Source: Promicromonospora sp. Populi
Lineage (GTDB): Bacteria > Actinomycetota > Actinomycetes > Actinomycetales > Cellulomonadaceae
Assembly: GCF_041081105.1 (NCBI RefSeq)
Contig: NZ_CP163528.1
Coordinates: 2,356,001-2,420,000 of the forward strand
Direction of reading: 5' to 3'
DNA: 64,000 bases
Numbering within the stretch: position 1 is the stretch's first letter; the number at the start of each line of letters is the position of its first letter. Made by a program: the position numbers and the translations under genes. Under the pieces are notes generated by a model. That model was not told the DNA's origin and did not search any database. It was given only the letters and a program-made list of their open reading frames with translations. Positions 1 through 64,000 of the stretch are shown here, one piece after another.

Positions 1-1
1 G

Positions 2-736
2 GTCCCGTCCACCCCCGGCTTCGGCTTCAGCACCCCGCTGAGCGAGCCGGCCGACGGCGGGAGCTGGACCATGGCCCGCGTCGCCCGCACCTTCGACACG
101 CTGATGCGGCAGCTCGGCTACGACTCCTACGGCATCCACGGCAGCGACGGCGGTGCCATGATCGGGCGCGAGCTGGCAGTGCTCGACCCGGAGGGCTTCC
201 TCGGCGCGCACGTGCTGCAGCTCTTCTCGTTCCCCTCCGGCGCGGAGGGCGAGATGGACGGGTTCGGCCCCAAGGAGTTCGCCGCCCTCGGCCACATGCA
301 GTGGTTCCAGAGCGTGGGCGGGTACAACGCGATGAACGGCTCGCGACCGCAGACGATCGCCGCCGGGCTCAGCGACTCGCCCGTCGCACAGCTCGCGTAC
401 AACGAGCTGTTCGAGAACTTCGGCAACGGCACCAGCCTCGTCTCCCGCGACCAGGTGCTCGCGCAGGTCAGCCTCTACTGGCTCACCAACACGTCCGCTA
501 CGGCGGTGCGGTACCACTACACCGAGCCGCGCTCCGGGGCGGAGCCGGTGGTGAGCACCGGCCGGATCGGCGTGGCCGTCTTCGCCGACGACTTCCAGAC
601 CATCCGGGCGTTCGCCGAGCGGGACAACGCGCGCATCGAGCACTGGGCCGAGTACCCGAAGGGCGGCCACTTCGCGGCCCTGGAGGTTCCGGAGCTGGTG
701 GTCGAAGACCTCCGGGCCTTCTTCCCGAAGAACTGA
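2..736 (+). CDS. Epoxide hydrolase (alpha/beta hydrolase), 5'-truncated by the window edge
   Basis: Partial gene. The frame is open from base 2 and reads PSTPGFGFSTPLSEP before the first internal Met at 71, so the true start lies outside the window. This is the C-terminal part of a microsomal-type epoxide hydrolase. The nucleophile elbow GSDGGA carries the Asp that attacks the epoxide, and the catalytic His is in KGGHFAALE near the C-terminus. The family opens epoxides to diols in the cytosol; the substrate here cannot be told. The N-terminal EHN domain and oxyanion HGxP motif are missing because of truncation. It converges on aztD, with a long hairpin between. Family call firm, substrate unknown. 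Confidence 0.85.
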   Translation, partial: VPSTPGFGFSTPLSEPADGGSWTMARVARTFDTLMRQLGYDSYGIHGSDGGAMIGRELAVLDPEGFLGAHVLQLFSFPSGAEGEMDGFGPKEFAALGHMQWFQSVGGYNAMNGSRPQTIAAGLSDSPVAQLAYNELFENFGNGTSLVSRDQVLAQVSLYWLTNTSATAVRYHYTEPRSGAEPVVSTGRIGVAVFADDFQTIRAFAERDNARIEHWAEYPKGGHFAALEVPELVVEDLRAFFPKN

Positions 737-757
737 CCGCCCGCCGACCGAGCGCCA

Positions 758-829
758 AGAAAGGTTCGCTTCGACCAAGCGGTACGGCCTGCATTCGTCA
801 CGGAATGCAGGCCGTACCGCTTGGTCGAA
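758..829. terminator. Long perfect hairpin between convergent genes
   Basis: Arms of 28 nt (768-795 and 804-831, from GCTTCGACC to the mirrored GGTCGAAGC) match exactly around the 8-nt loop CGTCACGG, and weaker G-T pairing extends the stem outward. It lies between the stops of the epoxide hydrolase (+) and aztD (-). There is no clear U-tract, so a bidirectional terminator role is inferred from position. A 17-bp tandem repeat, TTCTCAGTGC-T/C-GGTCCG, follows at about 837-870. Confidence 0.6.
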
Positions 830-870
830 GCGGACCTTCTCAGTGCTGGTCCGTTCTCAGTGCCGGTCCG

Positions 871-2154
871 TCAATCGGCCTCGTGGGTGTGCGGCTCGTC
901 GCCCGTCACGCCGTTCAGCTCGTTCGGGGTGACGCCCAGGTCGGCCGACTGCCAGACCTCACCCGTCTCGACGTCGACCGCGTGGATCGAGCCCGTCGCC
1001 GGGTCGGTCACGTACACGGAACCGTCCAGGACGAGGATCGCGGGGCGCGGGTCCTGCCACTCGACGGGCTCGGTCCACTCGTCGATCACCGGGATCGACC
1101 GCGTCAGCTCCGCCGTCTCCGGGTCGATCACGTGCACCTGGCCGTCGGTGCCGAGCACGAGGGCAGCGCCATCGTCACTGCGCGCGAGCGACCGGAACGT
1201 GTACGACGACGGCAGCTCGACCAGCTCCAGCTCCCCGCTCCGGGTGTCGATCAGCGAGACGCGCGTCGGACGCTCCAGCTCGGCGTCCTCGTCCGTCTTG
1301 TAGTCGCCGAGCACGATCGGCGAATCCTCGGTGCCGGCCTGGTTGCCGATGCGGCCGTACGCATCGGGCGACTCGACCTTCGTGATCTCGCCGTCCGCGT
1401 AGATCACCGCGCCGGTCTCGCAGCCGATCACCACCGCCTCGTCGGCGGCCACGGCCTCGCCGTGGACTCCGGGGCAGTCGTCGGACGCCGCGATCTCTTC
1501 GCCGTCGCCGTCGAGCACCCGGATGCCCGTGCGTGCATCCTCCGTGCCCTCCGAGACGACGAGCGTGTCGTCCGTCAGCTCTACGGCCACACCATGATGG
1601 GCCGACGGCGTCGTGTACTCCCTGGCTGCCGCGTCGGCGTCGGCCACGTGCTCCGAGTCGAGCACGCGGACCAGGCCGGTGCCGTCGTCGAACAGCGCGG
1701 TACGCCCCTCGTGGACGACGACGTGACCGGGCTCGACGGCCTCGTACCCGACGTCGGTGAGGACGGGATCCGCCGTCCAGTAGTGCGCGTGGTCCCCGTG
1801 GGCCTCGGCCCAGGTGCCCAGGTCGAGAGCGCGGAACTCGCCGCCCGTCGAGACCATCAGGTGACGCTCGTCGCCGGCGGCGTTGAGCCGGGTGAAGCCG
1901 TCCAGCTCGATCTGGCCGACGGTCTCGAGGCTCATCGCGTCCAGGACCAGGACGCCGCCGTCATACGAGACCGCGAGGCGTGGCGTGCGCGACTGGACCT
2001 CGGTGGCGTCCGGGGCGTCATGCTCGCCGCCGGTGGAGGCGGACCCCGAGGGCGAGCCGCCCGCCGCGCCGTCGCCCGCCGCGCAGGCACTCAGCAGGAG
2101 CAGGGGCAGCACGGCGCCGAGGCCGGCTGCCGTGCGAGTGGTGTGGTTTCTCAT
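871..2154 (-). CDS. aztD: Zinc metallochaperone AztD-like lipoprotein
   Basis: 427 aa. A lipoprotein signal ends at LLLLSAC (Cys near residue 25), followed by a low-complexity Gly/Ser linker and then a seven- or eight-bladed beta-propeller-like body (repeats such as SYDGGVLVLDAMS, VHVIDPETAEL, VYVTDPATGSIH). His-rich stretches GEHD, HGDHAH and the C-terminal PHTHEAD could bind zinc. AztD proteins are extracytoplasmic zinc chaperones that load the AztC solute-binding protein of the AztABC importer. Two Zur-type palindromes just upstream support zinc control. No aztABC genes lie nearby, so this is an orphan copy. The start ATG lacks a good Shine-Dalgarno. Confidence 0.8.
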   Translation of the reverse strand: MRNHTTRTAAGLGAVLPLLLLSACAAGDGAAGGSPSGSASTGGEHDAPDATEVQSRTPRLAVSYDGGVLVLDAMSLETVGQIELDGFTRLNAAGDERHLMVSTGGEFRALDLGTWAEAHGDHAHYWTADPVLTDVGYEAVEPGHVVVHEGRTALFDDGTGLVRVLDSEHVADADAAAREYTTPSAHHGVAVELTDDTLVVSEGTEDARTGIRVLDGDGEEIAASDDCPGVHGEAVAADEAVVIGCETGAVIYADGEITKVESPDAYGRIGNQAGTEDSPIVLGDYKTDEDAELERPTRVSLIDTRSGELELVELPSSYTFRSLARSDDGAALVLGTDGQVHVIDPETAELTRSIPVIDEWTEPVEWQDPRPAILVLDGSVYVTDPATGSIHAVDVETGEVWQSADLGVTPNELNGVTGDEPHTHEAD

Positions 2155-2199
2155 CGTTGGTCGGACGGCCCGGCCCGGGCCGCCCGCTCCTCTCTTCTA

Positions 2200-2214
2200 G
2201 AATGACAATCATTC
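2200..2214. promoter_or_regulatory. Zur-type box 1 upstream of aztD
   Basis: Perfect palindrome GAATGA-CAA-TCATTC, in an AT-rich patch 46 bp before the aztD start. It resembles the actinobacterial Zur/Fur-family core (TGA-AA-N-TTTTCA type). Zur binding is inferred from the pattern and from the identity of the downstream gene. Confidence 0.7.
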
Positions 2215-2241
2215 TCATACCGGGCGCGAGTCAACCAGATG

Positions 2242-2256
2242 TGAGAACGATTCTCA
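2242..2256. promoter_or_regulatory. Zur-type box 2 upstream of aztD
   Basis: Perfect palindrome TGAGAA-CGA-TTCTCA, centred 42 bp from box 1, i.e. four helical turns and therefore on the same face. Two boxes suggest cooperative repression of aztD when zinc is sufficient. Confidence 0.7.
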
Positions 2257-2332
2257 AATAGCCGAGGTGGGTCGCGGGCTCGCGTGGCCAGCGCTGCGGC
2301 CATTCACGACGTGGTCATGGCCGATCCCGACG

Positions 2333-3907
2333 TCAGCGCCGAGCCGCCACCACGAGCGCCGTGAGCTGGTGGCGCGAGGAGATGTCGAGCTTGCGGTAGA
2401 TCGAGGACAGCTGCGTCTCGACGGTGCGGATGCTCGTGTTGCCGATGCGGGCGATCTGCCGGTTGCTGCCGCCGTCGGCCGCCGCGAGCGCGACCTCCCG
2501 CTCCCGCTCGGTCAGGTGCTCCAGCAGCGAGTCCAGCGAGGACTCGTCCAGCACCCGCCCGGCGGCCGCCACCAGCGTGCGGTCGGAAGACTGCGCGGCG
2601 ACGACACCCGCCCGCTCCAGCACACGCCGCGCCTCGGCGAAGCGGCCGTCGGCCCGGTGCCGGCGGCCGAGCTCGATCAGCGAGAGCACAAGCTGGTCGG
2701 GCAGCGCCTCGCCCGCCAGCATCGCTACCGAGTCCTCCAGCAGGGCGAGCGCCCGGCCCGGGTCGTCGGCGGCGGCGAGCAGACCCTCGACGCGGGCCGC
2801 CACGCCGTCGAGCAGCGGTCGCCGCCCGCCCGACATCGCGCGCAGCCGCGCGCAGACTTCCGCCGCCTCGTCCAGCTGCCCGAGCGCCACGTACGAGTGC
2901 GCGAGCGGGAAGTCCAGCCACAGGCGCCGGCCCGGCTCATGCAGGCCGAGCGAGTCGGCGAGCCTCTCGGCCTTGCGCAGCTGCCAGCCGGCCTCGCGCC
3001 ACTCCTCGCGCCGGGCCGCCGCCAGCCCGACCAGGGCGGCACGGGTGAACGCGCCGTGCGCCTCCGAGCCGTGGAAGGTCGGCTCGGCGAGCAGCCCGCG
3101 CAGTGCGCCCTCGTCACCCTCCTGGACGGCGATCAGGCCGCGAGCGCGGAGCACCGACGGCGTCGGCGGGTCGGGCAGAGCGCCGAGCCGCTCGCCGTCG
3201 GCGAGATACGCACGGGCCGCGTGCGGCCGGCCGGCGAACAGCTCGACCATCGCGCGGTGGGTGGCGAACAGGCCGGCGATCATCAGCTGTCCGTCGGTGA
3301 CCGCACGCTCGTAGAGCAGGCGGAGCGACGTCCGCGAGGTGTCGATGTCCCCGACCTGGTAGCTGAGCAGGCCGCGCTGCGCCTCGGCGCTGTCGACCGG
3401 CGCGACCAGCGTCAGGCCGGGTTCCAGGGCCGCCGCGGCCCGGTATGCCTCGTGGTCGAACCCCAGGCCCTGGTCCACCCGCACGTTGATCAGGTTGGTC
3501 AGCGCGCGGTGCTGCGCGACGGGTGCAGCGTCGAGCTCCCGCAGCTCGGTGAGGGCCTCCGTCGCCAGCCGCTCGGCTACAACGGGGTCGCCGCCGGCCT
3601 CGGCCCGGTAGTTCTTCAGGACGGCGACGATCACCGGGTCGGCAGCACCCCGGGCCTGCGCTACCTCGTCCAGGATCTGCAGCGCCCGCTCCTCACCCTT
3701 GACCACCATCGCCGCCATCAGCAGCAGGGGCAGGGCGCGGTCGAACAGCGGGACCGGCATGGTGGTCAGGTCGAGGCGGTCCAGGCGCGCCAGCGCACCC
3801 TCCACGTCCCCGCGCACGAACTGCCCCTCGATCGAGGCCAGGTCGAGCTCGCGCCCCGGCTCCAGGTGCGCAGCAGGGGTTTCGACGGCGGTGGTCACAG
3901 CAGTCAC
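2333..3907 (-). CDS. LuxR-family transcriptional regulator with TPR-like sensor part
   Basis: 524 aa. The last 65 residues form a LuxR/GerE helix-turn-helix (LTEREREVALAAADG, then RTVETQLSSIYRKL). The remaining ~450 residues are all-alpha, Ala/Leu/Arg-rich TPR-like repeats. No Walker A motif is present, so it lacks the N-terminal ATPase of classical LAL regulators. The start is GTG at 3907. It is divergent from the FAD oxidoreductase at 4067, which it probably controls. The shared spacer carries the direct repeat ATACGTGG at 4003 and 4015. Confidence 0.85.
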   Translation of the reverse strand: MTAVTTAVETPAAHLEPGRELDLASIEGQFVRGDVEGALARLDRLDLTTMPVPLFDRALPLLLMAAMVVKGEERALQILDEVAQARGAADPVIVAVLKNYRAEAGGDPVVAERLATEALTELRELDAAPVAQHRALTNLINVRVDQGLGFDHEAYRAAAALEPGLTLVAPVDSAEAQRGLLSYQVGDIDTSRTSLRLLYERAVTDGQLMIAGLFATHRAMVELFAGRPHAARAYLADGERLGALPDPPTPSVLRARGLIAVQEGDEGALRGLLAEPTFHGSEAHGAFTRAALVGLAAARREEWREAGWQLRKAERLADSLGLHEPGRRLWLDFPLAHSYVALGQLDEAAEVCARLRAMSGGRRPLLDGVAARVEGLLAAADDPGRALALLEDSVAMLAGEALPDQLVLSLIELGRRHRADGRFAEARRVLERAGVVAAQSSDRTLVAAAGRVLDESSLDSLLEHLTEREREVALAAADGGSNRQIARIGNTSIRTVETQLSSIYRKLDISSRHQLTALVVAARR

Positions 3908-4002
3908 CTCGCAGGAGTCGGGGCTCGGCGGTGCGGGGAGGACCCACGGTCTCTAGGGAGGCGGCACCCGCCCGTCAGATACCGGCGAAGGGTGTGCGGG
4001 CG

Positions 4003-4022
4003 ATACGTGGAGGCATACGTGG
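4003..4022. promoter_or_regulatory. Direct repeat ATACGTGG x2 in the LuxR/FAD divergent spacer
   Basis: ATACGTGG occurs at 4003-4010 and 4015-4022, 12 bp apart, between the two divergent genes. It is a plausible binding site for the adjacent LuxR regulator. The rest of the 159-bp spacer shows no other structure. Confidence 0.4.
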
Positions 4023-4066
4023 GTCCCCCGATGACGACGACGTCGGCGCTTCCTAACCTCGACGGC

Positions 4067-5461
4067 ATGACCTTGACCACCAATCCCAACGGACCGCTGG
4101 CGGAAGGCGCGTTCGCCGATCCCGGAACTCCCGAGTACGACGAGGCCGCCGTCAGCTTCAACCTCGCCGCCCCCTTGCGCCCTATCGCCGCCACCACCGC
4201 ACGCACCGTGGCCGACGCGCAGAACGCGATCCTAGAGGCCGGCGAGATCGGGGCGCGCATCGCCCCGATCTCCACCGGCCACTCGACCAGCATGCTCGGG
4301 CCCGTCGCGAGCAAGCTCTACGTGGTCCGCACCGTCCTGGACGAGCCGATCCGCGTCGACCCGGGCCGCGGGACCGTCTGGATCCCGGCCGGCGCCCGGT
4401 GGGGTGCAGTGGTCGATGCCGCCGCGGAGCACGGGTTTGCCGTGCCCCACGGCTCCAGCCCCACCGTCGGCGTGATCGGCTTCCTGCTCGGCGGCGGCCT
4501 GAGCTTCTACGGCCGCCAGCTGGGCGTCGCGGCGAACAGCGTGGTCTCCGTGACGCTGGCACTTGCGGACGGGGGCATCGTCACCGCGGACGCGAACAAC
4601 GACCCGGAGCTCTTCCGGGCGGTGCGCGGCGGCGGTGGCGGCTTCGGCATCGTGCTGGGCGTGGAGCTGCGGATGCTCCCGCTGCGCACCGTGCTCACCG
4701 GGATGATCGTCTGGGACGCCGCCGAATCCGGTCCGGTCGCCCGCGCCTGGGCCGACTGGGCGGCGACCGCACCGCGTGCGGCGACCACCTCGATGCGGCT
4801 GCTGAACCTGCCGCCCGGCCCGATGACGCCCGAGCCGCTCCAGGGTCGGCAGATCCTCGCGATCGATGGCTCGATCATCGTGGACGACGACGCCCCGGAG
4901 CGCGCCGGGGAGGTTCTCCGCGACCTCGTAGACCCGCTGTCCGCGCTGGCCACCCCGCTCCTCGACACCTGGCACGTGGGCCCCGTCACCGACGCGGTGC
5001 GGACGCACGGCGACCCCGAGGACCCGCTGCCTGGCGCGAGCGACAGCTTCAGCCTGGCCGGCGTCGGCCACGACACGATCGACCGCTGGTATGCGGCTGC
5101 CGGGCCCGGGTCCGGCAGCCGGCTGATCGCCGCCGAGCTGCGCCAGCTCGGCGGGGCGTTCGCGGAGGCGCCCGCCGGGGCTGGTGTCTTCGGCAGCATC
5201 GAGGCAGACCTGGCCTCGTTCGGCATCGGCCTCGCGATCACACCCGAGGACCACAAGGAAGTGCGCGCGGACCTCGAGCGGCTCCGGGAGTCGCTCCGGC
5301 CGTACACGACCGACCGCACCGCGCCGACCCTGATCGAGAACCCGGCGACGCCGCGCCGGACCTTCTCGGCCGACGTCGAGGCGCAGGTCGACGCCGTCCG
5401 GGCGCGGGTGGATCCCGAGGGACTGTTCTCGCTCGACGCGCGCCGCTCGTCGGGCCTGTAG
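4067..5461 (+). CDS. FAD-binding (PCMH/BBE-type) oxidoreductase
   Basis: 464 aa. PCMH FAD domain: STGHSTSMLG carries the His position that is covalently flavinylated in this family. It is followed by PHGSSPTVGVIGFLLGGG, LSFYGRQLGVAANSVVSV and ADANNDPELFRAVRGGGGGFG. The C-terminus ends with the BBE-like RARVDPEGLF. Members oxidise alcohols, sugars or alkaloid-like compounds with O2; the substrate is unknown. The start chosen is ATG 4067, because TAACCT lies 7 nt before it (leaderless pattern); ATG 4031 is the alternative. Divergent from the LuxR gene; ends at a strong hairpin. Confidence 0.85.
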   Translation: MTLTTNPNGPLAEGAFADPGTPEYDEAAVSFNLAAPLRPIAATTARTVADAQNAILEAGEIGARIAPISTGHSTSMLGPVASKLYVVRTVLDEPIRVDPGRGTVWIPAGARWGAVVDAAAEHGFAVPHGSSPTVGVIGFLLGGGLSFYGRQLGVAANSVVSVTLALADGGIVTADANNDPELFRAVRGGGGGFGIVLGVELRMLPLRTVLTGMIVWDAAESGPVARAWADWAATAPRAATTSMRLLNLPPGPMTPEPLQGRQILAIDGSIIVDDDAPERAGEVLRDLVDPLSALATPLLDTWHVGPVTDAVRTHGDPEDPLPGASDSFSLAGVGHDTIDRWYAAAGPGSGSRLIAAELRQLGGAFAEAPAGAGVFGSIEADLASFGIGLAITPEDHKEVRADLERLRESLRPYTTDRTAPTLIENPATPRRTFSADVEAQVDAVRARVDPEGLFSLDARRSSGL

Positions 5462-5471
5462 CGGGCACACA

Positions 5472-5508
5472 CAGCGGGGCCTCACGCCGACGGCGTGGGG
5501 CCCCGCTG
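5472..5508. terminator. Hairpin terminator between convergent genes
   Basis: Arms of 17 nt (5472-5488 and 5492-5508) with one mismatch and a 3-nt loop. GC-rich, no T-run. It sits between the FAD oxidoreductase (+) and the hydrolase (-), so it probably serves both. Confidence 0.65.
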
Positions 5509-5545
5509 GTCTTCAGGTCTCAGGCTTCGAGGGTTCGGGAGAAAC

Positions 5546-6448
5546 TCATCGCTCCCGATGTGCCGCGCTGTCGTGTACAGCACGGTCGTGCAGTGCCAGG
5601 AACGCCACGATCCGCTCGATGATCTGCTCCGGGATCTGACCACGCAGGCCGTGCCCGACGCCGGTGAAGATCTCGACCTCGGCGCTCGGGAGGTGCTCCG
5701 CGAGCCGCCGCCGCGCCGCGACCGGCTCCGCGATCACGGACTCGGCGCCGAAGATCACCAGCACTGGCGGGGCCAAAGACTCCAGCTCGGCATCCTTGAA
5801 CGGTCGCGCCCAGCCGCCCGAGGGTCGGTAGCCCTGCGCAGCCTTCAAGCACGCCCACTCGAGGTCGGTCAACGTGACCCCCGGCGTCAGCCAGTCGGTC
5901 ATCCTGCGCCAGCCCGCGTCGGTCTGGTTCGCCCCGAACCTGAGCATCTTCGCCAGGACCCGCAGCGGGACTTTGGTGAACACCCCGTTGGGCTCGATCA
6001 GGGACACGCTCGCCACCCGGTCCGCCGCGTGCACCGCCGCCAGGGTCGCGTGCCAGGCCCCTTGGGACTCCCCCAGCACGTGAACACGGTCGAGGCCGAG
6101 CCCGTCCAGCACCTCCGCGAACCAGACGCCGTAGTCGGCGTCGCCGGCCAGCGGGGCGGTCTGCACGCTGCGCCCCGCGGTTCCGATGGTGTCCAGGGCG
6201 TAGACGGCACGGTCCCGGGCCAGGCCCAGGACGACGTCGTGCCAGTTCAGGCCGGTGCCGCCGAACCCGTGCAGCAGCACGAGCGGCAACCCGTCGCCGG
6301 AACCGGACTGGCGGACGTGCGTCGGTCCGAACGCGGTCGGCACGTCGACTGTCATCGACGGCAGGGGCCAGAGGGGCTCCATCGCCTCGTAGGCGCGCAG
6401 GTAGGTCTCGCGTGCCGCGCCGTTCTTGAACCGTCCGACCCTGGCCAT
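5546..6448 (-). CDS. Alpha/beta hydrolase
   Basis: 300 aa. Alpha/beta hydrolase fold: oxyanion-hole motif LLHGFGGTG, nucleophile elbow GESQGA (Ser), acid region in VLVIFGAESV, and catalytic His in TGVGHGLRG. Cytosolic, substrate unknown. Start ATG 6448 is chosen because GGAGGA lies just upstream and because the longer frame would overlap the operator. It is divergent from a TetR gene sharing the operator at 6485-6506, so the regulator probably represses it. Confidence 0.85.
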   Translation of the reverse strand: MARVGRFKNGAARETYLRAYEAMEPLWPLPSMTVDVPTAFGPTHVRQSGSGDGLPLVLLHGFGGTGLNWHDVVLGLARDRAVYALDTIGTAGRSVQTAPLAGDADYGVWFAEVLDGLGLDRVHVLGESQGAWHATLAAVHAADRVASVSLIEPNGVFTKVPLRVLAKMLRFGANQTDAGWRRMTDWLTPGVTLTDLEWACLKAAQGYRPSGGWARPFKDAELESLAPPVLVIFGAESVIAEPVAARRRLAEHLPSAEVEIFTGVGHGLRGQIPEQIIERIVAFLALHDRAVHDSAAHRER

Positions 6449-6471
6449 GGCTCCTCCGTCTTGTTGGTACG

Positions 6472-6506
6472 ACCATATCACTTATGATGGTTTACACATA
6501 CCATCA
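6472..6506. promoter_or_regulatory. TetR-type operator between hydrolase and TetR genes
   Basis: TGATGGT (6485-6491) and ACCATCA (6500-6506) form a perfect 7-bp inverted repeat with an 8-bp spacer. A further ACCAT half-site at 6472-6476 faces ATGGT at 6487-6491. The region is AT-rich and central in the divergent spacer, consistent with autoregulation and control of the hydrolase. Confidence 0.7.
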
Positions 6507-6552
6507 AGGCGGCCGTCGGGCTGCGACGACGAGCACGAGAGGGCGAACCCGC

Positions 6553-7215
6553 ATGCCGAGACTGGCCGACCACGATCAGCGGCGAGCACAGATCACGGAC
6601 GCCGCACGACGGGTCATCGCCGGCGACGGCCTGGGGGCCGCGACCTTCCAGTCGGTGGCCGCGGAGGCCGGCATCTCGGTGCGGCTGGTCCAGTACTACT
6701 TCGGCACCAAGCGCCAGTTCCTGCAGGCCACCCATCAGGCAGTCGTGGCAGGCGCCGGCTCCCGGTTCACGCGCAGCCTCAGCGCGCTCGGCAACGACCC
6801 CGCGCCGCGCGAGGTGATCCGCGCGATCCTTGCGGAACTGCTCCCGGCGGATGCCGCGCGACGGCAGGACGCCATCGTTCTGAACGCCTTCCACACGGCG
6901 GCGCTCACAACGCCCGACGACGGTCAGGAGGGCGTCGGCACGGCGGACATCGGTGCGAAGGACGTCAGCGCGGAGAACATCGGCGCCGAGGACACGCTGG
7001 GCGCGCCACGCTTCCTCGTGACGACGATCGCGGAGCAGCTCCGGCGGACCCGCGCCGGTGCGGCGCCAGCCGCGCGACGAGCGGCCGACTTGGATGCGGA
7101 GCTGATCGTGGCGAGCGCCGCCGGGCTGACCCAGCTCCTCCTCGTCGACATTCGCGCCGCGGGGCGCGCCGACCAGCTCCTCGACCGGCTCCTGGACCGG
7201 ATGGTCGAGGGCTAA
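6553..7215 (+). CDS. TetR/AcrR-family transcriptional regulator
   Basis: 220 aa. The N-terminal HTH spans roughly residues 10-55: RRAQITDAARRVIAGDG, then FQSVAAEAGISVRLVQYYFG. The C-terminal ligand domain contains an odd acidic/Gly segment (GVGTADIGAKDVSAENIGAED). Start ATG 6553 is preferred over an upstream in-frame ATG at 6484, because the latter lies inside the operator. It overlaps the convergent small membrane protein gene by 4 bp at its stop. Confidence 0.88.
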   Translation: MPRLADHDQRRAQITDAARRVIAGDGLGAATFQSVAAEAGISVRLVQYYFGTKRQFLQATHQAVVAGAGSRFTRSLSALGNDPAPREVIRAILAELLPADAARRQDAIVLNAFHTAALTTPDDGQEGVGTADIGAKDVSAENIGAEDTLGAPRFLVTTIAEQLRRTRAGAAPAARRAADLDAELIVASAAGLTQLLLVDIRAAGRADQLLDRLLDRMVEG

Positions 7216-7841
7216 AGGCTCGAGTAGACGACGTAGAAGGCGACCGCGACGGCTACCGTGCCGCCAACCGCGAGGGTGGCAGGCAGCGCACCCCGAACTC
7301 GGCGGGCAAGCATGCCAATCAAGAGGACCAGGCCGACGACGCCGATCACCGACCAGTAGACCGGGCTGGTCGTCTCCCGGATGACCGTGAGCCCGTAGCC
7401 GGCTTCCCCGACGCCGATGCCCGCCAGCAGGGCCGTGCCGAGCGCTGCCCGGACACCGGTGGCCCGCAGCCAGGACACGGCGACGCCGACGAACGGGCCG
7501 ACCACCAAGCCCACCGTCGCGAAGAGCAGCGGGTTGTAGACGTAGCCCCGGAGGTCGGCCGCCACCATGTACCCGAGCACGAGCAGGACAAAGCTCAGCG
7601 CGCCGAGCACCGCGGCGGGCGCGGTGCGCGCCCGGGACCAGTACACAAGCAGGGCGGTGAGCACGGTCCAGCCGCTGGCCGAGTTCGCGAAGGACGCGAG
7701 CGCGTCCGGCAGGAATCCCTGCGCGTACGACGTCAGCCCGCCCAGCAGGAAGCTCGCGACCACGACGATCCCGAACCGCACCAGCAGACGGGATGCGTCG
7801 GCACGGGTCGGCGACGTCTCGGCATAAGTGGCTGTGGTCAT
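7212..7841 (-). CDS. Small integral membrane protein (DUF6518-like)
   Basis: 209 aa. Six to seven hydrophobic segments, for example LLVRFGIVVVASFLLGGLTS, VLGALSFVLLVLGYMV and SVIGVVGLVLLIGMLA. The motif GGLTSYAQGFLPD plus FANSASGW resembles the DUF6518 family as I remember it; the family name is a moderate-confidence recollection. Function unknown. Start ATG 7841 is fixed by TAGGTT 7 nt upstream (leaderless). Ala/Pro-rich text upstream in frame is non-coding spacer. Confidence 0.75.
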   Translation of the reverse strand: MTTATYAETSPTRADASRLLVRFGIVVVASFLLGGLTSYAQGFLPDALASFANSASGWTVLTALLVYWSRARTAPAAVLGALSFVLLVLGYMVAADLRGYVYNPLLFATVGLVVGPFVGVAVSWLRATGVRAALGTALLAGIGVGEAGYGLTVIRETTSPVYWSVIGVVGLVLLIGMLARRVRGALPATLAVGGTVAVAVAFYVVYSSL

Positions 7842-7879
7842 GACAAGAAACCTATCGACCGAAGCCCGGCCGGGCATCG

Positions 7880-7913
7880 GACCCAGGGCGGACCGGGTCA
7901 GACCCAGGGTGGA
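7880..7913. promoter_or_regulatory. Direct repeat GACCCAGGG-Y-GGA x2
   Basis: Copies at 7880-7892 and 7901-7913 are 21 bp apart (two helical turns), with an embedded palindrome GGGTC-A-GACCC at 7895-7905. They lie between the membrane protein gene and the MmyB-type regulator, so they are a likely operator for the latter. Confidence 0.45.
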
Positions 7914-8011
7914 TAAGGGGGCCGACGGCGGGGTCACTGCCGACCCCCGGCTGAGATCCCGGGTAACACCAGTGCCTCCCACGCCGGAACGGTCCGGCTT
8001 ACCGTGAGGGC

Positions 8012-8899
8012 ATGGGAGAGACCGACCACCGCGCCGAGGTCCGCGAGTTCCTCAGCTCGCGGCGGGCGCGCATCACACCGGAGCAGGCAGGCCTGCCCGC
8101 CTACGGCAACAACCGGCGCGTGCAGGGCCTGCGTCGCGAGGAGGTCGCGATGCTGGCCGGCGTCTCGGTCGACTACTACGTGCGGATGGAACGCGGGAAC
8201 CTCGCCGGTGCCTCGGAGAGCGTGCTGGACGCCCTGGTCGGGGCCCTGCAGCTGGACGAGGCGGAACGCGACCACCTCTTCACGCTGGCCCGCACGGCAG
8301 GATCCGGCAGTCGCACCCGGCGCCGTCGGGCACCGAACAGCGTGCGGCCCGCCGTCCAGCAGGTGCTCGACGCGATCAGCGACGCACCCGCGTGGGTGCG
8401 CAACGGCCGTCACGACATAGTGGCGATGAACCGCCTGGCCCGCGCCCTGTACGCGCCGGTGCTGGCGAACCCGCGCCTGCCGGCGAACACCGCCCGGTTC
8501 GTCTACCTGGACCCCGCGGCCCAGGACTTCTTCGTCGACTGGGAGCGGATCGCCAAGGACTCCGCCTCGTACCTACGGCTGGAGGCCGGGCGTAATCCGC
8601 ACGACCCGGACCTGGTCGCGCTGGTCGGTGAGCTCTCCACGCAGAGCGAGCTGTTCCGTCAGCGGTGGGCGTCGCACGACGTGCGCCTGCACCGCAGCGG
8701 CCAGAAGCGGCTGCGGCACCCGGTGGTCGGTCAGCTCGACCTGAACTTCGAGTCGATGGATCTGCCCTCAGAGCCCGGGCTGGTGCTCAACGTCTACACC
8801 GCCGCCGCCGGGACCCCGGCGGCGGACGGCCTCGCGCTGCTCGCCTCCTGGGCGGCCACACAGGAGGCCGCCGAGATCACGGGGCAGCCGAGCCCGTGA
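8012..8899 (+). CDS. MmyB-type helix-turn-helix regulator
   Basis: 295 aa. The N-terminal XRE-type HTH is preceded by the family-typical EFLSSRRARITPEQAG and contains GLRREEVAMLAGVSVDYYVR. The C-terminal MmyB-like ligand-binding domain runs from RPAVQQVLDAI to the end, with WDR/DPAAQDFFVDWE-type features. Such proteins are common actinobacterial regulators thought to sense small hydrophobic ligands. TACCGT sits 6 nt before the ATG, giving a leaderless start. Its 3' end overlaps the convergent GyrI-like gene by 23 bp. Confidence 0.88.
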   Translation: MGETDHRAEVREFLSSRRARITPEQAGLPAYGNNRRVQGLRREEVAMLAGVSVDYYVRMERGNLAGASESVLDALVGALQLDEAERDHLFTLARTAGSGSRTRRRRAPNSVRPAVQQVLDAISDAPAWVRNGRHDIVAMNRLARALYAPVLANPRLPANTARFVYLDPAAQDFFVDWERIAKDSASYLRLEAGRNPHDPDLVALVGELSTQSELFRQRWASHDVRLHRSGQKRLRHPVVGQLDLNFESMDLPSEPGLVLNVYTAAAGTPAADGLALLASWAATQEAAEITGQPSP

Positions 8900-9506
8900 C
8901 CGGCTGCCGCAGGATCGTCCGCCGTTTCTCGGGCGCGACCCTGCGGAGGTCGCTGAGGTAGATCTCGTGGTGCTTGCCGACCCTGCGCAGCCCACCCGCC
9001 GGGATGAACTCGTCGTGCATCCGCGCGAGCACCTCCGCCTCGGCGTCGAACGGCCCGACATGCAGCGTCTGCACACAGCGCCCCTCGGACAACGTCTCCA
9101 GGCGGACGTCGTCGAGGCGCGGCGGGCTGCTCTTCGCACGGACCTGCTCGACGGCAGAGGCGAACATCTCCTGGTCGATCCAGTCGGGCTGCAGGATCAT
9201 CAGCGTCCAGTCCCAGCGTGACTTGTCACGCGCCACCGTGAAGGTGTCCATGTCGTCGGCCCACCACAGGCCCTCCAGCGGCATGACCACGTAGTCACGG
9301 CCGAGCGCGCGCTTGCTGGCGAACTTGCATGTATAGGCCAACGGGTAGAGCGACTCGACCGCCTCGGCAAAGGCGGTCGAAGTGTTCGGATCACCGTGCC
9401 CGTCCACCTTGAGGTATTGCAGGTCCGGGACGTCGACCACCCGAAAGCGGCCCGACTTCGCTTGATAGGCGTCGAGGCTCTTCTTGAGATCTGTCTTCTC
9501 TGACAT
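8877..9506 (-). CDS. GyrI-like small-molecule-binding protein
   Basis: 209 aa. GyrI-like (SOUL/AraC effector-binding fold) protein: FRVVDVPDLQYLKVDGHG, the central DWTLMILQPDWI, and VQTLHVGPFDAEAEVL near the C-terminus are typical. No DNA-binding domain. Related stand-alone proteins bind or hydrolyse cyclopropanoid or other xenobiotics; the role here is unknown. Start ATG 9506 follows TAATGT by 8 nt (leaderless pattern). Confidence 0.82.
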   Translation of the reverse strand: MSEKTDLKKSLDAYQAKSGRFRVVDVPDLQYLKVDGHGDPNTSTAFAEAVESLYPLAYTCKFASKRALGRDYVVMPLEGLWWADDMDTFTVARDKSRWDWTLMILQPDWIDQEMFASAVEQVRAKSSPPRLDDVRLETLSEGRCVQTLHVGPFDAEAEVLARMHDEFIPAGGLRRVGKHHEIYLSDLRRVAPEKRRTILRQPVTGSAAP

Positions 9507-9618
9507 CGGCACTCACATTACGCCCACGGAATGCCTACCTCCTATCTTCACAACGAAAGCAACCCAGCTGGGCCCGGCCGCGTTATATAAACGTGAAGAG
9601 AAGCGTTAATCCGGAGGT

Positions 9619-10818
9619 ATGTCGATCGCGCGCACGCGTGAGCCGCCTTGCCTCGCTCGGCGAGCGGCCGTGAGGGTGGCGGCGGTAGCGGCACGTCCCC
9701 GGGTAGTGGGCCTCGACGCTGCGCGTGGGCTGGCGCTTCTCGGGATGATCGTCGTGAACGTCGGGCCGATCAGCTCGCAGTCGCTCCTGCAACGCCTCTA
9801 CGTACTGCCCTACGGTCGGGCATCCGTGCTCTTCGTCGTCGTCGCGGGCATCGGGATGGGGTACCTGCTCAGCCGGCAGTCGGAGCGGGAACGGTGGTTG
9901 ACGGTCACCTGGCGCGCAGCGCTCCTCTTCGCGGGTGGCGTGGCGCTGCAGGGGCTGACGGACCGGGTCAACGTGATCCTGCCGACCTATGCCGTCCTGT
10001 TCCTGCTGGCGCCGCTGCTGTGGCGCCTGCCCGGCCGGACCCTCCTGTGGATCGGCGGCGTGCTCCTGATCGCCGGGCCTGCCCTCCTCGTCGCGCACGA
10101 CATGATCTGGCCGGCCACCCAGCCGCTCGGCCCGGTCACCTTCGGCACGCCGCCGTTGGAAGCCGCGGAGTCGCTCCTGTTCACCGGCCGGTACCCGCTG
10201 ACGAGCTGGACGCTGCCGTTCATCGCCGGGCTGTGCGTCGCGCGGCTCGACCTCACCGACACCGTGGTTCTGCGCCGGCTCGCCGTCGGTGGTGCGGCCG
10301 TCACCGTCGGGGCCTTCGCCCTCTCCCAGCTCACGTACGCGCTGGTCGGACCGGCCGCAGACAGCGGACCGCTGCGCCTGCTGACCGGCGCCGCACACGG
10401 CCAGATGCCGTTGTGGCTGGCCAGCAGCATCGGCGGCGCGGTGGCCATCGTGGCGGCATTCTCGCTGGTTCAGCACCGATTCCACCGGGCATGGCTCCTC
10501 GGCTGGCTGGTCGCGTGCGGCCGGCTCTCGCTGACCCTCTACGTGCTCCACTTCGTGGTGCTCGCGCTGATCAAGCCCGAGCTGGGCTTCTCGTTCCGCC
10601 AGGGGGTGCTGGTGAGCGCCGCCCTCATGACCGCCGTGGTCGCGATAGCTGCCATCTGGGATCGGATGAGCTGGCCCGGCCCGCTCGAACGGCTGCTGCG
10701 CCAGACCTGGCTCCGGCCCTCCAGGGTGCAGGCGCCCACCCCGACCGTTCCTGCAACCACCGCGACCGTGCCCGCACCCACGCCGACGCCGACCGTACGA
10801 ATCTCCGAAAGGACCTAG
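9619..10818 (+). CDS. DUF418/heparan-acetyltransferase-like membrane protein
   Basis: 399 aa with about ten membrane segments. The opening RPRVVGLDAARGLALLGMIVVN is the signature of DUF1624/DUF418 membrane proteins, and GRLSLTLYVLHFVV near the C-terminus is the DUF418 acyltransferase-like motif. The last 35 residues are a Thr/Pro/Ala-rich cytosolic or extracellular tail. It may transfer acyl groups to a surface molecule. GGAGG abuts ATG 9619 too closely, so the in-frame GTG 9670 is a possible start. It precedes the GGT gene by 8 bp, likely one operon. Confidence 0.78.
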   Translation: MSIARTREPPCLARRAAVRVAAVAARPRVVGLDAARGLALLGMIVVNVGPISSQSLLQRLYVLPYGRASVLFVVVAGIGMGYLLSRQSERERWLTVTWRAALLFAGGVALQGLTDRVNVILPTYAVLFLLAPLLWRLPGRTLLWIGGVLLIAGPALLVAHDMIWPATQPLGPVTFGTPPLEAAESLLFTGRYPLTSWTLPFIAGLCVARLDLTDTVVLRRLAVGGAAVTVGAFALSQLTYALVGPAADSGPLRLLTGAAHGQMPLWLASSIGGAVAIVAAFSLVQHRFHRAWLLGWLVACGRLSLTLYVLHFVVLALIKPELGFSFRQGVLVSAALMTAVVAIAAIWDRMSWPGPLERLLRQTWLRPSRVQAPTPTVPATTATVPAPTPTPTVRISERT

Positions 10819-10826
10819 TAACAGTG

Positions 10827-12512
10827 ATGAAGAGTGATCAGAGCAGGAGGCCGGGCGTCGTGGCGGCGTTCGCGGCTGCGACAGCCGTGACGGTGCTCAG
10901 CGCCTGCACGGCCACGTCGGCGCCGCCGTCGTCCAGCCCAACGGCGACGGCTTCGCCGTCGGCCTCCGCGCCATCCCCCTCGCCCTCGCCGGAGCCGGCG
11001 CTGGGCGGATACGGGGTCAGTGCCGGTCACCCGCTGGCCGCCGAGTCCGGCACCCGGATCCTTCAGAGCGGCGGCACCGCGGTGGACGCGGCGATCGCCG
11101 CCGCGTTCGCCGACGCGGTCCTGCAGCCGGCCAGCTCGGGGATTGGCGGCGGCGGCGTCGCGATAGTCGCGGCGGACGGGACCGCGACCAACTACGACTA
11201 CCGCGAGGTGGTCAACCAGGCCGGCCAGATCCCGGACAGCGGCGCGGGGATTCCCGGCTTCGTCGCCGGGATGGAGCGTCTGCACAGCGACGGCGGAACC
11301 CTGCCCTGGGCCGAGCTGCTGCAGCCCGCGATCGAGATCGCGCAGAACGGCGCACCGGTCTCGCGCTACCTCGCGTCGCAGATCAGCGGCTATCCGGGCC
11401 CGGAGGTCACCTCGTCCCTGCCGCAGTTCCGGCGCGACGACGGCACGGTCCTCCAGCAGGGCGACACACTGGTCCAGGAGGAGCTGGCCGCGACCATGCG
11501 CACTCTCGCCGAGGAGGGTCCCGACGCCCTGTACACCGGTAGCCTCTCCTCGGCGCTGACCGAGACGCCGGGGATAGACAGCCAGTCCCTGGCCGACTAC
11601 GAGGTCGAGGTCTCCGAACCCGCGTCGGGCCCGGTGGGCGAGTTCACGATGCTCTCGGCGGCACCAGCCCTGGCCGGCGCGGCGGTCATCCAGATGATGC
11701 AGATCGCGGAGGCCGCAGGGATCGGCGACGTCGACCCGGACTCGCCCGAGTACATCGACATCCTGTCGCGCGCCTGGCAGGTCGCCGATACCTCCGTGCA
11801 GCAGTACTTCGGCGACCCTCGCTTCGTGGACGTCCCGGTGGAACAGCTCACCGACCCCGAGCAGAACGCCGAGATCGCCGCCACCCTGCCGGACGCCACC
11901 GCGACGAGCACCAACTCGGCCGAGCTCGGTGGCTACGTGGGCGCGGCCAACACCACGCACATCTCGGTCGTCGACGCGGACGGTGTGGCGGTCTCGATGA
12001 CCAACACCATCATGAACTACTGGGGCAGCGGGCAGTACGTGGCGGGGTTCTTCATCAACAACCAGCTCGGCCGGTTCAGCGACATCGGCCTGGAGGGCGC
12101 GAACCAACCGGAGCCCGGGCGCCGCTCCGTGACCTGGAGCTCACCATCCATGCTGCTCGACGACCAGGGACGCCCCGTGCTCGTGCTCGGCACCCCGGGC
12201 GGTCGCCAGATCCCCAACACCATCGCGAACGTCGTCGCGCGCTGGGCCCTGCACGGTCAGTCGCTGGAGACCGCGGTCCCCTCCGGCCGCTTCCTCCTGA
12301 CGGGCGGCGAGCTCCAGCTGGAGCTCCCGCAGCTCGCCGACGAGCTCGGGGCGATGGGCTACACCGTCGACGTGAGCGGGGACGACACGGCGTCCCGGGC
12401 CGCCTACGGCTCCGTCCAGGCCCTCGCGATCAACTGGGAGACCGGCGGGGTCACCAGCTTCGCCGACGAACGGCGCGCGGCGGGGTTCGACGTGGGCACG
12501 CTGACCGAGTAG
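10827..12512 (+). CDS. ggt: Gamma-glutamyltransferase, secreted lipoprotein
   Basis: 561 aa. Lipoprotein signal ending VTVLSAC, a Ser/Pro/Ala linker, then a gamma-glutamyltranspeptidase. GTAVDAAIAAAFADAVLQP and SGIGGGGVAIV form the large subunit. The autocleavage site and nucleophile Thr are at about residue 376 in NTTHISVVD, followed by the G-x-AVSMTNTIMNYWG motif; PGGRQIP is also present. The enzyme hydrolyses or transfers the gamma-glutamyl group of glutathione or gamma-glutamyl peptides outside the membrane. AAAGGA precedes ATG 10827. Co-transcription with the upstream DUF418 gene is likely. Confidence 0.92.
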   Translation: MKSDQSRRPGVVAAFAAATAVTVLSACTATSAPPSSSPTATASPSASAPSPSPSPEPALGGYGVSAGHPLAAESGTRILQSGGTAVDAAIAAAFADAVLQPASSGIGGGGVAIVAADGTATNYDYREVVNQAGQIPDSGAGIPGFVAGMERLHSDGGTLPWAELLQPAIEIAQNGAPVSRYLASQISGYPGPEVTSSLPQFRRDDGTVLQQGDTLVQEELAATMRTLAEEGPDALYTGSLSSALTETPGIDSQSLADYEVEVSEPASGPVGEFTMLSAAPALAGAAVIQMMQIAEAAGIGDVDPDSPEYIDILSRAWQVADTSVQQYFGDPRFVDVPVEQLTDPEQNAEIAATLPDATATSTNSAELGGYVGAANTTHISVVDADGVAVSMTNTIMNYWGSGQYVAGFFINNQLGRFSDIGLEGANQPEPGRRSVTWSSPSMLLDDQGRPVLVLGTPGGRQIPNTIANVVARWALHGQSLETAVPSGRFLLTGGELQLELPQLADELGAMGYTVDVSGDDTASRAAYGSVQALAINWETGGVTSFADERRAAGFDVGTLTE

Positions 12513-12531
12513 CGCCCGGTCCCGGCTGGGT

Positions 12532-12563
12532 GACGGCCGGTCACGACCTCGTGACCGGCCGTC
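12532..12563. terminator. Hairpin terminator, convergent GGT / sugar dehydrogenase
   Basis: Perfect 13-nt arms GACGGCCGGTCAC and GTGACCGGCCGTC around a 6-nt loop. It occupies the 59-bp space between two convergent stops. No T-run. Confidence 0.7.
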
Positions 12564-12571
12564 GCAGCGCC

Positions 12572-13705
12572 TCAGCCGGCGGCAGTCTCGAGCGGCACGG
12601 AGAGCAGTCGCTCGTCGCCCTCGCGGGGCTCGCCGTTGCTGTCGGAGTTGCTGGTCAGCACCAGCAGCGACTCCCCGTCCGGCGCGAGATCGACCTCGCG
12701 CAGCCGGCCGAACTCGCCGCGGAAGTAGGTGGTGAAGGTGGCGCCCGCGGGGTCGGACACGTCGATGGCCATGAGCGACTCGCCGCGGAGGTTCGCCATG
12801 AACACGGTGTTGTCGACGACGGCGATGCCGGCCGGGCTCGCGTCGGCGACCGACCAGGTGAGCACCGGGTCGATGAAGTCCGGCGCGCCGCCCTCCCCCT
12901 CGATCTCGGGCCAGCCGTAGTTGCCGCCGGGCACTATCTCGTTCAGCTCGTCCCAGGCGTCCTCGCCGAACTCACTGGCCCACATCGTGCCGTCCGCCGA
13001 CCAGGCGAGGCCCTCGATGTTGCGGTGGCCGAGGCTGTAGACGTAGCTGCCGGCGGTCGGGTTGTCGCCCGGCACCTCGCCTTCGGGCGTCAGGCGCAGG
13101 ATCTTGCCGGCCAGCGACTCGGGGTCCTGGGCGTGTTCCTGGTCCGGGTCACCGGTCGCCGCGTAGAGCATGCCGTCCGGCCCGAAGGCGATGCGCCCGG
13201 CGTTGTGTCGCTCACCCCTCGGGATGCCGTCGAGGACGGTCTCGAACGCGCCGAGCGCGTAGCTCCCGGTGGTCCCGGTCAGTGGCGCCCGGACTATGCG
13301 CTGGCTGTCGTCGGCCGTGTAGAACGCGTAGAGGTAGGTCGGCTCACCCTCTGCGCCCTCGAGGAGGGCGATGCCCAGCACGCCGGACGTGCCCTGGATG
13401 ACGGCGTCGCCGATCGTCGCCACCTCGCGGACCTCCCCGTTCTCGGTGAGCTCGCCGATGCTGCCGGTGTCACGGAAGCTGACCAGGCTCGACCCCGAGT
13501 CCATGACGACAAGCTCCCACGGGGTGCCGGTGATCCCCTCGGCCAGCACGCTCGGCTCGCCGAGCGGGATCCCGGCGGCAGGATCCGTCTGCGACGACGC
13601 GGGGGGTGACGCGGCCGGTGGTGTCTCTCCGGTGGTCCCGGCGGTGCAGCCGGCAAGGCTGCCAACCAGCACGAGCGAGACGTATACATTCCGGCGGCGG
13701 TGCAT
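12572..13705 (-). CDS. PQQ-type glucose/sorbosone dehydrogenase, secreted lipoprotein
   Basis: 377 aa. Lipoprotein signal ending LVGSLAGC. The six-bladed beta-propeller of the GSDH family shows GVLGIALLEGAEG, GRIAFGPDGMLYAATGD, SLAGKILRLTPEG, YSLGHRNIEGLAW, WASEFGEDAWDELNEI and GGNYGWPE. The family uses PQQ and calcium to oxidise sugars outside the membrane, passing electrons to the respiratory chain. No pqq biosynthesis genes are visible here. Start ATG 13705 follows GAAAGGA; more upstream in-frame Met codons lie in low-complexity spacer. Four phased CGAAAG elements lie 125-160 bp upstream. Confidence 0.9.
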   Translation of the reverse strand: MHRRRNVYVSLVLVGSLAGCTAGTTGETPPAASPPASSQTDPAAGIPLGEPSVLAEGITGTPWELVVMDSGSSLVSFRDTGSIGELTENGEVREVATIGDAVIQGTSGVLGIALLEGAEGEPTYLYAFYTADDSQRIVRAPLTGTTGSYALGAFETVLDGIPRGERHNAGRIAFGPDGMLYAATGDPDQEHAQDPESLAGKILRLTPEGEVPGDNPTAGSYVYSLGHRNIEGLAWSADGTMWASEFGEDAWDELNEIVPGGNYGWPEIEGEGGAPDFIDPVLTWSVADASPAGIAVVDNTVFMANLRGESLMAIDVSDPAGATFTTYFRGEFGRLREVDLAPDGESLLVLTSNSDSNGEPREGDERLLSVPLETAAG

Positions 13706-13828
13706 GGGGTGTCCTTTCAGGAAAAGATCAAGAGCCTGGCAGGCTCGTCGATGACAATAGTGTGCGGGTTCACCCAGGGAATCAGGCGCGTCGAACACGC
13801 CCAAGAAATGCCGTGTCTGCGCACTCGG

Positions 13829-13868
13829 CGAAAGAAACCCGAAAGGATGACCGAAAGAGAACCGAAAG
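13829..13868. repeat. Four phased CGAAAG iterons upstream of the sugar dehydrogenase
   Basis: CGAAAG occurs at 13829, 13840, 13852 and 13863, spaced 11, 12 and 11 bp, so all face one side of the helix. The elements lie in the 267-bp non-coding region between the tRNA terminator and the dehydrogenase start. An operator is possible. Nothing else is evident in this region. Confidence 0.5.
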
Positions 13869-13907
13869 AAATGGTCCACGGATTGGCGCACTCACGACCA
13901 CTCACGA

Positions 13908-13955
13908 CAAAGGGCCATTCCCTCCTCCTTGTGACAGGAGTACGGGAACGGCCCT
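13908..13955 (-). terminator. Terminator of tRNA-Ala copy 1
   Basis: Arms 13911-13922 (AGGGCCATTCCC) and 13944-13955 (GGGAACGGCCCT) pair with one G-T, with an inner CTCCT/AGGAG stem. On the minus strand TTTG follows. It lies directly downstream of the tRNA. Confidence 0.7.
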
Positions 13956-13972
13956 CGTGAACTTCAGTGTTT

Positions 13973-14048
13973 TGGTGGAGCTGGGGGGACTCGAACCCCC
14001 GACCCCCTGCATGCCATGCAGGTGCGCTACCAGCTGCGCCACAGCCCC
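13973..14048 (-). tRNA. tRNA-Ala(GGC), copy 1, CCA encoded
   Basis: On the minus strand, acceptor GGGGCTG pairs with CAGCTCC. Other parts are the D arm GCGCAGCTGGTAGCGC, the anticodon stem CCTGC/GCAGG with 7-nt loop ATGGCAT (anticodon GGC) and the TpsiC arm GGGGGTTCGAGTCCCCC. The discriminator A is followed by a genomically encoded CCA. Identical in its body to the copy at 14959-15031. Confidence 0.97.
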
Positions 14049-14080
14049 AAAGGTGTTCGCCCAGGTGGGCGAGCGTCGCA

Positions 14081-14110
14081 AGTCTAGACCGATTCGGCCC
14101 GTCCGACCAA
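14081..14110 (-). promoter_or_regulatory. Promoter of tRNA-Ala copy 1
   Basis: On the minus strand, -35 TTGGTC (14105-14110), an 18-nt spacer and -10 TAGACT (14081-14086). The GGGCGAGCGTCG block just after it is shared with copy 2, showing that the promoter was duplicated with the tRNA. Confidence 0.7.
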
Positions 14111-14157
14111 AGCAGCCGACCGCGCGACGCCGCCGACCAGGGCGGACTCCTCGGCGG

Positions 14158-14784
14158 TCAGGCCGCCGGGCTGAGACTGCCGGTTGCCGCTCGCGCCCGG
14201 TCGAGCCGAGCCGCGACGTCGGACCAGTTGGCGAGGTTCCAGAACGCCTTGACGTAGTCGGCCTTGACGTTCAGGTAGTCCAGGTAGAACGCGTGCTCCC
14301 ACATGTCGAGCAGCAGCAGCGGGGTGATGCCCAGCGGCACGTTCGCCTGCTGGTCGAACAGCTGGAACACCAGCAGCCGACCGCCGATGCTGTCCCAGCC
14401 AAGCACGGCCCACCCGGAGCCCTGGATGCCGGTGGCCGCCGCTGCGAAGTGCGCCTGGAACGCGGCGAAGCTGCCGAACTGGTCGACGATCGCTGCCGCG
14501 AGCTCGCCGTCCGGCTCCCCGCCGCCGTCGGGCGAGAGGTTGTGCCAGAACACCGTGTGGTTGGTGTGCCCGCCCAGGTTGAACGCGAGGTTCTTCTCGT
14601 GCAGGTTCACGGCGGCGAGGTCGCCGGTCTCGCGGGCCTGGGCCAGCGCGTCGAGCGCGGCGTTCGCGCCCGCCACGTACGCGGCGTGGTGCTTGTCGTG
14701 GTGCAGCTCCATGATGCGCCCGCTGATGTGCGGTTCGAGCGCCGCGTAGTCGTAGGGCAGGTCAGGCAGGGTGTAGACGGGCAT
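14158..14784 (-). CDS. sodA: Superoxide dismutase (Mn/Fe family)
   Basis: 208 aa, the usual length. It dismutates superoxide to O2 and H2O2 in the cytosol. Metal ligands are visible: His28 ([12 protein letters not shown]), His76 ([10 protein letters not shown]), Asp160 and His164 ([13 protein letters not shown]). Gln/Gly context [10 protein letters not shown] matches the family; Mn versus Fe use cannot be settled from sequence. GAGGA precedes ATG 14784. A SoxR-type box sits in its promoter. It is flanked by the two tRNA-Ala copies. Confidence 0.95.
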
Positions 14785-14812
14785 TTCCTCGTCCTCTCGT
14801 CGAATGCTTCCG

Positions 14813-14843
14813 ACGCTAGGACCTCAACCCCGGTTGAGGTCAA
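14813..14843 (-). promoter_or_regulatory. sodA promoter with SoxR/MerR-type box and 19-bp spacer
   Basis: On the minus strand, -35 TTGACC (14838-14843), a 19-nt spacer and -10 TAGCGT (14813-14818). The spacer holds a 20-bp palindrome (14821-14840) with the perfect arms ACCTCAACC and GGTTGAGGT. Its core, CCTCAA-N6-TTGAGG, has exactly the SoxR half-sites and spacing. MerR-family activators act on such over-long spacers. Predicted start near 14806. Confidence 0.75.
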
Positions 14844-14911
14844 TCGTCCGGTCGGGCAGGCCTGCGACCCCGCTCAGGCACCCGACAGACACTGGCTCGG
14901 CCCTCAGATAC

Positions 14912-14950
14912 AAAAATGACGCGGGACATCTGAACGATGTCCCGCGTCAT
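14912..14950 (-). terminator. Rho-independent terminator of tRNA-Ala copy 2
   Basis: Perfect 15-nt arms ATGACGCGGGACATC (14916-14930) and its complement (14936-14950) with a 5-nt loop. On the minus strand the stem is followed by TTTTTG. It begins 9 nt after the tRNA. Confidence 0.93.
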
Positions 14951-14958
14951 CACTTCGG

Positions 14959-15031
14959 TGGAGCTGGGGGGACTCGAACCCCCGACCCCCTGCATGCCAT
15001 GCAGGTGCGCTACCAGCTGCGCCACAGCCCC
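14959..15031 (-). tRNA. tRNA-Ala(GGC), copy 2, CCA incomplete
   Basis: Same 73-nt body as the copy at 13976-14048, with anticodon GGC. After the discriminator A the genome reads CCG, so the terminal A must be restored by CCA-adding enzyme. Confidence 0.97.
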
Positions 15032-15072
15032 GAATTGGTCTCCCCCAGCCATCCAGCCGGGCGAGCGTCGTC

Positions 15073-15101
15073 AGTCTATGCAGACCGACGCCAGAGACCA
15101 A
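15073..15101 (-). promoter_or_regulatory. Promoter of tRNA-Ala copy 2
   Basis: On the minus strand, -35 TTGGTC (15096-15101), a 17-nt spacer and -10 TAGACT (15073-15078), close to the promoter of copy 1. Confidence 0.7.
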
Positions 15102-15122
15102 ATCAAAAGCGCGTGCGCTCGA

Positions 15123-15788
15123 TCACGGCCGGGACTCGGGCCCGGACTGCCAGGTGTCGAGCGGGTACCCGGCCCCCACGTTGTGCGCCACGAGACGCCA
15201 CGCGGGCGTCGCACCAGGCCCGGAGGCGTGCAGGTGCGACCAGTGCACGTTGTGCAGGCCGTGCAGCCCGCGCCACGTCACCGCGTCCAGGCCCAGCAGC
15301 CGCGTGATCCCCTGCGTGATCGCCGACCCGTGCGACACCACCACGAGGGTCTCCCCCGCGCCCAGGGATTCCGCGTGCCGCAGCACCGCCTCCTCCATGC
15401 GCCGCGCGACGGCGTCCTTGGACTCGATCCCGTCCGCCGCCAGGTCCCCGCCGCTGCGCCAGATCGCGTGCTCCTCGGGCCAGCTCTCGGCGATCTCGGC
15501 GTCGGTCAGGCCCTCCCAGCTGCCGAACGAACGCTCCCGCAGCCCGGCGTCGGTCACGACCTCAAGGCCGATGTGCCGCGCGTACGCGGCGGCCGTGTCC
15601 CGGGCGCGCTGCAGGTCGCTGGAGACCACCAGGGACGCCTTGTGCGACGCCGCGAGCGCGGTGGCGCCCTGCTCCGCCTGCCAGCGGCCTACCTCGTCGA
15701 GGGGGATGTCGATCTGGCCCTGCAGCCGCAGGCCCGCGTTGTACGCCGTGCGTGCGTGGCGCAGCAGGACGACCGTCCCCGCCGTCAC
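15123..15788 (-). CDS. Histidine phosphatase (phosphoglycerate-mutase-like)
   Basis: 221 aa. Histidine-phosphatase fold: catalytic LLRHARTAYN (RHG-type His), SSDLQRARDTA, the acid region FGSWEGLTDAEI and second His VVSHGSAI. Near rsfS and nadD such proteins are often called GpmB or glucosyl-3-phosphoglycerate phosphatase; the substrate is not provable here. Start GTG 15788 overlaps the rsfS stop by 4 bp (GTGA), showing translational coupling. Last gene of the block. Confidence 0.85.
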   Translation of the reverse strand: MTAGTVVLLRHARTAYNAGLRLQGQIDIPLDEVGRWQAEQGATALAASHKASLVVSSDLQRARDTAAAYARHIGLEVVTDAGLRERSFGSWEGLTDAEIAESWPEEHAIWRSGGDLAADGIESKDAVARRMEEAVLRHAESLGAGETLVVVSHGSAITQGITRLLGLDAVTWRGLHGLHNVHWSHLHASGPGATPAWRLVAHNVGAGYPLDTWQSGPESRP

Positions 15789-16222
15789 CGGTGCGCGTCC
15801 CCGGCCAGGTGGATAGCGCCGTCGTCGGGTTCGCTGTACTCGGCAGTGTCGCCGCCGCCGCGCGCGTCCTCGGGGAGCGGGATCGCCGGGCAGTCCTTCC
15901 ACAGGCGCTCGAGCGCGTAGTACGTGCGGTCCTCCTGGTGCTGGACGTGCACGACGATGTCGCCGAAGTCGATCAGCACCCAGCGGGCCTCGGACTTGCC
16001 CTCCCGCCGGATCGCCTTGACGCCCTCCTTGAAGAGCCGCTCCTCGACCGCGTCGACGATCGCGGAGACCTGACGCTCGCTGGCGCCGGACGCGATGAGG
16101 AACACATCGGTCAGTACCAGCTGCTCGCTCACGTCGAGCGCGATGATCTCCTGCGCCTTGACGTCGCTCGCCGCTCGCGCCGCGGCGATCGCTAGCTCGG
16201 TGGCACGTTCTGTCGCCGTCAT
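15785..16222 (-). CDS. rsfS: Ribosome silencing factor RsfS
   Basis: 145 aa. Iojap family: AIAAARAASDVKAQEIIALDV, LTDVFLIASGASERQVSAIVDAVEE and EGKSEARWVLIDFGDIVVHV. RsfS binds ribosomal protein uL14 and blocks 30S-50S joining under nutrient limitation. Start ATG 16222 overlaps the upstream stop by 4 bp. A C-terminal acidic tail of ~25 residues extends beyond the core domain. Confidence 0.93.
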   Translation of the reverse strand: MTATERATELAIAAARAASDVKAQEIIALDVSEQLVLTDVFLIASGASERQVSAIVDAVEERLFKEGVKAIRREGKSEARWVLIDFGDIVVHVQHQEDRTYYALERLWKDCPAIPLPEDARGGGDTAEYSEPDDGAIHLAGDAHR

Positions 16223-17427
16223 GCAGACCCACTTCCCAGGAAGCCGGGTAACCCACCCGGCAGGGTGCCCAGCAGAACTGCGGCCTGGTCCGTCCCGTAC
16301 CCGGGGTCGTCGCCCCTGAGCACCAGGTACCAGATCAGGAGACCCAGGACGAACGCGACCACAACCAGGATGATGTAGTGCAGCCAGGTGTACTGCGGGC
16401 CCTCGTCCTCTTCCTCGTCCCACTCGTCCTCCACCTCACGGCGGGACGCCCGGGACGGGGCGATCGGACCGGCGCCGAACTGGCCGGGGCCGCCGGGCTG
16501 CTGGCCCGGACCACCGAACTGGCCGGGGCCACCGGGCTGCTGGCCAGGGCCACCGATCTGTCCAGGGCCGGCCGCGCCGGGCCGACCGGGAAACGGGGAA
16601 GCGGGCCCAGCGGGCGCACCGCCCGGGGGCAGGGACTGCGGAGCTGACTGGGCGCCTGCCTCCCACGGGAGGGCCGGCGCGCTGCCCGACATCGAACCGC
16701 TGGGCGGGCTACCGGCCGGACGGCCCGTGCCCGGGCGCTGCTGGCCCAGGGCGCCCGGCGCTCCGGGCGCGCCTGCGCGGGTACCGAACGGCGACGGCGG
16801 GCTCGACGGCGGCTGGGCCGGAGCGGGGGCGCCCCACTGCGAGGTCTGGCCGGGGTTACCCGGAGCACCGGGGCCACCGGGGCCACCGGGCGCACCGGTC
16901 ACCGGAGGAGCGCTCTGGCTGGCGAACCGCCCGGAGCGGCCCTGCTGGGGGGCCGGCTGCACGGGCGCACTGGTCGGACGAGCGCCGAACGGGCTGGGCG
17001 GTGCCTGCTGACCAGGGCCCTGCTGACCGGGCGCGCTGCGCTGACCGGGAGCACCACGGCCCCCGGGGGCCGACGGCGGGGCACCGTGGTTGCCCGGACC
17101 GGACGGGGCGCCGGGCCTGCCCTGACCGGGCGCGCCGGACCCGTACGGCTGCGGGTTGCCGCCTGGTTGCTGCACGGGCGTCAGGCGACCGGTCGCGTCC
17201 ACACCACGCGAGCCGCCCGTCGCCTGCGGTGGCCGGGCGACCGGCGGGTTCTGCGGCCAGCCCCCCTCAGGCGCGGGCGCGGGCGCGCCACGGTGCGGAG
17301 GCTGCTGCGGCGCGCCACCCTGCGGCGGGTAGGCGCTACCACCACCACCGGCAGCAGCAGCCGCGGCGGCAGCCTCACGCTCGCGAATCTCGCGGCGCGT
17401 CATGGGACGACCCTTGTTGTCACTCAT
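16219..17427 (-). CDS. Pro/Gly/Gln-rich protein with one C-terminal membrane helix
   Basis: 402 aa, no recognised domain. It opens [20 protein letters not shown] and continues with ~280 residues of Pro/Gly/Gln/Ala low complexity containing tandem [14 protein letters not shown] units. A basic then acidic patch ([12 protein letters not shown]) precedes one hydrophobic helix, [20 protein letters not shown], and a short tail. It is probably a membrane-anchored protein with a disordered cytosolic region, coupled to nadD (8-bp overlap) and rsfS (4-bp overlap). ATG 17403 is an alternative start. Function unknown. Confidence 0.75.
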
Positions 17428-18034
17428 CGTGAAGACCTCGATACAGTCCGTGCTTGGCGATGTACTGGACTACGCCGTCAGGCACCAGATACCAGACCGG
17501 CAGACCCTCCTCGGCCCGACGACGACAGTCGGTCGAGGAGATGGCAAGCGCAGGAACCTCGAGTGTCGTCACACCGTCCCGAGGAAGCCCGTCCACGGTG
17601 AGCATGTGCCCCGGCCGTGTGACAGCGACGAAGTGTGCCATGTCCCAGAGCTTCTCGGCATCCTTCCACCGAAGAATCTGCTGGATGGCATCCGCTCCCG
17701 AGATGAAGAAGAGGTCCGCATCCGGGCGCTGCTTACGCAGGTCCCGGAGCGTGTCGACCGTGTAGGTGAGGCCCTCGCGGTCGATGTCGACGCGGCTCAC
17801 CGTGAAGCGCGGGTTCGACGCCGTGGCGATCACCGTCATCAGATAGCGGTGCTCAGCCTGAGTGACCCGCTGCTTCTGCTTGAATCCCGGCCGGCCCGTG
17901 GGAACGAAGACGACCTGGTCCAGCCCCAGGTGGGCCACTGCCTCGCTCGCGGCCACGAGGTGGCCGTGGTGGATGGGATCGAACGTACCGCCCATCACTC
18001 CGATGCGCGGCCTGGTCCCAGTGGGGGCACTCAT
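17420..18034 (-). CDS. nadD: Nicotinate-mononucleotide adenylyltransferase NadD
   Basis: 204 aa. It joins nicotinate mononucleotide and ATP to make deamido-NAD in NAD synthesis. The N-terminal [12 protein letters not shown] is the nucleotidyltransferase HxGH motif; [10 protein letters not shown] and the C-terminal ISSTDCRRR (SxSST-R type) complete the active site. Usual length. It sits between the 50-aa membrane protein and the Pro/Gly-rich protein in the minus-strand operon. Confidence 0.94.
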
Positions 18035-18078
18035 ACGGTGGGTGCGCTCATCTGGTCGTCAGGCTCCCGTCTGGCGGA

Positions 18079-18231
18079 TCAGTGCCGGTTGCCGACGTTG
18101 CGGAACGCGAACGTGACGACGAGTGCGGCGACGAGCGCGCCGAAGGCGATCAGGCCCATCACGATGGGATCGATCGGCTCGCTGGCGTGCTCCGAAGCGG
18201 CCTCGGCGGCCAGAACGGCGTTGTACAGCAC
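18079..18231 (-). CDS. 50-aa conserved small membrane protein
   Basis: Short gene starting GTG 18231, preceded by GGGAGGA 6 nt upstream, and ending TGA. It reads MLYNAVLAAEAASEHASE, then one hydrophobic helix (IVMGLIAFGALVAALVVTFA), then FRNVGNRH. Actinobacteria commonly carry such a one-helix protein with an FRN-x-x-N-x-H ending between proA and nadD; that comparison is from memory. Function unknown. Confidence 0.8.
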   Translation of the reverse strand: MLYNAVLAAEAASEHASEPIDPIVMGLIAFGALVAALVVTFAFRNVGNRH

Positions 18232-18316
18232 TGGTATTCCTCCCAGTCGGACGTACTCAGGTGGGCTTTAGTCTCTCACGGACGAATTGCGGGGTGTGCA
18301 CCAAAGCGTATGGGCC

Positions 18317-19636
18317 TCATGGCTTGATGTGCCCGTCACCGGTGACTACCCACTTGGTGGTCGTCAGCTCGGTCAGGCCCATGGGCCCTCGCGCGTGCAG
18401 CTTCTGCGTGGAGATGCCGATCTCGGCACCCAGGCCGAGCTCGGCGCCGTCGGTGAACCGGGTCGAGGCATTCACCATCACGGCCGCAGAATCCACCTCC
18501 GCCACGAACCGGTCCGCCGCCGTGATGTCCCGCGTCACTATCGCCTCCGTGTGCCCGGAGGACCAGGTGCGGATGTGCTCGATCGCCGCCTCCAGCGACG
18601 GCACCACCCGCACCCCGAGCTCGAGCGCCAGGTACTCCGTCGCCCAGTCCTCGTCCGTCGCGGGGACCATGTCGGCCCCTGCCGGTGCGAAGGCCATCGC
18701 CACCGGGTCCCCGTGCAGCACCACGCCGGCCTCGGCCAGCGCGGCGAGCGCCGCCGGGAGGAACGCCGCGGCGGCGTCCTCGTGCACCAGCAGCGTCTCG
18801 GCGGCGTTGCACACGCCGACCCGCTGGGTCTTGGCGTTCATCACTATCGCGACCGCCATGTCGACGTCAGCGGTCGCGTCCACGTAGACGTGCACGTTCC
18901 CCACACCCGTCTCGATGACGGGCACGAGGGACTCGCGCACGACGGTCTGGATGAGGTCTGCGCCGCCGCGCGGGATGAGGACGTCCACGAGGCCGCGGGC
19001 GCGCATGAGCGCCACACCGCCCGCACGGCCGTAGGCGTCGATCGACCGGACCAGGTCGGCCGGCAGGCCGCAGGCTTCCAGCGCGCCCCGCATCACCGCC
19101 ACGATCACCGCGTTCGACGACGCCGCCGCGCTGCCCCCGCGCAGGATCACCGCGTTGCCGGACTTCAGGGCCAGGCCCGCGGCATCGACGGTCACGTTGG
19201 GGCGGGCCTCGTAGATCATGCCGACAACGCCCATCGGGACGCGGACCTGCCGCAGGCGCAGGCCGTTCGGCAGGGTCTGCCCGCGGACCACCTCGCCGAC
19301 CGGGTCGGGCAGGCCCGAGACGTCGCGCAGCGCGCCGGCGATCTGCGCGATCCGCTCGGGGGTCAGCGCGAGGCGGTCCAGCAGACCGTCGGACATCCCG
19401 TTCGCGCGGCCCCGATCCAGGTCCTCCGCGTTGGCCGCGACGATCTGTTCCGCGGCCGCCACCAGGGCGTCCGCGATGGCACCGAGGGCGGCGTCCTTCG
19501 TCATCCGGTTCGCCGTGGCCAGGGTGCGCGAGGCGACCTTTGCGCGCCGGGCGATGTCGCGCACCGCCTCGGCCACCTCCGCGGTACGGACGTCCACGGT
19601 GCCCGGTGTCGCCTCGTCCTGGCTCACAGTCGTCAT
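18317..19636 (-). CDS. proA: Glutamate-5-semialdehyde dehydrogenase ProA
   Basis: 439 aa. It reduces gamma-glutamyl phosphate to the semialdehyde with NADPH, the second step of proline synthesis. Typical blocks: [31 protein letters not shown], catalytic Cys in [12 protein letters not shown], and [19 protein letters not shown]. Its ATG overlaps the proB stop by 4 bp, so the two are translationally coupled. Confidence 0.97.
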
Positions 19637-20847
19637 CCTTGGAGAGTACGTCGGGTGCGGGCGAATGCGGAGGTTGAACTCATCGGCCGTTCCAGCACCA
19701 GGTCGTCCCGGTGCACGACCACCCGGTCGTACCCCTCCCCGAGCTCGTCACGGAGCGAGTAGGTCGAGCGCCCCAGCAGCGCGGGGAGGTCGGTGGCGTC
19801 GAAGGCGACGAGGCCCCGGGCGACCACCGTGCCGTCGGGCGCGACGAGCTCGACCGGGTCTCCGGCGTCGAACTGCCCCTCGGCCCGGGTGATCCCAGCG
19901 GGCAGCAGCGAGGCGCGGCCGCCCAGGACGGCGCGCGCGGCGCCGTCGTCCAGGTGGAGGCGGCCCTGCGTGCGGGCGGCGTGCGCGATCCAGAGGCGGC
20001 GCGCCGAGGTGCGGCGTCCGGTGGCGGCGAAGAACGTACCGACGTCGTCCCCGGCGAGGGCGGAGGCGGCGTTCGCCGTGAGGGTGAGGACGGCGGGCAC
20101 CCCCGCGCCGGTGGCGATCCGCACCGACTCCAGCTTGGTGACCATGCCGCCCGTGCCGACGGCGCTGCCGGGCGCTGTCACCTCGACGGCCGCGATGTCC
20201 GCGAGGTCGTCGACCAGCGGGATGCGGCGCGCGCCCGGACGCGACGGCGGTGCGTCGTGCAGGCCGTCGACGTCGGTCAGGAGCACCAGCGCGTCCGCGC
20301 GCACCAGGTGCGAGACGAGCGCCGCGAGGCGGTCGTTGTCCCCGAACTTCAGCTCGTCGGTAGTGACTGCGTCGTTCTCGTTGATGACCGGTACGACGCC
20401 GAGCGCGAGCAGGCGCTCCAGCGCCCGCTGGGCGTTGCGGTAGCGGGCGCGGCGCACGGTGTCCTCGGCGGTGAGCAGGATCTGCCCGATCTGGATGCCG
20501 AACGCCGCGAACTCCTCCTGGTACCGGCCCACCAGCTGGCCCTGACCCACGGACGCCGCGGCCTGCATGGTGGCGAGGTCACGCGGCCTGGTGCCGAGCC
20601 CGAGCGGGCCGATGCCCGCCGACACGGCGCCGGAGGTGACCAGCACCACCTGGCCGCCCGCGGCCTGCCGGGCGGCCAGCACCTCGACGACCCCGCGGAG
20701 CGCGCCCACGTCGAGGTGCCCCTCCGGACCGGTCAGCGACGACGAACCGATCTTCACCACCACCCGCTTGGCGGTGGCGATGGCGGAGCGAGCGCCCGCG
20801 CGACCGCCGGCTTCCTGGGGAGTCCCCGAGGGGGCGAGGGAGTTCAC
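19633..20847 (-). CDS. proB: Glutamate 5-kinase ProB
   Basis: 404 aa from GTG 20847 (GGAGAGG 8-9 nt upstream); ATG 20889 is an alternative start. It phosphorylates glutamate with ATP, the first and feedback-controlled step of proline synthesis. Kinase domain: [27 protein letters not shown] and [15 protein letters not shown]. Further on, [20 protein letters not shown] is typical. The C-terminal ~80 residues form a PUA domain, starting at [10 protein letters not shown]. Confidence 0.95.
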
Positions 20848-20918
20848 GCCCCCATCCTCTCCGGAGCCCGCCCAAGAACGCGCACTCATTTCAAACCCCG
20901 GGCAAGACCCGTTGGTTG

Positions 20919-22436
20919 TCAGTCGGCGTCGGGGTCGGTCCAGACCCCTGCCTCGCGCTCGGTCCACAGCTCCTGCCGCGCGGCGGTCTTCGCGTCCATG
21001 CGCTCGTTGAACTCGCGACGCTTGTCGCCACGGGTGGGCCGGTCGCTCTGCTCGAGCCGCAGGTCGGTACCGCGGCCGCCGAGCAGCTCCGGACCGGTCT
21101 GCAGGGTCGGCTCCCAGTCGAAGACGACGGCGTTCTTCGGGTTGCCGATGCGCACCTCGTCGCCGGCGACGGCGCCGGCCTTGAACAGCCCGTCCTCGAC
21201 GCCGATCTTCGCGAGCCGGTCAGCGAGGAAGCCGACGGCCTCGTCGTTGTTGAAGTCGGTCTGGCGCACCCAGCGCTCGGGCTTGTCGCCGCGCACCTCG
21301 AACCAGTAGTCCGTCTCGCCGCCCAGGCGGCGCACGGTGAACCTCGCCTCGTTCACGGCGCGCGGGCGCAGCACGACCGGCGCGGGCTCGGGGGCGGGCG
21401 CAGCGGCGCGGGCCTTCTCCACAATCTCGGCCAGGGCGAACTTCAGCTCACGCAGGCCCTCGTGGGACGCGGTCGAGATCTCGAAGACGCGCAGCCCGCG
21501 CGCCTCGAGGTCGGCCTTGACGAAGTCCGCGAGCTCGCGGGCCTCGGGCACGTCGATCTTGTTGAGCACCACGAGCCGGGGGCGCTCGCTCATCGGCACC
21601 CGCCCGCCCTCGAGGCCGATGTCACCGGAGTACGCGGCGAGCTCCGCCTCGATCACGTCGAGGTCGCTGATCGGGTCGCGGCCCGGCTCCAGCGTGGCGC
21701 AGTCGAGCACGTGCACGATCATCGCCGTCCGCTCGATGTGGCGCAGGAACTCCAGGCCCAGGCCCTTGCCCTCGCTCGCACCGGGGATCAGGCCCGGCAC
21801 GTCGGCGACGGTGAACCGCGACTGGCCGGCCTGCACCACGCCGAGGTTCGGCACCAGGGTCGTGAACGGGTAGTCCGCGATCTTCGGCCGCGCGGCCGAG
21901 ATGGCGGCGATCAGCGACGACTTGCCGGCGCTCGGGAAGCCCACGAGCGCGACGTCGGCGATCGTCTTGACCTCGAGCTCGATGTCGGCCTCCTCGCCCT
22001 CCTCGCCGAGGAGAGCGAACCCGGGGGCCTTGCGCTTGGGCGACGACAGCGCCCGGTTGCCCAGGCCGCCCTTGCCGCCCGCGGCGACCACGTACTCGGC
22101 ACCATCGCCCACGAGGTCGGCCAGGACGTTGCCGTCCAGGTCCTTCACGACAGTGCCGTCCGGCACCTTCAGCACCAGGTCGCCGCCCTTGGCGCCGTCC
22201 CGGTCGTCGCCCATCCCCTGGGTGCCCGACGTCGCGCGGCGGTGCGGCGAGTGGTGGTACTCCAGCAGGGTGGTGGTGTTGGCGTCGACGACCAGCTTGA
22301 CGGTGCCGCCGTCGCCGCCGTTACCGCCGTCGGGCCCCGCAAGGGGCTTGAACTTCTCGCGACGGATCGAGGCGCAGCCGTTCCCGCCGTTACCGCCGGC
22401 GGCGTGGAGAACCACGCGGTCTACGAAGCTGGCCAT
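20919..22436 (-). CDS. obgE: GTPase Obg/CgtA
   Basis: 505 aa. Ribosome-assembly and stress GTPase. The glycine-rich Obg fold spans ~1-158 ([19 protein letters not shown]). The G domain has G1 [11 protein letters not shown]3 DVPGLI, G4 NKID and a TASHEG-type G5. The C-terminal OCT domain starts about residue 350 and continues into a charged tail. It follows rplU and rpmA, the conserved order, with a hairpin between rpmA and obgE. Confidence 0.96.
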
Positions 22437-22509
22437 GTCTCGATCCTCTCAAGTACTGCACAGGTAATGCTCAGGTGGAGCAGCTCTCTGAGCCGCTCCA
22501 TAAAAAGCC

Positions 22510-22541
22510 AAAGGGGCGCACCGTCACCGGTGCGCCCCTTT
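22510..22541 (-). terminator. Terminator/attenuator between rpmA and obgE
   Basis: Perfect 14-nt arms AAAGGGGCGCACCG and its complement, 4-nt loop. On the minus strand the stem is followed by GGCTTTTTA. It probably limits obgE expression relative to the ribosomal genes. Confidence 0.8.
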
Positions 22542-22557
22542 ACGCGGAAGCCGGAGC

Positions 22558-22815
22558 TCAGGCCTCGACAGTCACGATGTCGATGACCTTGCGGCCACGA
22601 CGGTTGCCGAACAGCACGGCGCCGGGGGTCAGGGCGAACAGCGTGTCGTCCTTGCCGCGGCCGACGTTGTTGCCGGGGTGGAAGTGGGTGCCGCGCTGGC
22701 GGACGATGATCTCGCCGGCCTTCACGACCTGGCCACCGAAGCGCTTGACGCCGAGGCGCTGGGCGTTGGAGTCACGACCGTTGCGCGAGGAGCTCGCGCC
22801 CTTCTTGTGTGCCAT
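22558..22815 (-). CDS. rpmA: 50S ribosomal protein L27
   Basis: 85 aa. It starts [20 protein letters not shown] and continues [20 protein letters not shown], the standard L27. Its N-terminal tail reaches the peptidyl-transferase centre. No N-terminal cleavage peptide is present. ATG 22815 follows GACAGG. Confidence 0.97.
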
Positions 22816-22868
22816 CTGTAGGACCTGTCTTTCGGGACGAAGTAGAAGAAGAAGTTTCGGGATCGCGC

Positions 22869-22895
22869 GCGGGCTCACTCAGCCGAGGAGCCCGC
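22869..22895 (-). other. Hairpin in the rplU-rpmA spacer
   Basis: Arms GCGGGCTC (22869-22876) and GAGCCCGC (22888-22895), 11-nt loop, in the 88-bp spacer. An RNA processing or stability element is possible. Confidence 0.4.
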
Positions 22896-22903
22896 AGCGG
22901 AAG

Positions 22904-23212
22904 TCACTTGATACCAGTGACCTTCAGGCGGGTCAGCGACTGACGGTGACCCTGACGCTTGCGGTAGCCGGTCTTGTTCTTGAACTTGAGGATCACGATC
23001 TTCGGACCCTTCTCGTCCCGAACGACCTCGGCGGTGACCTTGACCTTCGCCAGCTTCTTCGCGTCGGTGGTCACCTTCTCCCCGTCCACGAGCAGGAGGG
23101 CCGGGAGCTCAACGGTCTCACCGGGGGTCGCCTGGACACGGTCCATGACGACGATGGTCCCGACGGACACCTTCTCCTGGCGGCCACCGGCCTTGACGAT
23201 CGCGTACACCAC
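22904..23212 (-). CDS. rplU: 50S ribosomal protein L21
   Basis: 102 aa. [20 protein letters not shown] and the C-terminal [12 protein letters not shown] are standard for L21. GTG 23212 is chosen as start because family members begin M-V/Y-AIV; a TTG at 23218 would add two residues. First gene of the rplU-rpmA-obgE transcript. Confidence 0.95.
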
Positions 23213-23351
23213 GTTCAACTCATCTCTCTAGTCTTGGCGTGCGCGCACGACGGGATTCACCGGCTTTGCTGTGACTCGCTCCGCCGCGGCGGTCGAGTGC
23301 GGTGCGCCATGGGCACGCAGGACGGGTGCGCAGACAGCACACCGAAGATCT

Positions 23352-23380
23352 AGATTACGCGATGCTCCGAGCGGGTTCAA
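23352..23380 (-). promoter_or_regulatory. Promoter of rplU-rpmA-obgE
   Basis: On the minus strand, -35 TTGAAC (23375-23380), a 17-nt spacer and -10 TAATCT (23352-23357). It predicts a ~130-nt leader before rplU, long enough for a ribosomal-protein leader structure. Confidence 0.65.
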
Positions 23381-23439
23381 ACCGACAGCCCGTGGCCTTG
23401 ACCACCATCCTGTGCCTACGCTGGGCCCAGGTGATCCCG

Positions 23440-24057
23440 ATGGCCTCTGATCCAGCTTCTGATCCAGCAGTAGATGGTCCGGCAGCAGAGCACGACGAAG
23501 TCGAGCGCGCCATGCGCGCGGTCGCCCGCCGTGAGTTCCTGCCGCGCTCCCAACGGCCGTTCGCGGGCCAGGACCGCCCGCTGCCCATCGGCCGCGGGCA
23601 GACCTCCTCGCAGCCGACGACGGTCGCCGCCATGCTCCGCCTCCTGCGTGTGCCGCTGGGCGCGCGCCTGCTCGACGTCGGCGCGGGCTCCGGCTGGACC
23701 ACCGCGCTGCTCGCCTACCTGGCCGGGCCGAAGGGCGCGGTGCTCGGCGTGGAGCGCGACGACCGGCTCGCCGAGTGGGGTGCGGCCAACGTCGACCGCG
23801 CCGGGATGGGCTGGGCGACGCTCGTGCAGGCGGTGCCTGGCGTGCTCGGCTACCCGCGGAAGAACGGCTGGGACCGGATCCTGGTGTCGGCGTCGGCTCC
23901 CGCGCTGCCGCGCGCACTGGTGGACCAGGTCGGGATCGGCGGCCGCATGGTCATCCCCGTCCGGACGACGCTGGTGCTCATCGAGCGCCTGCCGGACGGC
24001 CGCATCCGCGCGACCGACCACGGCGGATACCGGTTCGTACCGCTCATCGAGGGTTGA
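23440..24057 (+). CDS. Protein-L-isoaspartate O-methyltransferase-like protein
   Basis: 205 aa. PCMT family: RAMRAVARREFLPRSQR, GQDRPLPIGRGQTSSQPTTV and SAM-binding LLDVGAGSGWTTALLAYL, then WDRILVSASAPALP and IGGRMVIPV. The family repairs isoaspartyl residues, although actinobacterial homologues may have other methyl acceptors. An in-frame GTG at 23431 lies 8 nt after TACGCT and could be a leaderless start. Divergent from the rplU operon. Confidence 0.85.
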   Translation: MASDPASDPAVDGPAAEHDEVERAMRAVARREFLPRSQRPFAGQDRPLPIGRGQTSSQPTTVAAMLRLLRVPLGARLLDVGAGSGWTTALLAYLAGPKGAVLGVERDDRLAEWGAANVDRAGMGWATLVQAVPGVLGYPRKNGWDRILVSASAPALPRALVDQVGIGGRMVIPVRTTLVLIERLPDGRIRATDHGGYRFVPLIEG

Positions 24058-24140
24058 AACGCCCGGCCATGGACAAGCAAAGGTAAACACAAAGTCTAGA
24101 ACCCTTCGCGAGGCGTCCACATCTCCCCCCGCGACGGTAA

Positions 24141-24156
24141 CCTACGGTCCCGTAGG
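24141..24156. promoter_or_regulatory. Palindromic operator upstream of the desaturase
   Basis: CCTACGG-TC-CCGTAGG, a perfect 16-bp palindrome 77 bp before the desaturase start, in the only regulatory space (24058-24232). Probably a TetR-type lipid regulator site; the regulator is not encoded here. Confidence 0.65.
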
Positions 24157-24232
24157 CTCGGGGTATCCGCACGATGGGCGAGACCGTCCGACTCCACGAC
24201 TGAGAAGTCGACACCGAGCTAGTGAGGACCTC

Positions 24233-25342
24233 ATGGCCCAAGCTGCCCCCTCCGTCCGCGACGGCTTTCGCCCGACCAAGCCCCGCGACCCCGATGCCCA
24301 GCCAGTGACCAGCACCTATTCGTCCCTGGCTCGCACCGTGCGCGACGCAGGACTGCTCGGCCGAGCTCACCACTACTACGCCTGGAACCTCGCCGCGCTC
24401 ACCGTCGCGCTCGGCGGGATCATCACCGGGTTCGTGCTGCTGGGCGACTCCTGGTTCCAGCTCCTCATGGCGGGGGCGCTCGGCCTCGTGCTGACGCAGT
24501 TCGCCTTCGTGGCGCACGAGGCGTCGCACCGTCAGGTCTTCGTGTCCGGGCCGCGCAACGACCGCGTGGGCCGCCTGATCGCCAACGCGGTGGTCGGTAT
24601 CAGCTACTCGTGGTGGATGAACAAGCACACGAGGCACCACGCGAACCCGAACAAGGTCGACAAGGACCCGGACATCGCGAACGACACGATCGCGTTCACC
24701 GAGGACGGTGTGCGGCAGCACCGCGGGCTCAAGCGGTGGATCAACCGCTACCAGGGCTGGCTGTTCTTCCCGCTGCTCACGCTCGAGGGCCTGAACCTGC
24801 ACATCACCTCGGTCCAGTCGCTGTTCCACGGCCCGCCCGAGACCCTGCGGGCCCGCATCAACGAGCTCGTCGTCATCACCGTCCGGCTCAGCGCGTACCT
24901 CGCGATCCTGTTCTGGGCGCTGCCGCTCGGGATGGCCTTCGCGTTCCTGGGCGTGCAGATGGCCGTGTTCGGCGTCTACATGGGCGCGTCGTTCGCGCCC
25001 AACCACAAGGGCATGGCGATCATCCCCGCGGAGACCCGCCTCGACTTCCTGTCCAGGCAGGTCCTGACGTCGCGGAACATCCGCGGCGGCTGGTTCATGA
25101 GCATCCTCATGGGCGGGCTCAACTTCCAGATCGAGCACCACCTGTTCCCGAGCATGCCTCGGCCGCACCTGATCCGGACCGCCGAGATCGTCCGGGAGCA
25201 CTGCGCCACCCTGGGCATCCCCTACACGGAGACGAGCCTGGCGCAGTCGTACCTGATAGTCGTCAACTACCTGAACCGGGTGGGCCTAGCGGCCCGCGAC
25301 CCGTTCGACTGCCCGGAGTACCACACGCTCCGCAAGCTCTGA
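24233..25342 (+). CDS. Membrane fatty-acid (acyl-CoA) desaturase
   Basis: 369 aa. Integral-membrane di-iron desaturase: His boxes HEASH (~residue 93), HTRHH (~133) and QIEHH (~302), with four hydrophobic segments such as LAALTVALGGIITGFVLL. It introduces a double bond into acyl chains using O2 and electrons from ferredoxin or a fused reductase (none here), adjusting membrane fluidity. ATG 24233 follows GTGAGGACC. A palindromic operator lies upstream. Confidence 0.92.
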   Translation: MAQAAPSVRDGFRPTKPRDPDAQPVTSTYSSLARTVRDAGLLGRAHHYYAWNLAALTVALGGIITGFVLLGDSWFQLLMAGALGLVLTQFAFVAHEASHRQVFVSGPRNDRVGRLIANAVVGISYSWWMNKHTRHHANPNKVDKDPDIANDTIAFTEDGVRQHRGLKRWINRYQGWLFFPLLTLEGLNLHITSVQSLFHGPPETLRARINELVVITVRLSAYLAILFWALPLGMAFAFLGVQMAVFGVYMGASFAPNHKGMAIIPAETRLDFLSRQVLTSRNIRGGWFMSILMGGLNFQIEHHLFPSMPRPHLIRTAEIVREHCATLGIPYTETSLAQSYLIVVNYLNRVGLAARDPFDCPEYHTLRKL

Positions 25343-25356
25343 CGGGGCCGCGGGGA

Positions 25357-25974
25357 TCACGCGATCCGATGCCGGCGGCATCGGGCCTCGTAGGACTCCG
25401 AGCCGCCTACGTGGGCGGCTACCGGTGTCAGCGCGGCTCCCGGGTGGGCAGGGCCGACGTCGGACACCGATGGCGCACCCGGGATGCGGACGTGGAACGC
25501 GGCGTCTGCGCCGCAGACCGAGCAGACGGCGGTGAGCTTTTCCACCGACTCGGCGAGCGCCATCAGCTCGGGCAGCGGCGCGAAGGGCTGGCCGTCGAAC
25601 GTGACCGACAGCCCGGCGACGACCACGACGAGCCCACGGTCCGCGAGGTCCGAGACCACGGGAACGAGCCCGACGCCGAAGAACTGAGCCTCGTCGATGG
25701 CGACGAGCTCGGTGCCGGCGTTGGTCGCGGTCCTGGCGTCGAGCAAGCCCGGGATCTCCGCGGCGTCCGACACCGCGTGCGACGGCAGCTCCGCCCCCGA
25801 GTGCGACGTGACCCGGCCGGTCCCCCGCCGGGTGTCCAGGGCGTGGTTCACGACCAGCACACCGCGCCGCGCGATCCGGGCACGGCGCACCCGGCGCAGC
25901 AGCTCCTCGGACTTGCCGGCGAACATCGGGCCGGCGATCACTTCGACTCGTCCCGCACCCAGACCGTCTTCCAT
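25357..25974 (-). CDS. tdk: Thymidine kinase
   Basis: 205 aa. Type II thymidine kinase for dTMP salvage. P-loop GPMFAGKSEELLRR near residue 15, IDEAQFF (Walker B/catalytic Glu), then GLSVTFDGQPF and zinc-ribbon cysteines CSVCG with the C-terminal CRRH. Slightly shortened zinc lasso. Convergent with the desaturase and divergent from the hydrolase at 26011. Confidence 0.95.
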   Translation of the reverse strand: MEDGLGAGRVEVIAGPMFAGKSEELLRRVRRARIARRGVLVVNHALDTRRGTGRVTSHSGAELPSHAVSDAAEIPGLLDARTATNAGTELVAIDEAQFFGVGLVPVVSDLADRGLVVVVAGLSVTFDGQPFAPLPELMALAESVEKLTAVCSVCGADAAFHVRIPGAPSVSDVGPAHPGAALTPVAAHVGGSESYEARCRRHRIA

Positions 25975-26010
25975 GGGTGTCAGTCAAGCATTCCCGTTAC
26001 GTTGACGGGC

Positions 26011-26685
26011 ATGGCCGCCGACGACAAGACCGTACTGTTCCTGCCCGGCCTGGGCGCCGGCGTTGATCCGTGGGCGGCGCAGCTGGGCGCGTTGCCCGCC
26101 GGGTTCACGGGTCTCGCCCCCGAGATACCCGGCCTCTCCGAAGCCGCGACGCCCGGCAGGTTCACGTTCGCCGGCGCGGCGCTCGCGCTGCGCGACCTGC
26201 TCGACGAGCACGGCATCGAACGCGCGCACGTCTGCGGCCTGTCGCTGGGCGGGATGACGGCAACCCAGCTCGCGCTGGACTTTCCCGAGCGGATCGCCTC
26301 GCTCGTGCTCTCCGGCAGCCAGGTGCGCCCGCACCCCGCCCTCATGGCGATCCTGAGGACGGTCGTCCGGGTGCTGCCGGAGAGCCACGCCGAGCGCATG
26401 GGGATGACCAAGGCGATGTGGCTCGGGGCCCTCCGGGTGGTCGCCGACCTCAACTTCCGCGGCCGCCTGGGGAGCATCCAGGTGCCGACCCTCGTCCTGT
26501 GCGGCAGCCTGGACGTCGTCAACATTCTCCCGGCGCGCGAGCTCGCCGCCGGCATCCCCAACGCCGAGCTGCGGATCGTCCCGCGCGCCGGACACCCGTG
26601 GAACGTCGAGCGCCCCGAGCTCTTCTCCCAGACCATCGCCGATTTCTACACCCGGCTGCCCGGCTCGAACTCACCCGGGGCCTGA
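26011..26685 (+). CDS. Alpha/beta hydrolase
   Basis: 224 aa. FLPGLGAGVDPW is the oxyanion region, CGLSLGGMTA carries the nucleophile Ser, LVLCGSLDVV the acid Asp and VPRAGHPWNVE the His. Substrate unknown. TACGTT sits 7 nt before ATG 26011 (leaderless). Its 3' end overlaps the convergent GNAT gene by 40 bp. Confidence 0.85.
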   Translation: MAADDKTVLFLPGLGAGVDPWAAQLGALPAGFTGLAPEIPGLSEAATPGRFTFAGAALALRDLLDEHGIERAHVCGLSLGGMTATQLALDFPERIASLVLSGSQVRPHPALMAILRTVVRVLPESHAERMGMTKAMWLGALRVVADLNFRGRLGSIQVPTLVLCGSLDVVNILPARELAAGIPNAELRIVPRAGHPWNVERPELFSQTIADFYTRLPGSNSPGA

Positions 26686-27395
26686 CGCCTCGTCCGGGCA
26701 CACCACTCGTCACGTAGCACGCCCATGACCACCGAGTCGTAACGGACGCCTTCGACCACTCTGGCTTGCCGGAACCGCGCTTCCTCAACGAAGCCCAGCG
26801 CCGTCCCGACGCTGAGCATCGCCCGATTGCCGGACCAGGTCGCGAAGTCCAACCGCACCCATGGCGTGCGCTCGAACAGCAAAGAGGTCCATAGGGCGAG
26901 CGCCGTGCGCCCGATCCCTCGGCCCCGCACCGCCGGGTCGTACACGGTGACGCCCATCCGGGCCCACTCCGTCTCGCGTGATTCCCAGTACCAGGCGACA
27001 GTCCCAACCAGCTCGCCGTCGACGTCCACCACCAGCCGACGAGGTGGCGCCGCCTGGCTCTCGGACGGCGGGATGCCCGGGCGTTCAGCACAGCAGCTGC
27101 TGCCAGGCTGCTCCCGATCCTGGCAGCAACTGCTGTGGTCACCTTCCGGCTGCGGCGCCCAGATTAGACCGTTGTCCCGTGCGAGGGACGTGACCAAGCT
27201 GTCAGCCTCGGCGTCGATCGGTACCGGGTAATAGGGGCCGTCCCAGCAATGCCAGTCGTGCTCGGGTCGCAGCCACGCGCGGAAAGCGTCGAGGTCGGGA
27301 GCCGTCCAGCCGCGAAGGGCCACTGTCGATCCGGTGGCGGTCACGCCGCGGGAGTAGATCTCGGGTGCCACGGGCCCGATCCTCTCCGGAACCAT
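26646..27395 (-). CDS. GNAT N-acetyltransferase with a Cys-rich insertion
   Basis: 249 aa. GNAT core in the C-terminal half: LVVDVDGELVGTVAWYWE, MGVTVYDPAVRGRGIGRTAL (acetyl-CoA loop R-GRGIG) and LDFATWSGNRAML. Between strands, residues ~80-105 form a Cys/Ser-rich stretch (HSSCCQDREQPGSSCCAERP) encoded by a long inverted repeat. ATG 27395 chosen; a TTG lies 18 nt upstream. Substrate unknown; the architecture resembles RimJ/RimL-type enzymes. Confidence 0.82.
   Translation of the reverse strand: MVPERIGPVAPEIYSRGVTATGSTVALRGWTAPDLDAFRAWLRPEHDWHCWDGPYYPVPIDAEADSLVTSLARDNGLIWAPQPEGDHSSCCQDREQPGSSCCAERPGIPPSESQAAPPRRLVVDVDGELVGTVAWYWESRETEWARMGVTVYDPAVRGRGIGRTALALWTSLLFERTPWVRLDFATWSGNRAMLSVGTALGFVEEARFRQARVVEGVRYDSVVMGVLRDEWCARTRRQAPGEFEPGSRV
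27089..27137. repeat. Inverted repeat inside the GNAT coding sequence
   Basis: Arms 27089-27107 and 27119-27137 (19 nt, 18 pair) around an 11-nt loop. The left arm starts CACAGCAGCTG. It encodes the twin-Cys insertion. It is distinct from the GAGGTCGG-type elements. Confidence 0.7.
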
Positions 27396-27454
27396 GCCTC
27401 GGGCGGAAGGCAATTACGAGATGCGGTTGGGTCTGACGGACCCCCTGATCCGTC

Positions 27455-27580
27455 GAGTTCGGTCGGTTGCACGCCAGGCTTTATGAGATCGGTCGCTTGC
27501 CTTGAGATCGGTCGTTTGATTGACCGATCTCAAGGCAAGCGACCGAAGTCACGGATGGGCTGGTGCAAGGGACCGAAGTC
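27455..27580. repeat. Modular mirrored repeat element A (intergenic)
   Basis: 8-nt modules at 27455 (GAGTTCGG), 27485 (GAGATCGG), 27504 (GAGATCGG), then mirrored at 27524 (CCGATCTC), 27543 (CCGAAGTC) and 27573 (CCGAAGTC). Spacers are 22, 11, 12, 11 and 22 nt, exactly symmetric about 27517.5. The inner 25 nt of each side (27489-27513, 27522-27546) pair perfectly. It lies between the acyltransferase stop (27613) and the GNAT start (27395), in a region with no gene. Confidence 0.85.
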
Positions 27581-27612
27581 AGCCGCCCCCGGCTGCCGGC
27601 CTAGCCTCCGCA

Positions 27613-28785
27613 CTACAGCACCCGCGCGACTCCCGGGATGCGGCGCAGCAGGTGGGCGAAGCCCCAGCAGAGCGGTATCGCGAGCGCGAGCAGGATCAGG
27701 AACTTCACGCCCGCCGGGGCCACCAGCGGCGCGAAGAGCATGGCGACGCCGACCAGCACCAGCGGGTGGATGACGTACACCGCGAACGAGTTCTGCGCGG
27801 CGAACCTCGCCCACGCTGGCTGCCCGGAGAACTTCTCCCGGAACAGCACCAGCAGAGCCACGATCATGCTCACCGCGAAGATGTTCTCGGCGACGGCGGA
27901 GGCCAGCAGCGCCAGGGCTCCGGCGCCGGGCGCCGTCGCCAGGGCGGTCGTACCGGCCGCCATTCCCAGGCCGACGACGGCCACCACCAGCGCCGCCCAC
28001 CCCTGCCGCACCGTCAGCGCGGTGAGCCAGCCGCGTCGAGTCGCCAGGAGCCCGACCACAAAGAGGATCACGTACTGCGGCAGGTAGGCCGGCGTCGGCA
28101 GCCCGACGACCTCCCAGTAGGTGCCGGCCGGAACCACGAGGCGCCAGAGGAACGTCGCCAGGCCCAGCACCCCGACGAGCCCGGCGATCGCCCAGAAGCC
28201 GACCGGACGCGGCTGCGCGGCGACGCCCTGCGCCCCGGCAACGCCCTCCGCCCCGACACCGCCGTCGACCACGACGCCGGACCGGACGCCGACCCGGGCG
28301 CGCAGCGCGCGGAAGGCGGCGTAGGCGAGCGTCAGCACCAGGAGCACCTCGACGAACCACAGCGGCCCCGGGTCGCCCACGGTGAACCAGAAGTGCAGGA
28401 ACGACTCGCCCTCCGCGCTGCGCGCCGGCCACTCCCGCAGGGACAGGACCGGCCGCGCCACCAGCCAGTACGCCACCAGCGGGATCCCGAGCCGGATCAG
28501 GCGGTCCCGGGCGAAGGCGCCCGGCCCCTTGCGGTCGACCGACCCGGGGACGAACAGGCCGGAGATCAGGAAGAAGAAACCCATGAAGTAGAACTGGTTC
28601 ACGACCGCGAACACCACCAGCGCGATGCCCGAGGGGCTCGTGCTGGGCTCGGTCCAGTACCAGAACGGAAGCGCGCTGTACGTGAGGGCGCTGTGGTGCG
28701 CCAGGACCAGCACGGTCAGCATGATCCGCAGGTTGTCGACGTACCCCAGCCTGGAAGTTGTCGGCCTTGCGGCGAGCGTTGTCAT
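27613..28785 (-). CDS. Acyltransferase family 3 membrane protein
   Basis: 390 aa, about ten membrane helices. The acyltransferase-3 signature is YVDNLRIMLTVLVLAHHSAL (catalytic His region), with FFFLISGLFVPGS, RDRLIRLGIPLVAYW and FAVYVIHPLVLVG. A Gly/Val/Ala linker at ~165-190 is low complexity. It acylates sugars, lipids or peptidoglycan; the acceptor is unknown. A perfect palindrome 22 bp upstream suggests TetR-type control. Confidence 0.87.
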   Translation of the reverse strand: MTTLAARPTTSRLGYVDNLRIMLTVLVLAHHSALTYSALPFWYWTEPSTSPSGIALVVFAVVNQFYFMGFFFLISGLFVPGSVDRKGPGAFARDRLIRLGIPLVAYWLVARPVLSLREWPARSAEGESFLHFWFTVGDPGPLWFVEVLLVLTLAYAAFRALRARVGVRSGVVVDGGVGAEGVAGAQGVAAQPRPVGFWAIAGLVGVLGLATFLWRLVVPAGTYWEVVGLPTPAYLPQYVILFVVGLLATRRGWLTALTVRQGWAALVVAVVGLGMAAGTTALATAPGAGALALLASAVAENIFAVSMIVALLVLFREKFSGQPAWARFAAQNSFAVYVIHPLVLVGVAMLFAPLVAPAGVKFLILLALAIPLCWGFAHLLRRIPGVARVL

Positions 28786-28806
28786 CTTCGGTCTCCCGAC
28801 CCTCGT

Positions 28807-28832
28807 TGGTTCATTACTCGACTAATGAACCA
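28807..28832. promoter_or_regulatory. TetR-type palindrome upstream of the acyltransferase
   Basis: Perfect 10-nt arms TGGTTCATTA and TAATGAACCA with the 6-nt spacer CTCGAC. It lies 22 bp before the start codon, so binding would block transcription. No TetR gene is adjacent. Confidence 0.75.
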
Positions 28833-28882
28833 CAGAACGTCGGAGTTCCGCAAGAGAGTTTTGTCAGCGACCTGTCGGCACG

Positions 28883-28920
28883 AAAAAACGAGGGCCGCCA
28901 CCTCACGGTGGCGACCCTCG
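28883..28920 (-). terminator. Rho-independent terminator of the RNase E/G gene
   Basis: Arms 28889-28902 and 28907-28920 (14 nt, one mismatch), 4-nt loop. On the minus strand TTTTTT follows. 62 bp after the rne stop. Confidence 0.92.
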
Positions 28921-28981
28921 TAGATTCAGATCAGTCGGTGCAGGTCAGCGGCCTAGCAGCCGCGACCAGAACCCCTTTTTC

Positions 28982-31900
28982 TCAGGCGACCTCGTCGCCA
29001 GCTCCTTTGGGCGGTTCCGGCTGCCCAGTGCCGGAGCCCCCCTCCGGCGCCTCGTTCGCTGACGGTGCATCGCTCGACGACTGTGCATCGTTCGACGACA
29101 GTTCACCGTTCGACGACGGCGCGTCATCCGTCGACGGCACGGCGGCGATCAGCGCGTCAGGCGCGTCCGCCGTCTCCGGCGAACCAGAGAAGCCGGGCGA
29201 CCCGGCCGACGTCGGCGAACCGGCGGAGCCGGACGGCGATCCCCCGGTAGGCAGCTGGATCTCGTCGAGGGTCGCGGGGCCGTCGTCCACGGGATCCTTC
29301 GTCTCGTGCGCGTGCTGCGCCGCGGCGGCGATCGTGGCGAGCGTGGCCTTGACGGCCTCGCGGGCCTCGGACCGCTCCTCGGGCAGGCTGGCGACCGGAG
29401 CCACCGGCTCCAGCGAAGCCGACTTCTCCTTGCCGCGCTTGCGGCGCGTCCGCGCGGAACGCGGGCCCTCGTCGGACACCGCCGGCGCGCTGCCGGAGCC
29501 CACGCCGTTGCCCGACTTCTCGATGGGCTCGTCGTGCACGATGAACCCGCGGCCCTTGCAGTGCTCGCACGTCTCGGAGAACGCCTCGACGAGGCCCTGG
29601 CCCACACGCTTGCGCGTCATCTGGACCAGGCCGAGCGAGGTCACCTCCGCCACCTGGTGCTTGGTGCGGTCCCGGCCGAGGCACTCGACCAGCCGGCGCA
29701 GCACCAGGTCACGGTTGGACTCGAGCACCATGTCGATGAAGTCGATGACGATGATGCCGCCGATGTCGCGCAGGCGAAGCTGCCGCACGATCTCCTCGGC
29801 CGCCTCGAGGTTGTTCCGCGTGACGGTCTCCTCGAGCGTGCCGCCCGCACCGGTGAACTTGCCGGTGTTGACGTCCACGACCGTCATGGCCTCGGTGCGG
29901 TCGATGACCAGCGAGCCGCCCGAGGGCAGCCAGACCTTGCGGTCCATCCCCTTGGCGAGCTGCTCGTCCACGCGGTGCACGTGGAACACGTCGGTGTTCT
30001 CGGCCCACTTGGACACACGCTCACGCAGGTCGGGAGCGAGCTCCTCGACGTAGTGCGCGATCTCGTCCCACGCACCCTCGCCCTGCACCACCAGCGACGA
30101 GAAGTCGTCGTTGAAGATGTCGCGGACCACACGGATGGCCATGTCGGGCTCGCCCTGCAGCAGCGCCGGGGCGTTCGCCTTCTTGGCCTTGGCCTGGATG
30201 GCGTCCCACTGCCCCTGCAGACGCTCGACGTCGGCGCGCAGCTCGTCCTCGCTCGCCCCCTCGGCGGCGGTACGCACGATGACGCCCGCACCCTCGGGGA
30301 CCACCTCGCGGAGGATCTTCTTGAGGCGCGACCGCTCGGTGTCGGGCAGCTTGCGGCTGATCCCGGTCATGCCGCCACCCGGCACGAACACCAGGTACCG
30401 GCCGGCGAGCGTGACCTGGCTCGTGAGCCGGGCACCCTTGTGGCCGATCGGGTCCTTGGTGACCTGCACCAGGACGGAGTCGCCCGACTTCAGCGCCTGC
30501 TCGATCCGGCGCGGCTGACCTTCCAGACCCGCGGCGTCCCAGTTGACCTCGCCCGCGTACAGCACGGCGTTGCGGCCCTTGCCGACGTCGACGAACGCGG
30601 CCTCCATGGAGGGCAGCACGTTCTGGACCCGGCCCAGGTACACGTTGCCGGCCATCGACGCCTGCGACTGCTGCGAGACGTAGTGCTCCACGAGCACACC
30701 GTCCTCCAGCACGGCGATCTGCGTGCGGCCGTCCTTCTCGCGCACGATCATCGACCGCTGCACCGACTCGCGGCGCGCCAGGAACTCGGCCTCGGTGATG
30801 ATCTGGCGGCGGCGACCGTGGTCGCGGCCCTCGCGGCGGCGCTGACGCTTCGCCTCGAGGCGCGTGGAGCCCTTGAGCGCGGTGACCTCGTCGCTACGGA
30901 CCAGGTCGCCCCGGCCGGCGTCGCTCCGGCTCGAGCGGACGGCGGCGGCCTCGGCGCGCTCGCCGCGTGTACCCCGGCGACGACGGCGACGGCGGCGGCT
31001 GCCGCCCTCCCCATCGCCTGCGTCCTGGGCCGAGTCCTCGGCGTCGCCCTCGACGTCGCCGTCCTCGTCGTCGGACGCCTGCGCGTCCTCCTCGGAGTCG
31101 TCGTCCTGGTCCTCGTCGGCCGAGTCGTCCATGTCGTCCGAGCGGTTCGCACGGCCGCCACGGCGGCCTCGTCCGCCCCGACGACGACGACGGCGCGACG
31201 GGCGCACGTCCTCGTCGTCGTACTCCTCGAAGTCGGCCGGGGCGAGCTCCTCGAGCTCGATGCCCTCGGCGGCCAGCTCCTCCTCGATCGCCTCGACCTC
31301 GTCCGCGGCAGCTATGTCGTCCTCGCTCAGCTCGACAGCGAGGAACTGCGGTACTGCCCAGTCGTCAGTCTCGGGGGCGTCAGCCTCGGGGGCGTCCGCC
31401 TCGACGGCGGGCTCCTGAGTGGCGAAGTCGGCCGGCGACTCGACGGCCGGTGCAGCCTGCCAGGCGTCCTCGGTGTCCTGGACGTCGGGTCGAGCGGCGG
31501 GCTCGCCCGTGCGACGCACGGCCCGGCGAGAACCGGAACGGCGGGCCCTGGGCTCGGCGGGGGCCTCTGTCCTGGATTCCGTCCTGGCCTCTGCCTGAGC
31601 TTCGGGCCGGGTCCGCGCGGGCGCCTTGGCCTCGGCGGCCCGGGGAGCCGGCGGCGCAACCTCTGCGGCGGGCGCGGGCGTCTCGGCGACAGGCTCGACG
31701 GCGCGGGCGACCGGGCGGGCGAACTGCGGCGTCAGGTCCTGCGGACGCGGCGGCCCGGCGGGAGCCTGTGCGCGCCGCGAGCGGCGGGCCGAGTCGTCGG
31801 GCGCCTGGAAGAGCAGCGCCGTCGTGGCGAGCCGCGGAACGCGCGTGCCCGAGGTGGTCGAGGCGGTCGACGCCGCGGGCTGCGCGGGTGCGTCGGGCGT

Positions 31901-32956
31901 CTCGGCCACGGGGACCTCGAACGGCTCCGACGTCGAACGACGGCTTCGGCGCGCGCGGGTCTTCGGGGCCTGCTCGGCCGGGGCGGCGGGCGTCTCGGCG
32001 CCGAACGAATCGGTGACGAACGAGTCGGTGACGAACGAGTCGGTGACGAACGAGTCGGTGACGAACGAGTCGGTGGCAGCCGCCACCGGGCTCTCCTCGA
32101 CCGACGTCGGCTCGGCCGCCTGCTCCACGACCGGCTCGGTCGAGGCGGGCTTGCGGCGCGAGCGCGCGCGCTTGGGCGCTTCCGGCTCGTCGGCCGTCTC
32201 GACCGCGGGCGCCGCCGAAACCGGCTCCGCCCTCTTGCGGGTACGACGCTTCGGGGCGGCCTTCTCGCCGTCCGCCGTCGGACCGCCGGGAAGGATGATG
32301 TCGTCGAGGCTGGCGACCTCGTGGACCGGGGCGTCGGTGGTCACCACGGGCTCCGGGAGCACGATGTCGAGCGGAGCGGACTCCGCGGCGGCGGGCTCGG
32401 GCTCGACCTCGAACTCGGGCACGGGCGTCGGCTCAGGCACGATCGTCGGCTCGGGCGCGAGCTCAGGCTCGGCAGCGAGCTCAGGCTCGACAACCTCGGG
32501 CTCGACGACCTCCGACTCGACGACCGGAGCGGCCTCGGCTGTGACATTGGTCTCGATCAGGCTCGGCTCGCTCACCGGGGCGAGCTCGGCGGCAGGCACC
32601 GGCGTCGGCTCGGCAGCGACAGGGCTGGGAGCCGTGGGCGAAGAGATGCCACGCGTCGCCCGGCGACGCGGGCGCTTGGTGGCCGGCTCGCTCGCCGCGG
32701 CGGTGGCGGACGTGGCAACGGCGGCGGTACCGCCGGTGGTCACGGGCTGGGCCTCGGTGGTAGCGGCGGATCCGACGACGATGGGCTCGACGGTGGCCGT
32801 AGAAACTACGGACCGGGTGGCCCTGCGACGCGGGCGCTTGACCGGCGTCGTATCTGCCGGAGCCTCCCCACCAGTGGTGACCTGGGCGACTGCCTCAGGT
32901 GCGTCGTGATCATCCTGTGACCCGATGGTCGAACCGGTGGTGCTGGAAGGCGTCAC
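28982..32956 (-). CDS. rne: Ribonuclease E/G family protein
   Basis: 1324 aa. A long disordered N-terminal part (~1-650, Ala/Glu/Pro-rich, with Arg-rich patches such as RRRRRGGRGRRGGR) precedes the catalytic core. The S1 domain (GNVYLGRVQNVLPSMEAAF) is followed by the DNase-I-like active site with DVNTGKFTG and IIVIDFIDM, whose Asp residues hold Mg2+, and CEHCKGRGF, the Zn-link Cys pair. A C-terminal disordered tail follows. It starts mRNA decay and matures rRNA. GTG 32956 is 8 nt after AGGAG. A pentapeptide repeat lies near residues 294-319. Confidence 0.93.
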   Translation of the reverse strand: MTPSSTTGSTIGSQDDHDAPEAVAQVTTGGEAPADTTPVKRPRRRATRSVVSTATVEPIVVGSAATTEAQPVTTGGTAAVATSATAAASEPATKRPRRRATRGISSPTAPSPVAAEPTPVPAAELAPVSEPSLIETNVTAEAAPVVESEVVEPEVVEPELAAEPELAPEPTIVPEPTPVPEFEVEPEPAAAESAPLDIVLPEPVVTTDAPVHEVASLDDIILPGGPTADGEKAAPKRRTRKRAEPVSAAPAVETADEPEAPKRARSRRKPASTEPVVEQAAEPTSVEESPVAAATDSFVTDSFVTDSFVTDSFVTDSFGAETPAAPAEQAPKTRARRSRRSTSEPFEVPVAETPDAPAQPAASTASTTSGTRVPRLATTALLFQAPDDSARRSRRAQAPAGPPRPQDLTPQFARPVARAVEPVAETPAPAAEVAPPAPRAAEAKAPARTRPEAQAEARTESRTEAPAEPRARRSGSRRAVRRTGEPAARPDVQDTEDAWQAAPAVESPADFATQEPAVEADAPEADAPETDDWAVPQFLAVELSEDDIAAADEVEAIEEELAAEGIELEELAPADFEEYDDEDVRPSRRRRRRGGRGRRGGRANRSDDMDDSADEDQDDDSEEDAQASDDEDGDVEGDAEDSAQDAGDGEGGSRRRRRRRRGTRGERAEAAAVRSSRSDAGRGDLVRSDEVTALKGSTRLEAKRQRRREGRDHGRRRQIITEAEFLARRESVQRSMIVREKDGRTQIAVLEDGVLVEHYVSQQSQASMAGNVYLGRVQNVLPSMEAAFVDVGKGRNAVLYAGEVNWDAAGLEGQPRRIEQALKSGDSVLVQVTKDPIGHKGARLTSQVTLAGRYLVFVPGGGMTGISRKLPDTERSRLKKILREVVPEGAGVIVRTAAEGASEDELRADVERLQGQWDAIQAKAKKANAPALLQGEPDMAIRVVRDIFNDDFSSLVVQGEGAWDEIAHYVEELAPDLRERVSKWAENTDVFHVHRVDEQLAKGMDRKVWLPSGGSLVIDRTEAMTVVDVNTGKFTGAGGTLEETVTRNNLEAAEEIVRQLRLRDIGGIIVIDFIDMVLESNRDLVLRRLVECLGRDRTKHQVAEVTSLGLVQMTRKRVGQGLVEAFSETCEHCKGRGFIVHDEPIEKSGNGVGSGSAPAVSDEGPRSARTRRKRGKEKSASLEPVAPVASLPEERSEAREAVKATLATIAAAAQHAHETKDPVDDGPATLDEIQLPTGGSPSGSAGSPTSAGSPGFSGSPETADAPDALIAAVPSTDDAPSSNGELSSNDAQSSSDAPSANEAPEGGSGTGQPEPPKGAGDEVA
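32002..32075. repeat. 15-bp tandem repeat in rne
   Basis: CGGTGACGAACGAGT, four exact copies at 32011-32070 with partial copies on both sides. It encodes repeated VTDSF in the disordered N-terminal half. Because 15 is a multiple of 3, copy-number changes keep frame. Confidence 0.9.
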
Positions 32957-33320
32957 GTGAGGTGCTCCTGTAGCCGGCGTCCGCTCCACACCATGCGGAC
33001 CGCCAGGCGGTCGGTCGTACGGTGCTGCATCGCGGCGAAGCGACACACCCGAACGGAAGTCTCGGCTGCGGCCCTGTTCCTGCGATCTTCGCGGACGCCA
33101 GCGGCCACGTTCTGTCGTGACAACGGCACCGCGTGCGGATCGCGGGCAGTGTTGGACTCTGCAGGCCGCGCAGGGATGTGGGCCCGCACGGCTCCGACCA
33201 GTATCGCACAGGAGGCGGCGCTCACCTCGCGAGACGCCGAACGTGACCTACGTGGCACTCGATACGCGCTTCGCGGGACGCCAGATGAGCAGAGTGAGGT
33301 CCGGGCTGCGTGTAGTGTGC

Positions 33321-33340
33321 CTTGTGAAGACATTCACAAG
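33321..33340. promoter_or_regulatory. Rex operator upstream of cydABDC
   Basis: CTTGTGAAGACATTCACAAG matches the Rex consensus TTGTGAA-N4-TTCACAA exactly. It lies 94 bp before cydA. Rex releases when NADH/NAD+ rises, so cyd would be induced at low oxygen. The rest of the 477-bp spacer (32957-33433), which also carries the rne promoter, shows no other gene. Confidence 0.92.
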
Positions 33341-33433
33341 CGACGGAACCCCCCATCCGTACCGTGCGGACCTGCCCGCTCACGCCTAGCGTCCAAGGCA
33401 ACGATCCGTTCGGAGACATCCCTGGAGCTCGGA

Positions 33434-34930
33434 GTGGAAGCACTCGACCTGGCACGCTGGCAGTTCGGCATCACCACCGTCTATCACTTCATCTTCGTGC
33501 CGCTCACCATCGGGCTAGCGCCCCTGGTAGCGGTCATGCAGACGGCCTGGGTCCGCACCGGGAACGAGCGGTGGCTGAAGCTGACCAAGTTCTTCGGCAA
33601 GCTCTTCCTGATCAACTTCGCGCTCGGCGTCGTCACCGGCATCGTGCAGGAGTTCCAGTTCGGGATGAACTGGAGCGAGTACTCCCGGTTCGTCGGCGAC
33701 GTGTTCGGCGCCCCGCTCGCCATGGAGGCCCTCGCGGCCTTCTTCGTCGAGTCGACGTTCCTCGGCCTGTGGATCTTCGGCTGGGACCGGCTGAGCAAGC
33801 GCGTGCACCTCGCCTGCATCTGGGCCGCCGCCATCGCGGTGAACCTGTCGGCCTTCTTCATCCTGGCGGCCAACTCGTGGATGCAGCACCCGGTCGGCGC
33901 CCGGTTCAACCCGGAGACCGGCCGCGCCGAGATGGAGTCGATCTGGGCGATCCTCGCCAACAACACGCTGTGGGCGGCCTTCCCGCACGCGGTGGCCGCC
34001 GCGTTCCTCACGGCCGGAACGTTCGTGGCCGGGATCGCCGCGTGGTGGATGGTGCGCCTGGCCCGGACCAAGCAGGAAGAGTCCATCGAGCTCGCCCGGA
34101 CCGTGTACCGCCCCGCCGTGATCCTGGGCACCGTGGTCATGCTGGTCGCCGGCGTCGGCGTTGCCCTGACGGGCGACGCGCAGGGCAAGCTGATGTTCGA
34201 GCAGCAGCCGGGCAAGATGGCGTCCGCCGAGGCGCTCTGCGAGGGCGAGGAGGCGGCGAACTTCTCGATCCTGACCATCGGGGACCTGTCCAACTCGTGC
34301 GAGGGCGTGCGGCACATCCTGGAGGTGCCGGGCCTGGCCAGCTACCTGGGCACCGGCCACTTCTCCGGCGAGGAGAGCTTCCTGCCGGGCGTCAACGACG
34401 TGCAGGAGGAGTACGCCGACCGGTTCGGCGAGACCGACGAGGCCGGCAACCCCATCTCGTACACGCCCAACCTCGCCGTCACCTACTGGAGCTTCCGGCT
34501 CATGATCGGGTTCGCCGCCGGCTCCGCCCTGCTCGCCCTGGCCGCGCTCTGGTTCACCCGCGGCGGCCGGGTCAGCGACAACCCCTGGTTCGCCCGCATC
34601 GGGATCGCCGCGATCCCGACCCCGTTCCTCGCCTCGTCGTTCGGGTGGATCTTCACCGAGATGGGACGCCAGCCCTGGGTGGTGGCCCCGAACCCCACGG
34701 GGATCGACGAGATCCGGCTGCTCACGATGCGCGGCGTCTCAGAGGTGGTGAGTCCCGGCATGGTGCTGACCTCGATGATCGTGTTCACCCTGCTCTACGG
34801 CGTGCTCGCCGTGGTCTGGTACCGCCTCATGCACCGGTACGCGGTCGAGGGTGTGCCCAAGTCGGTGCGCGACGAGTCACCCGAGGCGGCCGACGACGAG
34901 ACAGACCGGCCGCTCTCGTTCGCCTACTGA
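33434..34930 (+). CDS. cydA: Cytochrome bd oxidase subunit I
   Basis: 498 aa. ARWQFGITTVYHFIFVPLTI carries His18, the haem ligand. FQFGMNWSEYSRFVGDVFGAPLA, FFVESTFLGLWIFGW and FPHAVAAAFLTAGTFV are typical, and GWIFTEMGRQPW closes the core. The periplasmic Q-loop is of the short type. It oxidises quinol and reduces O2 at the membrane. GTG 33434 follows CTGGAG. First gene of the Rex-controlled operon. Confidence 0.96.
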   Translation: MEALDLARWQFGITTVYHFIFVPLTIGLAPLVAVMQTAWVRTGNERWLKLTKFFGKLFLINFALGVVTGIVQEFQFGMNWSEYSRFVGDVFGAPLAMEALAAFFVESTFLGLWIFGWDRLSKRVHLACIWAAAIAVNLSAFFILAANSWMQHPVGARFNPETGRAEMESIWAILANNTLWAAFPHAVAAAFLTAGTFVAGIAAWWMVRLARTKQEESIELARTVYRPAVILGTVVMLVAGVGVALTGDAQGKLMFEQQPGKMASAEALCEGEEAANFSILTIGDLSNSCEGVRHILEVPGLASYLGTGHFSGEESFLPGVNDVQEEYADRFGETDEAGNPISYTPNLAVTYWSFRLMIGFAAGSALLALAALWFTRGGRVSDNPWFARIGIAAIPTPFLASSFGWIFTEMGRQPWVVAPNPTGIDEIRLLTMRGVSEVVSPGMVLTSMIVFTLLYGVLAVVWYRLMHRYAVEGVPKSVRDESPEAADDETDRPLSFAY

Positions 34931-34959
34931 CCAACTTCGAACAGACCTAAGATAGGGAC

Positions 34960-36015
34960 GTGACCGTGGACCTCGCACTCGTGTGGTTCGTCATCCTCGC
35001 GGTCCTGTGGACCGGGTACCTCGTGCTGGAGGGCTTCGACTTCGGCGTCGGGATGCTGATGTCCCTGCTGCCGCGCGGCGACGCCGCCCATCGGGAGAAG
35101 GAACGGCGGGTGCTGGTGAACAGCATCGGCCCGGTCTGGGACGGCAACGAGGTGTGGCTCATCACGGCGGGCGCCGCCACCTTCGCGGCGTTCCCCGAGT
35201 GGTACGCCACCCTGTTCTCCGGCTTCTACCTGCCGCTGCTCGCCATCCTGGTGGCGCTCATCGTGCGCGGAGTCGCCTTCGAGTACCGCGGCAAGATCGC
35301 CGACGCCGCCTGGGCGCGCCGCTGCGACATAGCGATCCAGGTGGGTTCGTGGGTGCCCGCCGTGCTGTGGGGCGTGACGTTCGCGAACCTGGTCCGCGGC
35401 GTGGAGCTGGACGCGGCGCACCAGTACGTGGGCGGGTTCTGGGCCCTGTTCAACCCGTTCGCGCTGCTGGGCGGCGCCACGACCCTCGTGCTGTTCCTCC
35501 TGCACGGCTGCGTGTTCGTGGCGCTCAAGACCGACGGCGCGATCCGGGCCCGCGCCCGGAAGTTCGCGGGGGTGCTGTCGGTGGCGGCCCTGGCCGTCGT
35601 CGGCGGGTGGGCCGTCTGGGCGCAGGTCGCGTTCTCCGTCACCTGGACGTGGGCCGTCGTGGCTGCTGCCGCGCTGGCGCTGGTCGGCGTCGTGCTGACG
35701 AACCGCGCCGGGCGCGAGGGCTACGCGTTCGGCCTCTCCGCCGTGACGATCGTCGCCGCCGTCGTGCTGATCTTCGGGTCCATGTACCCCGACGTGATGC
35801 CCGGCCTGGGCGGGAGCCCGTCGCTGAGCATCGCGGAGGCCTCCTCGACCCCGTACACGCTGCGGATCATGACCTGGGTGGCCGTGGTGCTCACGCCCGT
35901 GGTGATCCTGTACCAGGGGTGGACGTACTGGGTCTTTAGGCGTCGGCTGACGGTGGAGCACATCCCTGCGCCGGCGGGGCTGACCTGGAAGAAGATCAAG
36001 GAGTCGGCATTCTGA
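34960..36015 (+). CDS. cydB: Cytochrome bd oxidase subunit II
   Basis: 351 aa, eight to nine helices. WTGYLVLEGFDFGVGML and GPVWDGNEVWLITAGAATFAAFP are signature blocks. Partner of CydA. GTG 34960 lies 29 bp after cydA. TAAGAT sits 6 nt before it, so an internal leaderless promoter is possible in addition to read-through. Confidence 0.96.
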   Translation: MTVDLALVWFVILAVLWTGYLVLEGFDFGVGMLMSLLPRGDAAHREKERRVLVNSIGPVWDGNEVWLITAGAATFAAFPEWYATLFSGFYLPLLAILVALIVRGVAFEYRGKIADAAWARRCDIAIQVGSWVPAVLWGVTFANLVRGVELDAAHQYVGGFWALFNPFALLGGATTLVLFLLHGCVFVALKTDGAIRARARKFAGVLSVAALAVVGGWAVWAQVAFSVTWTWAVVAAAALALVGVVLTNRAGREGYAFGLSAVTIVAAVVLIFGSMYPDVMPGLGGSPSLSIAEASSTPYTLRIMTWVAVVLTPVVILYQGWTYWVFRRRLTVEHIPAPAGLTWKKIKESAF

Positions 36016-36067
36016 ACCAGATCCTGGGTCTGAGCCAGGGCCCGGGCGGGTGCGGGACCATCAGCGG

Positions 36068-37960
36068 ATGAAGCCCCTCGATCCGCGCCTGCTGCGGGAG
36101 GTCCGTGCGGCCCGCTGGTACGTCGTGCTCACGGTCGGGCTCGGCGTGGCCGCGGCCGGGCTGATCGTCGCCCAGGCGCTGCTCATCGCCGCGCTGCTCG
36201 CGCCGGTCGTGCGGGGCGACGGCGTGTCGGGGCCCGCGATGACGTGGTCCTTCGCGGGACTGGCGCTCGTGATCGCCGGGCGGGCAGGCGTCGCTTGGGC
36301 GCAGGAACGCTACGCGCTGCGCGCCGCCGCCCGGACGATCGCCGAGCTGCGCCGCGCACTGGTCGAGGGGTGGGCGCTGCGCGGGCCCCGGGCGGGCGGA
36401 GCGGCGTCGGGCAAGGGGCACGGCGCGAGCCCGGAGGCCGAGGTCGCGACCCTCGCGACGCGCGGGCTCGACGCACTGGAGCCGTACCTCGTGCGCTACG
36501 TGCCGCAGCTTGTGCTGACGGCGCTGGTCACGCCCGCGCTCGTGATCGTGGTGCTCGGCCTGGACTGGGTCTCGGCGGTGATCGTGATCGTGACGCTGCC
36601 GCTGGTGCCGGTGTTCATGGTGCTCGTCGGGCGACTGACCGCAGGGGCCTCAGAGCGGCGACTCGCCACGGTGGAACGACTCGGCGCGCAAGTGCTCGAC
36701 CTCGTCGCCGGGCTGCCGACGCTGCGCGCGTTCGGGCGGTCGTTCGGCCCGGGAGAGCGGGTGCGCGCGCTGGGCGAGGCCTCCCGCAGGGCCACGATGG
36801 GCACGCTGCGGATCGCGTTCCTCTCCTCGATGGTGCTGGAGCTGCTGACCACACTGTCGGTGGCGATCGTCGCCGTCGGAGTGGGGCTGCGGCTCGTCGA
36901 GGGCGCCATGTTGCTTCAGCCGGCGATCGCTGTGCTGGTGCTCGCGCCTGAGGTGTACCTGCCGCTGCGGCGGGTAGGGGCTGAGTTTCACGCTTCAGTT
37001 GACGGGGTGGCGGCTGTTTCTCGGGTGTTCGCTCTGCTTGGTTCCGACCGGTCGGAGGGCGGGGATGTTCCTGCAGAGGCGAAGCTTGCGACAGGGGTGG
37101 CGGGCTGGGGCCTGGTGCTGGAGGGGGTTTCCGTGCGGGCGGCGGGGCGGGGGGTGATTGCTCCTGCCGGACTGTCCGCGCGGGTACCGCTGGGGGCCGG
37201 GGCTGGTGGCCGCGGGACGGTTGTCGCGCTGCGGGGAGCCAGCGGGTCGGGGAAGTCGACGGCGGTGCTCGCGATTCTCGGACTGCTGGCGCCGGATGCC
37301 GGGCGCGTGGGGCTGGTCTCTCCCGACGGTGGGTTCCACGATCTGGCGGCGCTGCCGGACGGCGGGCTGGACGGCTGGTGGGCCGGGCTCACGTGGGTGC
37401 CGCAGCGGCCGTCGCTCCCGCCGGGGCGGCTGCGCGACGTCGTCCTGGACGGTGTTCCTGACGCGGGTCGGACGCTTGCCGAGGCGGCGCGGCTTACGGG
37501 GCTGAACGCCGTCGTCGAATCGCTGCCCGAGGGCTGGGACACGCGCGTCGGGCTCGGCGGCGTGGGGCTGTCCGTGGGGCAGCGGCAGCGCGTCGCGCTC
37601 ACATCCGCCCTGCTCGACGACGCGGTCACCAAGCCGCTGGTGATCCTCGACGAGCCGACTGCGCACCTCGACGCGCGGGGTGAGCAGGCGGTGCTCGACA
37701 CCGTCCGGTCCTGGCGCGACGCGGGCCGGACCGTGCTCGTCGTCGCGCACCGGGCGTCGCTGCTCGAGCTCGCCGACCAGGTGATCGACGTCCGTTCTGC
37801 GCCGGACCCGGGTTCGATGGCCGACCCGAGAGCAACGACGGACTCGGCGAGGAACCGAGGAGCGACGACGGAACCGGCGACAGAGCCGGCAGCAGGGCCG
37901 GTGGCACGGCAGACCGCGGACCCGACGTCGGGCCCCGCGACAGACCGGGAGGCACGATGA
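36068..37960 (+). CDS. cydD: Thiol exporter ABC protein CydD
   Basis: 630 aa. An N-terminal six-helix ABC transporter domain (~1-310) precedes an ATPase with Walker A GASGSGKST, signature LSVGQRQRVALT and Walker B LVILDEPTAHLD, H-loop VVAHR. A ~40-residue Thr/Ala/Pro-rich tail follows. With CydC it exports glutathione or cysteine to allow cytochrome bd assembly. ATG 36068 chosen; GTG 36050 is an alternative. Overlaps cydC by 4 bp. Confidence 0.93.
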   Translation: MKPLDPRLLREVRAARWYVVLTVGLGVAAAGLIVAQALLIAALLAPVVRGDGVSGPAMTWSFAGLALVIAGRAGVAWAQERYALRAAARTIAELRRALVEGWALRGPRAGGAASGKGHGASPEAEVATLATRGLDALEPYLVRYVPQLVLTALVTPALVIVVLGLDWVSAVIVIVTLPLVPVFMVLVGRLTAGASERRLATVERLGAQVLDLVAGLPTLRAFGRSFGPGERVRALGEASRRATMGTLRIAFLSSMVLELLTTLSVAIVAVGVGLRLVEGAMLLQPAIAVLVLAPEVYLPLRRVGAEFHASVDGVAAVSRVFALLGSDRSEGGDVPAEAKLATGVAGWGLVLEGVSVRAAGRGVIAPAGLSARVPLGAGAGGRGTVVALRGASGSGKSTAVLAILGLLAPDAGRVGLVSPDGGFHDLAALPDGGLDGWWAGLTWVPQRPSLPPGRLRDVVLDGVPDAGRTLAEAARLTGLNAVVESLPEGWDTRVGLGGVGLSVGQRQRVALTSALLDDAVTKPLVILDEPTAHLDARGEQAVLDTVRSWRDAGRTVLVVAHRASLLELADQVIDVRSAPDPGSMADPRATTDSARNRGATTEPATEPAAGPVARQTADPTSGPATDREAR

Positions 37961-39921
37961 CCGCCCCGACGCGGAGCCGGACGTCGAGCGCCGCGCGGGT
38001 CGCACAATCCGACCCGCTGCGGCGCGTCCTGCCCCTGCTGGAGGTCCGCCCGGGCAAGGTCGCCGCCGCGATCGGGCTCGGGGTCCTGGCCCTGGCCTGC
38101 GCGATCGGGCTCGCGGCGGTCGCCGCCTGGCTCATTGCCCGGGCGTCGCAGATGCCGCCGGTGCTCACGCTGTCGGTGGCCGTGGTCGCGGTGCGGGCCT
38201 TCGGGATCGGGCGCGGTGTGCTGCGCTACTGCGAGCGCCTCGCCTCCCACGACGTCGCCCTGCGGGGCATGGCCGCCCTGCGCGCCAACCTGTACGACCT
38301 GCTCGCCGCCGACGACCGGCCGGTCACAGTGCGGCGCGGCGAGCTCCTGGCGCGGGTCGGCCAGGACGTGGATGACGTCGGCGACGTCGTGGTCCGCGCG
38401 ATCGTGCCCGCCGGTGTCGCGGTCGTGACGTCGCTGGGTTCGGTGATCCTGCTGGGTGCGCTGCTGCCGGCTGCGGGTGTGGCGCTGGCGTTCTGCCTGG
38501 TCCTGGCCGGGATCGTGACGCCGTGGCTCGCCGCGCGGGCAGCGGCCAGGACCGAGGCGCGGGGGGCTGCCGCCCGCGGCGAGGTGACCACGCTGGCGCT
38601 GGAGATCCTGGAGGAGTCGGCGCCGCTGCGCGTCGCGGGCCGGTTCGACGCGCGGCTGGGCGACCTGAAGGCCGCTGACGCGCGCCTGTCCGACGTCGCC
38701 GACGACGGCGCCCGCACCGCAGGGCTCGCCGCCGCCCTGGGGGTGTTGGCCCAGGGCCTCGCGGTGCTGGCCGCGCTGGCGCTCGGGATCCCGGGGGCGT
38801 TGTCGGGTTCGTTGTCGCCCGAGGCGCTGTCGGTGGTCGTGCTGACGCCGCTCGCGGTGTTCGAGGCGACCGCCGCGCTCCCCGCCGCCGCGGTCCAGCT
38901 GCACCGCTCGCGCGAGGCCGCGCGGCGGTTGCTGGCGCTGCTGCCCGCGGAAACTTCGGCGGAGCCCGGGTCGGGGCAGTTGTCAGACGCCGACGTCGGC
39001 CGAGTGACCGCAGGGTCTGACGCGTCCGGCGCGTCTGGTGCGTCCGGCGCGTCTGGTGTGTCCGGCGCGTCTGGTGTGTCCGGCGCGTCTGGTGTGTCCG
39101 GGGCCGACGGCGACGCGCTGCTCGTGCTCGACGACGTCGCCGCCGGCTGGCCCGACGCCGGCGGTCTGCCGCGCACCGCCGTCGAGGGTGTGTCCCTCAC
39201 GCTGCGGCCGGGTTGGGTCGTGGCGCTGGCCGGGCCGTCCGGCGTCGGGAAGACGACGCTGCTCATGACGGCGGCCGGCCTGATCCCGCCCGTCGCCGGA
39301 ACCGTGTCCGCGCGGTCGGCAGAAGGTCACGTGGTCGGCAACCCGGGTTACCGACCACGTGACGAACTGCCGACCGCCCGCACCGGTGCGCTGTTCGTTG
39401 CCGAGGACGGGCACGTGTTCGACACGACAGTGCTGGAGAACCTGCGGGTCGTGCGCGGCAACGTCACGCCGGACGAGGCGCGGGCCGCGCTCGGCGCCGT
39501 CGGGCTGGGTGCTTGGCTCGCGGCGCTCCCCGAGGGGCTGGACACCGTCGTCGGCACGGGCGCGGCCGCTGTTTCGGGCGGCGAGCGCCGTCGGCTGCTG
39601 ATCGCCCGCGCGCTGCTGTCCCCCGCGCGAGTGCTGCTCGTGGACGAGCCAGCCGAGCACCTGGACGGCGACACCGCCGACGCGCTGGTGCGTGCACTGG
39701 CGGAGCATGCCCGCAAGACCGGTCGGGCCGTGCTGCTGGCGACGCACCGCCTCACGCCGCTGGCCGCCGCGGACGAGGTGCTGCTCCTGGGGGACGGCGC
39801 CAACGCGGCGCCGGCGGCCGGCGCTCCGGCGCGGGTCGTGGCCCGCGGAGATCACGAGCACCTCCTCGCCGCGAACCCCGGATACGCGTGGTCGGCTACC
39901 CAGGAGAACTTCCCGGCCTGA
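37957..39921 (+). CDS. cydC: Thiol exporter ABC protein CydC, with in-frame repeat insertion
   Basis: 654 aa. ABC transporter half with membrane domain ~1-330, Walker A AGPSGVGKTT (~425), signature VSGGERRRLL (~540) and Walker B LLVDEPAEHLD. Two oddities: a linker of GASGVS repeats (~357-380), and ~22 residues at ~453-474 (EGHVVGNPGYRPRDELPTAR) encoded exactly by a 66-bp mirrored repeat between Walker A and the signature motif. The frame is kept. Coupled to cydD; final gene of the operon. Confidence 0.93.
   Translation: MTAPTRSRTSSAARVAQSDPLRRVLPLLEVRPGKVAAAIGLGVLALACAIGLAAVAAWLIARASQMPPVLTLSVAVVAVRAFGIGRGVLRYCERLASHDVALRGMAALRANLYDLLAADDRPVTVRRGELLARVGQDVDDVGDVVVRAIVPAGVAVVTSLGSVILLGALLPAAGVALAFCLVLAGIVTPWLAARAAARTEARGAAARGEVTTLALEILEESAPLRVAGRFDARLGDLKAADARLSDVADDGARTAGLAAALGVLAQGLAVLAALALGIPGALSGSLSPEALSVVVLTPLAVFEATAALPAAAVQLHRSREAARRLLALLPAETSAEPGSGQLSDADVGRVTAGSDASGASGASGASGVSGASGVSGASGVSGADGDALLVLDDVAAGWPDAGGLPRTAVEGVSLTLRPGWVVALAGPSGVGKTTLLMTAAGLIPPVAGTVSARSAEGHVVGNPGYRPRDELPTARTGALFVAEDGHVFDTTVLENLRVVRGNVTPDEARAALGAVGLGAWLAALPEGLDTVVGTGAAAVSGGERRRLLIARALLSPARVLLVDEPAEHLDGDTADALVRALAEHARKTGRAVLLATHRLTPLAAADEVLLLGDGANAAPAAGAPARVVARGDHEHLLAANPGYAWSATQENFPA
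39025..39096. repeat. 18-bp tandem repeat in cydC
   Basis: TCCGGCGCGTCTGGTGTG, four copies (the first with GCG at its end), encoding the SGASGV linker between the membrane and ATPase domains. Confidence 0.9.
39312..39377. repeat. Modular mirrored repeat element C (in frame inside cydC)
   Basis: Modules GCGGTCGG (39312), GTGGTCGG (39331), mirrored CCGACCAC (39351) and CCGACCGC (39370), with spacers 11, 12 and 11 nt. Total 66 bp, i.e. 22 codons. Same periodicity and 12-nt centre as elements A and B. Confidence 0.85.
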
Positions 39922-39944
39922 GTTTGACCATGCGAGCCGATCGG

Positions 39945-41660
39945 TCAGCCGGCCAGCACCGCCATCGCCGCCGCTCGGCCCGGGATGCCGCTCACTCCCC
40001 CGCCGCGGCGGGCGCCCGCGCCCGCCAGCAGCACCCGCGGGTGCTCGGTCTCGACGCCCCAGCGGCCGGCGTCGGCGTCGGACTCGGCGAACGGCCAGGT
40101 CAGGTCGCGGTGGAAGATGTGCCCGCCAGGCAGCCCGACGTCGCCCTCCAGGTCGACGGGGGTGCGCACCTCCAGGCAGGGCGCGCCGTCGGCGTCGAGC
40201 GCGAGCACGTCCTCGATGGGCTCGGCCAGCACGGAGTTCAGGGACGCGAGCGTGGCCGCCAGGGCTCGCTCGCGGGCGCCGTCAGGATCCGCGCGGAACA
40301 ACCGGGCCGGCATGTGCAGCCCGAAGAGCGTGATGGTCTGGGCCTCGGTCCCGGCCAGCGCCGGACCGAGGATCGTCCGGTCGGACAGCGTGTGGCAGTA
40401 GATCTCGCTCGGCGGCAGGTCCGGGATGCGCCCGGCCGCCGCCTGCGCGTACGCGTCCTGGAGCTGGGTCAGGGACTCGTTGACGTGCAGCGTCCCGCTG
40501 AACGCGGCCACGGGGTCGACGTCGTCACGCAGCCGGGGCAGCCGCTTCAGCAGCATGTTCACCTTGAGCTGGGCGCCTTCGGGGTACGACGCCGCGGCCG
40601 CACCAGCGACGTCCGGTGCAACCGCGCCGGCGCCTCCCCCGCCGGCGGCCAGCAGCCGGTCCAGCTCGGCCGGGGCGCACGCCGCGAGCACGTGTCCGGC
40701 GCGCACACCCCGGGTGCGCCCGTCGGCGTCGGTCCAGGCGACCTCCGGATCCGAAGCACCTGACGCGCCCGGGGCACCCGAAGCACTCAGGCCCCCCGAG
40801 GCGCCCGGGTCCACAGCGGTGACGGTCGCCGAGGTGACGATCGTCGCGCCCGCGGCCACCGCGGCGTCGCGCAGGGCGCCCGAGACGGCGCCCATGCCGC
40901 CCACCGGCACGTCCCAGTCGCCGGTCCCGTTGCCGATCACGTGGTAGAGGAAGCAGCGGTTCTGCCGCAGGGACGGCTCGTCGACGTCGGCGAACGTGCC
41001 GATCAGGCCGTCGGTGGCGGCCACGCCGCGTACGACGTCGTCGGCGAAAGTGCGCCGCAGCACCGCGCCGAGGGGCTCCTCGAAGAGGGCGCGCCAGGCG
41101 GCCTCCCCCACGCCATCGACCACGAGGTCCCGCACGGCCGCACGCGGGAGCAGCGGCTCGGTGAGCGTCGGCGCGAGGCGGCGGGCGACCTCGGCGGTCA
41201 TCGTGTAGAAGCGCCCCCAGGCCTCGAAATCGGCGTCGGATCCGCTCCCCGAGCCGGTACCTGAGCCAGTGCCTGAGCCCGAGCCAGTGCCAGTGCCGGC
41301 CAGGCGCCGGAACGAGGCGCGCGTGGCGGCGGCGTCCTGGGTGTCGACGAGGAGGCCGCCGTCGGCCACGGGGGTGTAGGAGGAGTAGCGGCGACGCACG
41401 AGGCGGATCGGCAGCCCGAGCTCGTCGATCACCTGCCGCGGCAGGAGCGAGACGAGGTAGGAGTAGCGCGACAGCCGCGCGTCCACGCCGGCGAACGGGC
41501 GGGCCGAGACGGCGGCGCCGCCGACGTGGTCGGCACGCTCCAGGACGAGGACGGATCGGCCGCCTTGGGCCGCGTACGCCGCTGCGGTGAGGCCGTTGTG
41601 ACCGCCGCCCACGATGACGACGTCGTACCGGGAGCGAGTGGAATCGGGCATGTCCGCCAT
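39945..41660 (-). CDS. FAD-dependent oxidoreductase (phytoene-dehydrogenase-like)
   Basis: 571 aa. The N-terminal dinucleotide fold VVIVGGGHNGLTAAAYAA is followed by LVLERADHVGGAA, as in the PYROXD2/CrtI-like group; C-terminal AGAGARRGGGVSGIPGRAAA completes FAD binding. A Gly/Thr/Ser low-complexity insert (GTGSGSGTGSGTG, ~118-136) is encoded by a short tandem repeat. It lacks carotenoid neighbours, so the substrate is unknown. ATG 41660 or 41651 may start it. Convergent with cydC. Confidence 0.85.
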   Translation of the reverse strand: MADMPDSTRSRYDVVIVGGGHNGLTAAAYAAQGGRSVLVLERADHVGGAAVSARPFAGVDARLSRYSYLVSLLPRQVIDELGLPIRLVRRRYSSYTPVADGGLLVDTQDAAATRASFRRLAGTGTGSGSGTGSGTGSGSGSDADFEAWGRFYTMTAEVARRLAPTLTEPLLPRAAVRDLVVDGVGEAAWRALFEEPLGAVLRRTFADDVVRGVAATDGLIGTFADVDEPSLRQNRCFLYHVIGNGTGDWDVPVGGMGAVSGALRDAAVAAGATIVTSATVTAVDPGASGGLSASGAPGASGASDPEVAWTDADGRTRGVRAGHVLAACAPAELDRLLAAGGGGAGAVAPDVAGAAAASYPEGAQLKVNMLLKRLPRLRDDVDPVAAFSGTLHVNESLTQLQDAYAQAAAGRIPDLPPSEIYCHTLSDRTILGPALAGTEAQTITLFGLHMPARLFRADPDGARERALAATLASLNSVLAEPIEDVLALDADGAPCLEVRTPVDLEGDVGLPGGHIFHRDLTWPFAESDADAGRWGVETEHPRVLLAGAGARRGGGVSGIPGRAAAMAVLAG

Positions 41661-41732
41661 GGTGGCACGGGCACTCAGCGGGGGCACTCATTGCCAGGAA
41701 CGTGCCTGCCCAGGACGCTATGTGACCTAATC

Positions 41733-41761
41733 GTGACATTTGAGAGAAAGGTGGGTACGGT
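41733..41761 (+). promoter_or_regulatory. Promoter of the riboswitch/NlpC gene
   Basis: -35 GTGACA (41733-41738), 17-nt spacer, -10 TACGGT (41756-41761). Transcription would start near 41768, about 30 nt before the riboswitch P1 stem. Confidence 0.6.
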
Positions 41762-41797
41762 CATGACACCTCGCCAGCAACGGCGGGGTCCTGGTCC

Positions 41798-41957
41798 GGA
41801 CGCCGAGCCCTGTCACCGGATCTGAGCAGCTAGAACGTGACAGGGGCGGGGGAACCAAGTAAGCGGGCACGCGAGTGTCCTCGGGGTGAAGCCTCCTTTG
41901 GAGGCCGGGTGAACTGAACTCCCCATCCGAACCCGACAGCTCACTTCGTAGGCGTCC
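41798..41957 (+). ncRNA. c-di-AMP riboswitch (ydaO/yuaA)
   Basis: P1 is GGACGC (41798-41803) with GCGTCC (41952-41957). Inside are the conserved blocks GGCGGGGGAACCAAG, TCGGGGTGAAGCC, GGGTGAACTGAACTCCCC and ATCCGAACCCGACAGCTCAC. This class binds two c-di-AMP molecules and turns off expression of cell-wall hydrolases in actinobacteria. It ends 13 nt before the NlpC/P60 start, so translation control is plausible. Confidence 0.95.
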
Positions 41958-41970
41958 GAGGAGATCACTG

Positions 41971-42873
41971 GTGACCGTACTCACCGACCGCACCCACAAC
42001 CGGGCGGACGACCAGACCGCCCGCCCGAACAACCGGGGGCGGCACCGCGCCGAAGGCCCCGCACTCACCCCCTTCACCGCACTCACCCAGACCGCCGCCG
42101 AGAATGCCGCCCGTACCGGCGCCATCGCGGTCGTCACGTCCGGCATGCTGGCCTCGGTCTTCACCCAGACCGCTTCCTCCGCGCCCGCCGAGACGCACAC
42201 CCAGGCCGCACTGGCCAACGCCACACCGGTCAGCAACACGGTCGACACCGCGCCCCGCGCCGGCCTCGCCGAGAACCTCGTGACCAAGGTCAAGGTCACA
42301 CAGGACGCCGACTTCTGGGCCGAGCGTGGAAGCGTCACCGTGACGCCGTACGCCGAGACCGAGGCCGGCATCGCCGAAGCCAAGGCGAAGGCAGAGGCCG
42401 AGGCTCGCGCCAAGGCCGAGGCGGAAGCCGAGGCACGGGCCGAAGCCGAGGCGGCAGCCGCCGCTGAGGCCGCGGCCGAGGCCTCAGCGGAAGCCGAGGC
42501 CGCCGCGGTCTCCAGCAGCGCGGAGTCCTCCGACCTGGGCCAGCAGGCAGTCAACCTGGCTCTCGAGTACGTGGGCGTGCCCTACGTGTGGGGCGGCTCG
42601 TCCCCCAGCGTGGGCTTCGACTGCTCCGGTCTGGTCAGCTACGTCTACGGGCAGCTCGGGATCAGCATCCCGCACAGCTCCGCGCAGATCTCGACCATCG
42701 GCTACCAGGTCTCCGCCGCGAACGCCCAGCCGGGCGACATCGTCTGGACGCCGGGCCACGTCGCCCTCTACGCGGGCGACGGCAAGGTCGTCGAGGCGCA
42801 GCAGGCGGGCACCCCCGTGCAGTACGGCACCATGTGGCAGGACAACCCGGTGTTCATCCGGGTGACGGGCTGA
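41971..42873 (+). CDS. Secreted NlpC/P60 peptidoglycan hydrolase
   Basis: 300 aa. Basic N-terminal extension, hydrophobic signal near 48-68, a long Ala/Glu/Lys coiled-coil-like linker (~130-180, EAKAKAEAEARAKAEAEAEA), then the NlpC/P60 domain. YVWGGSSPSVGFDCSGLVSY carries the catalytic Cys, PGDIVWTPGHVALYAG the His. It cleaves stem peptides in the wall. GTG 41971 follows GAGGAG. Controlled by the c-di-AMP riboswitch directly upstream. Confidence 0.94.
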   Translation: MTVLTDRTHNRADDQTARPNNRGRHRAEGPALTPFTALTQTAAENAARTGAIAVVTSGMLASVFTQTASSAPAETHTQAALANATPVSNTVDTAPRAGLAENLVTKVKVTQDADFWAERGSVTVTPYAETEAGIAEAKAKAEAEARAKAEAEAEARAEAEAAAAAEAAAEASAEAEAAAVSSSAESSDLGQQAVNLALEYVGVPYVWGGSSPSVGFDCSGLVSYVYGQLGISIPHSSAQISTIGYQVSAANAQPGDIVWTPGHVALYAGDGKVVEAQQAGTPVQYGTMWQDNPVFIRVTG

Positions 42874-42891
42874 CCTGACCCACCCGGTACT

Positions 42892-42949
42892 GCGAAGCAG
42901 AGCGTCTGTCCTGCCCTTCCCCAAGAACAGGCCGGACGCTCTGCTTCGC
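42892..42949 (+). terminator. Hairpin terminator after the NlpC/P60 gene
   Basis: 22-nt arms (42892-42913, 42928-42949) with two G-T pairs, 14-nt loop. Starts GCGAAGCAGAGCG. No T-run follows. Confidence 0.65.
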
Positions 42950-42980
42950 CGCTCGACCCTGGTCCGGTAACGTCCCCGGC

Positions 42981-43958
42981 GTGAAGATCCTCGTACCGGA
43001 CGTGCCGTTCGACCTCGACTTCCCGGCCCTGCTGCCCGACGGCGGAGCCTCCTTCGCGCCCGGCGGCACCGACACGGTGGTCGCTTATCGCATGAACGAG
43101 CCGGTGCCCGACGAGCACCTCGACGCCGAGCTGCTGGTCACCTGGGCCAGCCCGCCGAAGATCGTCGCCGACGCCGCCCGCCGCCTGACCGGGCTCCGCT
43201 GGGTGCAGACCCTCTCCGCGGGGCCTGACGTCGCGCTGCGCGCCGGGTTCGGTCCCGACGTCGTCATCTCCTCCGGCCAGTCCCTGCACGACGACACCGT
43301 CACCGAGCACGCCTTGGCCCTGATCCTGGCCTCGGTGCGCCGGATCGACGTCTCCCTCGCCGCGCAGCGGGAGCACCGCTGGGCCAAGGAGATCTCGTTC
43401 GCGCAGGGCGACCCCGTCACCGGCCGCGAGTACACGCTCGACGGCGCCCGCGTGACCATCTGGGGCTTCGGGTCCATCGCCCTGCGTCTGGCCCCGCTGC
43501 TGACGGCGCTCGGCGCGCAGGTCACCGGCGTCGCCTCCCGGGCGGGCGAACGCTCCGGGTACCGGGTGGTGGGCGCCGACGAGCTGGACGCGCAGCTGGC
43601 CGAGACCGACCTGCTCGTCTCGTTGCTGCCCGGCCTGCCCAGCACGCGGCACATCCTCGACGCCCGCCTGCTGAGCCTGCTGCCGCCGACCGCCCGCTTC
43701 GTCAACGTCGGGCGGGGAGCGACCGTCGACGAGGAGGCGCTCGTGGCCGCGCTGCGGTCCGGCGCTCTTGCCGGCGCGGCGCTCGACGTCATGGAGACCG
43801 AGCCGCTGCCCGCGGACTCGCCGCTGTGGGACGTCCCGAACCTGATCCTCACGCCCCACGTGGCGGGCGGACGCCCCCGCGGCGCGGCCCGCTTCCTGGC
43901 CGCCCAGCTGACGTCCTGGCACAAGGGCGAGGAGCTACGCAACGTAGTCAAGCGCTGA
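42981..43958 (+). CDS. D-2-hydroxyacid dehydrogenase
   Basis: 325 aa. NAD-binding Rossmann part GARVTIWGFGSIALRLAPL, catalytic-domain WVQTLSAGPD, FVNVGRGATVDEEAL (Arg), DVMETEPLPADSPLW (Glu) and LTPHVAGG (His). Reduces 2-keto acids; related to phosphoglycerate/glyoxylate reductases, substrate open. GTG 42981 lies 7 nt after TAACGT (leaderless). Confidence 0.9.
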   Translation: MKILVPDVPFDLDFPALLPDGGASFAPGGTDTVVAYRMNEPVPDEHLDAELLVTWASPPKIVADAARRLTGLRWVQTLSAGPDVALRAGFGPDVVISSGQSLHDDTVTEHALALILASVRRIDVSLAAQREHRWAKEISFAQGDPVTGREYTLDGARVTIWGFGSIALRLAPLLTALGAQVTGVASRAGERSGYRVVGADELDAQLAETDLLVSLLPGLPSTRHILDARLLSLLPPTARFVNVGRGATVDEEALVAALRSGALAGAALDVMETEPLPADSPLWDVPNLILTPHVAGGRPRGAARFLAAQLTSWHKGEELRNVVKR

Positions 43959-43977
43959 CAGGCTTGGTTGTGGGCAG

Positions 43978-45042
43978 TTAACCCCTGGGGCCCCTGGGGC
44001 GGGGTTGGCAGACCGGGCAGGTGAATGACGAGCGGTTCATGAACGGGTCCCGGCGGATCAGCGCGCCGCAGCGGCGGCAGGCCTCGTTCTCGCGGCCGTA
44101 CACCGCGAGCGACCGGTCGAAGTAGCCCGACTGCCCGTTCACGTTGACGTACAGGTCGTCGAAGCTGGTGCCGCCCTGGGCGAGCGCCTCGCGCATGACC
44201 TCGGCCGCCGAGTCCAGCACCCGGCGCACGTCCGCGACCTTGAGCTTGTCGGTCGGCCGGGCCCAGTGCACCTGCGCGCGCCACAGCGCCTCGTCGGCGT
44301 AGATGTTGCCCACGCCGGACACGACCGTCTGGTCCAGCAGCGCCCGCTTGATCTGGGTCCGACGACGACGCACCCGGCGCACCAGCTCGTCAAGGTCGAG
44401 GTTCGGGTCGAGCAGGTCGCGCGCGATGTGCGCCACCGGCCCGGGCAGCACCGGCAGGTCGGAACCGTGACCGGCCGGGGCCGCACTCCCCCGGGGCAGG
44501 CCGTCACCGTCGGGCACCAGGTCCTGCACGCTCAGGTGCCCGAACGTGCGCTGGTCGACGAAGTCGAGGTAGCGCGCGCCGGAGGGCGCTCCGGTCAGGT
44601 GCAGGCGAACGCGCAGGTGCGGGTGCCGCCAGTCGTCCGCGGCCGTGCCCAGCGCGGAGCTCGGCCCGGCACCCGCCTCCGCGCCGGACTGCTCCAGGCC
44701 CAGCACCACGCTCGACGCGTGCCCTGGGTCGTCGCCCACCACGGCGTCGCGCACAAGAAGCTGTCCCGACATACCGAGGTGGGCCAGCAGGGCCGCGGCA
44801 GGAGAGGACTCGACCGGCTCGACCGCCGGCGAAAGATCCGCGAGCGGGAGCCAGAGGAACTTGCCGCGGCGCACCGCGGCCGTCAGGCGCCGGCCGGTGA
44901 GCTGGTCGCGGAACGAGCCCGGGCCGCCGTCGTGCCGCCGGACGCTGTACTCGCGGAACACCTCGACGTCGCGCACCACCGCGCCGACGACCAGGCGGTC
45001 GAGACCGTCCCGGACGGTCTCGACCTCGGGAAGCTCAGGCAC
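43978..45042 (-). CDS. mutM: Formamidopyrimidine-DNA glycosylase
   Basis: 354 aa. [13 protein letters not shown] carries catalytic Pro2 and Glu3. [27 protein letters not shown] (helix-two-turn-helix) and the zinc finger [16 protein letters not shown] then CPVC follow. It removes 8-oxoguanine. The insertion at ~95-120 and ~175-190 makes it longer than the usual 290. Overlaps rnc by 8 bp. Confidence 0.95.
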
Positions 45043-45808
45043 CGGGGGCTGCTGCGTCGTTCTTGGCGTCGTTCTTCGAGGCGTCGTCCTTGGGCAGCGG
45101 GAACTGCTCCAGGAGCGCCCGGTACGTCTCCTCGGCCGCGCCCTGCTCGGCGTGCTTCTTCGCGCTGCCGGAGCCGGAACCGTAGGTGACGCCGTCGATC
45201 ACGACCGTCGAGTGGAAGACCCGCGCGTGCTCGGGGCCCTCGAACGTCGCCACGTAGTCGGGCGAGCCCAGGCCGCGTTCGGCGGAGGCCTCCTGCAGCG
45301 AGGTCTTCCAGTCCAGCCCGGCGCCCAGGCCGGCGGCGACGTCGAGCGTCGAGTCCGCGAGGCGGTGCACCAGGGCACGCGATGTCTCCAGGCCGTGCGA
45401 CAGATAGGTCGCCCCGATCAGGGCCTCGACCGTGTCGGACAGGATCGAGTCCTTCTCGAAGCCCCGCGTGCGGATCTCACCCTTGCCGAGCAGCACGTAC
45501 TTGCCCAGGCCGAGGGTGCGCGCGATCGCGGCGAGCGCACGCTGCGACACCGTCGCCGCCCGCATGCGCGCCAGGTCCCCCTCAGACAGGTCGGGGTGAC
45601 GCCGGTACAGCGCCTCGGTGACCACCAGACCCAGCACGGTGTCGCCCAGGAACTCCAGGCGCTCGTTCGTGGGGATGCCCCCGGCCTCGTGCGCGAACGA
45701 CCGGTGAGTCAGTGCCAGCACAAGAAGCTCGGGGTCCAGATGGACCCCGAGCTTCTCAAGCAGCGCGGTAGGTTCCGGCCTCGCCGGCGACGTCCCGCCC
45801 TTGGCCAC
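45035..45808 (-). CDS. rnc: Ribonuclease III
   Basis: 257 aa. Catalytic signature [16 protein letters not shown] (~48-62), second acidic motif [13 protein letters not shown], and a C-terminal dsRNA-binding domain with [17 protein letters not shown], then a Lys/Asp/Asn/Ala tail. It cuts double-stranded RNA, including rRNA precursors. Directly follows rpmF, the conserved order. Confidence 0.96.
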
Positions 45809-45809
45809 G

Positions 45810-46004
45810 TCAGCCCGCGTGAACGGTCTTCAGGGCGTCGCGGTAGGTGCGGCCCTTGTAGGTGCCGCACGTCGGGCACGCCGTGTGCGGCAGCTTGTTG
45901 CCCTGGCACTGCGGGCAGGTGGTGAGGGTCGCTGCGGTGGTCTTCCACTGCGAACGACGCGCACGGGTGTTGCTGCGCGACATCTTGCGCTTCGGAACAG
46001 CCAC
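45810..46004 (-). CDS. rpmF: 50S ribosomal protein L32
   Basis: 64 aa. AVPKRKMSRSNTRARRSQWK is the standard start; CPQCQGNKLPHTACPTCG is the four-Cys zinc ribbon, so this is the zinc-containing form. GTG 46004 follows AGAGAG. 2 bp after yceD. Confidence 0.96.
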   Translation of the reverse strand: MAVPKRKMSRSNTRARRSQWKTTAATLTTCPQCQGNKLPHTACPTCGTYKGRTYRDALKTVHAG

Positions 46005-46006
46005 GG

Positions 46007-46714
46007 CTAGCTCTCTTTCGTCTCGTCCGACACGCTCGTAGGTTCGAGCATGCTCTGAAGCGCCGACCAACGAGGGTCGACTACGTCATGGTGATGACCG
46101 GGGTCGTCAGCCAGGCGCGCTCCGCACTCGGAGCACAGGCCCGGGCAGTCCTCCCGGCACAGCGGTTGAAATGGTAGTGCAGTCACGACCGAATCCCGAA
46201 GCGAAGGCTCCAGGTCGGCCATGTCGTCCTCGTTCAGGACGTATTCCTCGTCGTCCAGGTCCGACTCCGTGTCGTCCGCCCCGCGGTTGTCCGCTCCGCG
46301 CTTCGCCGACGTAGCGGTCTTCTCGGGGTAGGCAAACAGCTCGGCGATCTCGACCGTGAGCTCACGGGTGATGTCGTCGAGGCAGCGGCTGCACTCGCCC
46401 TTGGCCGTGCCGCGGACGGTGCCGGAGACCAGCACGCCCTCCATCACGGACTCGAGCCGCAGGTCCAGCTCCAGGTCAGAGCCTTCCGGGATACCGATCA
46501 CGGCAGTGCCGAGGTCCGACGGCGCCTGCACGGTCGCGCTGTGCGTACGCATCGATCCGGCACGCCGAGAAAGCTCGTGCGTGTCGAGCACGAGCGGCGA
46601 GTTCGGTTCGCGGGCGATAGCAAGCTCCGATGAGGGCAGTGTCGGTTCAGTGTCCGAGAGGACGATGAGGGGGGTGGACCGGCGCAGAACGTCACGGCGC
46701 GGACCAAAAACCAA
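46007..46714 (-). CDS. DUF177/YceD family protein
   Basis: Up to 235 aa. The core PLVLDTHELSRRAGSM, LESVMEGVLVSGTVRG, GECSRCLDDI and CREDCPGLCSECG are typical of YceD, which acts in 23S rRNA or L32 accumulation and is nearly always before rpmF. The start is uncertain: the TTG at 46714 overlaps a TAAGAT -10-like element, and no ATG follows before the core; a downstream GTG at about 46588 is possible. Confidence 0.88.
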   Translation of the reverse strand: MVFGPRRDVLRRSTPLIVLSDTEPTLPSSELAIAREPNSPLVLDTHELSRRAGSMRTHSATVQAPSDLGTAVIGIPEGSDLELDLRLESVMEGVLVSGTVRGTAKGECSRCLDDITRELTVEIAELFAYPEKTATSAKRGADNRGADDTESDLDDEEYVLNEDDMADLEPSLRDSVVTALPFQPLCREDCPGLCSECGARLADDPGHHHDVVDPRWSALQSMLEPTSVSDETKES

Positions 46715-46779
46715 TCTTACGACATGGATCGGGCCTCACGCGCGCCCGCACGGGGTGACAGGCCTCACGAGCCGGCGGG

Positions 46780-47277
46780 CTACTGGCCCAAGGCGGACCG
46801 CAAGGCCTCCGGCACCCCCGCCGGAACCAGGTCGTCGACCGGTCCCCCGTGCCGCGCGATGTCCTTGACCAGCGACGACGCGACGTGCGCGTACCGCTGG
46901 TCGCCCGGCAGGAAGATCGTCTCGACGCCCGACAGGTGCCGGTTCATGAGCGCCATCGGCTGCTCGGCGTCGAAGTCGCCGCCGCCGCGCAGGCCCTTCA
47001 CGACGGCGACCGCCCCGATCTCCCGGCAGAAGTCCACCAGCAGCCCCTGGACGACGGCGACGCGGACCCGGGCGAGCGCCGGGTCGGCCTGAGCGGCGGA
47101 CTCCAGGGCCGCGCGCACGAGACCGGCGCGAGTCTCCAGGTCGAGCAGGCCGGACTTGCCGGGGTTCTTCGCGACGCCGACCACCACCTCGTCGAACATC
47201 GTGGCGGCGCGGCGCACGACGTCCAGGTGGCCGAGGGTGATGGGGTCGAACGACCCGGGGCAGACGACGGTGGTCAC
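46780..47277 (-). CDS. coaD: Phosphopantetheine adenylyltransferase
   Basis: 165 aa. VCPGSFDPITLGHLDVVRRA carries the TxGH motif; AVVKGLRGGGDFDAEQPMALMN and ISSxxV-like VASSLVKDIA follow. Penultimate CoA step. GTG 47277 lies 6 nt after TAGCGT (leaderless). Confidence 0.97.
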   Translation of the reverse strand: MTTVVCPGSFDPITLGHLDVVRRAATMFDEVVVGVAKNPGKSGLLDLETRAGLVRAALESAAQADPALARVRVAVVQGLLVDFCREIGAVAVVKGLRGGGDFDAEQPMALMNRHLSGVETIFLPGDQRYAHVASSLVKDIARHGGPVDDLVPAGVPEALRSALGQ

Positions 47278-47286
47278 GCGTCCACG

Positions 47287-47964
47287 CTATCCGACGGCCG
47301 TGTCCGAGGGCTCCGCGACCGAAGGCTGTGCGTCCGAGGGCTCCGCGTAGTAGACGGCCGTGTCCCCGTAGTCCTTGCGGGCGAACGCGGCCAGGCCGGA
47401 CGGCCAGGCCGGCTCGGGCGTCCGGATAGAGCGCTCGACCACCAGTACCGCACCGGCGGCCAGCACACCCGGCGCGGCCAGGTGGGTCAGGACCCCTACG
47501 AGCGTGGCTTCGTCGAGGTCGTACGGCGGGTCGAGGAAGACGAGGTCCAGCGGCGCCGTCGGGCCGGGACCTGCGTCGGAACCTGCGCCGAGAGCTGGGC
47601 CGGGAGCTGGGCCGGGAGCTGGGCGCGGCCCCGCGGCCGCCAGCGCCGCGGCGAACCGCTCCGCGGTCTCCGTCGCGACACGCACCCCGGTCAGGCCAAG
47701 CATCGCGACGTTCTTGCGCGCGACGTCGGTGGCGGGGCGGGCGCTGTCCACGAGGGTCACCGAGAGCGCGCCGCGGCTCGCGGCCTCCAGCCCGAGCGCG
47801 CCCGAGCCGGCGTAGAGGTCGAGGACGCGGGCGCCGTCGAGCACGTCGAGATGCTCCAGCCGGGAGAAGATCGCCTCGCGGACACGGTCGCTGGTAGGGC
47901 GGGTGCCCTTGGCCGGCACACCGATGGTGCGGCCGCCCACGGAGCCCGCGACGATCCTGGTCAC
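47287..47964 (-). CDS. rsmD: 16S rRNA (guanine966-N2)-methyltransferase
   Basis: 225 aa. RIVAGSVGGRTIGVP, RPTSDRVREAIFS, SAM motif VLDLYAGSGALGLEAASRG and catalytic FLDPPYD. A Pro/Gly/Ala insertion (~115-133) and an Asp/Pro/Ser repeat at the C-terminus are extra. GTG 47964 lies 7 nt after TAGGCT (leaderless). 9 bp before coaD. Confidence 0.94.
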   Translation of the reverse strand: MTRIVAGSVGGRTIGVPAKGTRPTSDRVREAIFSRLEHLDVLDGARVLDLYAGSGALGLEAASRGALSVTLVDSARPATDVARKNVAMLGLTGVRVATETAERFAAALAAAGPRPAPGPAPGPALGAGSDAGPGPTAPLDLVFLDPPYDLDEATLVGVLTHLAAPGVLAAGAVLVVERSIRTPEPAWPSGLAAFARKDYGDTAVYYAEPSDAQPSVAEPSDTAVG

Positions 47965-47986
47965 GCCCGCGAGCCTAACGCGCCGG

Positions 47987-48964
47987 CTACGGGGCTGAGG
48001 TGTCGAGGTGGGCGACTATCGGGAGGTGGTCGCTGCCCGTCTCACCGAGAGCGCGAGTCTCCGTGACCGTGGCACCGCGCGCCAGCACGTGATCGATCTG
48101 CGCCACCGGGAAGGCCGCCGGGTAGGTGAACTCGAAGCCGGTGGTCGGCGCGGTGACGAGGTTGGTCAGCGGCGCGATGGCGTCGTCGGTCAGTACGGCG
48201 TTCAGGTCTCCCGACACGATGACCGTGTCGTTCTCCTCGGCGTTGACGGCGTCCGCCAGCGCGAGCGCGCTCGCATTGCGCAGCAGCGTCTCGAACCCGC
48301 CGCTCCCGAACCGGACCGACGGCAGGTGCGCCGCGAACAGCACGACGGCCGTGTCCTCGCGCTCGATCACCACACGCAGGCAGCGGTCCCAGGAGGCGTC
48401 GACACCCTCGGGCCGGATGTCGACGGGCGTCGCGTCCCGCAGCGGGTACCTCGACCAGATGCCGACGGTGCCCTGCGTCTCGTGGTGGGGCAGCGTCTCG
48501 CCGAACGCCTGTGTGTACTGCTCGGCCAGGGCGTCCGACACCTCGGTGAGCGTCACGACGTCCGGCTCTGCGGCGAGGAGCACCTCCGCGGTGCCCGCCA
48601 CGTCGGTGTTGGTGTCGCTGACGTTGTGCTGCACCAGTGTCAGGTCACCGGGCTCGGGGACCGCCGGGCGCACCTGCGGCAGGAAGACCCAGACCCAGGC
48701 AGCGAGCGGCAGCAGGACGGCGAGGATCGCGAGCGCCGACCGGCGCAGCAGCGCCGCGAGGATCCCGAGCGGCACGGCGAGCCCGAGCCAGGGCAGGAAC
48801 GACTGGACGAGGCTGCCGAGGTTTCCCCAGCGGTTCGGCACGAAGTCGTGCGCCACGAGCAGGACGGCGACCAGGACGGAACCGAGCGCCAGCAGCCGCC
48901 CGCGCTGCCAGGCGGTCTTGGCGGGCCTGTCGGTGTGGATCGCATGCCTCGCGTCGACCGTCAT
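47987..48964 (-). CDS. Endonuclease/exonuclease/phosphatase-family membrane protein
   Basis: 325 aa. Three N-terminal hydrophobic segments (LLALGSVLVAVLLVAHDFV; FLPWLGLAVPLGILAALL; LAILAVLLPLAAWVWVFL) then an EEP domain: LVQHNVSDTN, VTLTEVSD, AHLPSVRF, VSGDLNAV and GSDHLPIVAHL (catalytic Asp-His). The active domain is extracytoplasmic. It sits between recG and rsmD, which are usually adjacent. Confidence 0.87.
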   Translation of the reverse strand: MTVDARHAIHTDRPAKTAWQRGRLLALGSVLVAVLLVAHDFVPNRWGNLGSLVQSFLPWLGLAVPLGILAALLRRSALAILAVLLPLAAWVWVFLPQVRPAVPEPGDLTLVQHNVSDTNTDVAGTAEVLLAAEPDVVTLTEVSDALAEQYTQAFGETLPHHETQGTVGIWSRYPLRDATPVDIRPEGVDASWDRCLRVVIEREDTAVVLFAAHLPSVRFGSGGFETLLRNASALALADAVNAEENDTVIVSGDLNAVLTDDAIAPLTNLVTAPTTGFEFTYPAAFPVAQIDHVLARGATVTETRALGETGSDHLPIVAHLDTSAP

Positions 48965-49104
48965 TGGCGGGAACTCTATCGGCTGAGTGTTGCGGGCGTA
49001 AGGATCGGGTCAGCCCTTCGGCTCGGGGATTTCACCTGCTGAAACCCGGGCGCCAGAACAGGAGCAGCCTCACCCGCACGGCCGCAACCCCGAGCGGTCG
49101 TCGC

Positions 49105-51471
49105 TCACGCTCGTTCGAGGAACTCCTCCTGCTCCTCGTCGAGCTGCGCCCGGATCGCCTTGGCAAGCTCCGGGAACTCACTCAGGTCCGGGGACGCCCG
49201 CACGACGTCGGCGGCCGCCGTGCGCGCCTCCTCGATGAGGCCCGCATCCTTGACGACCCGCAGGAGGCGCAGGGAGCTGGCCCTGCCCGACTGCGCGGCG
49301 CCGAGCACGTCGCCCTCGCTGCGCAGCTCCAGGTCGAGGTTCGCGAGCTTGAAGCCGTCGGTGGTCTGCGTCATGGCCTCCAGCCGGGCGTAGGCGGGGG
49401 TGCCAGGCTCGGCGTCGGACACCAGGAGGCACAGGCCCGGGTCCGTGCCGCGCCCCACGCGTCCGCGCAGCTGGTGGAGCTGGGAGATGCCGAACCGGTC
49501 GGCGTCGAAGATCACCATGGCCGTCGCCTCGGGGACGTCCACGCCCACCTCGACCACCGTGGTGGAGACCAGCACCGGTGCCTCGCCGGTGGCGAACCGG
49601 GCCATGGCGGTCTCCTTCTGGTCGGGCGGCAGCTGCCCGTGCAGCACGCCGATCTCGACGCCCGCCAGCTCGGGCCGCGAGCGCAGCTCCTCGACCACCT
49701 CGAGGACGGCGCGCAGCGGCGGGCGGTCGGCGGGGCCGGCCGCGTCCGCGCCGGGGGCGTCGAGGAACTCGGGAACGTCGTCGAAGTCCTTGGTCGCGGC
49801 TCTGCTGCTCCCCTTGGGGCTCCCCTTGGGGGCCTCCTTGAAGCTGCTCTCCTCGAAGCTGCTCTCCTCGAAGCCTTCCGCGGAGCTCTCCTTGGGCGCG
49901 GTCCCCTTGTCGTCCTCGTCCGGGTGGATCCGCGCGCAGACGACGTAGGCGCGCCGACCCGCGTCGACCTCCTCGCGCACCCTCGCCCAGGTGCGGTCCG
50001 TCCAGCGGGTGTTGCCCGCGGGGACGGCGACCGTCGTGATGCCCGCCCGCCCGGCGGGCACCTGGGTGAGGGACGACGTCTCCAGGTCGCCGAAGACCGT
50101 CATCGCCACCGTGCGCGGGATGGGCGTGGCAGTCATGACCAGCAGGTGCGGCGAGACCCGCCCCTTGGCGCGCAGCGCGTCCCGCTGCTCGACGCCGAAC
50201 CGGTGCTGCTCGTCCACGACGACGAGCCCCAGGTCGGCGAACTGCACCTGCTCGGACAGCAGCGCGTGCGTACCGATCACTATCCCGGCCTGACCGCTCG
50301 CGGCCTGCAGGAGCGCCTCCTTGCGGGCTTTCGCGCCGAGCGAGCCGGTGAGCAGCGCCACCTGGGTGCTGGTGCCGGTGCGCTCCGCGCCGAACAGCGT
50401 CCCGGCGTCGGCCAGCGGGCCGAGCAGGGCCCGCAGGGTCCGGGCATGCTGTGCGGCAAGCACCTCGGTGGGGGCGAGCAGCGCGGCCTGGCCGCCGGCG
50501 TCGACGACCTGCAGCATGGCGCGCAGGGCGACCACCGTCTTGCCGCTGCCGACCTCGCCCTGCAGCAGCCGGTGCATCGGGCGGGGGCTGGCGAGCTCGG
50601 TGGCGATCTCGTCGCCCACCTCGCGCTGGCCGTCGGTGAGCTCGAACGGGAGGGACGCGTCGAAGTCCGTGAGGATGCCCGCCTGCCCGTCGGGGAGCGG
50701 CGGCCGGGCGGTGGCATCCTCGGCGGCGGTGCGGGCCCGGCGCTGCGCGAGCGCGACCTGCAGCACGAATGCCTCCTCGAACCGCATCCGGTGCCGGGCC
50801 TGGTAGGCCTCCTCCAGCGTCGCGGGGCGGTGCAGGCTGCGCAGGGCGGCGGCCCGTCCGGGCAGGCCCTGGCGCTCGCGCACCTCGTCGGGCACGGGGT
50901 CCGGCACGTCGTCGTCGGACAGCGTGTCGAGGACCACGCGCAGCGCGCCCTGGATCTTCCAGCTCGGGATGCCCGCGGCCGCCGGGTAGATCGGGATTGG
51001 CTTGGTGGCGTGCTCCAGGAGCGCCTCGTCGCTGTCGAGGTCGGACTCCTCCCCCATCAGCGTGAAGTCCGGGTGGGAGAGCTGCCGCGACCCCCGGTAC
51101 AGGCCGACAGTGCCCGTGAACAGGCCCTTTGCTCCCGGAACCAGGCGCTTCTCGTGGTTGTAGAGCGAGCCGCGGTGCTTGCCGAAAAAGGTGAGCGACA
51201 GCCGGCTCTTCCCGTCCGTCACGATCACCTCCATGAGCGCGCCGGTGCGGTTGCGCATGGGCCGCACGGTCGCCTGCTCGACCTGGGCGAGGATCGTCAC
51301 GTGCTCACCCACCTCCAGCGCGCCGATGTCCGAGAGCGCGCCCGGGTCGGCGTACCGGCGCGGGTAGTGGCCGAGCAGGTCGCCCACGGTGTGCAGCCCG
51401 AGCTTGCCCAGGGCGGTCGCCGTCCGCTTGTCGAAGGTGCGCTCCAGGCGCTCGTCCGTTCGCTCGCTCAT
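49105..51471 (-). CDS. recG: ATP-dependent DNA helicase RecG
   Basis: 788 aa. N-terminal wedge (~1-170), then Walker A LLQGEVGSGKTVVAL, VVDEQHRFGVEQRDAL (DEQH), TATPIPRTVAMTVFGD and LRGRVGRG. It regresses stalled forks. A ~60-residue Ser/Glu/Lys/Ala insertion (~517-580, EESSFEESSFKEAPKGSPKG) interrupts the helicase part. ATG 51471 overlaps the DAK stop by 4 bp. Confidence 0.95.
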   Translation of the reverse strand: MSERTDERLERTFDKRTATALGKLGLHTVGDLLGHYPRRYADPGALSDIGALEVGEHVTILAQVEQATVRPMRNRTGALMEVIVTDGKSRLSLTFFGKHRGSLYNHEKRLVPGAKGLFTGTVGLYRGSRQLSHPDFTLMGEESDLDSDEALLEHATKPIPIYPAAAGIPSWKIQGALRVVLDTLSDDDVPDPVPDEVRERQGLPGRAAALRSLHRPATLEEAYQARHRMRFEEAFVLQVALAQRRARTAAEDATARPPLPDGQAGILTDFDASLPFELTDGQREVGDEIATELASPRPMHRLLQGEVGSGKTVVALRAMLQVVDAGGQAALLAPTEVLAAQHARTLRALLGPLADAGTLFGAERTGTSTQVALLTGSLGAKARKEALLQAASGQAGIVIGTHALLSEQVQFADLGLVVVDEQHRFGVEQRDALRAKGRVSPHLLVMTATPIPRTVAMTVFGDLETSSLTQVPAGRAGITTVAVPAGNTRWTDRTWARVREEVDAGRRAYVVCARIHPDEDDKGTAPKESSAEGFEESSFEESSFKEAPKGSPKGSSRAATKDFDDVPEFLDAPGADAAGPADRPPLRAVLEVVEELRSRPELAGVEIGVLHGQLPPDQKETAMARFATGEAPVLVSTTVVEVGVDVPEATAMVIFDADRFGISQLHQLRGRVGRGTDPGLCLLVSDAEPGTPAYARLEAMTQTTDGFKLANLDLELRSEGDVLGAAQSGRASSLRLLRVVKDAGLIEEARTAAADVVRASPDLSEFPELAKAIRAQLDEEQEEFLERA

Positions 51472-53417
51472 CCCTCCCCCTCCAGGCCCTGCCCATCCAG
51501 TGCCGGCCCGTCCGGTCCCTGCCCATCCAGTGCCGGCCCGTCCGGTCCCTGCCCGACGGCGGCCTCCGTACCCAGGCATACCCCGTCACCCGGGTGGCCG
51601 GTCGCGAGGACGACGAGCTCCGCGTCCGGCGCCCGCTCCGCCAGCACGGCGGCCAGCCGGTCGGGCAGGTCCGCGGGGACGTCCGCGTCGAGCAGGGCCG
51701 TCACCACCGTGGTCGCCGGGCCCGCCGTCTCGCGCAGGGCGTCGATCGCAGCGGCGCCCCGTGCGACCGTCACGGTCAGCCCGGCGAGCGCCTCGGACAC
51801 GACCGCATGCGCGTCGACGGCGGGTGCGTCGGCCCCGGCAGGCAGGCCGATCGGCAGCAGCGTCCCGAGAGCGGCGAGCGCCACAACGGCATGTACATCT
51901 GTAGGTGCCGGCACGGCGACCAGCTCGTCGACGTCGAGGTGCTCCTCAGCTCCGGCTGGCGCCTCCGGCGCCCCGAGGAGCAGCACGCGCCGGGCGCCGG
52001 TCGACGCGGCGGCGCGGCCGGCGTCGTCGGCCGTGAGTGGCCCCACCGTGCTGCCGAGGCCGCCCGTGAGGAGCACGACGGCGCCCGCGTGCGCGAGGTC
52101 GGCCGCCAGCCCCGGCGCCGACGTCGCGACCACGACTCCCCACTCGGTCTGCCCCGCTGCCTCCAGGTGCCGCACGTGCACCTGAGCCAGGGTGCCCGCG
52201 CGCGCCGCCGTCGCCGCGATCGCGAGCGCCTGGTCGAGATGGTCGGTGTGGACGTGGGCCTGCCAGACAGCCGTACCGGTGCCGGCGTCCCCGCCGACGA
52301 CCACCACTGAGTCGCCCACCTCACCGAGCGCACCCCGCAGCTCGGCCGCGACGGTCTCCGACGCCGCCTCGGCGGGCCCGGTGAGCACGAACATGAGCTC
52401 GAGGGCACCCGAGCCGGCGTCGTGCGGCTCTGCGGTGGGCGCCCCTGCACCGGACGGCCCGACGCCGGGCGCGTCGAGGACGGGCGGCGGTGCGCCGGCG
52501 TCGAGCAGCTGGTCCAGGGTCACGGCATCCATGGTGCCGTCCGCCACTGACATTCCGGCTGACATTCCGGCTGCCACGCCCCCTGGCACTCCGGCTGCCG
52601 CTGAACCAGCCGCTGTGCCCGTCACGGAGCCTGCCGGCCCGCCCGCCACACCAGCCGTCGCTCCAGCCGTCGCTCCAGCCGTCGCGACGACCAGCGCGTC
52701 GAGCACGAGGACCAGGCCCAGCGCCCCGGCGTCGAGCACACCAGCGGCACGCAGGACGTCGAGCTCGTCCCGGCTCGCCCGCGCGGCCGTCCGGGCGGCG
52801 GCCGCCGCTGCGGTCACGACCTGCAGCGGACCCGCGGCAGGCCCGGCCGCACCCCCAGGCGCACTCCCAGCGGTGCTCCCTGCCGACGAGCTCTCGACCA
52901 AGACCTCGACCGAGACCTCGACAGCACCCTCGGCCTCCCGCGCCGCAGCCGCCGCGGCGTCGGCCGCCGTGAGGATGGTGCCCTCCTCCGGCCGGGCCAC
53001 CGCCGATCTGGCCGACATCGCCGCCCGCGTGAGCAGGTCGGCCGTGCCGCCCCCGCGCCGGGCCGCGACCGCGAGCCCGCGCAGCCACTCGCTGAGGATC
53101 ACGCCGGAGTTGCCCCGCGCGCCCAGCAGGGCCGCCCGGGCGAGCGTCGCGAGCAGCTGGGGTCCCGGCGTCCCAGCGGGCGCCGCGGCGACCGCCCGGT
53201 CCCCCTCGCGGAGGGTCAGGTAGAGGTTGGTGCCGGTGTCGGCGTCGGCCACCGGGAAGACATTGACCCGGTCGATCGCGTCGCGCTCCCGGCGCAGGGC
53301 CCCCGTCGCTCCGCGGGTCCAGGCCCGCACCAGGCCCGGATCCTCAAGGCGGACGACGGCCGGGAACGGCTCCGGACCGGAATCGGCTGCCCGGCTGCCG
53401 CTGTCGACGTCGGTCAC
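51468..53417 (-). CDS. DAK1/DegV-like (YloV-type) protein
   Basis: 649 aa. DhaL domain VFPVADADTGTNLYLTLREG and LLGARGNSGVILSEWLRGL (Mg/ATP binding); the C-terminal DegV-like/DAK1_2 region with HVHTDHLDQAL. The family contains FakA, the fatty-acid kinase ATPase subunit, but no FakB is nearby. Ala/Gly-rich inserts and a duplicated C-terminal DGPALDGQGP. GTG 53417 follows AGGAGGG. Confidence 0.87.
   Translation of the reverse strand: MTDVDSGSRAADSGPEPFPAVVRLEDPGLVRAWTRGATGALRRERDAIDRVNVFPVADADTGTNLYLTLREGDRAVAAAPAGTPGPQLLATLARAALLGARGNSGVILSEWLRGLAVAARRGGGTADLLTRAAMSARSAVARPEEGTILTAADAAAAAAREAEGAVEVSVEVLVESSSAGSTAGSAPGGAAGPAAGPLQVVTAAAAAARTAARASRDELDVLRAAGVLDAGALGLVLVLDALVVATAGATAGATAGVAGGPAGSVTGTAAGSAAAGVPGGVAAGMSAGMSVADGTMDAVTLDQLLDAGAPPPVLDAPGVGPSGAGAPTAEPHDAGSGALELMFVLTGPAEAASETVAAELRGALGEVGDSVVVVGGDAGTGTAVWQAHVHTDHLDQALAIAATAARAGTLAQVHVRHLEAAGQTEWGVVVATSAPGLAADLAHAGAVVLLTGGLGSTVGPLTADDAGRAAASTGARRVLLLGAPEAPAGAEEHLDVDELVAVPAPTDVHAVVALAALGTLLPIGLPAGADAPAVDAHAVVSEALAGLTVTVARGAAAIDALRETAGPATTVVTALLDADVPADLPDRLAAVLAERAPDAELVVLATGHPGDGVCLGTEAAVGQGPDGPALDGQGPDGPALDGQGLEGEG
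51489..51548. repeat. 30-bp tandem repeat at the 3' end of the DAK gene
   Basis: Two exact 30-bp units (10 codons each), starting CTGCCCATCCAGTGCC, encoding the repeated C-terminal GQGPDGPALD. A partial third unit follows. Confidence 0.9.
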
Positions 53418-53610
53418 GCTCTGCCCTCCTGCACTCGGCCCTGCACTCGGTGTTACCCGGGCGCGCAGGCCCGAACGGATCCCACCGTACCCAGCGGCTG
53501 GGACCGTTGCGTGCGGCCATCCACGGGCCCGGCGCCGCAAGCACGGGTCGACCGGGCCCGCGCAACCGACCGACGCAGGCGGATGTGACGCACCACCCCG
53601 CGGCTACGGT

Positions 53611-53640
53611 TTGAGGGCGCGGCCTGCGATCGGGTACTCT
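53611..53640 (+). promoter_or_regulatory. Promoter of rpmB
   Basis: -35 TTGAGG (53611-53616), 18-nt spacer, -10 TACTCT (53635-53640), giving a ~115-nt leader. The 345-bp DAK-rpmB spacer shows no other gene. Confidence 0.6.
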
Positions 53641-53762
53641 GTCGAAGTTGCCTGGTCGGCTTAAGAAGCGTTGATTGCTCTGAAGCGTCCGGGTCACCCC
53701 TCAACCATCCATCACGTCGTGCTGTCATTCTGCACCGGCGTGCACGACATTCAGGAGACACC

Positions 53763-53960
53763 GTGGCTGCCAACTGCGACGTCTGCGGCAAGGGCCCCGG
53801 CTTCGGGCACTCTGTCTCGCACTCTCACATCCGCACCAAGCGTCGCTGGAACCCGAACATCCAGCGCGTCCGTGCGATCGTGAGCGGGACTCCCAAGCGT
53901 GTCAACGTGTGCACCTCCTGCCTCAAGGCCGGCAAGGTTACGCGCAAGGCCTCGGCCTGA
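53763..53960 (+). CDS. rpmB: 50S ribosomal protein L28
   Basis: 65 aa. CDVCGKGPGFGHSVSHSHIR and VCTSCLKAGKV: four Cys, the zinc form. GTG 53763 follows CAGGAG. Divergent from DAK, as usual. Confidence 0.96.
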   Translation: MAANCDVCGKGPGFGHSVSHSHIRTKRRWNPNIQRVRAIVSGTPKRVNVCTSCLKAGKVTRKASA

Positions 53961-54019
53961 CGCTGCCGCAGCCGGGTCGCTGACGCGACCCGTCAATGCT
54001 TGACGAAGACTGCTTGACG

Positions 54020-54058
54020 AAGACGCCCGACCGGGTGAAAACTCGGCGGGCGTCTTTG
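54020..54058 (+). terminator. rpmB terminator
   Basis: Perfect 10-nt arms AAGACGCCCG and CGGGCGTCTT with a 17-nt loop, followed by TGG. Just upstream TGCTTGACGAAGAC occurs twice in tandem. Confidence 0.8.
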
Positions 54059-54151
54059 GCGTTCCACAAGGTGTTCCAGAACCCGCATCAACCTTCATAC
54101 AAAACCAAAGAAGTAGTTGCGCCCAGCACCCGGTGATGGAAAGGTGAGGTC

Positions 54152-54664
54152 ATGATGGCACCGGAAGACGTGACCATCCGCCCAGCAACGACGACCGACG
54201 CCGAAGCCATCGCTCGTGTCGACATCGCCTCCTGGCGTGGTGCTTACTCAGAGATACTGTCCAGCTCCTACCTGGCGTCGCTCGACGTCACCGAGCGAGC
54301 CAGCCGATGGAAAGCGGCAGTGACCGCGGCCGATACGACGGTCCTCGTTGCCGAGGACGCGAGCGGCACCGTCGGATTCACCAGCGTGGGCCCGACCCGC
54401 GACGAGGACGCCGAGCCCGGCGACCTCGAGATCTACGCGATCTACCTGCATCCCCGCGCGTGGGGCAGCGGCGTGGCACGCGACCTGATGCGCACCGTGC
54501 TCGACGGCCTGGACCCGGGCGTCGTCGTGACCCTCTGGATCCTCAAGGGCAACAACCGCGCACAGCACTTCTACCGGCGGCACGGTTTCCAGCCCGACGG
54601 CACCGAGCGCATAGACGACATCGGCGGCCGGCCGCTAACTCAGCTCCGCTTCCGCAAGCGCTGA
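54152..54664 (+). CDS. GNAT N-acetyltransferase
   Basis: 170 aa. VTIRPATTTDAEAIARVDIA, IYAIYLHPRAWGSGVARDLM (acetyl-CoA loop) and NNRAQHFYRRHGFQPDG. Typical GNAT, substrate unknown. GGAAAGGTGAGG precedes ATG 54152. Its TGA stop is the first part of repeat element B. Confidence 0.87.
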   Translation: MMAPEDVTIRPATTTDAEAIARVDIASWRGAYSEILSSSYLASLDVTERASRWKAAVTAADTTVLVAEDASGTVGFTSVGPTRDEDAEPGDLEIYAIYLHPRAWGSGVARDLMRTVLDGLDPGVVVTLWILKGNNRAQHFYRRHGFQPDGTERIDDIGGRPLTQLRFRKR

Positions 54665-54766
54665 GGTCGGCACCCTGCACTGAGGCCGTGACTTGGCACC
54701 GAGGTCGGCTCAGGCCTGGACCGACCTCGGTGCCAAGTCACGACCTCACGCGAAACTGCCGACCTC
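54663..54766. repeat. Modular mirrored repeat element B bridging convergent stops
   Basis: Modules GAGGTCGG (54663), GAGGCCGT (54682), GAGGTCGG (54701), mirrored CCGACCTC (54721), ACGACCTC (54740), CCGACCTC (54759). Spacers are exactly 11, 11, 12, 11, 11 nt. The preceding T makes TGAGG, whose TGA is the GNAT stop, and the following A completes TCA, the thiL stop on the other strand. A strong hairpin. Confidence 0.9.
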
Positions 54767-55913
54767 ATGCTCCGAAGTGGTCCCAGCCTGGGCCGACGGC
54801 GGGGGCACGGCCGCCGATCGTGACGGCCGGCGCGGCGGCTTCGGCCTCCTCGCCGTCCCCGGCCGCGATGTCTGCAACCTCGCCCTGCCCGGTCGCGCCG
54901 TCCTCGACCTCGCCGTCCCCAGCCTCCAGCACCTGCCCGACGGCGGTCCAGGCCTCCGGCAGCCGGGTACCGGCCGGGAACGTGGCGAGCAGCCCGTGGT
55001 CCTCTCCTCCGGCCCAGATCCAGCGGTTGACCAGCCCGTCGATGTCGGCGGTGCCCGGCCCCCACCCCGGGTCGCCGAGCCCCGTGGCCGCGGCCACGGC
55101 TCGCGCCGCCGAGTGCAGTGCTTCCCGGTCCGCGGCGAACGCCCCCGCGTCGAGGTCGATCCGCACCGCACTCGCGTGCGCCACCCGCCCGGCGTCGCGC
55201 AGGAGGCCGTCGGAGAGGTCGAGCATCGAGGTGGCACCCGCCTGCGCCGCCGTCACACCGGCCGCGAGCGGCGGGTCGGGCCGCAGGTACGCGGTCACGA
55301 GCCGCTCCCACGCGTCCTCCAGGAGCACACCGTCGGTCACCTCCAGCGGCGCCGAGGACAACGGGACGCGGACCAGCCCGGCCTCCAGCAGGGCCAGCCC
55401 CGCGGCCGACCAGCCGCGTACCCCCGCGTGCGCGACGACGTCGCCAGGCCGTGCGCCCGACCGCAGCACCGGCGCGCGGTCCTCCAGGTCGCCGTGCACG
55501 GTGATGCTCACGACGAGGCACGGGCCACCCGAGAGGTCACCGCCGACGGCGCCGGCGCCGACTGGCGCGCAGCCGTCGGCCAGGCCCCTGGCCAGCCCCG
55601 TCACCCACTCCAGCTCGGTGTCGCCGGGCACCACCAGGGACGTCACCAGCGCCGTCGGGCGTGCGCCCATGGCCGCGATGTCGGCAAAGTTCTGCGCGAC
55701 GGCCCGACGTCCGACGTCGTACCCGGTGGACCAGCGGGCGCGGAAGTGGCGGTCCTCGACCAGCACGTCGGTCGAGACGACGAACCGGCCGTCGGGAGCC
55801 GCGAGCACCGCGGCGTCGTCGCCGGGCCCGAGCAGCGTGGCGGTCCCCTGGGGAAGCAGGGGCACGATGCGCTCGAGGATCTGCTCCTCGGAGAGGTCAC
55901 GGACGCGGGTCAC
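54765..55913 (-). CDS. thiL: Thiamine-monophosphate kinase
   Basis: 382 aa. LLGPGDDAAVLAAPDGRFVVSTD, DVGRRAVAQNFADIAAMGA and STSMLDLSDGLLRDAGR bind Mg-ATP and TMP; AGGEDHGLLATFP is also typical. It makes thiamine diphosphate. A 30-residue acidic insertion (~340-368) lies before the end. GTG 55913 is 6 nt after TAGGGT (leaderless), divergent from DUF3515. Confidence 0.94.
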   Translation of the reverse strand: MTRVRDLSEEQILERIVPLLPQGTATLLGPGDDAAVLAAPDGRFVVSTDVLVEDRHFRARWSTGYDVGRRAVAQNFADIAAMGARPTALVTSLVVPGDTELEWVTGLARGLADGCAPVGAGAVGGDLSGGPCLVVSITVHGDLEDRAPVLRSGARPGDVVAHAGVRGWSAAGLALLEAGLVRVPLSSAPLEVTDGVLLEDAWERLVTAYLRPDPPLAAGVTAAQAGATSMLDLSDGLLRDAGRVAHASAVRIDLDAGAFAADREALHSAARAVAAATGLGDPGWGPGTADIDGLVNRWIWAGGEDHGLLATFPAGTRLPEAWTAVGQVLEAGDGEVEDGATGQGEVADIAAGDGEEAEAAAPAVTIGGRAPAVGPGWDHFGA

Positions 55914-55946
55914 CGCTCGACCCTAAGGGACAGGTAACGTATCTCC

Positions 55947-56423
55947 GTGCTTCCCGTCCGGTTTGTTGCCGCCCTGACCACCGCCGTTCTCGCGAGCGTG
56001 GCGCTCGGTGGGTGCGCGCGCACGATCGGTGTGGAGGTCGCGCCGAACGCCGCCGACCCCGTGTGCGCCGAGGTCATCCTCGCCGTCCCGGAGGAGCTCG
56101 GCCCGGACCTGCCGAAGGTGCCGACCAACGCCCAGGCCACGGCGGCCTGGGGCGAGCCGGGCGCTGCGGTGACCATGCGCTGCGGCGTCGAGCAGCAGGG
56201 CCCGTCCGCTGACTGCCAGCACGTCGACACCGGCAACGGGACCACGGTCGACTGGATCGTCACCACCGACGACGCGGGCACCTGGTCGTTCGTGACCTAC
56301 GGCCGCGAGCCCGCGGTCGAGGTGATCGTGCCGCCGGCGGTCACCGAGGACCACTCGACGTCGTTCATCGCTGACCTCGCCGGCGCCGTGACGCTGGTCC
56401 CTGCCACCAAGGAGTGTCAGTGA
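55947..56423 (+). CDS. DUF3515 lipoprotein
   Basis: 158 aa. Lipoprotein signal ending ALGGCA, then DUF3515 with DPVCAEVILAVP, MRCGVE and WIVTTDDAGTWSFVTYGREP. Function unknown; usually next to thiL and ddl. GTG 55947 is 6 nt after TAACGT (leaderless). Overlaps the TetR start by 4 bp. Confidence 0.88.
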   Translation: MLPVRFVAALTTAVLASVALGGCARTIGVEVAPNAADPVCAEVILAVPEELGPDLPKVPTNAQATAAWGEPGAAVTMRCGVEQQGPSADCQHVDTGNGTTVDWIVTTDDAGTWSFVTYGREPAVEVIVPPAVTEDHSTSFIADLAGAVTLVPATKECQ

Positions 56424-57228
56424 GCCAGGCAGTCTCAGCGGAACCAGCCTCAGCGGAACCAGCCACAGCGGAACCAGCCACAGCAGCACCGGCCTCAGCA
56501 GCGCCAGCGCCGCCGGTGCAGTCCCGGCGCGAACGCCTGCGCGACGAGCTGCGGCGCGAGGTGCTCGACGCGGCCCGCCACCAGCTCGCCGGGCAGCACG
56601 GCCTGAGCAAGCTCACGATGGCCGCCGTCGCCAAGGAGGTCGGGGTGACGCCGCCCGCGCTGTACCGGCACTTCGACAACCGGCAGGACGTCATCGCCCA
56701 GCTCTGCGTCCGGATCGTCGAGGAGGTGCTGGAGCTGCTCGCCGCAGCCGTCGCACGCCAGGAGCCTGGCGACACCGCGGCGGCCCTGCTCGCCTCGACC
56801 CGGGTCTCGCTCGACTGGGCGGTCCGCAACCCGGCCGAGTTCGACCTGGTCATCGGCTCGGGGATCCGCTCTGAGCTCACCGACAGCCACGACCTGCAGC
56901 GCCGCATGGCCGAGATGGTCGGGGGCACTACGTGCCTCTCTTCCGCGACCTGGCGGCCTCCGGCCTGCCGTACCCGGCCGACGACGAGATCCGCCCCGAG
57001 CTGGCCGACCAGGTACGCCGGTACCGCGACGCCGTCGGCGGGCCGGACCTGCCGCTCGGCGTCGCCTACCTCATGGTGACCAGCTGGCGGCAGGTCTACG
57101 GGCTGCAGTGCATGGCCGTCTACGGCCACCAGGAGTTCGCGTTCGGCGACCACGTAGCGCTCCACGAGGACATGGTGTCCGCGCTGCTGGAGCGGTTCGG
57201 GCTGGACCCGCACCCGACGGTGCGCTGA
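56420..57228 (+). pseudogene. TetR-family regulator, broken by one frameshift
   Basis: From GTG 56420 (AAGGAG 5 nt upstream) an Ala/Pro-rich leader is followed by a TetR HTH (LTMAAVAKEVGVTPPALYRHF). The frame breaks at the G5 run 56921-56925; one more G would give MVGGHYVPLFRDLAASG and the second half (WRQVYGLQCMAVYGHQEFAF) to 57228. Real mutation or sequencing error. Confidence 0.88.
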
Positions 57229-57258
57229 GTCAGCGCACGGTGCGCCAAGTCAGCGCGC
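57219..57258. repeat. 20-bp direct repeat at the end of the TetR gene
   Basis: ACGGTGCGC followed by T/C-GAGTCAGCGC-type text repeats at 57219 and 57239, covering the TetR stop and the short gap before the next gene. Confidence 0.6.
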
Positions 57259-57780
57259 CATCGACTCCTTGCCGGTCTCCAGGGTGTGCAGGTCGTCCGC
57301 GTTCGTGATGACCTCGATGGTCCCGTGGTACCGGATGGTCGGGTCCTTCATCGCCGCGCCCAGGAGCTGGGCGAGGGCGGCCAGGTGCCGAGGGTCGTGC
57401 GAGCAGATGCGGTGCACGTGCTGGGTGGCGGTGATCAGCACCAGGGCGAAGACCGGGTACCGCCACAGGGGCTGCCACAGCTCGGTGCGCTGCCACAGCC
57501 GCGCCGCGGGCCAGGCGAGCCCGGCGCCGGCCGTGGCGACGACGGCCTCCCACGGCACCTCGGCACCCACCAGCCGCAGCAGCAGCAAGACCACGGCGGC
57601 GATGGCGAACGGATAGGCGACCTGGTTCGCCCAGGGGCCGATCGGCTGGGGCTTCGCCACGCCGACCACCTCGAACCGCATGACGGCGCTCAGGGCGAAC
57701 GTGGAGAGACCGACCGTGAACATCCCGTTGGTGACCCGCACGTCACGCACGGCGTACTTGTAGCGCGGCCCGCGCAGCAT
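57250..57780 (-). CDS. Two-helix membrane protein (DUF6232-like)
   Basis: 176 aa. RVTNGMFTVGLSTFALSAV then two hydrophobic segments (YPFAIAAVVLLLLRLVGA; YPVFALVLITATQHVHRI), then a soluble tail. Resembles DUF6232 proteins (moderate recall). Function unknown. Confidence 0.65.
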   Translation of the reverse strand: MLRGPRYKYAVRDVRVTNGMFTVGLSTFALSAVMRFEVVGVAKPQPIGPWANQVAYPFAIAAVVLLLLRLVGAEVPWEAVVATAGAGLAWPAARLWQRTELWQPLWRYPVFALVLITATQHVHRICSHDPRHLAALAQLLGAAMKDPTIRYHGTIEVITNADDLHTLETGKESMAR

Positions 57781-57821
57781 TGTGCCTCCTCAGAGCCCTG
57801 TGAGAGGCACAGTACAGGCGA

Positions 57822-59000
57822 TCAGCGCAGGCCGGTGGGGCGCTCCAGAGCGAGTTGGACAAGCTCGTCGATCAGCTCCGGGTAGCTCAGCCCCGAGGCC
57901 TCCCACATGCGCGGATACATCGAGAACGGGGTAAAGCCCGGCATGGTGTTGATCTCGTTGACCACCACCTGGCCGTCGGGCGTCACGAACACGTCCACCC
58001 GGGCCAGGCCCTCGGCGTCGATCGCCTCGAAGGTCCGCACAGCGATCTCCTGGATCTCCTTGATGACGGCGTCCGGCAGGTCGGCCGGGCACGACAGGAC
58101 CGTCGCCGCCTCGTCGAAGTACTTGGCCTCGTAGTCGTAGAAGCCGCTCTTCGACTCGTCGGTCACCAGGACCTCTCCCGGCAGGGACGCCCGCGGGCGG
58201 CCCCCGCCGCGGCCGCCGAGCACCGAGCACTCGATCTCCCGGCCGACGACGCCCGCCTCGACCATCACCTTGGGGTCGAACCTGCGCGCCTCGTCGACGG
58301 CGGCGGCCAGGTCGTCCAGCGAGTCCACCCGGGAGATGCCGAGCGACGAGCCGGCGCGGGCCGGCTTGACGAACACCGGCAGACCGAGCTGCTCGACGGC
58401 CGCCAGCACGGCGTCGCGGCGGTCGTCCCAGTCGCCCGGCTTGATCACCGCGTAAGTGCCGATCGGCAGGCCCTGCGCCGCGAACACCATCTTCATGAAG
58501 TGCTTGTCCATGCCGACGGCGGACGCGAGCACCCCGGAGCCGACGTACCGCGCGTCGGCGAGCTCAAGCAGGCCCTGCAGGGTCCCGTCCTCGCCGTACG
58601 GGCCGTGCAGCAGCGGAAACACCACGTCGACGTCGGCCAGGGCGGACGGCGCCTGGCCCGGCTCCAGCACCCGCAGCGCGGTGTCGCCCACGGTCATCGG
58701 AAGCACGACGTCGGCGGCGGACGCGGGGACCTCGGGCGCCTTCCCGTCGGTGATGGCCCAGCGCTCGGGCTCGTCCGCGGCGATGACCCACTGGCCGTTC
58801 GGGGTGATGCCCACGGGCACCACCTCGTACTTCGAGCGGTCGATGGCACCCAGCACGCCGCCGGCCGTGGCGACGGAGATCCCGTGCTCGCCGGAGCGCC
58901 CGCCGAAGAGGATCACTACGCGGGTCTTGCGGGCGACGTCCGGCGTCGGCACGGGACTCAGGTTCCTGGCGGAGGCCGGCTCAGGTGTGTGGTGCGACAT
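57822..59000 (-). CDS. ddl: D-alanine--D-alanine ligase
   Basis: 392 aa. RVVILFGGRSGEHGIS, FPLLHGPYGEDGTLQGLLE, GLPVFVKPARAGSSLG, KVMVEAGVVGREIECSVL, FYDYEAKY and VNEINTMPGFTPFS: ATP-grasp enzyme making D-Ala-D-Ala. The FYDYEAKY loop fits D-Ala rather than D-Lac. ATG 59000 is 8 nt after TAGCGT (leaderless). Confidence 0.96.
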   Translation of the reverse strand: MSHHTPEPASARNLSPVPTPDVARKTRVVILFGGRSGEHGISVATAGGVLGAIDRSKYEVVPVGITPNGQWVIAADEPERWAITDGKAPEVPASAADVVLPMTVGDTALRVLEPGQAPSALADVDVVFPLLHGPYGEDGTLQGLLELADARYVGSGVLASAVGMDKHFMKMVFAAQGLPIGTYAVIKPGDWDDRRDAVLAAVEQLGLPVFVKPARAGSSLGISRVDSLDDLAAAVDEARRFDPKVMVEAGVVGREIECSVLGGRGGGRPRASLPGEVLVTDESKSGFYDYEAKYFDEAATVLSCPADLPDAVIKEIQEIAVRTFEAIDAEGLARVDVFVTPDGQVVVNEINTMPGFTPFSMYPRMWEASGLSYPELIDELVQLALERPTGLR

Positions 59001-59054
59001 CTCGCTCGACGCTACCTGAACCGGCCCCCACGGGCCGGGCGAGGCACCTCAGAC

Positions 59055-59098
59055 CGCGACCCTCAGGCACGCGACCCTCAGGCACGCGACCCTCAGGC
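59055..59098. repeat. 15-bp tandem repeat between ddl and acyl-CoA synthetase
   Basis: CGCGACCCTCAGGCA, three copies (last one changed at its end). The third copy supplies the stop codon of the acyl-CoA synthetase. Confidence 0.88.
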
Positions 59099-60715
59099 GG
59101 TGGCCGCCCGAAGGTCCTTGCGCAGGATCTTTCCGGACGCCGACTTCGGCACCGCGTCGATGAACTCGACGGTCCGCACCTTCTTGTACGGGGCGACCTG
59201 CTCCGCGACGAACCCGATGACCTCGGCCTCGGTCAGCTCCTGCCCCGCGGCGATCACCACGAACGCCTTCGGGATCTCGCCGGCCTCCTCGTCGGGCAGG
59301 CCGATCACCGCGACGTCAGCGATCTTCGGGTGCGACAGCAGCAACGCCTCCAGCTCCGCGGGCGGCACCTGGTAGCCCTTGTACTTGATCAGCTCCTTGA
59401 GCCGGTCCACCACCCAGAACACGCCTTCGGCGTCGACCGTGACGATGTCGCCCGTGTGCAGGAACCCGTCCGGCTCCAGCGTGTCCGCCGTCGCCTGCTC
59501 GTTGCCGAGGTAGCCGACCATCACGTTCGGGCCACGGCACAACAGCTCACCCGGGCCCGAGACCCCCTCGGCCGGCTGCTCGATCTCCGCACCCGTCGCC
59601 GGATCCACGATCCTGGCCTCCATGCCGGCCACCAGCAGGCCCACCGAACCCGACGAGATGTCCGGGCGGTCGACCGGGATGACGTGCGAGACCGGCGACA
59701 TCTCGGTCATGCCGTAACCCTGCAGCACCCGCACGCTGGGGCCGAGCCGGTCGAGGACCGCCCCGGCGAGCTTCTCGTCGAGCGGCGCCGCGCCGGACAG
59801 CACGGCCCGCACGCTGGAGATGTCGTACGAGTCGACGAGCGGGTGCTTGGCCAGCGCGAGCGCGATCGGCGGCGCCACGAACAGGAACGACGCCCGCTGC
59901 TCCTGGATCACGCCAAGGTACTGCGCCAGGTCGAACCGGGGCAGCGTCACCAGCTTCGCGCGGGACCGCAGGGCCAGGTTCAGCAGCACCGTCATCCCGT
60001 AGATGTGGAAGAACGGCAGCACGCACGGCACCACGTCGTCGGGCCGCACGCCGATCGCGAAGGTCTGCGCCACGTTCGCGACGAGGTTGGTGTGCGTCAG
60101 CATGACGCCCTTGGGGCGGCCCGTCGTGCCCGACGAGTACGGCAGCACCGCGAGGTGGGTCGCCGGGTCGAACGAGACGTCCGGGGCCGGGTGCGGCTCG
60201 GCCAGCAGGTCGGCCAGGGACGCATGACTGGCGCCGGTGTCCCCTGGAGTCTCCCCCGCGGCGGAGGCGCCGCCGTCGAGCACCACCACCTGCTCAGCCG
60301 TCAGGCCCGCGCCCAGGGCCCCGCCCTCACCCGCCGCCAGCAGCGCCGAGACGGTGATCATCAGCCGCGCACCGGAGTCGGCCAGCTGCTTGGTGATCTC
60401 CGGGGCGCTCGCCAGGGCGTTGACCGTGGTCACCGTGACCCCGGCCCGCAGCAGGCCGTGGAACACGGTGATGTACGCGGGGACGTTCGGCGCGTGCAGG
60501 GCGACGACGTCACCCACCCCGAACCCGCGCGCCGCCACAGCACCCGCCACCGCGTCGATCTGCGCGATCAGCGAGCGGAACGTCGTCTCCGCCCCACTGA
60601 CGCCGTCAACCACAGCCACACGGTCCAGCTCGTCATCGGTGATGTCGCCGAACAGGTACTCGTACACGCTGACGGGCGGGATCTCCACGTCGGGCAGCGG
60701 GCTCCGGATAACCAC
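59093..60715 (-). CDS. 4-coumarate--CoA-ligase-like acyl-CoA synthetase
   Basis: 540 aa. AMP-binding LPYSSGTTGRPKGVMLTH, GYGMTEMSPVSHV, FLHTGDIVTVDAEGVFWVVD, RLKELIKYKGYQVPPAE and PKSASGKILRK (catalytic Lys). It makes acyl-CoA from an aromatic or fatty acid. GTG 60715 chosen; further upstream frame is unrelated to the family. Confidence 0.9.
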   Translation of the reverse strand: MVIRSPLPDVEIPPVSVYEYLFGDITDDELDRVAVVDGVSGAETTFRSLIAQIDAVAGAVAARGFGVGDVVALHAPNVPAYITVFHGLLRAGVTVTTVNALASAPEITKQLADSGARLMITVSALLAAGEGGALGAGLTAEQVVVLDGGASAAGETPGDTGASHASLADLLAEPHPAPDVSFDPATHLAVLPYSSGTTGRPKGVMLTHTNLVANVAQTFAIGVRPDDVVPCVLPFFHIYGMTVLLNLALRSRAKLVTLPRFDLAQYLGVIQEQRASFLFVAPPIALALAKHPLVDSYDISSVRAVLSGAAPLDEKLAGAVLDRLGPSVRVLQGYGMTEMSPVSHVIPVDRPDISSGSVGLLVAGMEARIVDPATGAEIEQPAEGVSGPGELLCRGPNVMVGYLGNEQATADTLEPDGFLHTGDIVTVDAEGVFWVVDRLKELIKYKGYQVPPAELEALLLSHPKIADVAVIGLPDEEAGEIPKAFVVIAAGQELTEAEVIGFVAEQVAPYKKVRTVEFIDAVPKSASGKILRKDLRAATA

Positions 60716-60886
60716 AGTCAGTCCCCATCCTGTTCGATCTCGGTGTTCGGGCGCCGGACCTCCGTTGGTCTGGCGCATTCGCATTGTGCCGCCCCGGTGC
60801 ACGGTCGCGCACCGAGGGCGCCGTCATCCACAGAGCATCCTCATAGAAACGGTCAGCCGCGACACGGCCATCTGCGAGGAGCGCCG

Positions 60887-62590
60887 TCACGCACGGAAAG
60901 CCGCGAGCAGGACAGGCACCAGCCTGCCCCACGACGGCTGCACCGCGAAGCGGGTCAGCTCCCGGCCCGTCTGGGTCCCGCTGCGGGAGCGGTTGAACCA
61001 CGGCGGCTTGGGGAAGAGCGAGGGCTCCCCGTGCAGGATGCTGCGCGGGAACGGGCGGAACGGCCCGGTCACTACGCTGCGCTCGGGCCCGGACAGCAGG
61101 TGCCCGTTGTGCACCACATCCATCCCGGAGCCGACGTCGGCCACCGTGTGCCCGGGGAACGCGCCCCACGACGCACCGGGCAGGAGGAAGCCCACCGCGG
61201 TCCACGCGTTGATCGCTACGGTGCCGTAGCGCAGGTCGGCGATGGCGCCGTCGAACGCCGGGCCCATCGCCTTGCGGTCCTGGGGCCGCACCACGACATT
61301 GGCGCCCAGCGTCCCGTAGAGGGAGTCGTTGGCGAAGCCGACGGCAGCGCGCATGAACTCGATGCCCTGGCCCGGCAGCTGGGTCCAGGCCAGCACGGGC
61401 GCGAAGTACTCGTCGGTGCAGGCCGGGTCGCCCGGCGCGACCTCCAGCAGGATGCTGCCGCCCACGTGCTCGGCATCGGGATGCGTCTGGTTCGCTCGCG
61501 CGACCTTGGCGTCCGAGCCGGGGTACCAGGGTTCGCGGGCCGGCGCGGTGTCCAGGGCGCGGCGCAGCTCGGCGAGGAACGCGTCCTTCTGCGCCCAGTC
61601 CGCCGAAAGCACGACCACCTGACCAGCCACGCAGTTGTGCCCGGCATTGTGCAGGCGCATCGAGACCAGGTGCTCGGCCTGGAACCGCAGGTCGGCGTCG
61701 CTCCACCGGCCGGGCACCACGATCATGGGCGCTACGCCGCCCAGCTCGCTCGTGATCGGCACCTTCAACCTGGGGTCGTTCGCTGCCCGACGGCGCTCGG
61801 CCTCCTCGCCGGTACCCCACACGATCGCGTCATGCGTCACCGCGGAACCGGTGATGTGCACCTTGTCGATGCCGCTGTGCGCCGTGAGGTAGGCGCCGAC
61901 GGCGCCGTCGCCGTTGACGATCCGGAGCACACCGACCTCGATCAGGGGCGCGAGCGCCCTGCGATACACCCCGAGCAGGCCGCCGAACGTGGGGTTGAGC
62001 TTCACGAGGGAGGCCCGGTTGTGCGCGACGAGCTCGTAGAACGCGTCCAGCGGTGCGATCGAGGAGATGTTGCCGGCGCCCAGCACGAGCCCGACGCCGC
62101 CGTACTCGCCCACCTTGCCGGCGCCCAGGCCCGCTTCGCTGCGCACCTGCTGCTCGGGCACACCCGGCGGCATCCAGACCTCGGCCCGGATGCCGTTGAA
62201 CAGCACCCACTCCTTGGCGGTGCGCGGCAGCACCCGCACCGCCACCCGGTTGCCCGGCGCGCTACCGACCTTGAGCCCGTCCAGCGGCGACCGGCCCGCG
62301 GCGAGCGCCTCGTAGGAGCGCGCGTAGATCGCGGCGCTCTCGAGCGCGCCGTACGGGCCGGTCATCCACTCCTCGCCCAGGTACGGCGCGGACGGCGCGA
62401 TGTTCTTGGCCTTGGCGGCGCCCGCCGTCCACTCGTAGGCGACCTCGGCGATCGACGCGTGGACCCGGCGGAACAGCGCCCCCCGGTCCGCGACGGGTAA
62501 CTGGGCCCAGCGCTCCGCGCCGACCTTGAGCTCGGCGACCGCCTGGTCGAGCTCGCGCTCCGTCGCGGCTTGCGTGTCCGTCACACTCAT
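60887..62590 (-). CDS. Aldehyde dehydrogenase family protein
   Basis: 567 aa. ALDH fold with LGAGNISSIAPLDAFYELV, ITGSAVTHDAIVWG, catalytic Glu TSELGGVAPMIVV and Cys AGHNCVAGQV. A ~55-residue C-terminal extension (PRSILHGEPSLFPKPPWFNR) is unusual. NAD-dependent oxidation of an unknown aldehyde. GGAGAC precedes ATG 62590. The acyl-CoA synthetase lies next downstream. Confidence 0.88.
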   Translation of the reverse strand: MSVTDTQAATERELDQAVAELKVGAERWAQLPVADRGALFRRVHASIAEVAYEWTAGAAKAKNIAPSAPYLGEEWMTGPYGALESAAIYARSYEALAAGRSPLDGLKVGSAPGNRVAVRVLPRTAKEWVLFNGIRAEVWMPPGVPEQQVRSEAGLGAGKVGEYGGVGLVLGAGNISSIAPLDAFYELVAHNRASLVKLNPTFGGLLGVYRRALAPLIEVGVLRIVNGDGAVGAYLTAHSGIDKVHITGSAVTHDAIVWGTGEEAERRRAANDPRLKVPITSELGGVAPMIVVPGRWSDADLRFQAEHLVSMRLHNAGHNCVAGQVVVLSADWAQKDAFLAELRRALDTAPAREPWYPGSDAKVARANQTHPDAEHVGGSILLEVAPGDPACTDEYFAPVLAWTQLPGQGIEFMRAAVGFANDSLYGTLGANVVVRPQDRKAMGPAFDGAIADLRYGTVAINAWTAVGFLLPGASWGAFPGHTVADVGSGMDVVHNGHLLSGPERSVVTGPFRPFPRSILHGEPSLFPKPPWFNRSRSGTQTGRELTRFAVQPSWGRLVPVLLAAFRA

Positions 62591-62837
62591 CAGCTGTCTC
62601 CTTCGACGGCATCTCGACCGCATCTTCGACCGCATCTCGACCGCATCACATCCGACCGTGCGGGCCAATCCCGCGCGGATCCGCGCTGACCGGCGCTGAC
62701 CCGCGCTGACCCGCGCTGCAATAGCCTAGGGGTCCGGGGCGGCCAGGGCGAGACCCAGTACCAGCCGGTTCGCTGCGGCTCGTTTTACATCTCAGCCCTC
62801 GATGCACACCGCGCCCACCGCGGTTAGGCTGCCTGGC
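62591..62837. other. Non-coding region with short tandem repeats
   Basis: 247 bp with degenerate GCATCTCGACC units (62611-62655) and three CGCGCTGACC-type units (62686-62720). No gene seen. TAGGCT at its right end is the PucR leaderless promoter. Confidence 0.6.
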
Positions 62838-64000
62838 ATGTCGGACATCGCCGTGACCGGTCGCCACGACCTCCGCGATGCACTGGACCTGCTGAGCACG
62901 CAGGTCACCGACAGCATCCTGCACGCCGAGCCGATCCAGGGCGCGGCCCGCTTCCCCGTCGACGCCGTCCAGCCCCTGGTCCGCGCCAACATGGCGGAGA
63001 TCCTCGCCGCGCTCGCCGGTGAGACGTCGTCGCTCGCCCCGGCCCGGGAGGCCGGCTCACCGCGGCCGAGGGCATCGCGCCGGACCTGTTGCAGCACGCG
63101 TTCCGCCTGGCCGGCCTGCGCATCTGGGAGGAGCTCGCCCGGCGGCTGCGCTCCCGGCAGGACACCTCAGCCCTGCTGCGGGCCTCGTCGCGCGTCTGGT
63201 TCGCTATCGACCGCTCCTCCAACGTCGCGGTGCGGAAACACCTGGAAGCCCACCTGGAAGCCGACGCCGACCTGGGCGAGGACATGGCCCGCACCGAGCT
63301 CCTGCGCGGAGTCCTCACCGGGGCGGTGCACGATCTCGAGACTGCGCGGCGAGCCCTCGGCCTGCCGAAGGACGCGATGCTGGTGGTCGCGGTGACGGCG
63401 CCCGGCGGGGCGAGCGGTCTCGGTGGGGCCGGCGGTATCGGTGGGGCCAGCGGTCTCGGTGGAGCCGGCGGTATCGGTGGAGCCGGGGGTCTCGGTGGGG
63501 CGACGGCGTCCGGCGTCGGTCCAGGCCAGGTGACTACCCGCCGGCTGACCCACGAGGGCGATCGCCTGATCCTCGTGGCCGCCCCCACGTCACAGGACGC
63601 CCGCGGCACCCTGGCCGAGCTCGCCGCGCACGCCCGGACCGGCGCGAGCCTGCCGTTCACGAGCCTCGTTGATGCGCCCGCGGCGCTTGCCCAGGCACGC
63701 ACGGCCGTGCGCTCCCTGCCCCTGGGCCGCGCCGGGCTGTCCCGCTACGGCGACCGCCCGCTCGACGCCCTGCTGGTGGCCGACCACGAACGCGCACTGG
63801 AGCTGGCGACCGCCGTCCTCGGTGGACTGAAGGACCGCGACCCGCGGGACGAGGAGCTGCTGCTCGGCACCATCGAGGCGTGGTTCGAGCACGGCGGGTC
63901 CGGCACCAGGGCCGCCGTCGCGCTGCACTGCCACCGGAACACGGTGCTGAACCGGCTGGCGCGCATCGCGGACCTGACCGGCCGGGACGTCAACGACCCG
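62838..64000 (+). pseudogene. PucR-type regulator, frameshifted and cut by the window edge
   Basis: ATG 62838 (TAGGCT 7 nt upstream). The first ~73 codons (SDIAVTGRHDLRDALDLL) are in one frame; from ~63053 the family sequence ([20 protein letters not shown]) is in another, needing one extra base near 63051-63056. Then a Gly-rich repeat (63415-63495) and a PucR C-terminal HTH ([19 protein letters not shown]). 3' end outside the window. Confidence 0.85.

Follow-up and report, generated by a model that had tools for sequence, protein, structure and literature searches.

Modular palindromes dispersed at gene ends and in frame within genes of Promicromonospora, with arms that change together

The genome of Promicromonospora sp. 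Populi carries a family of palindromic repeats whose copies are scattered, mainly at the 3' ends of genes and sometimes in frame within genes, and orthologous sites may be filled or empty. In the palindrome, the stem changes on both sides together, and the outer modules do not. We consider it reasonably probable that the family is a dispersed palindrome of the BIME or Rickettsia palindromic element (RPE) kind, spread by a trans-acting factor, with arms that are kept matched by template switching and probably also by selection. Each copy would be a non-autonomous mosaic of short modules round an inverted pair, folding as a long hairpin. A trans-acting factor other than a Y1/RAYT transposase would recognise either the modules or the hairpin, and template switching between the arms in replication would match them and also flip the loop, with selection for a foldable hairpin acting in addition. 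The outer modules would be multiplied by slippage in units of ~31 nt. At gene ends the hairpin would probably act as a putative two-way 3' boundary or weak terminator, as a by-product.

The window, by which we mean the whole stretch of 64,000 nucleotides that was analysed (contig NZ_CP163528.1, positions 2,356,001 to 2,420,000), contains a subtype A element at 54663..54766 (no strand assigned), which was read directly and folded. Its six modules, at 54663, 54682, and 54701 on one side and 54721, 54740, and 54759 on the other, are separated by 11, 11, 12, 11, and 11 nt, just as the initial annotation had them, and the 12-nt centre occupies positions 54709-54720. The subtype A modules of this element follow GAGGTCGGCA, modules 2 (GAGGCCGT) and 5 (ACGACCTC) being imperfect. 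An inner palindrome with arms of 34 nt extends over 54681-54748, and the whole 104-nt element folds at -79.2 kcal/mol (z -12.0), a value equalled by none of 200 shuffles.

According to the ORF list, the element lies between an ORF of GNAT type on the plus strand (54152..54664) and a thiL ORF on the minus strand (54765..55913); both names are carried over from the first reading of the sequence and are presumptive. The TGA stop of the former (54662-54664) overlaps the first module and the stop of the latter (54765-54767) overlaps the last, and the element had been thought to supply the two stop codons. However, the corresponding junction of P. soli reads TGA-T-TCA without any element, and the stops are therefore not derived from the element; at the element-free junction of P. 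umidemergens both stops are likewise kept, 16 nt apart. The stops that the outer modules overlap exist independently of them. The thiL query showed 83% identity to several named Promicromonospora. Among 10 Promicromonospora loci, that of the window included, the long element is present in four (the window, AC04, sukumoe, and MEB111), a bare core in one (iranensis UTMC 3169), and no element in four (umidemergens, soli, panici, and iranensis UTMC 00792), the tenth locus (kroppenstedtii) having an assembly gap.

The same module, 19-nt period, and 12-nt centre had been reported to recur at 27455-27580 and 39312-39377. The former is a 126-nt subtype B element (27455..27580; no strand assigned), also read directly and folded, with modules at 27455, 27485, and 27504 and, beyond the centre, at 27524, 27543, and 27573, so that the module steps are 30 and 19 nt, a centre of 12 nt, and 19 and 30 nt. 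It folds at -85.2 kcal/mol (z -12.9; equalled by 0 of 200 shuffles). The reported recurrence holds for its inner step of 19 nt, but the step to each outer module is 30 nt (27455 to 27485 and 27543 to 27573). The element at 39312..39377 (plus strand) is indeed a copy of the family, of subtype C, but it is not intergenic: ORF, Pfam, and folding analyses show that its 66 nt, equivalent to 22 codons, keep the frame of a CydC-type ORF and fall within the ABC ATPase domain, after the Walker A motif. Its predicted fold has -52.5 kcal/mol (z -9.9; equalled by 0 of 200 shuffles). Rfam 15 gave three matches in the window at the gathering score, none of which was at the elements.

The modules differ in sequence between the subtypes, being GANWTCGGTC-NN-TTGC in subtype B (27455 element) and GTGRTCGGYA in subtype C (39312 element). 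Common to subtypes A, B, and C is a plan in which an inverted module pair flanks a centre of 12 nt and a second module lies 19 nt further outward; subtype B has additional modules at +30/31 nt. Module offsets were collected from the 142 arms of 71 strictly selected subtype B copies, taken from the Populi genome (G000) and from two sister strains of P. iranensis (G003 and G012). The 257 matches to same-direction modules fell at just 17 offsets, of 19 nt (128 matches), 48-50 nt (97), 79-81 nt (17), 111-112 nt (5), and 142-144 nt (4), with off-series matches at 37 nt (twice), at 89 nt (once), and at three further, unlisted positions. Modules of opposite direction were found at 32 nt (13 matches), 63 nt (once), and 94 nt (once). 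The 19-nt step of subtype B is therefore specific to the first interval and later steps are 30/31 nt, so the exact 19-nt period that had been described does not extend to the family as a general rule. At locus L037 (1551-1640), three tandem mini-cores, each a 28-nt inverted module pair with a 3-nt linker, are repeated at 31 nt and adjoin a full element; these are possibly the unit by which the outer modules expand.

A genome-wide search with the core pattern GAGRTCGG-N12-CCGAYCTC (at most one mismatch) gave 44 matches in the 5.22-Mb genome of the strain and none with the reversed-pattern control. All 12 other genomes of the genus also had matches, 6 to 63 each (controls, 0 to 1), and the repeat family is thus dispersed in the strain and throughout the genus genomes searched. 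Both further copies and empty sites, whose absence the initial annotation regarded as decisive against its proposal, were found. The annotation had also suggested a co-distributed RAYT-like transposase. This was not borne out, as PF01797 matched 0 of the 13 genus genomes and 5 of 14 control genomes, and a RAYT/Y1 transposase is accordingly rejected as the mobiliser in the genus.

The arm pattern TCGG-N4-TTGC-N3-GA-N2-TCGG was present in 12 of the 13 genus genomes and in 10 of 187 other genomes of the taxonomic family (control, 0 of 200). Forty-one of the matches outside the genus were in one genome (G522), the other nine positive genomes having 1 or 2 each. The G522 genome (locus L318), which is incomplete, belongs to genus g9, of whose other searched genomes each had 0 or 1 match; this contrast within one genus could help in finding a mobiliser. 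Six loci of other genera (L299, L301, L302, L304, L318, and L320) contain mirrored modules 19 nt apart with a 12-nt centre and different module letters; the mirrored 19-nt/12-nt plan was not present at the matches L298 and L319, and it is less clear at L300, L303, L305, and L321. A bare 19-nt direct repeat searched across the class matched in 100 of 394 genomes (18 matches in the Populi genome and at most 4 in any other), mostly noise outside the genus. Tandem or mirrored repeats with the same 19-nt period and other letters were also seen at actinobacterial loci of families f17 and f33 (L124, L125, L126, L128, L133, and L139). We regard it as possible, and no better than tentative, that these sequences belong to an undescribed actinobacterial dispersal system, in which an enzyme not of the Y1/RAYT type would recognise GANWTCGG modules in the folded strand and insert copies of whole hairpins at gene ends and, with the reading frame kept, within protein genes; related families of other genera (the six loci above) would follow the same 19-nt/12-nt plan, and G522 would represent an isolated burst. 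Among the matches listed from open-licence PMC papers, none describes the Promicromonospora repeat family.

Gene context was assigned to 53 copies of the Populi genome, these being the copies retrieved and not every copy, with a codon-trained, uncurated gene caller. Eighteen are convergent, 25 tandem (including the three mini-cores of one locus), 4 divergent, and 6 within genes, whereas the background, which is that of one window only (31 gaps of at least 60 nt), has 3 convergent, 19 tandem, and 9 divergent gaps. The excess at gene 3' ends is compatible with either a tolerated parasite or a function at the ends of transcripts. A family of bidirectional terminators or mRNA 3'-end protectors, selected at gene ends and spread by recombination instead of transposition, would account for the share of convergent copies (18 of 53 versus 3 of 31 gaps) and for the intergenic subtype C copies, which lie within about 25 nt of a gene end and of which, in the Populi genome, 4 of 7 carry TTTT directly behind the stem (on both strands in two cases). 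We nevertheless hold it to be unlikely. In G003 and G012, where 10 subtype C copies were read, just 2 have TTTT behind the stem, the T-run characteristic of intrinsic terminators was not seen after the stems of subtypes A and B, and six copies are within coding sequence, including one (L119) with TTTT solely antisense to its gene. The five cydC copies whose DNA was read have no TTTT, and in G003 a further stem-like stretch intervenes between a tRNA-Thr gene and the L170 copy, which lies about 65 nt downstream of that gene. In addition, a convergent bias is typical also of BOX, RUP, SPRITE, and IS elements, as stated in excerpts of PMC3049150.

The six in-gene copies among the 53 examined are in frame within ORFs that have gene-like codon composition on both sides of the copy. 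The CydC-type ABC transporter coding stretch of the window (37951..39918, plus strand; the start is a chosen one, the open frame beginning further upstream) has its PF00005 domain at amino acids 412-568 and the insert at about amino acids 454-476; Pfam itself gives ABC_tran, and we take the product to be of CydC type. The other five, identified by Pfam where a match exists, are in an amine-oxidase-family protein (L043), between the two helicase domains of a DEAD-box helicase that also carries an MrfA Zn-binding domain (L044), in an MpaB-type oxygenase (L045), inside the domain of a LUD-domain protein (L119), and in a protein without a Pfam match (L041). Of these copies, the four that belong to subtypes A and B (L041, L043, L044, and L045) are all read in one frame, as RDRSxxxPISxQ. 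The cydC insert is present, with similar peptides, in 9 of 13 genomes (the Populi genome, G008, G001, G010, G012, G003, G002, G006, and G005), and it is absent from three (G004, G011, and G007); the ortholog was not found in the 83% complete genome of G009. In G001, G006, and G010 the matched stretch contains one TGA. In a tree of the rest of the CydC-type protein, in which some branches are weakly supported, the empty genomes stand in two places, which implies either two or more events in addition to the original insertion, or several insertions. Rickettsia is the best-known source of in-frame palindromic insertions. Their occurrence in a CydC-type ATPase domain and a LUD domain of a high-GC actinobacterium suggests that proteins can be altered in this way outside Rickettsia too.

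The covariation of the arms was analysed in the 71 strictly selected subtype B copies (26 from the Populi genome, 23 from G003, and 22 from G012), for which six Populi rows (three subtype A copies and the three mini-cores of one locus) and two G012 rows had been left out of 79. Between 4 and 32 nt from the dyad, base pairing is mostly maintained. The variable stem pairs covary with z values of 7.2, 10.4, 8.7, and 10.4 at distances (d) of 14-17, of 3.2 and 4.7 at 21-22, and of 2.2 and 2.3 at 29-30, values that are not probabilities because the copies are related. Loop columns 0, 2, and 3 pair below the expectation from base frequencies (z about -3). In loop column 1, T/A is kept in 96%, and an open loop seems preferred (d = 0-3). 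The 13 nt of columns 34-46 are neither paired nor conserved, and the outer module (columns 47-62) is conserved, its two sides being uncorrelated beyond their own frequencies (z -2.3 to 2.9). The earlier statement that the spacers are complementary within each element thus applies to the inner spacers and fails for the stretch outside the subtype B stem.

The two P. iranensis strains allow changes to be followed between orthologs, which makes for a cleaner test. Across 18 orthologous pairs, whose stems comprise 522 pair cells, 20 cells have changed on both sides (2.3 expected) and 30 on one side, and 17 of the 20 are paired in both strains; orienting the pairs by best identity or by the flanking strand gave the same counts (20, 17, and 30). 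The two-sided changes include transversions and changes at neighbouring positions, such as 14-16 in L168/L250. Outside the stem, they number 24 versus 22.4 expected in columns 34-46 and 28 versus 28.4 in the outer module. A two-sided change alone is no proof of pairing, since the loop columns also exceed expectation (11 versus 4.0).

These patterns bear on the multi-site binding platform that had been offered as an alternative, in which one protein, for example a chromosome-organising protein, would occupy each double-stranded module and the outer modules would be set at ~31 bp (three helical turns). We rate it as quite unlikely, although it would explain outer modules that are conserved at fixed offsets without arm-to-arm correlation, in the alignment (z as above) as in the ortholog double changes, and also the unpaired and unconserved stretch between them (d = 34-46). 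Although binding to double-stranded DNA does not require the spacers to be complementary, those of the inner part show strong covariation. The inner step, of 19 nt, is out of phase with 31, a 31-nt period would be kept equally well by tandem slippage, and sites that are gained or lost between strains are poor candidates for an essential platform.

The loop itself is sometimes inverted between orthologs. Among 28 ortholog pairs the loop orientation is direct in 20, inverted in 4 (exactly so in one), and tied in 4. The 12-nt centres of L163 and L247 are exact reverse complements of each other (0 mismatches inverted, 6 direct), both arms being direct; the loops of L164/L248 (2 mismatches inverted versus 6 direct) and L157/L242 (3 versus 5) likewise lean to inversion between direct arms, and L042/L180 leans weakly to the inverted orientation (3 versus 4). 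The paired double changes and the flipped loop bear out the description of the repeat as templated. In RNA genes, multi-base compensatory changes and loop inversions have been ascribed to template switching by Monttinen and Loytynoja, in whose study, as represented by excerpts, the joint occurrence of a compensatory change with a loop inversion was rare and not enriched (PMC8794818). Template switching is the likeliest way in which the arms of the Promicromonospora hairpins stay matched, selection for a foldable hairpin probably also keeps them so, and the loop flips could also have arisen by conversion from a paralogous copy. In the 18 G003-G012 pairs, the element identity is 0.85 and that of the flanks 94%, and in 16 of the 18 the best paralog is closer than the ortholog; between the Populi genome on the one hand and G003 and G012 on the other, the element identity is 0.75 and that of the flanks 86%. 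Element identities lower than those of the flanks would be compatible with fast evolution or with conversion. With its many orthologous hairpins, two-sided changes, and loop flip, the family offers a data set on template switching versus selection.

Clean insertion at orthologous loci, as expected of a mobile repeat by the initial annotation, is not supported: there are empty sites at thiL, at cydC, and at loci compared with G003, but no target duplication was seen. Within the window, positions 19665..19672 (no strand assigned) are such an empty site by ortholog comparison, their 8 nt corresponding to ~263 nt, with a subtype B element among them, in the ortholog of G003 (P. iranensis UTMC 00792). 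When 26 G003 loci were set against G012, the core was present in 20 and absent, with matches on both sides, in four (L154, L160, L170, and L173), and two (L172 and L175) gave no clear call. The right-hand match of L160 in G012 is short, and in the sister strain other sequence of 1.4-1.7 kb takes the place of the core at L170 and L173. Extra sequence of ~1.4-1.7 kb in one genome, beside the element or replacing it, was noted at three element loci in all (L263 versus L168, L330 versus L173, and L329 versus L170). In the comparison of 17 G003 loci with the Populi genome, the core is present in seven (L150, L151, L158, L165, L168, L169, and L175) and absent from seven (L153, L154, L160, L161, L162, L170, and L173), with no clear call for three (L157, L163, and L172). 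Neither a target-site duplication nor sharp ends were seen at the six junctions read of the seven core-less Populi sites. Most empty sites differ from the filled ones by more than the element; the sole clean difference, of 117 nt (L154 versus G012), does not end at the element ends and leaves one outer module behind. As far as the alignments tell, gain and loss appear indistinguishable at most sites. Because many copies (20 of 26) are common by descent to the sister strains, movement is slow.

Carriers and parents of the element were sought in several ways. The subtype B arm pattern (at most two mismatches) has 28 plus-strand and 29 minus-strand matches in the Populi genome. Fifty-six of these form 28 plus/minus pairs at a spacing of 33 nt; the remaining match is part of a subtype A copy, and there is no lone B arm. 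The exact B core was found in 0 viral contigs, and the query 27440-27595, which is one subtype B copy, had no match in 72,556 plasmid and 50,697 phage records. Binding repeats of 19 bp are found at the ends of Tn402- and Tn7-like elements. A MITE made of two DDE-transposon end-sets fused without genes between them would resemble such paired ends in the direct 19-nt repeats of each half and in the inversion between the halves, but it is very improbable, given that no B arms are split at two mismatches or fewer in the Populi genome (all 56 are paired at 33 nt, so that no full-length parent with B ends exists there), that no target duplication was seen at the compared sites, and that the plasmid, phage, and viral searches gave no match. 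For the preferred reading of a dispersed palindrome spread in trans, the absence of a RAYT from the genus, of a B-end parent from the Populi genome, and of phage and plasmid matches to the one copy used as query points to a mobiliser that is none of these.

In habit the family comes nearest to the Rickettsia palindromic elements, and its build is most like that of BIME and BOX. Rickettsia palindromic elements are described, in excerpts of PMC10969869, as dispersed sequences of about 150 bp, many of them in frame in unrelated genes with a recurrent peptide. The Promicromonospora copies share with them, as a likeness of habit judged by description, the in-frame position in coding genes and a shared frame (four of six copies, subtypes A and B). 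They differ in occurring in another phylum and in sequence of 72% GC, in being mosaics of short modules with fixed steps of 19 and 30/31 nt, and in that arm covariation at the level of orthologs and the loop flip are shown in Promicromonospora. BOX elements are modular with a variable number of units, and BOX, RUP, and SPRITE stem-loops are over-represented between convergent genes, the mobiliser of BOX and SPRITE being uncertain (excerpts of PMC3049150). The resemblance to BOX, in modularity, variable unit number, stem-loop, and convergent bias, is one of plan only; unlike BOX with its boxA, boxB, and boxC, the family is mirror-symmetric, has the same module on both arms, and has in-frame copies in protein genes. 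REP and BIME sequences are mosaics of short palindromes with units in alternating orientation, according to parts of PMC2817692, and the opposite-direction modules at a fixed 32-nt offset are a similar trait. The family departs from REP/REPIN-RAYT systems in the absence of a Y1 transposase from all 13 genus genomes. Neither of the REP/REPIN hairpin end tags GTAG and CGTC given in excerpts of PMC3733652 is at the stem base of the subtype B consensus, the one subtype inspected for them. Multi-base compensatory changes and loop inversions link the family to hairpins maintained by template switching, which the consulted portions of PMC8794818 describe for rRNA and microRNA genes, whereas here they occur in a dispersed DNA repeat at 18 orthologous loci.

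Other structured sequences were also observed in the window. A long hairpin at 761-838, with 36-nt arms and a 6-nt loop, has no module and does not seem to be a member of the family. Rfam identified a c-di-AMP riboswitch at 41818-41969 (58.2 bits) and two tRNA genes with the same scores, ~1 kb apart, at 13976-14048 and 14959-15031.
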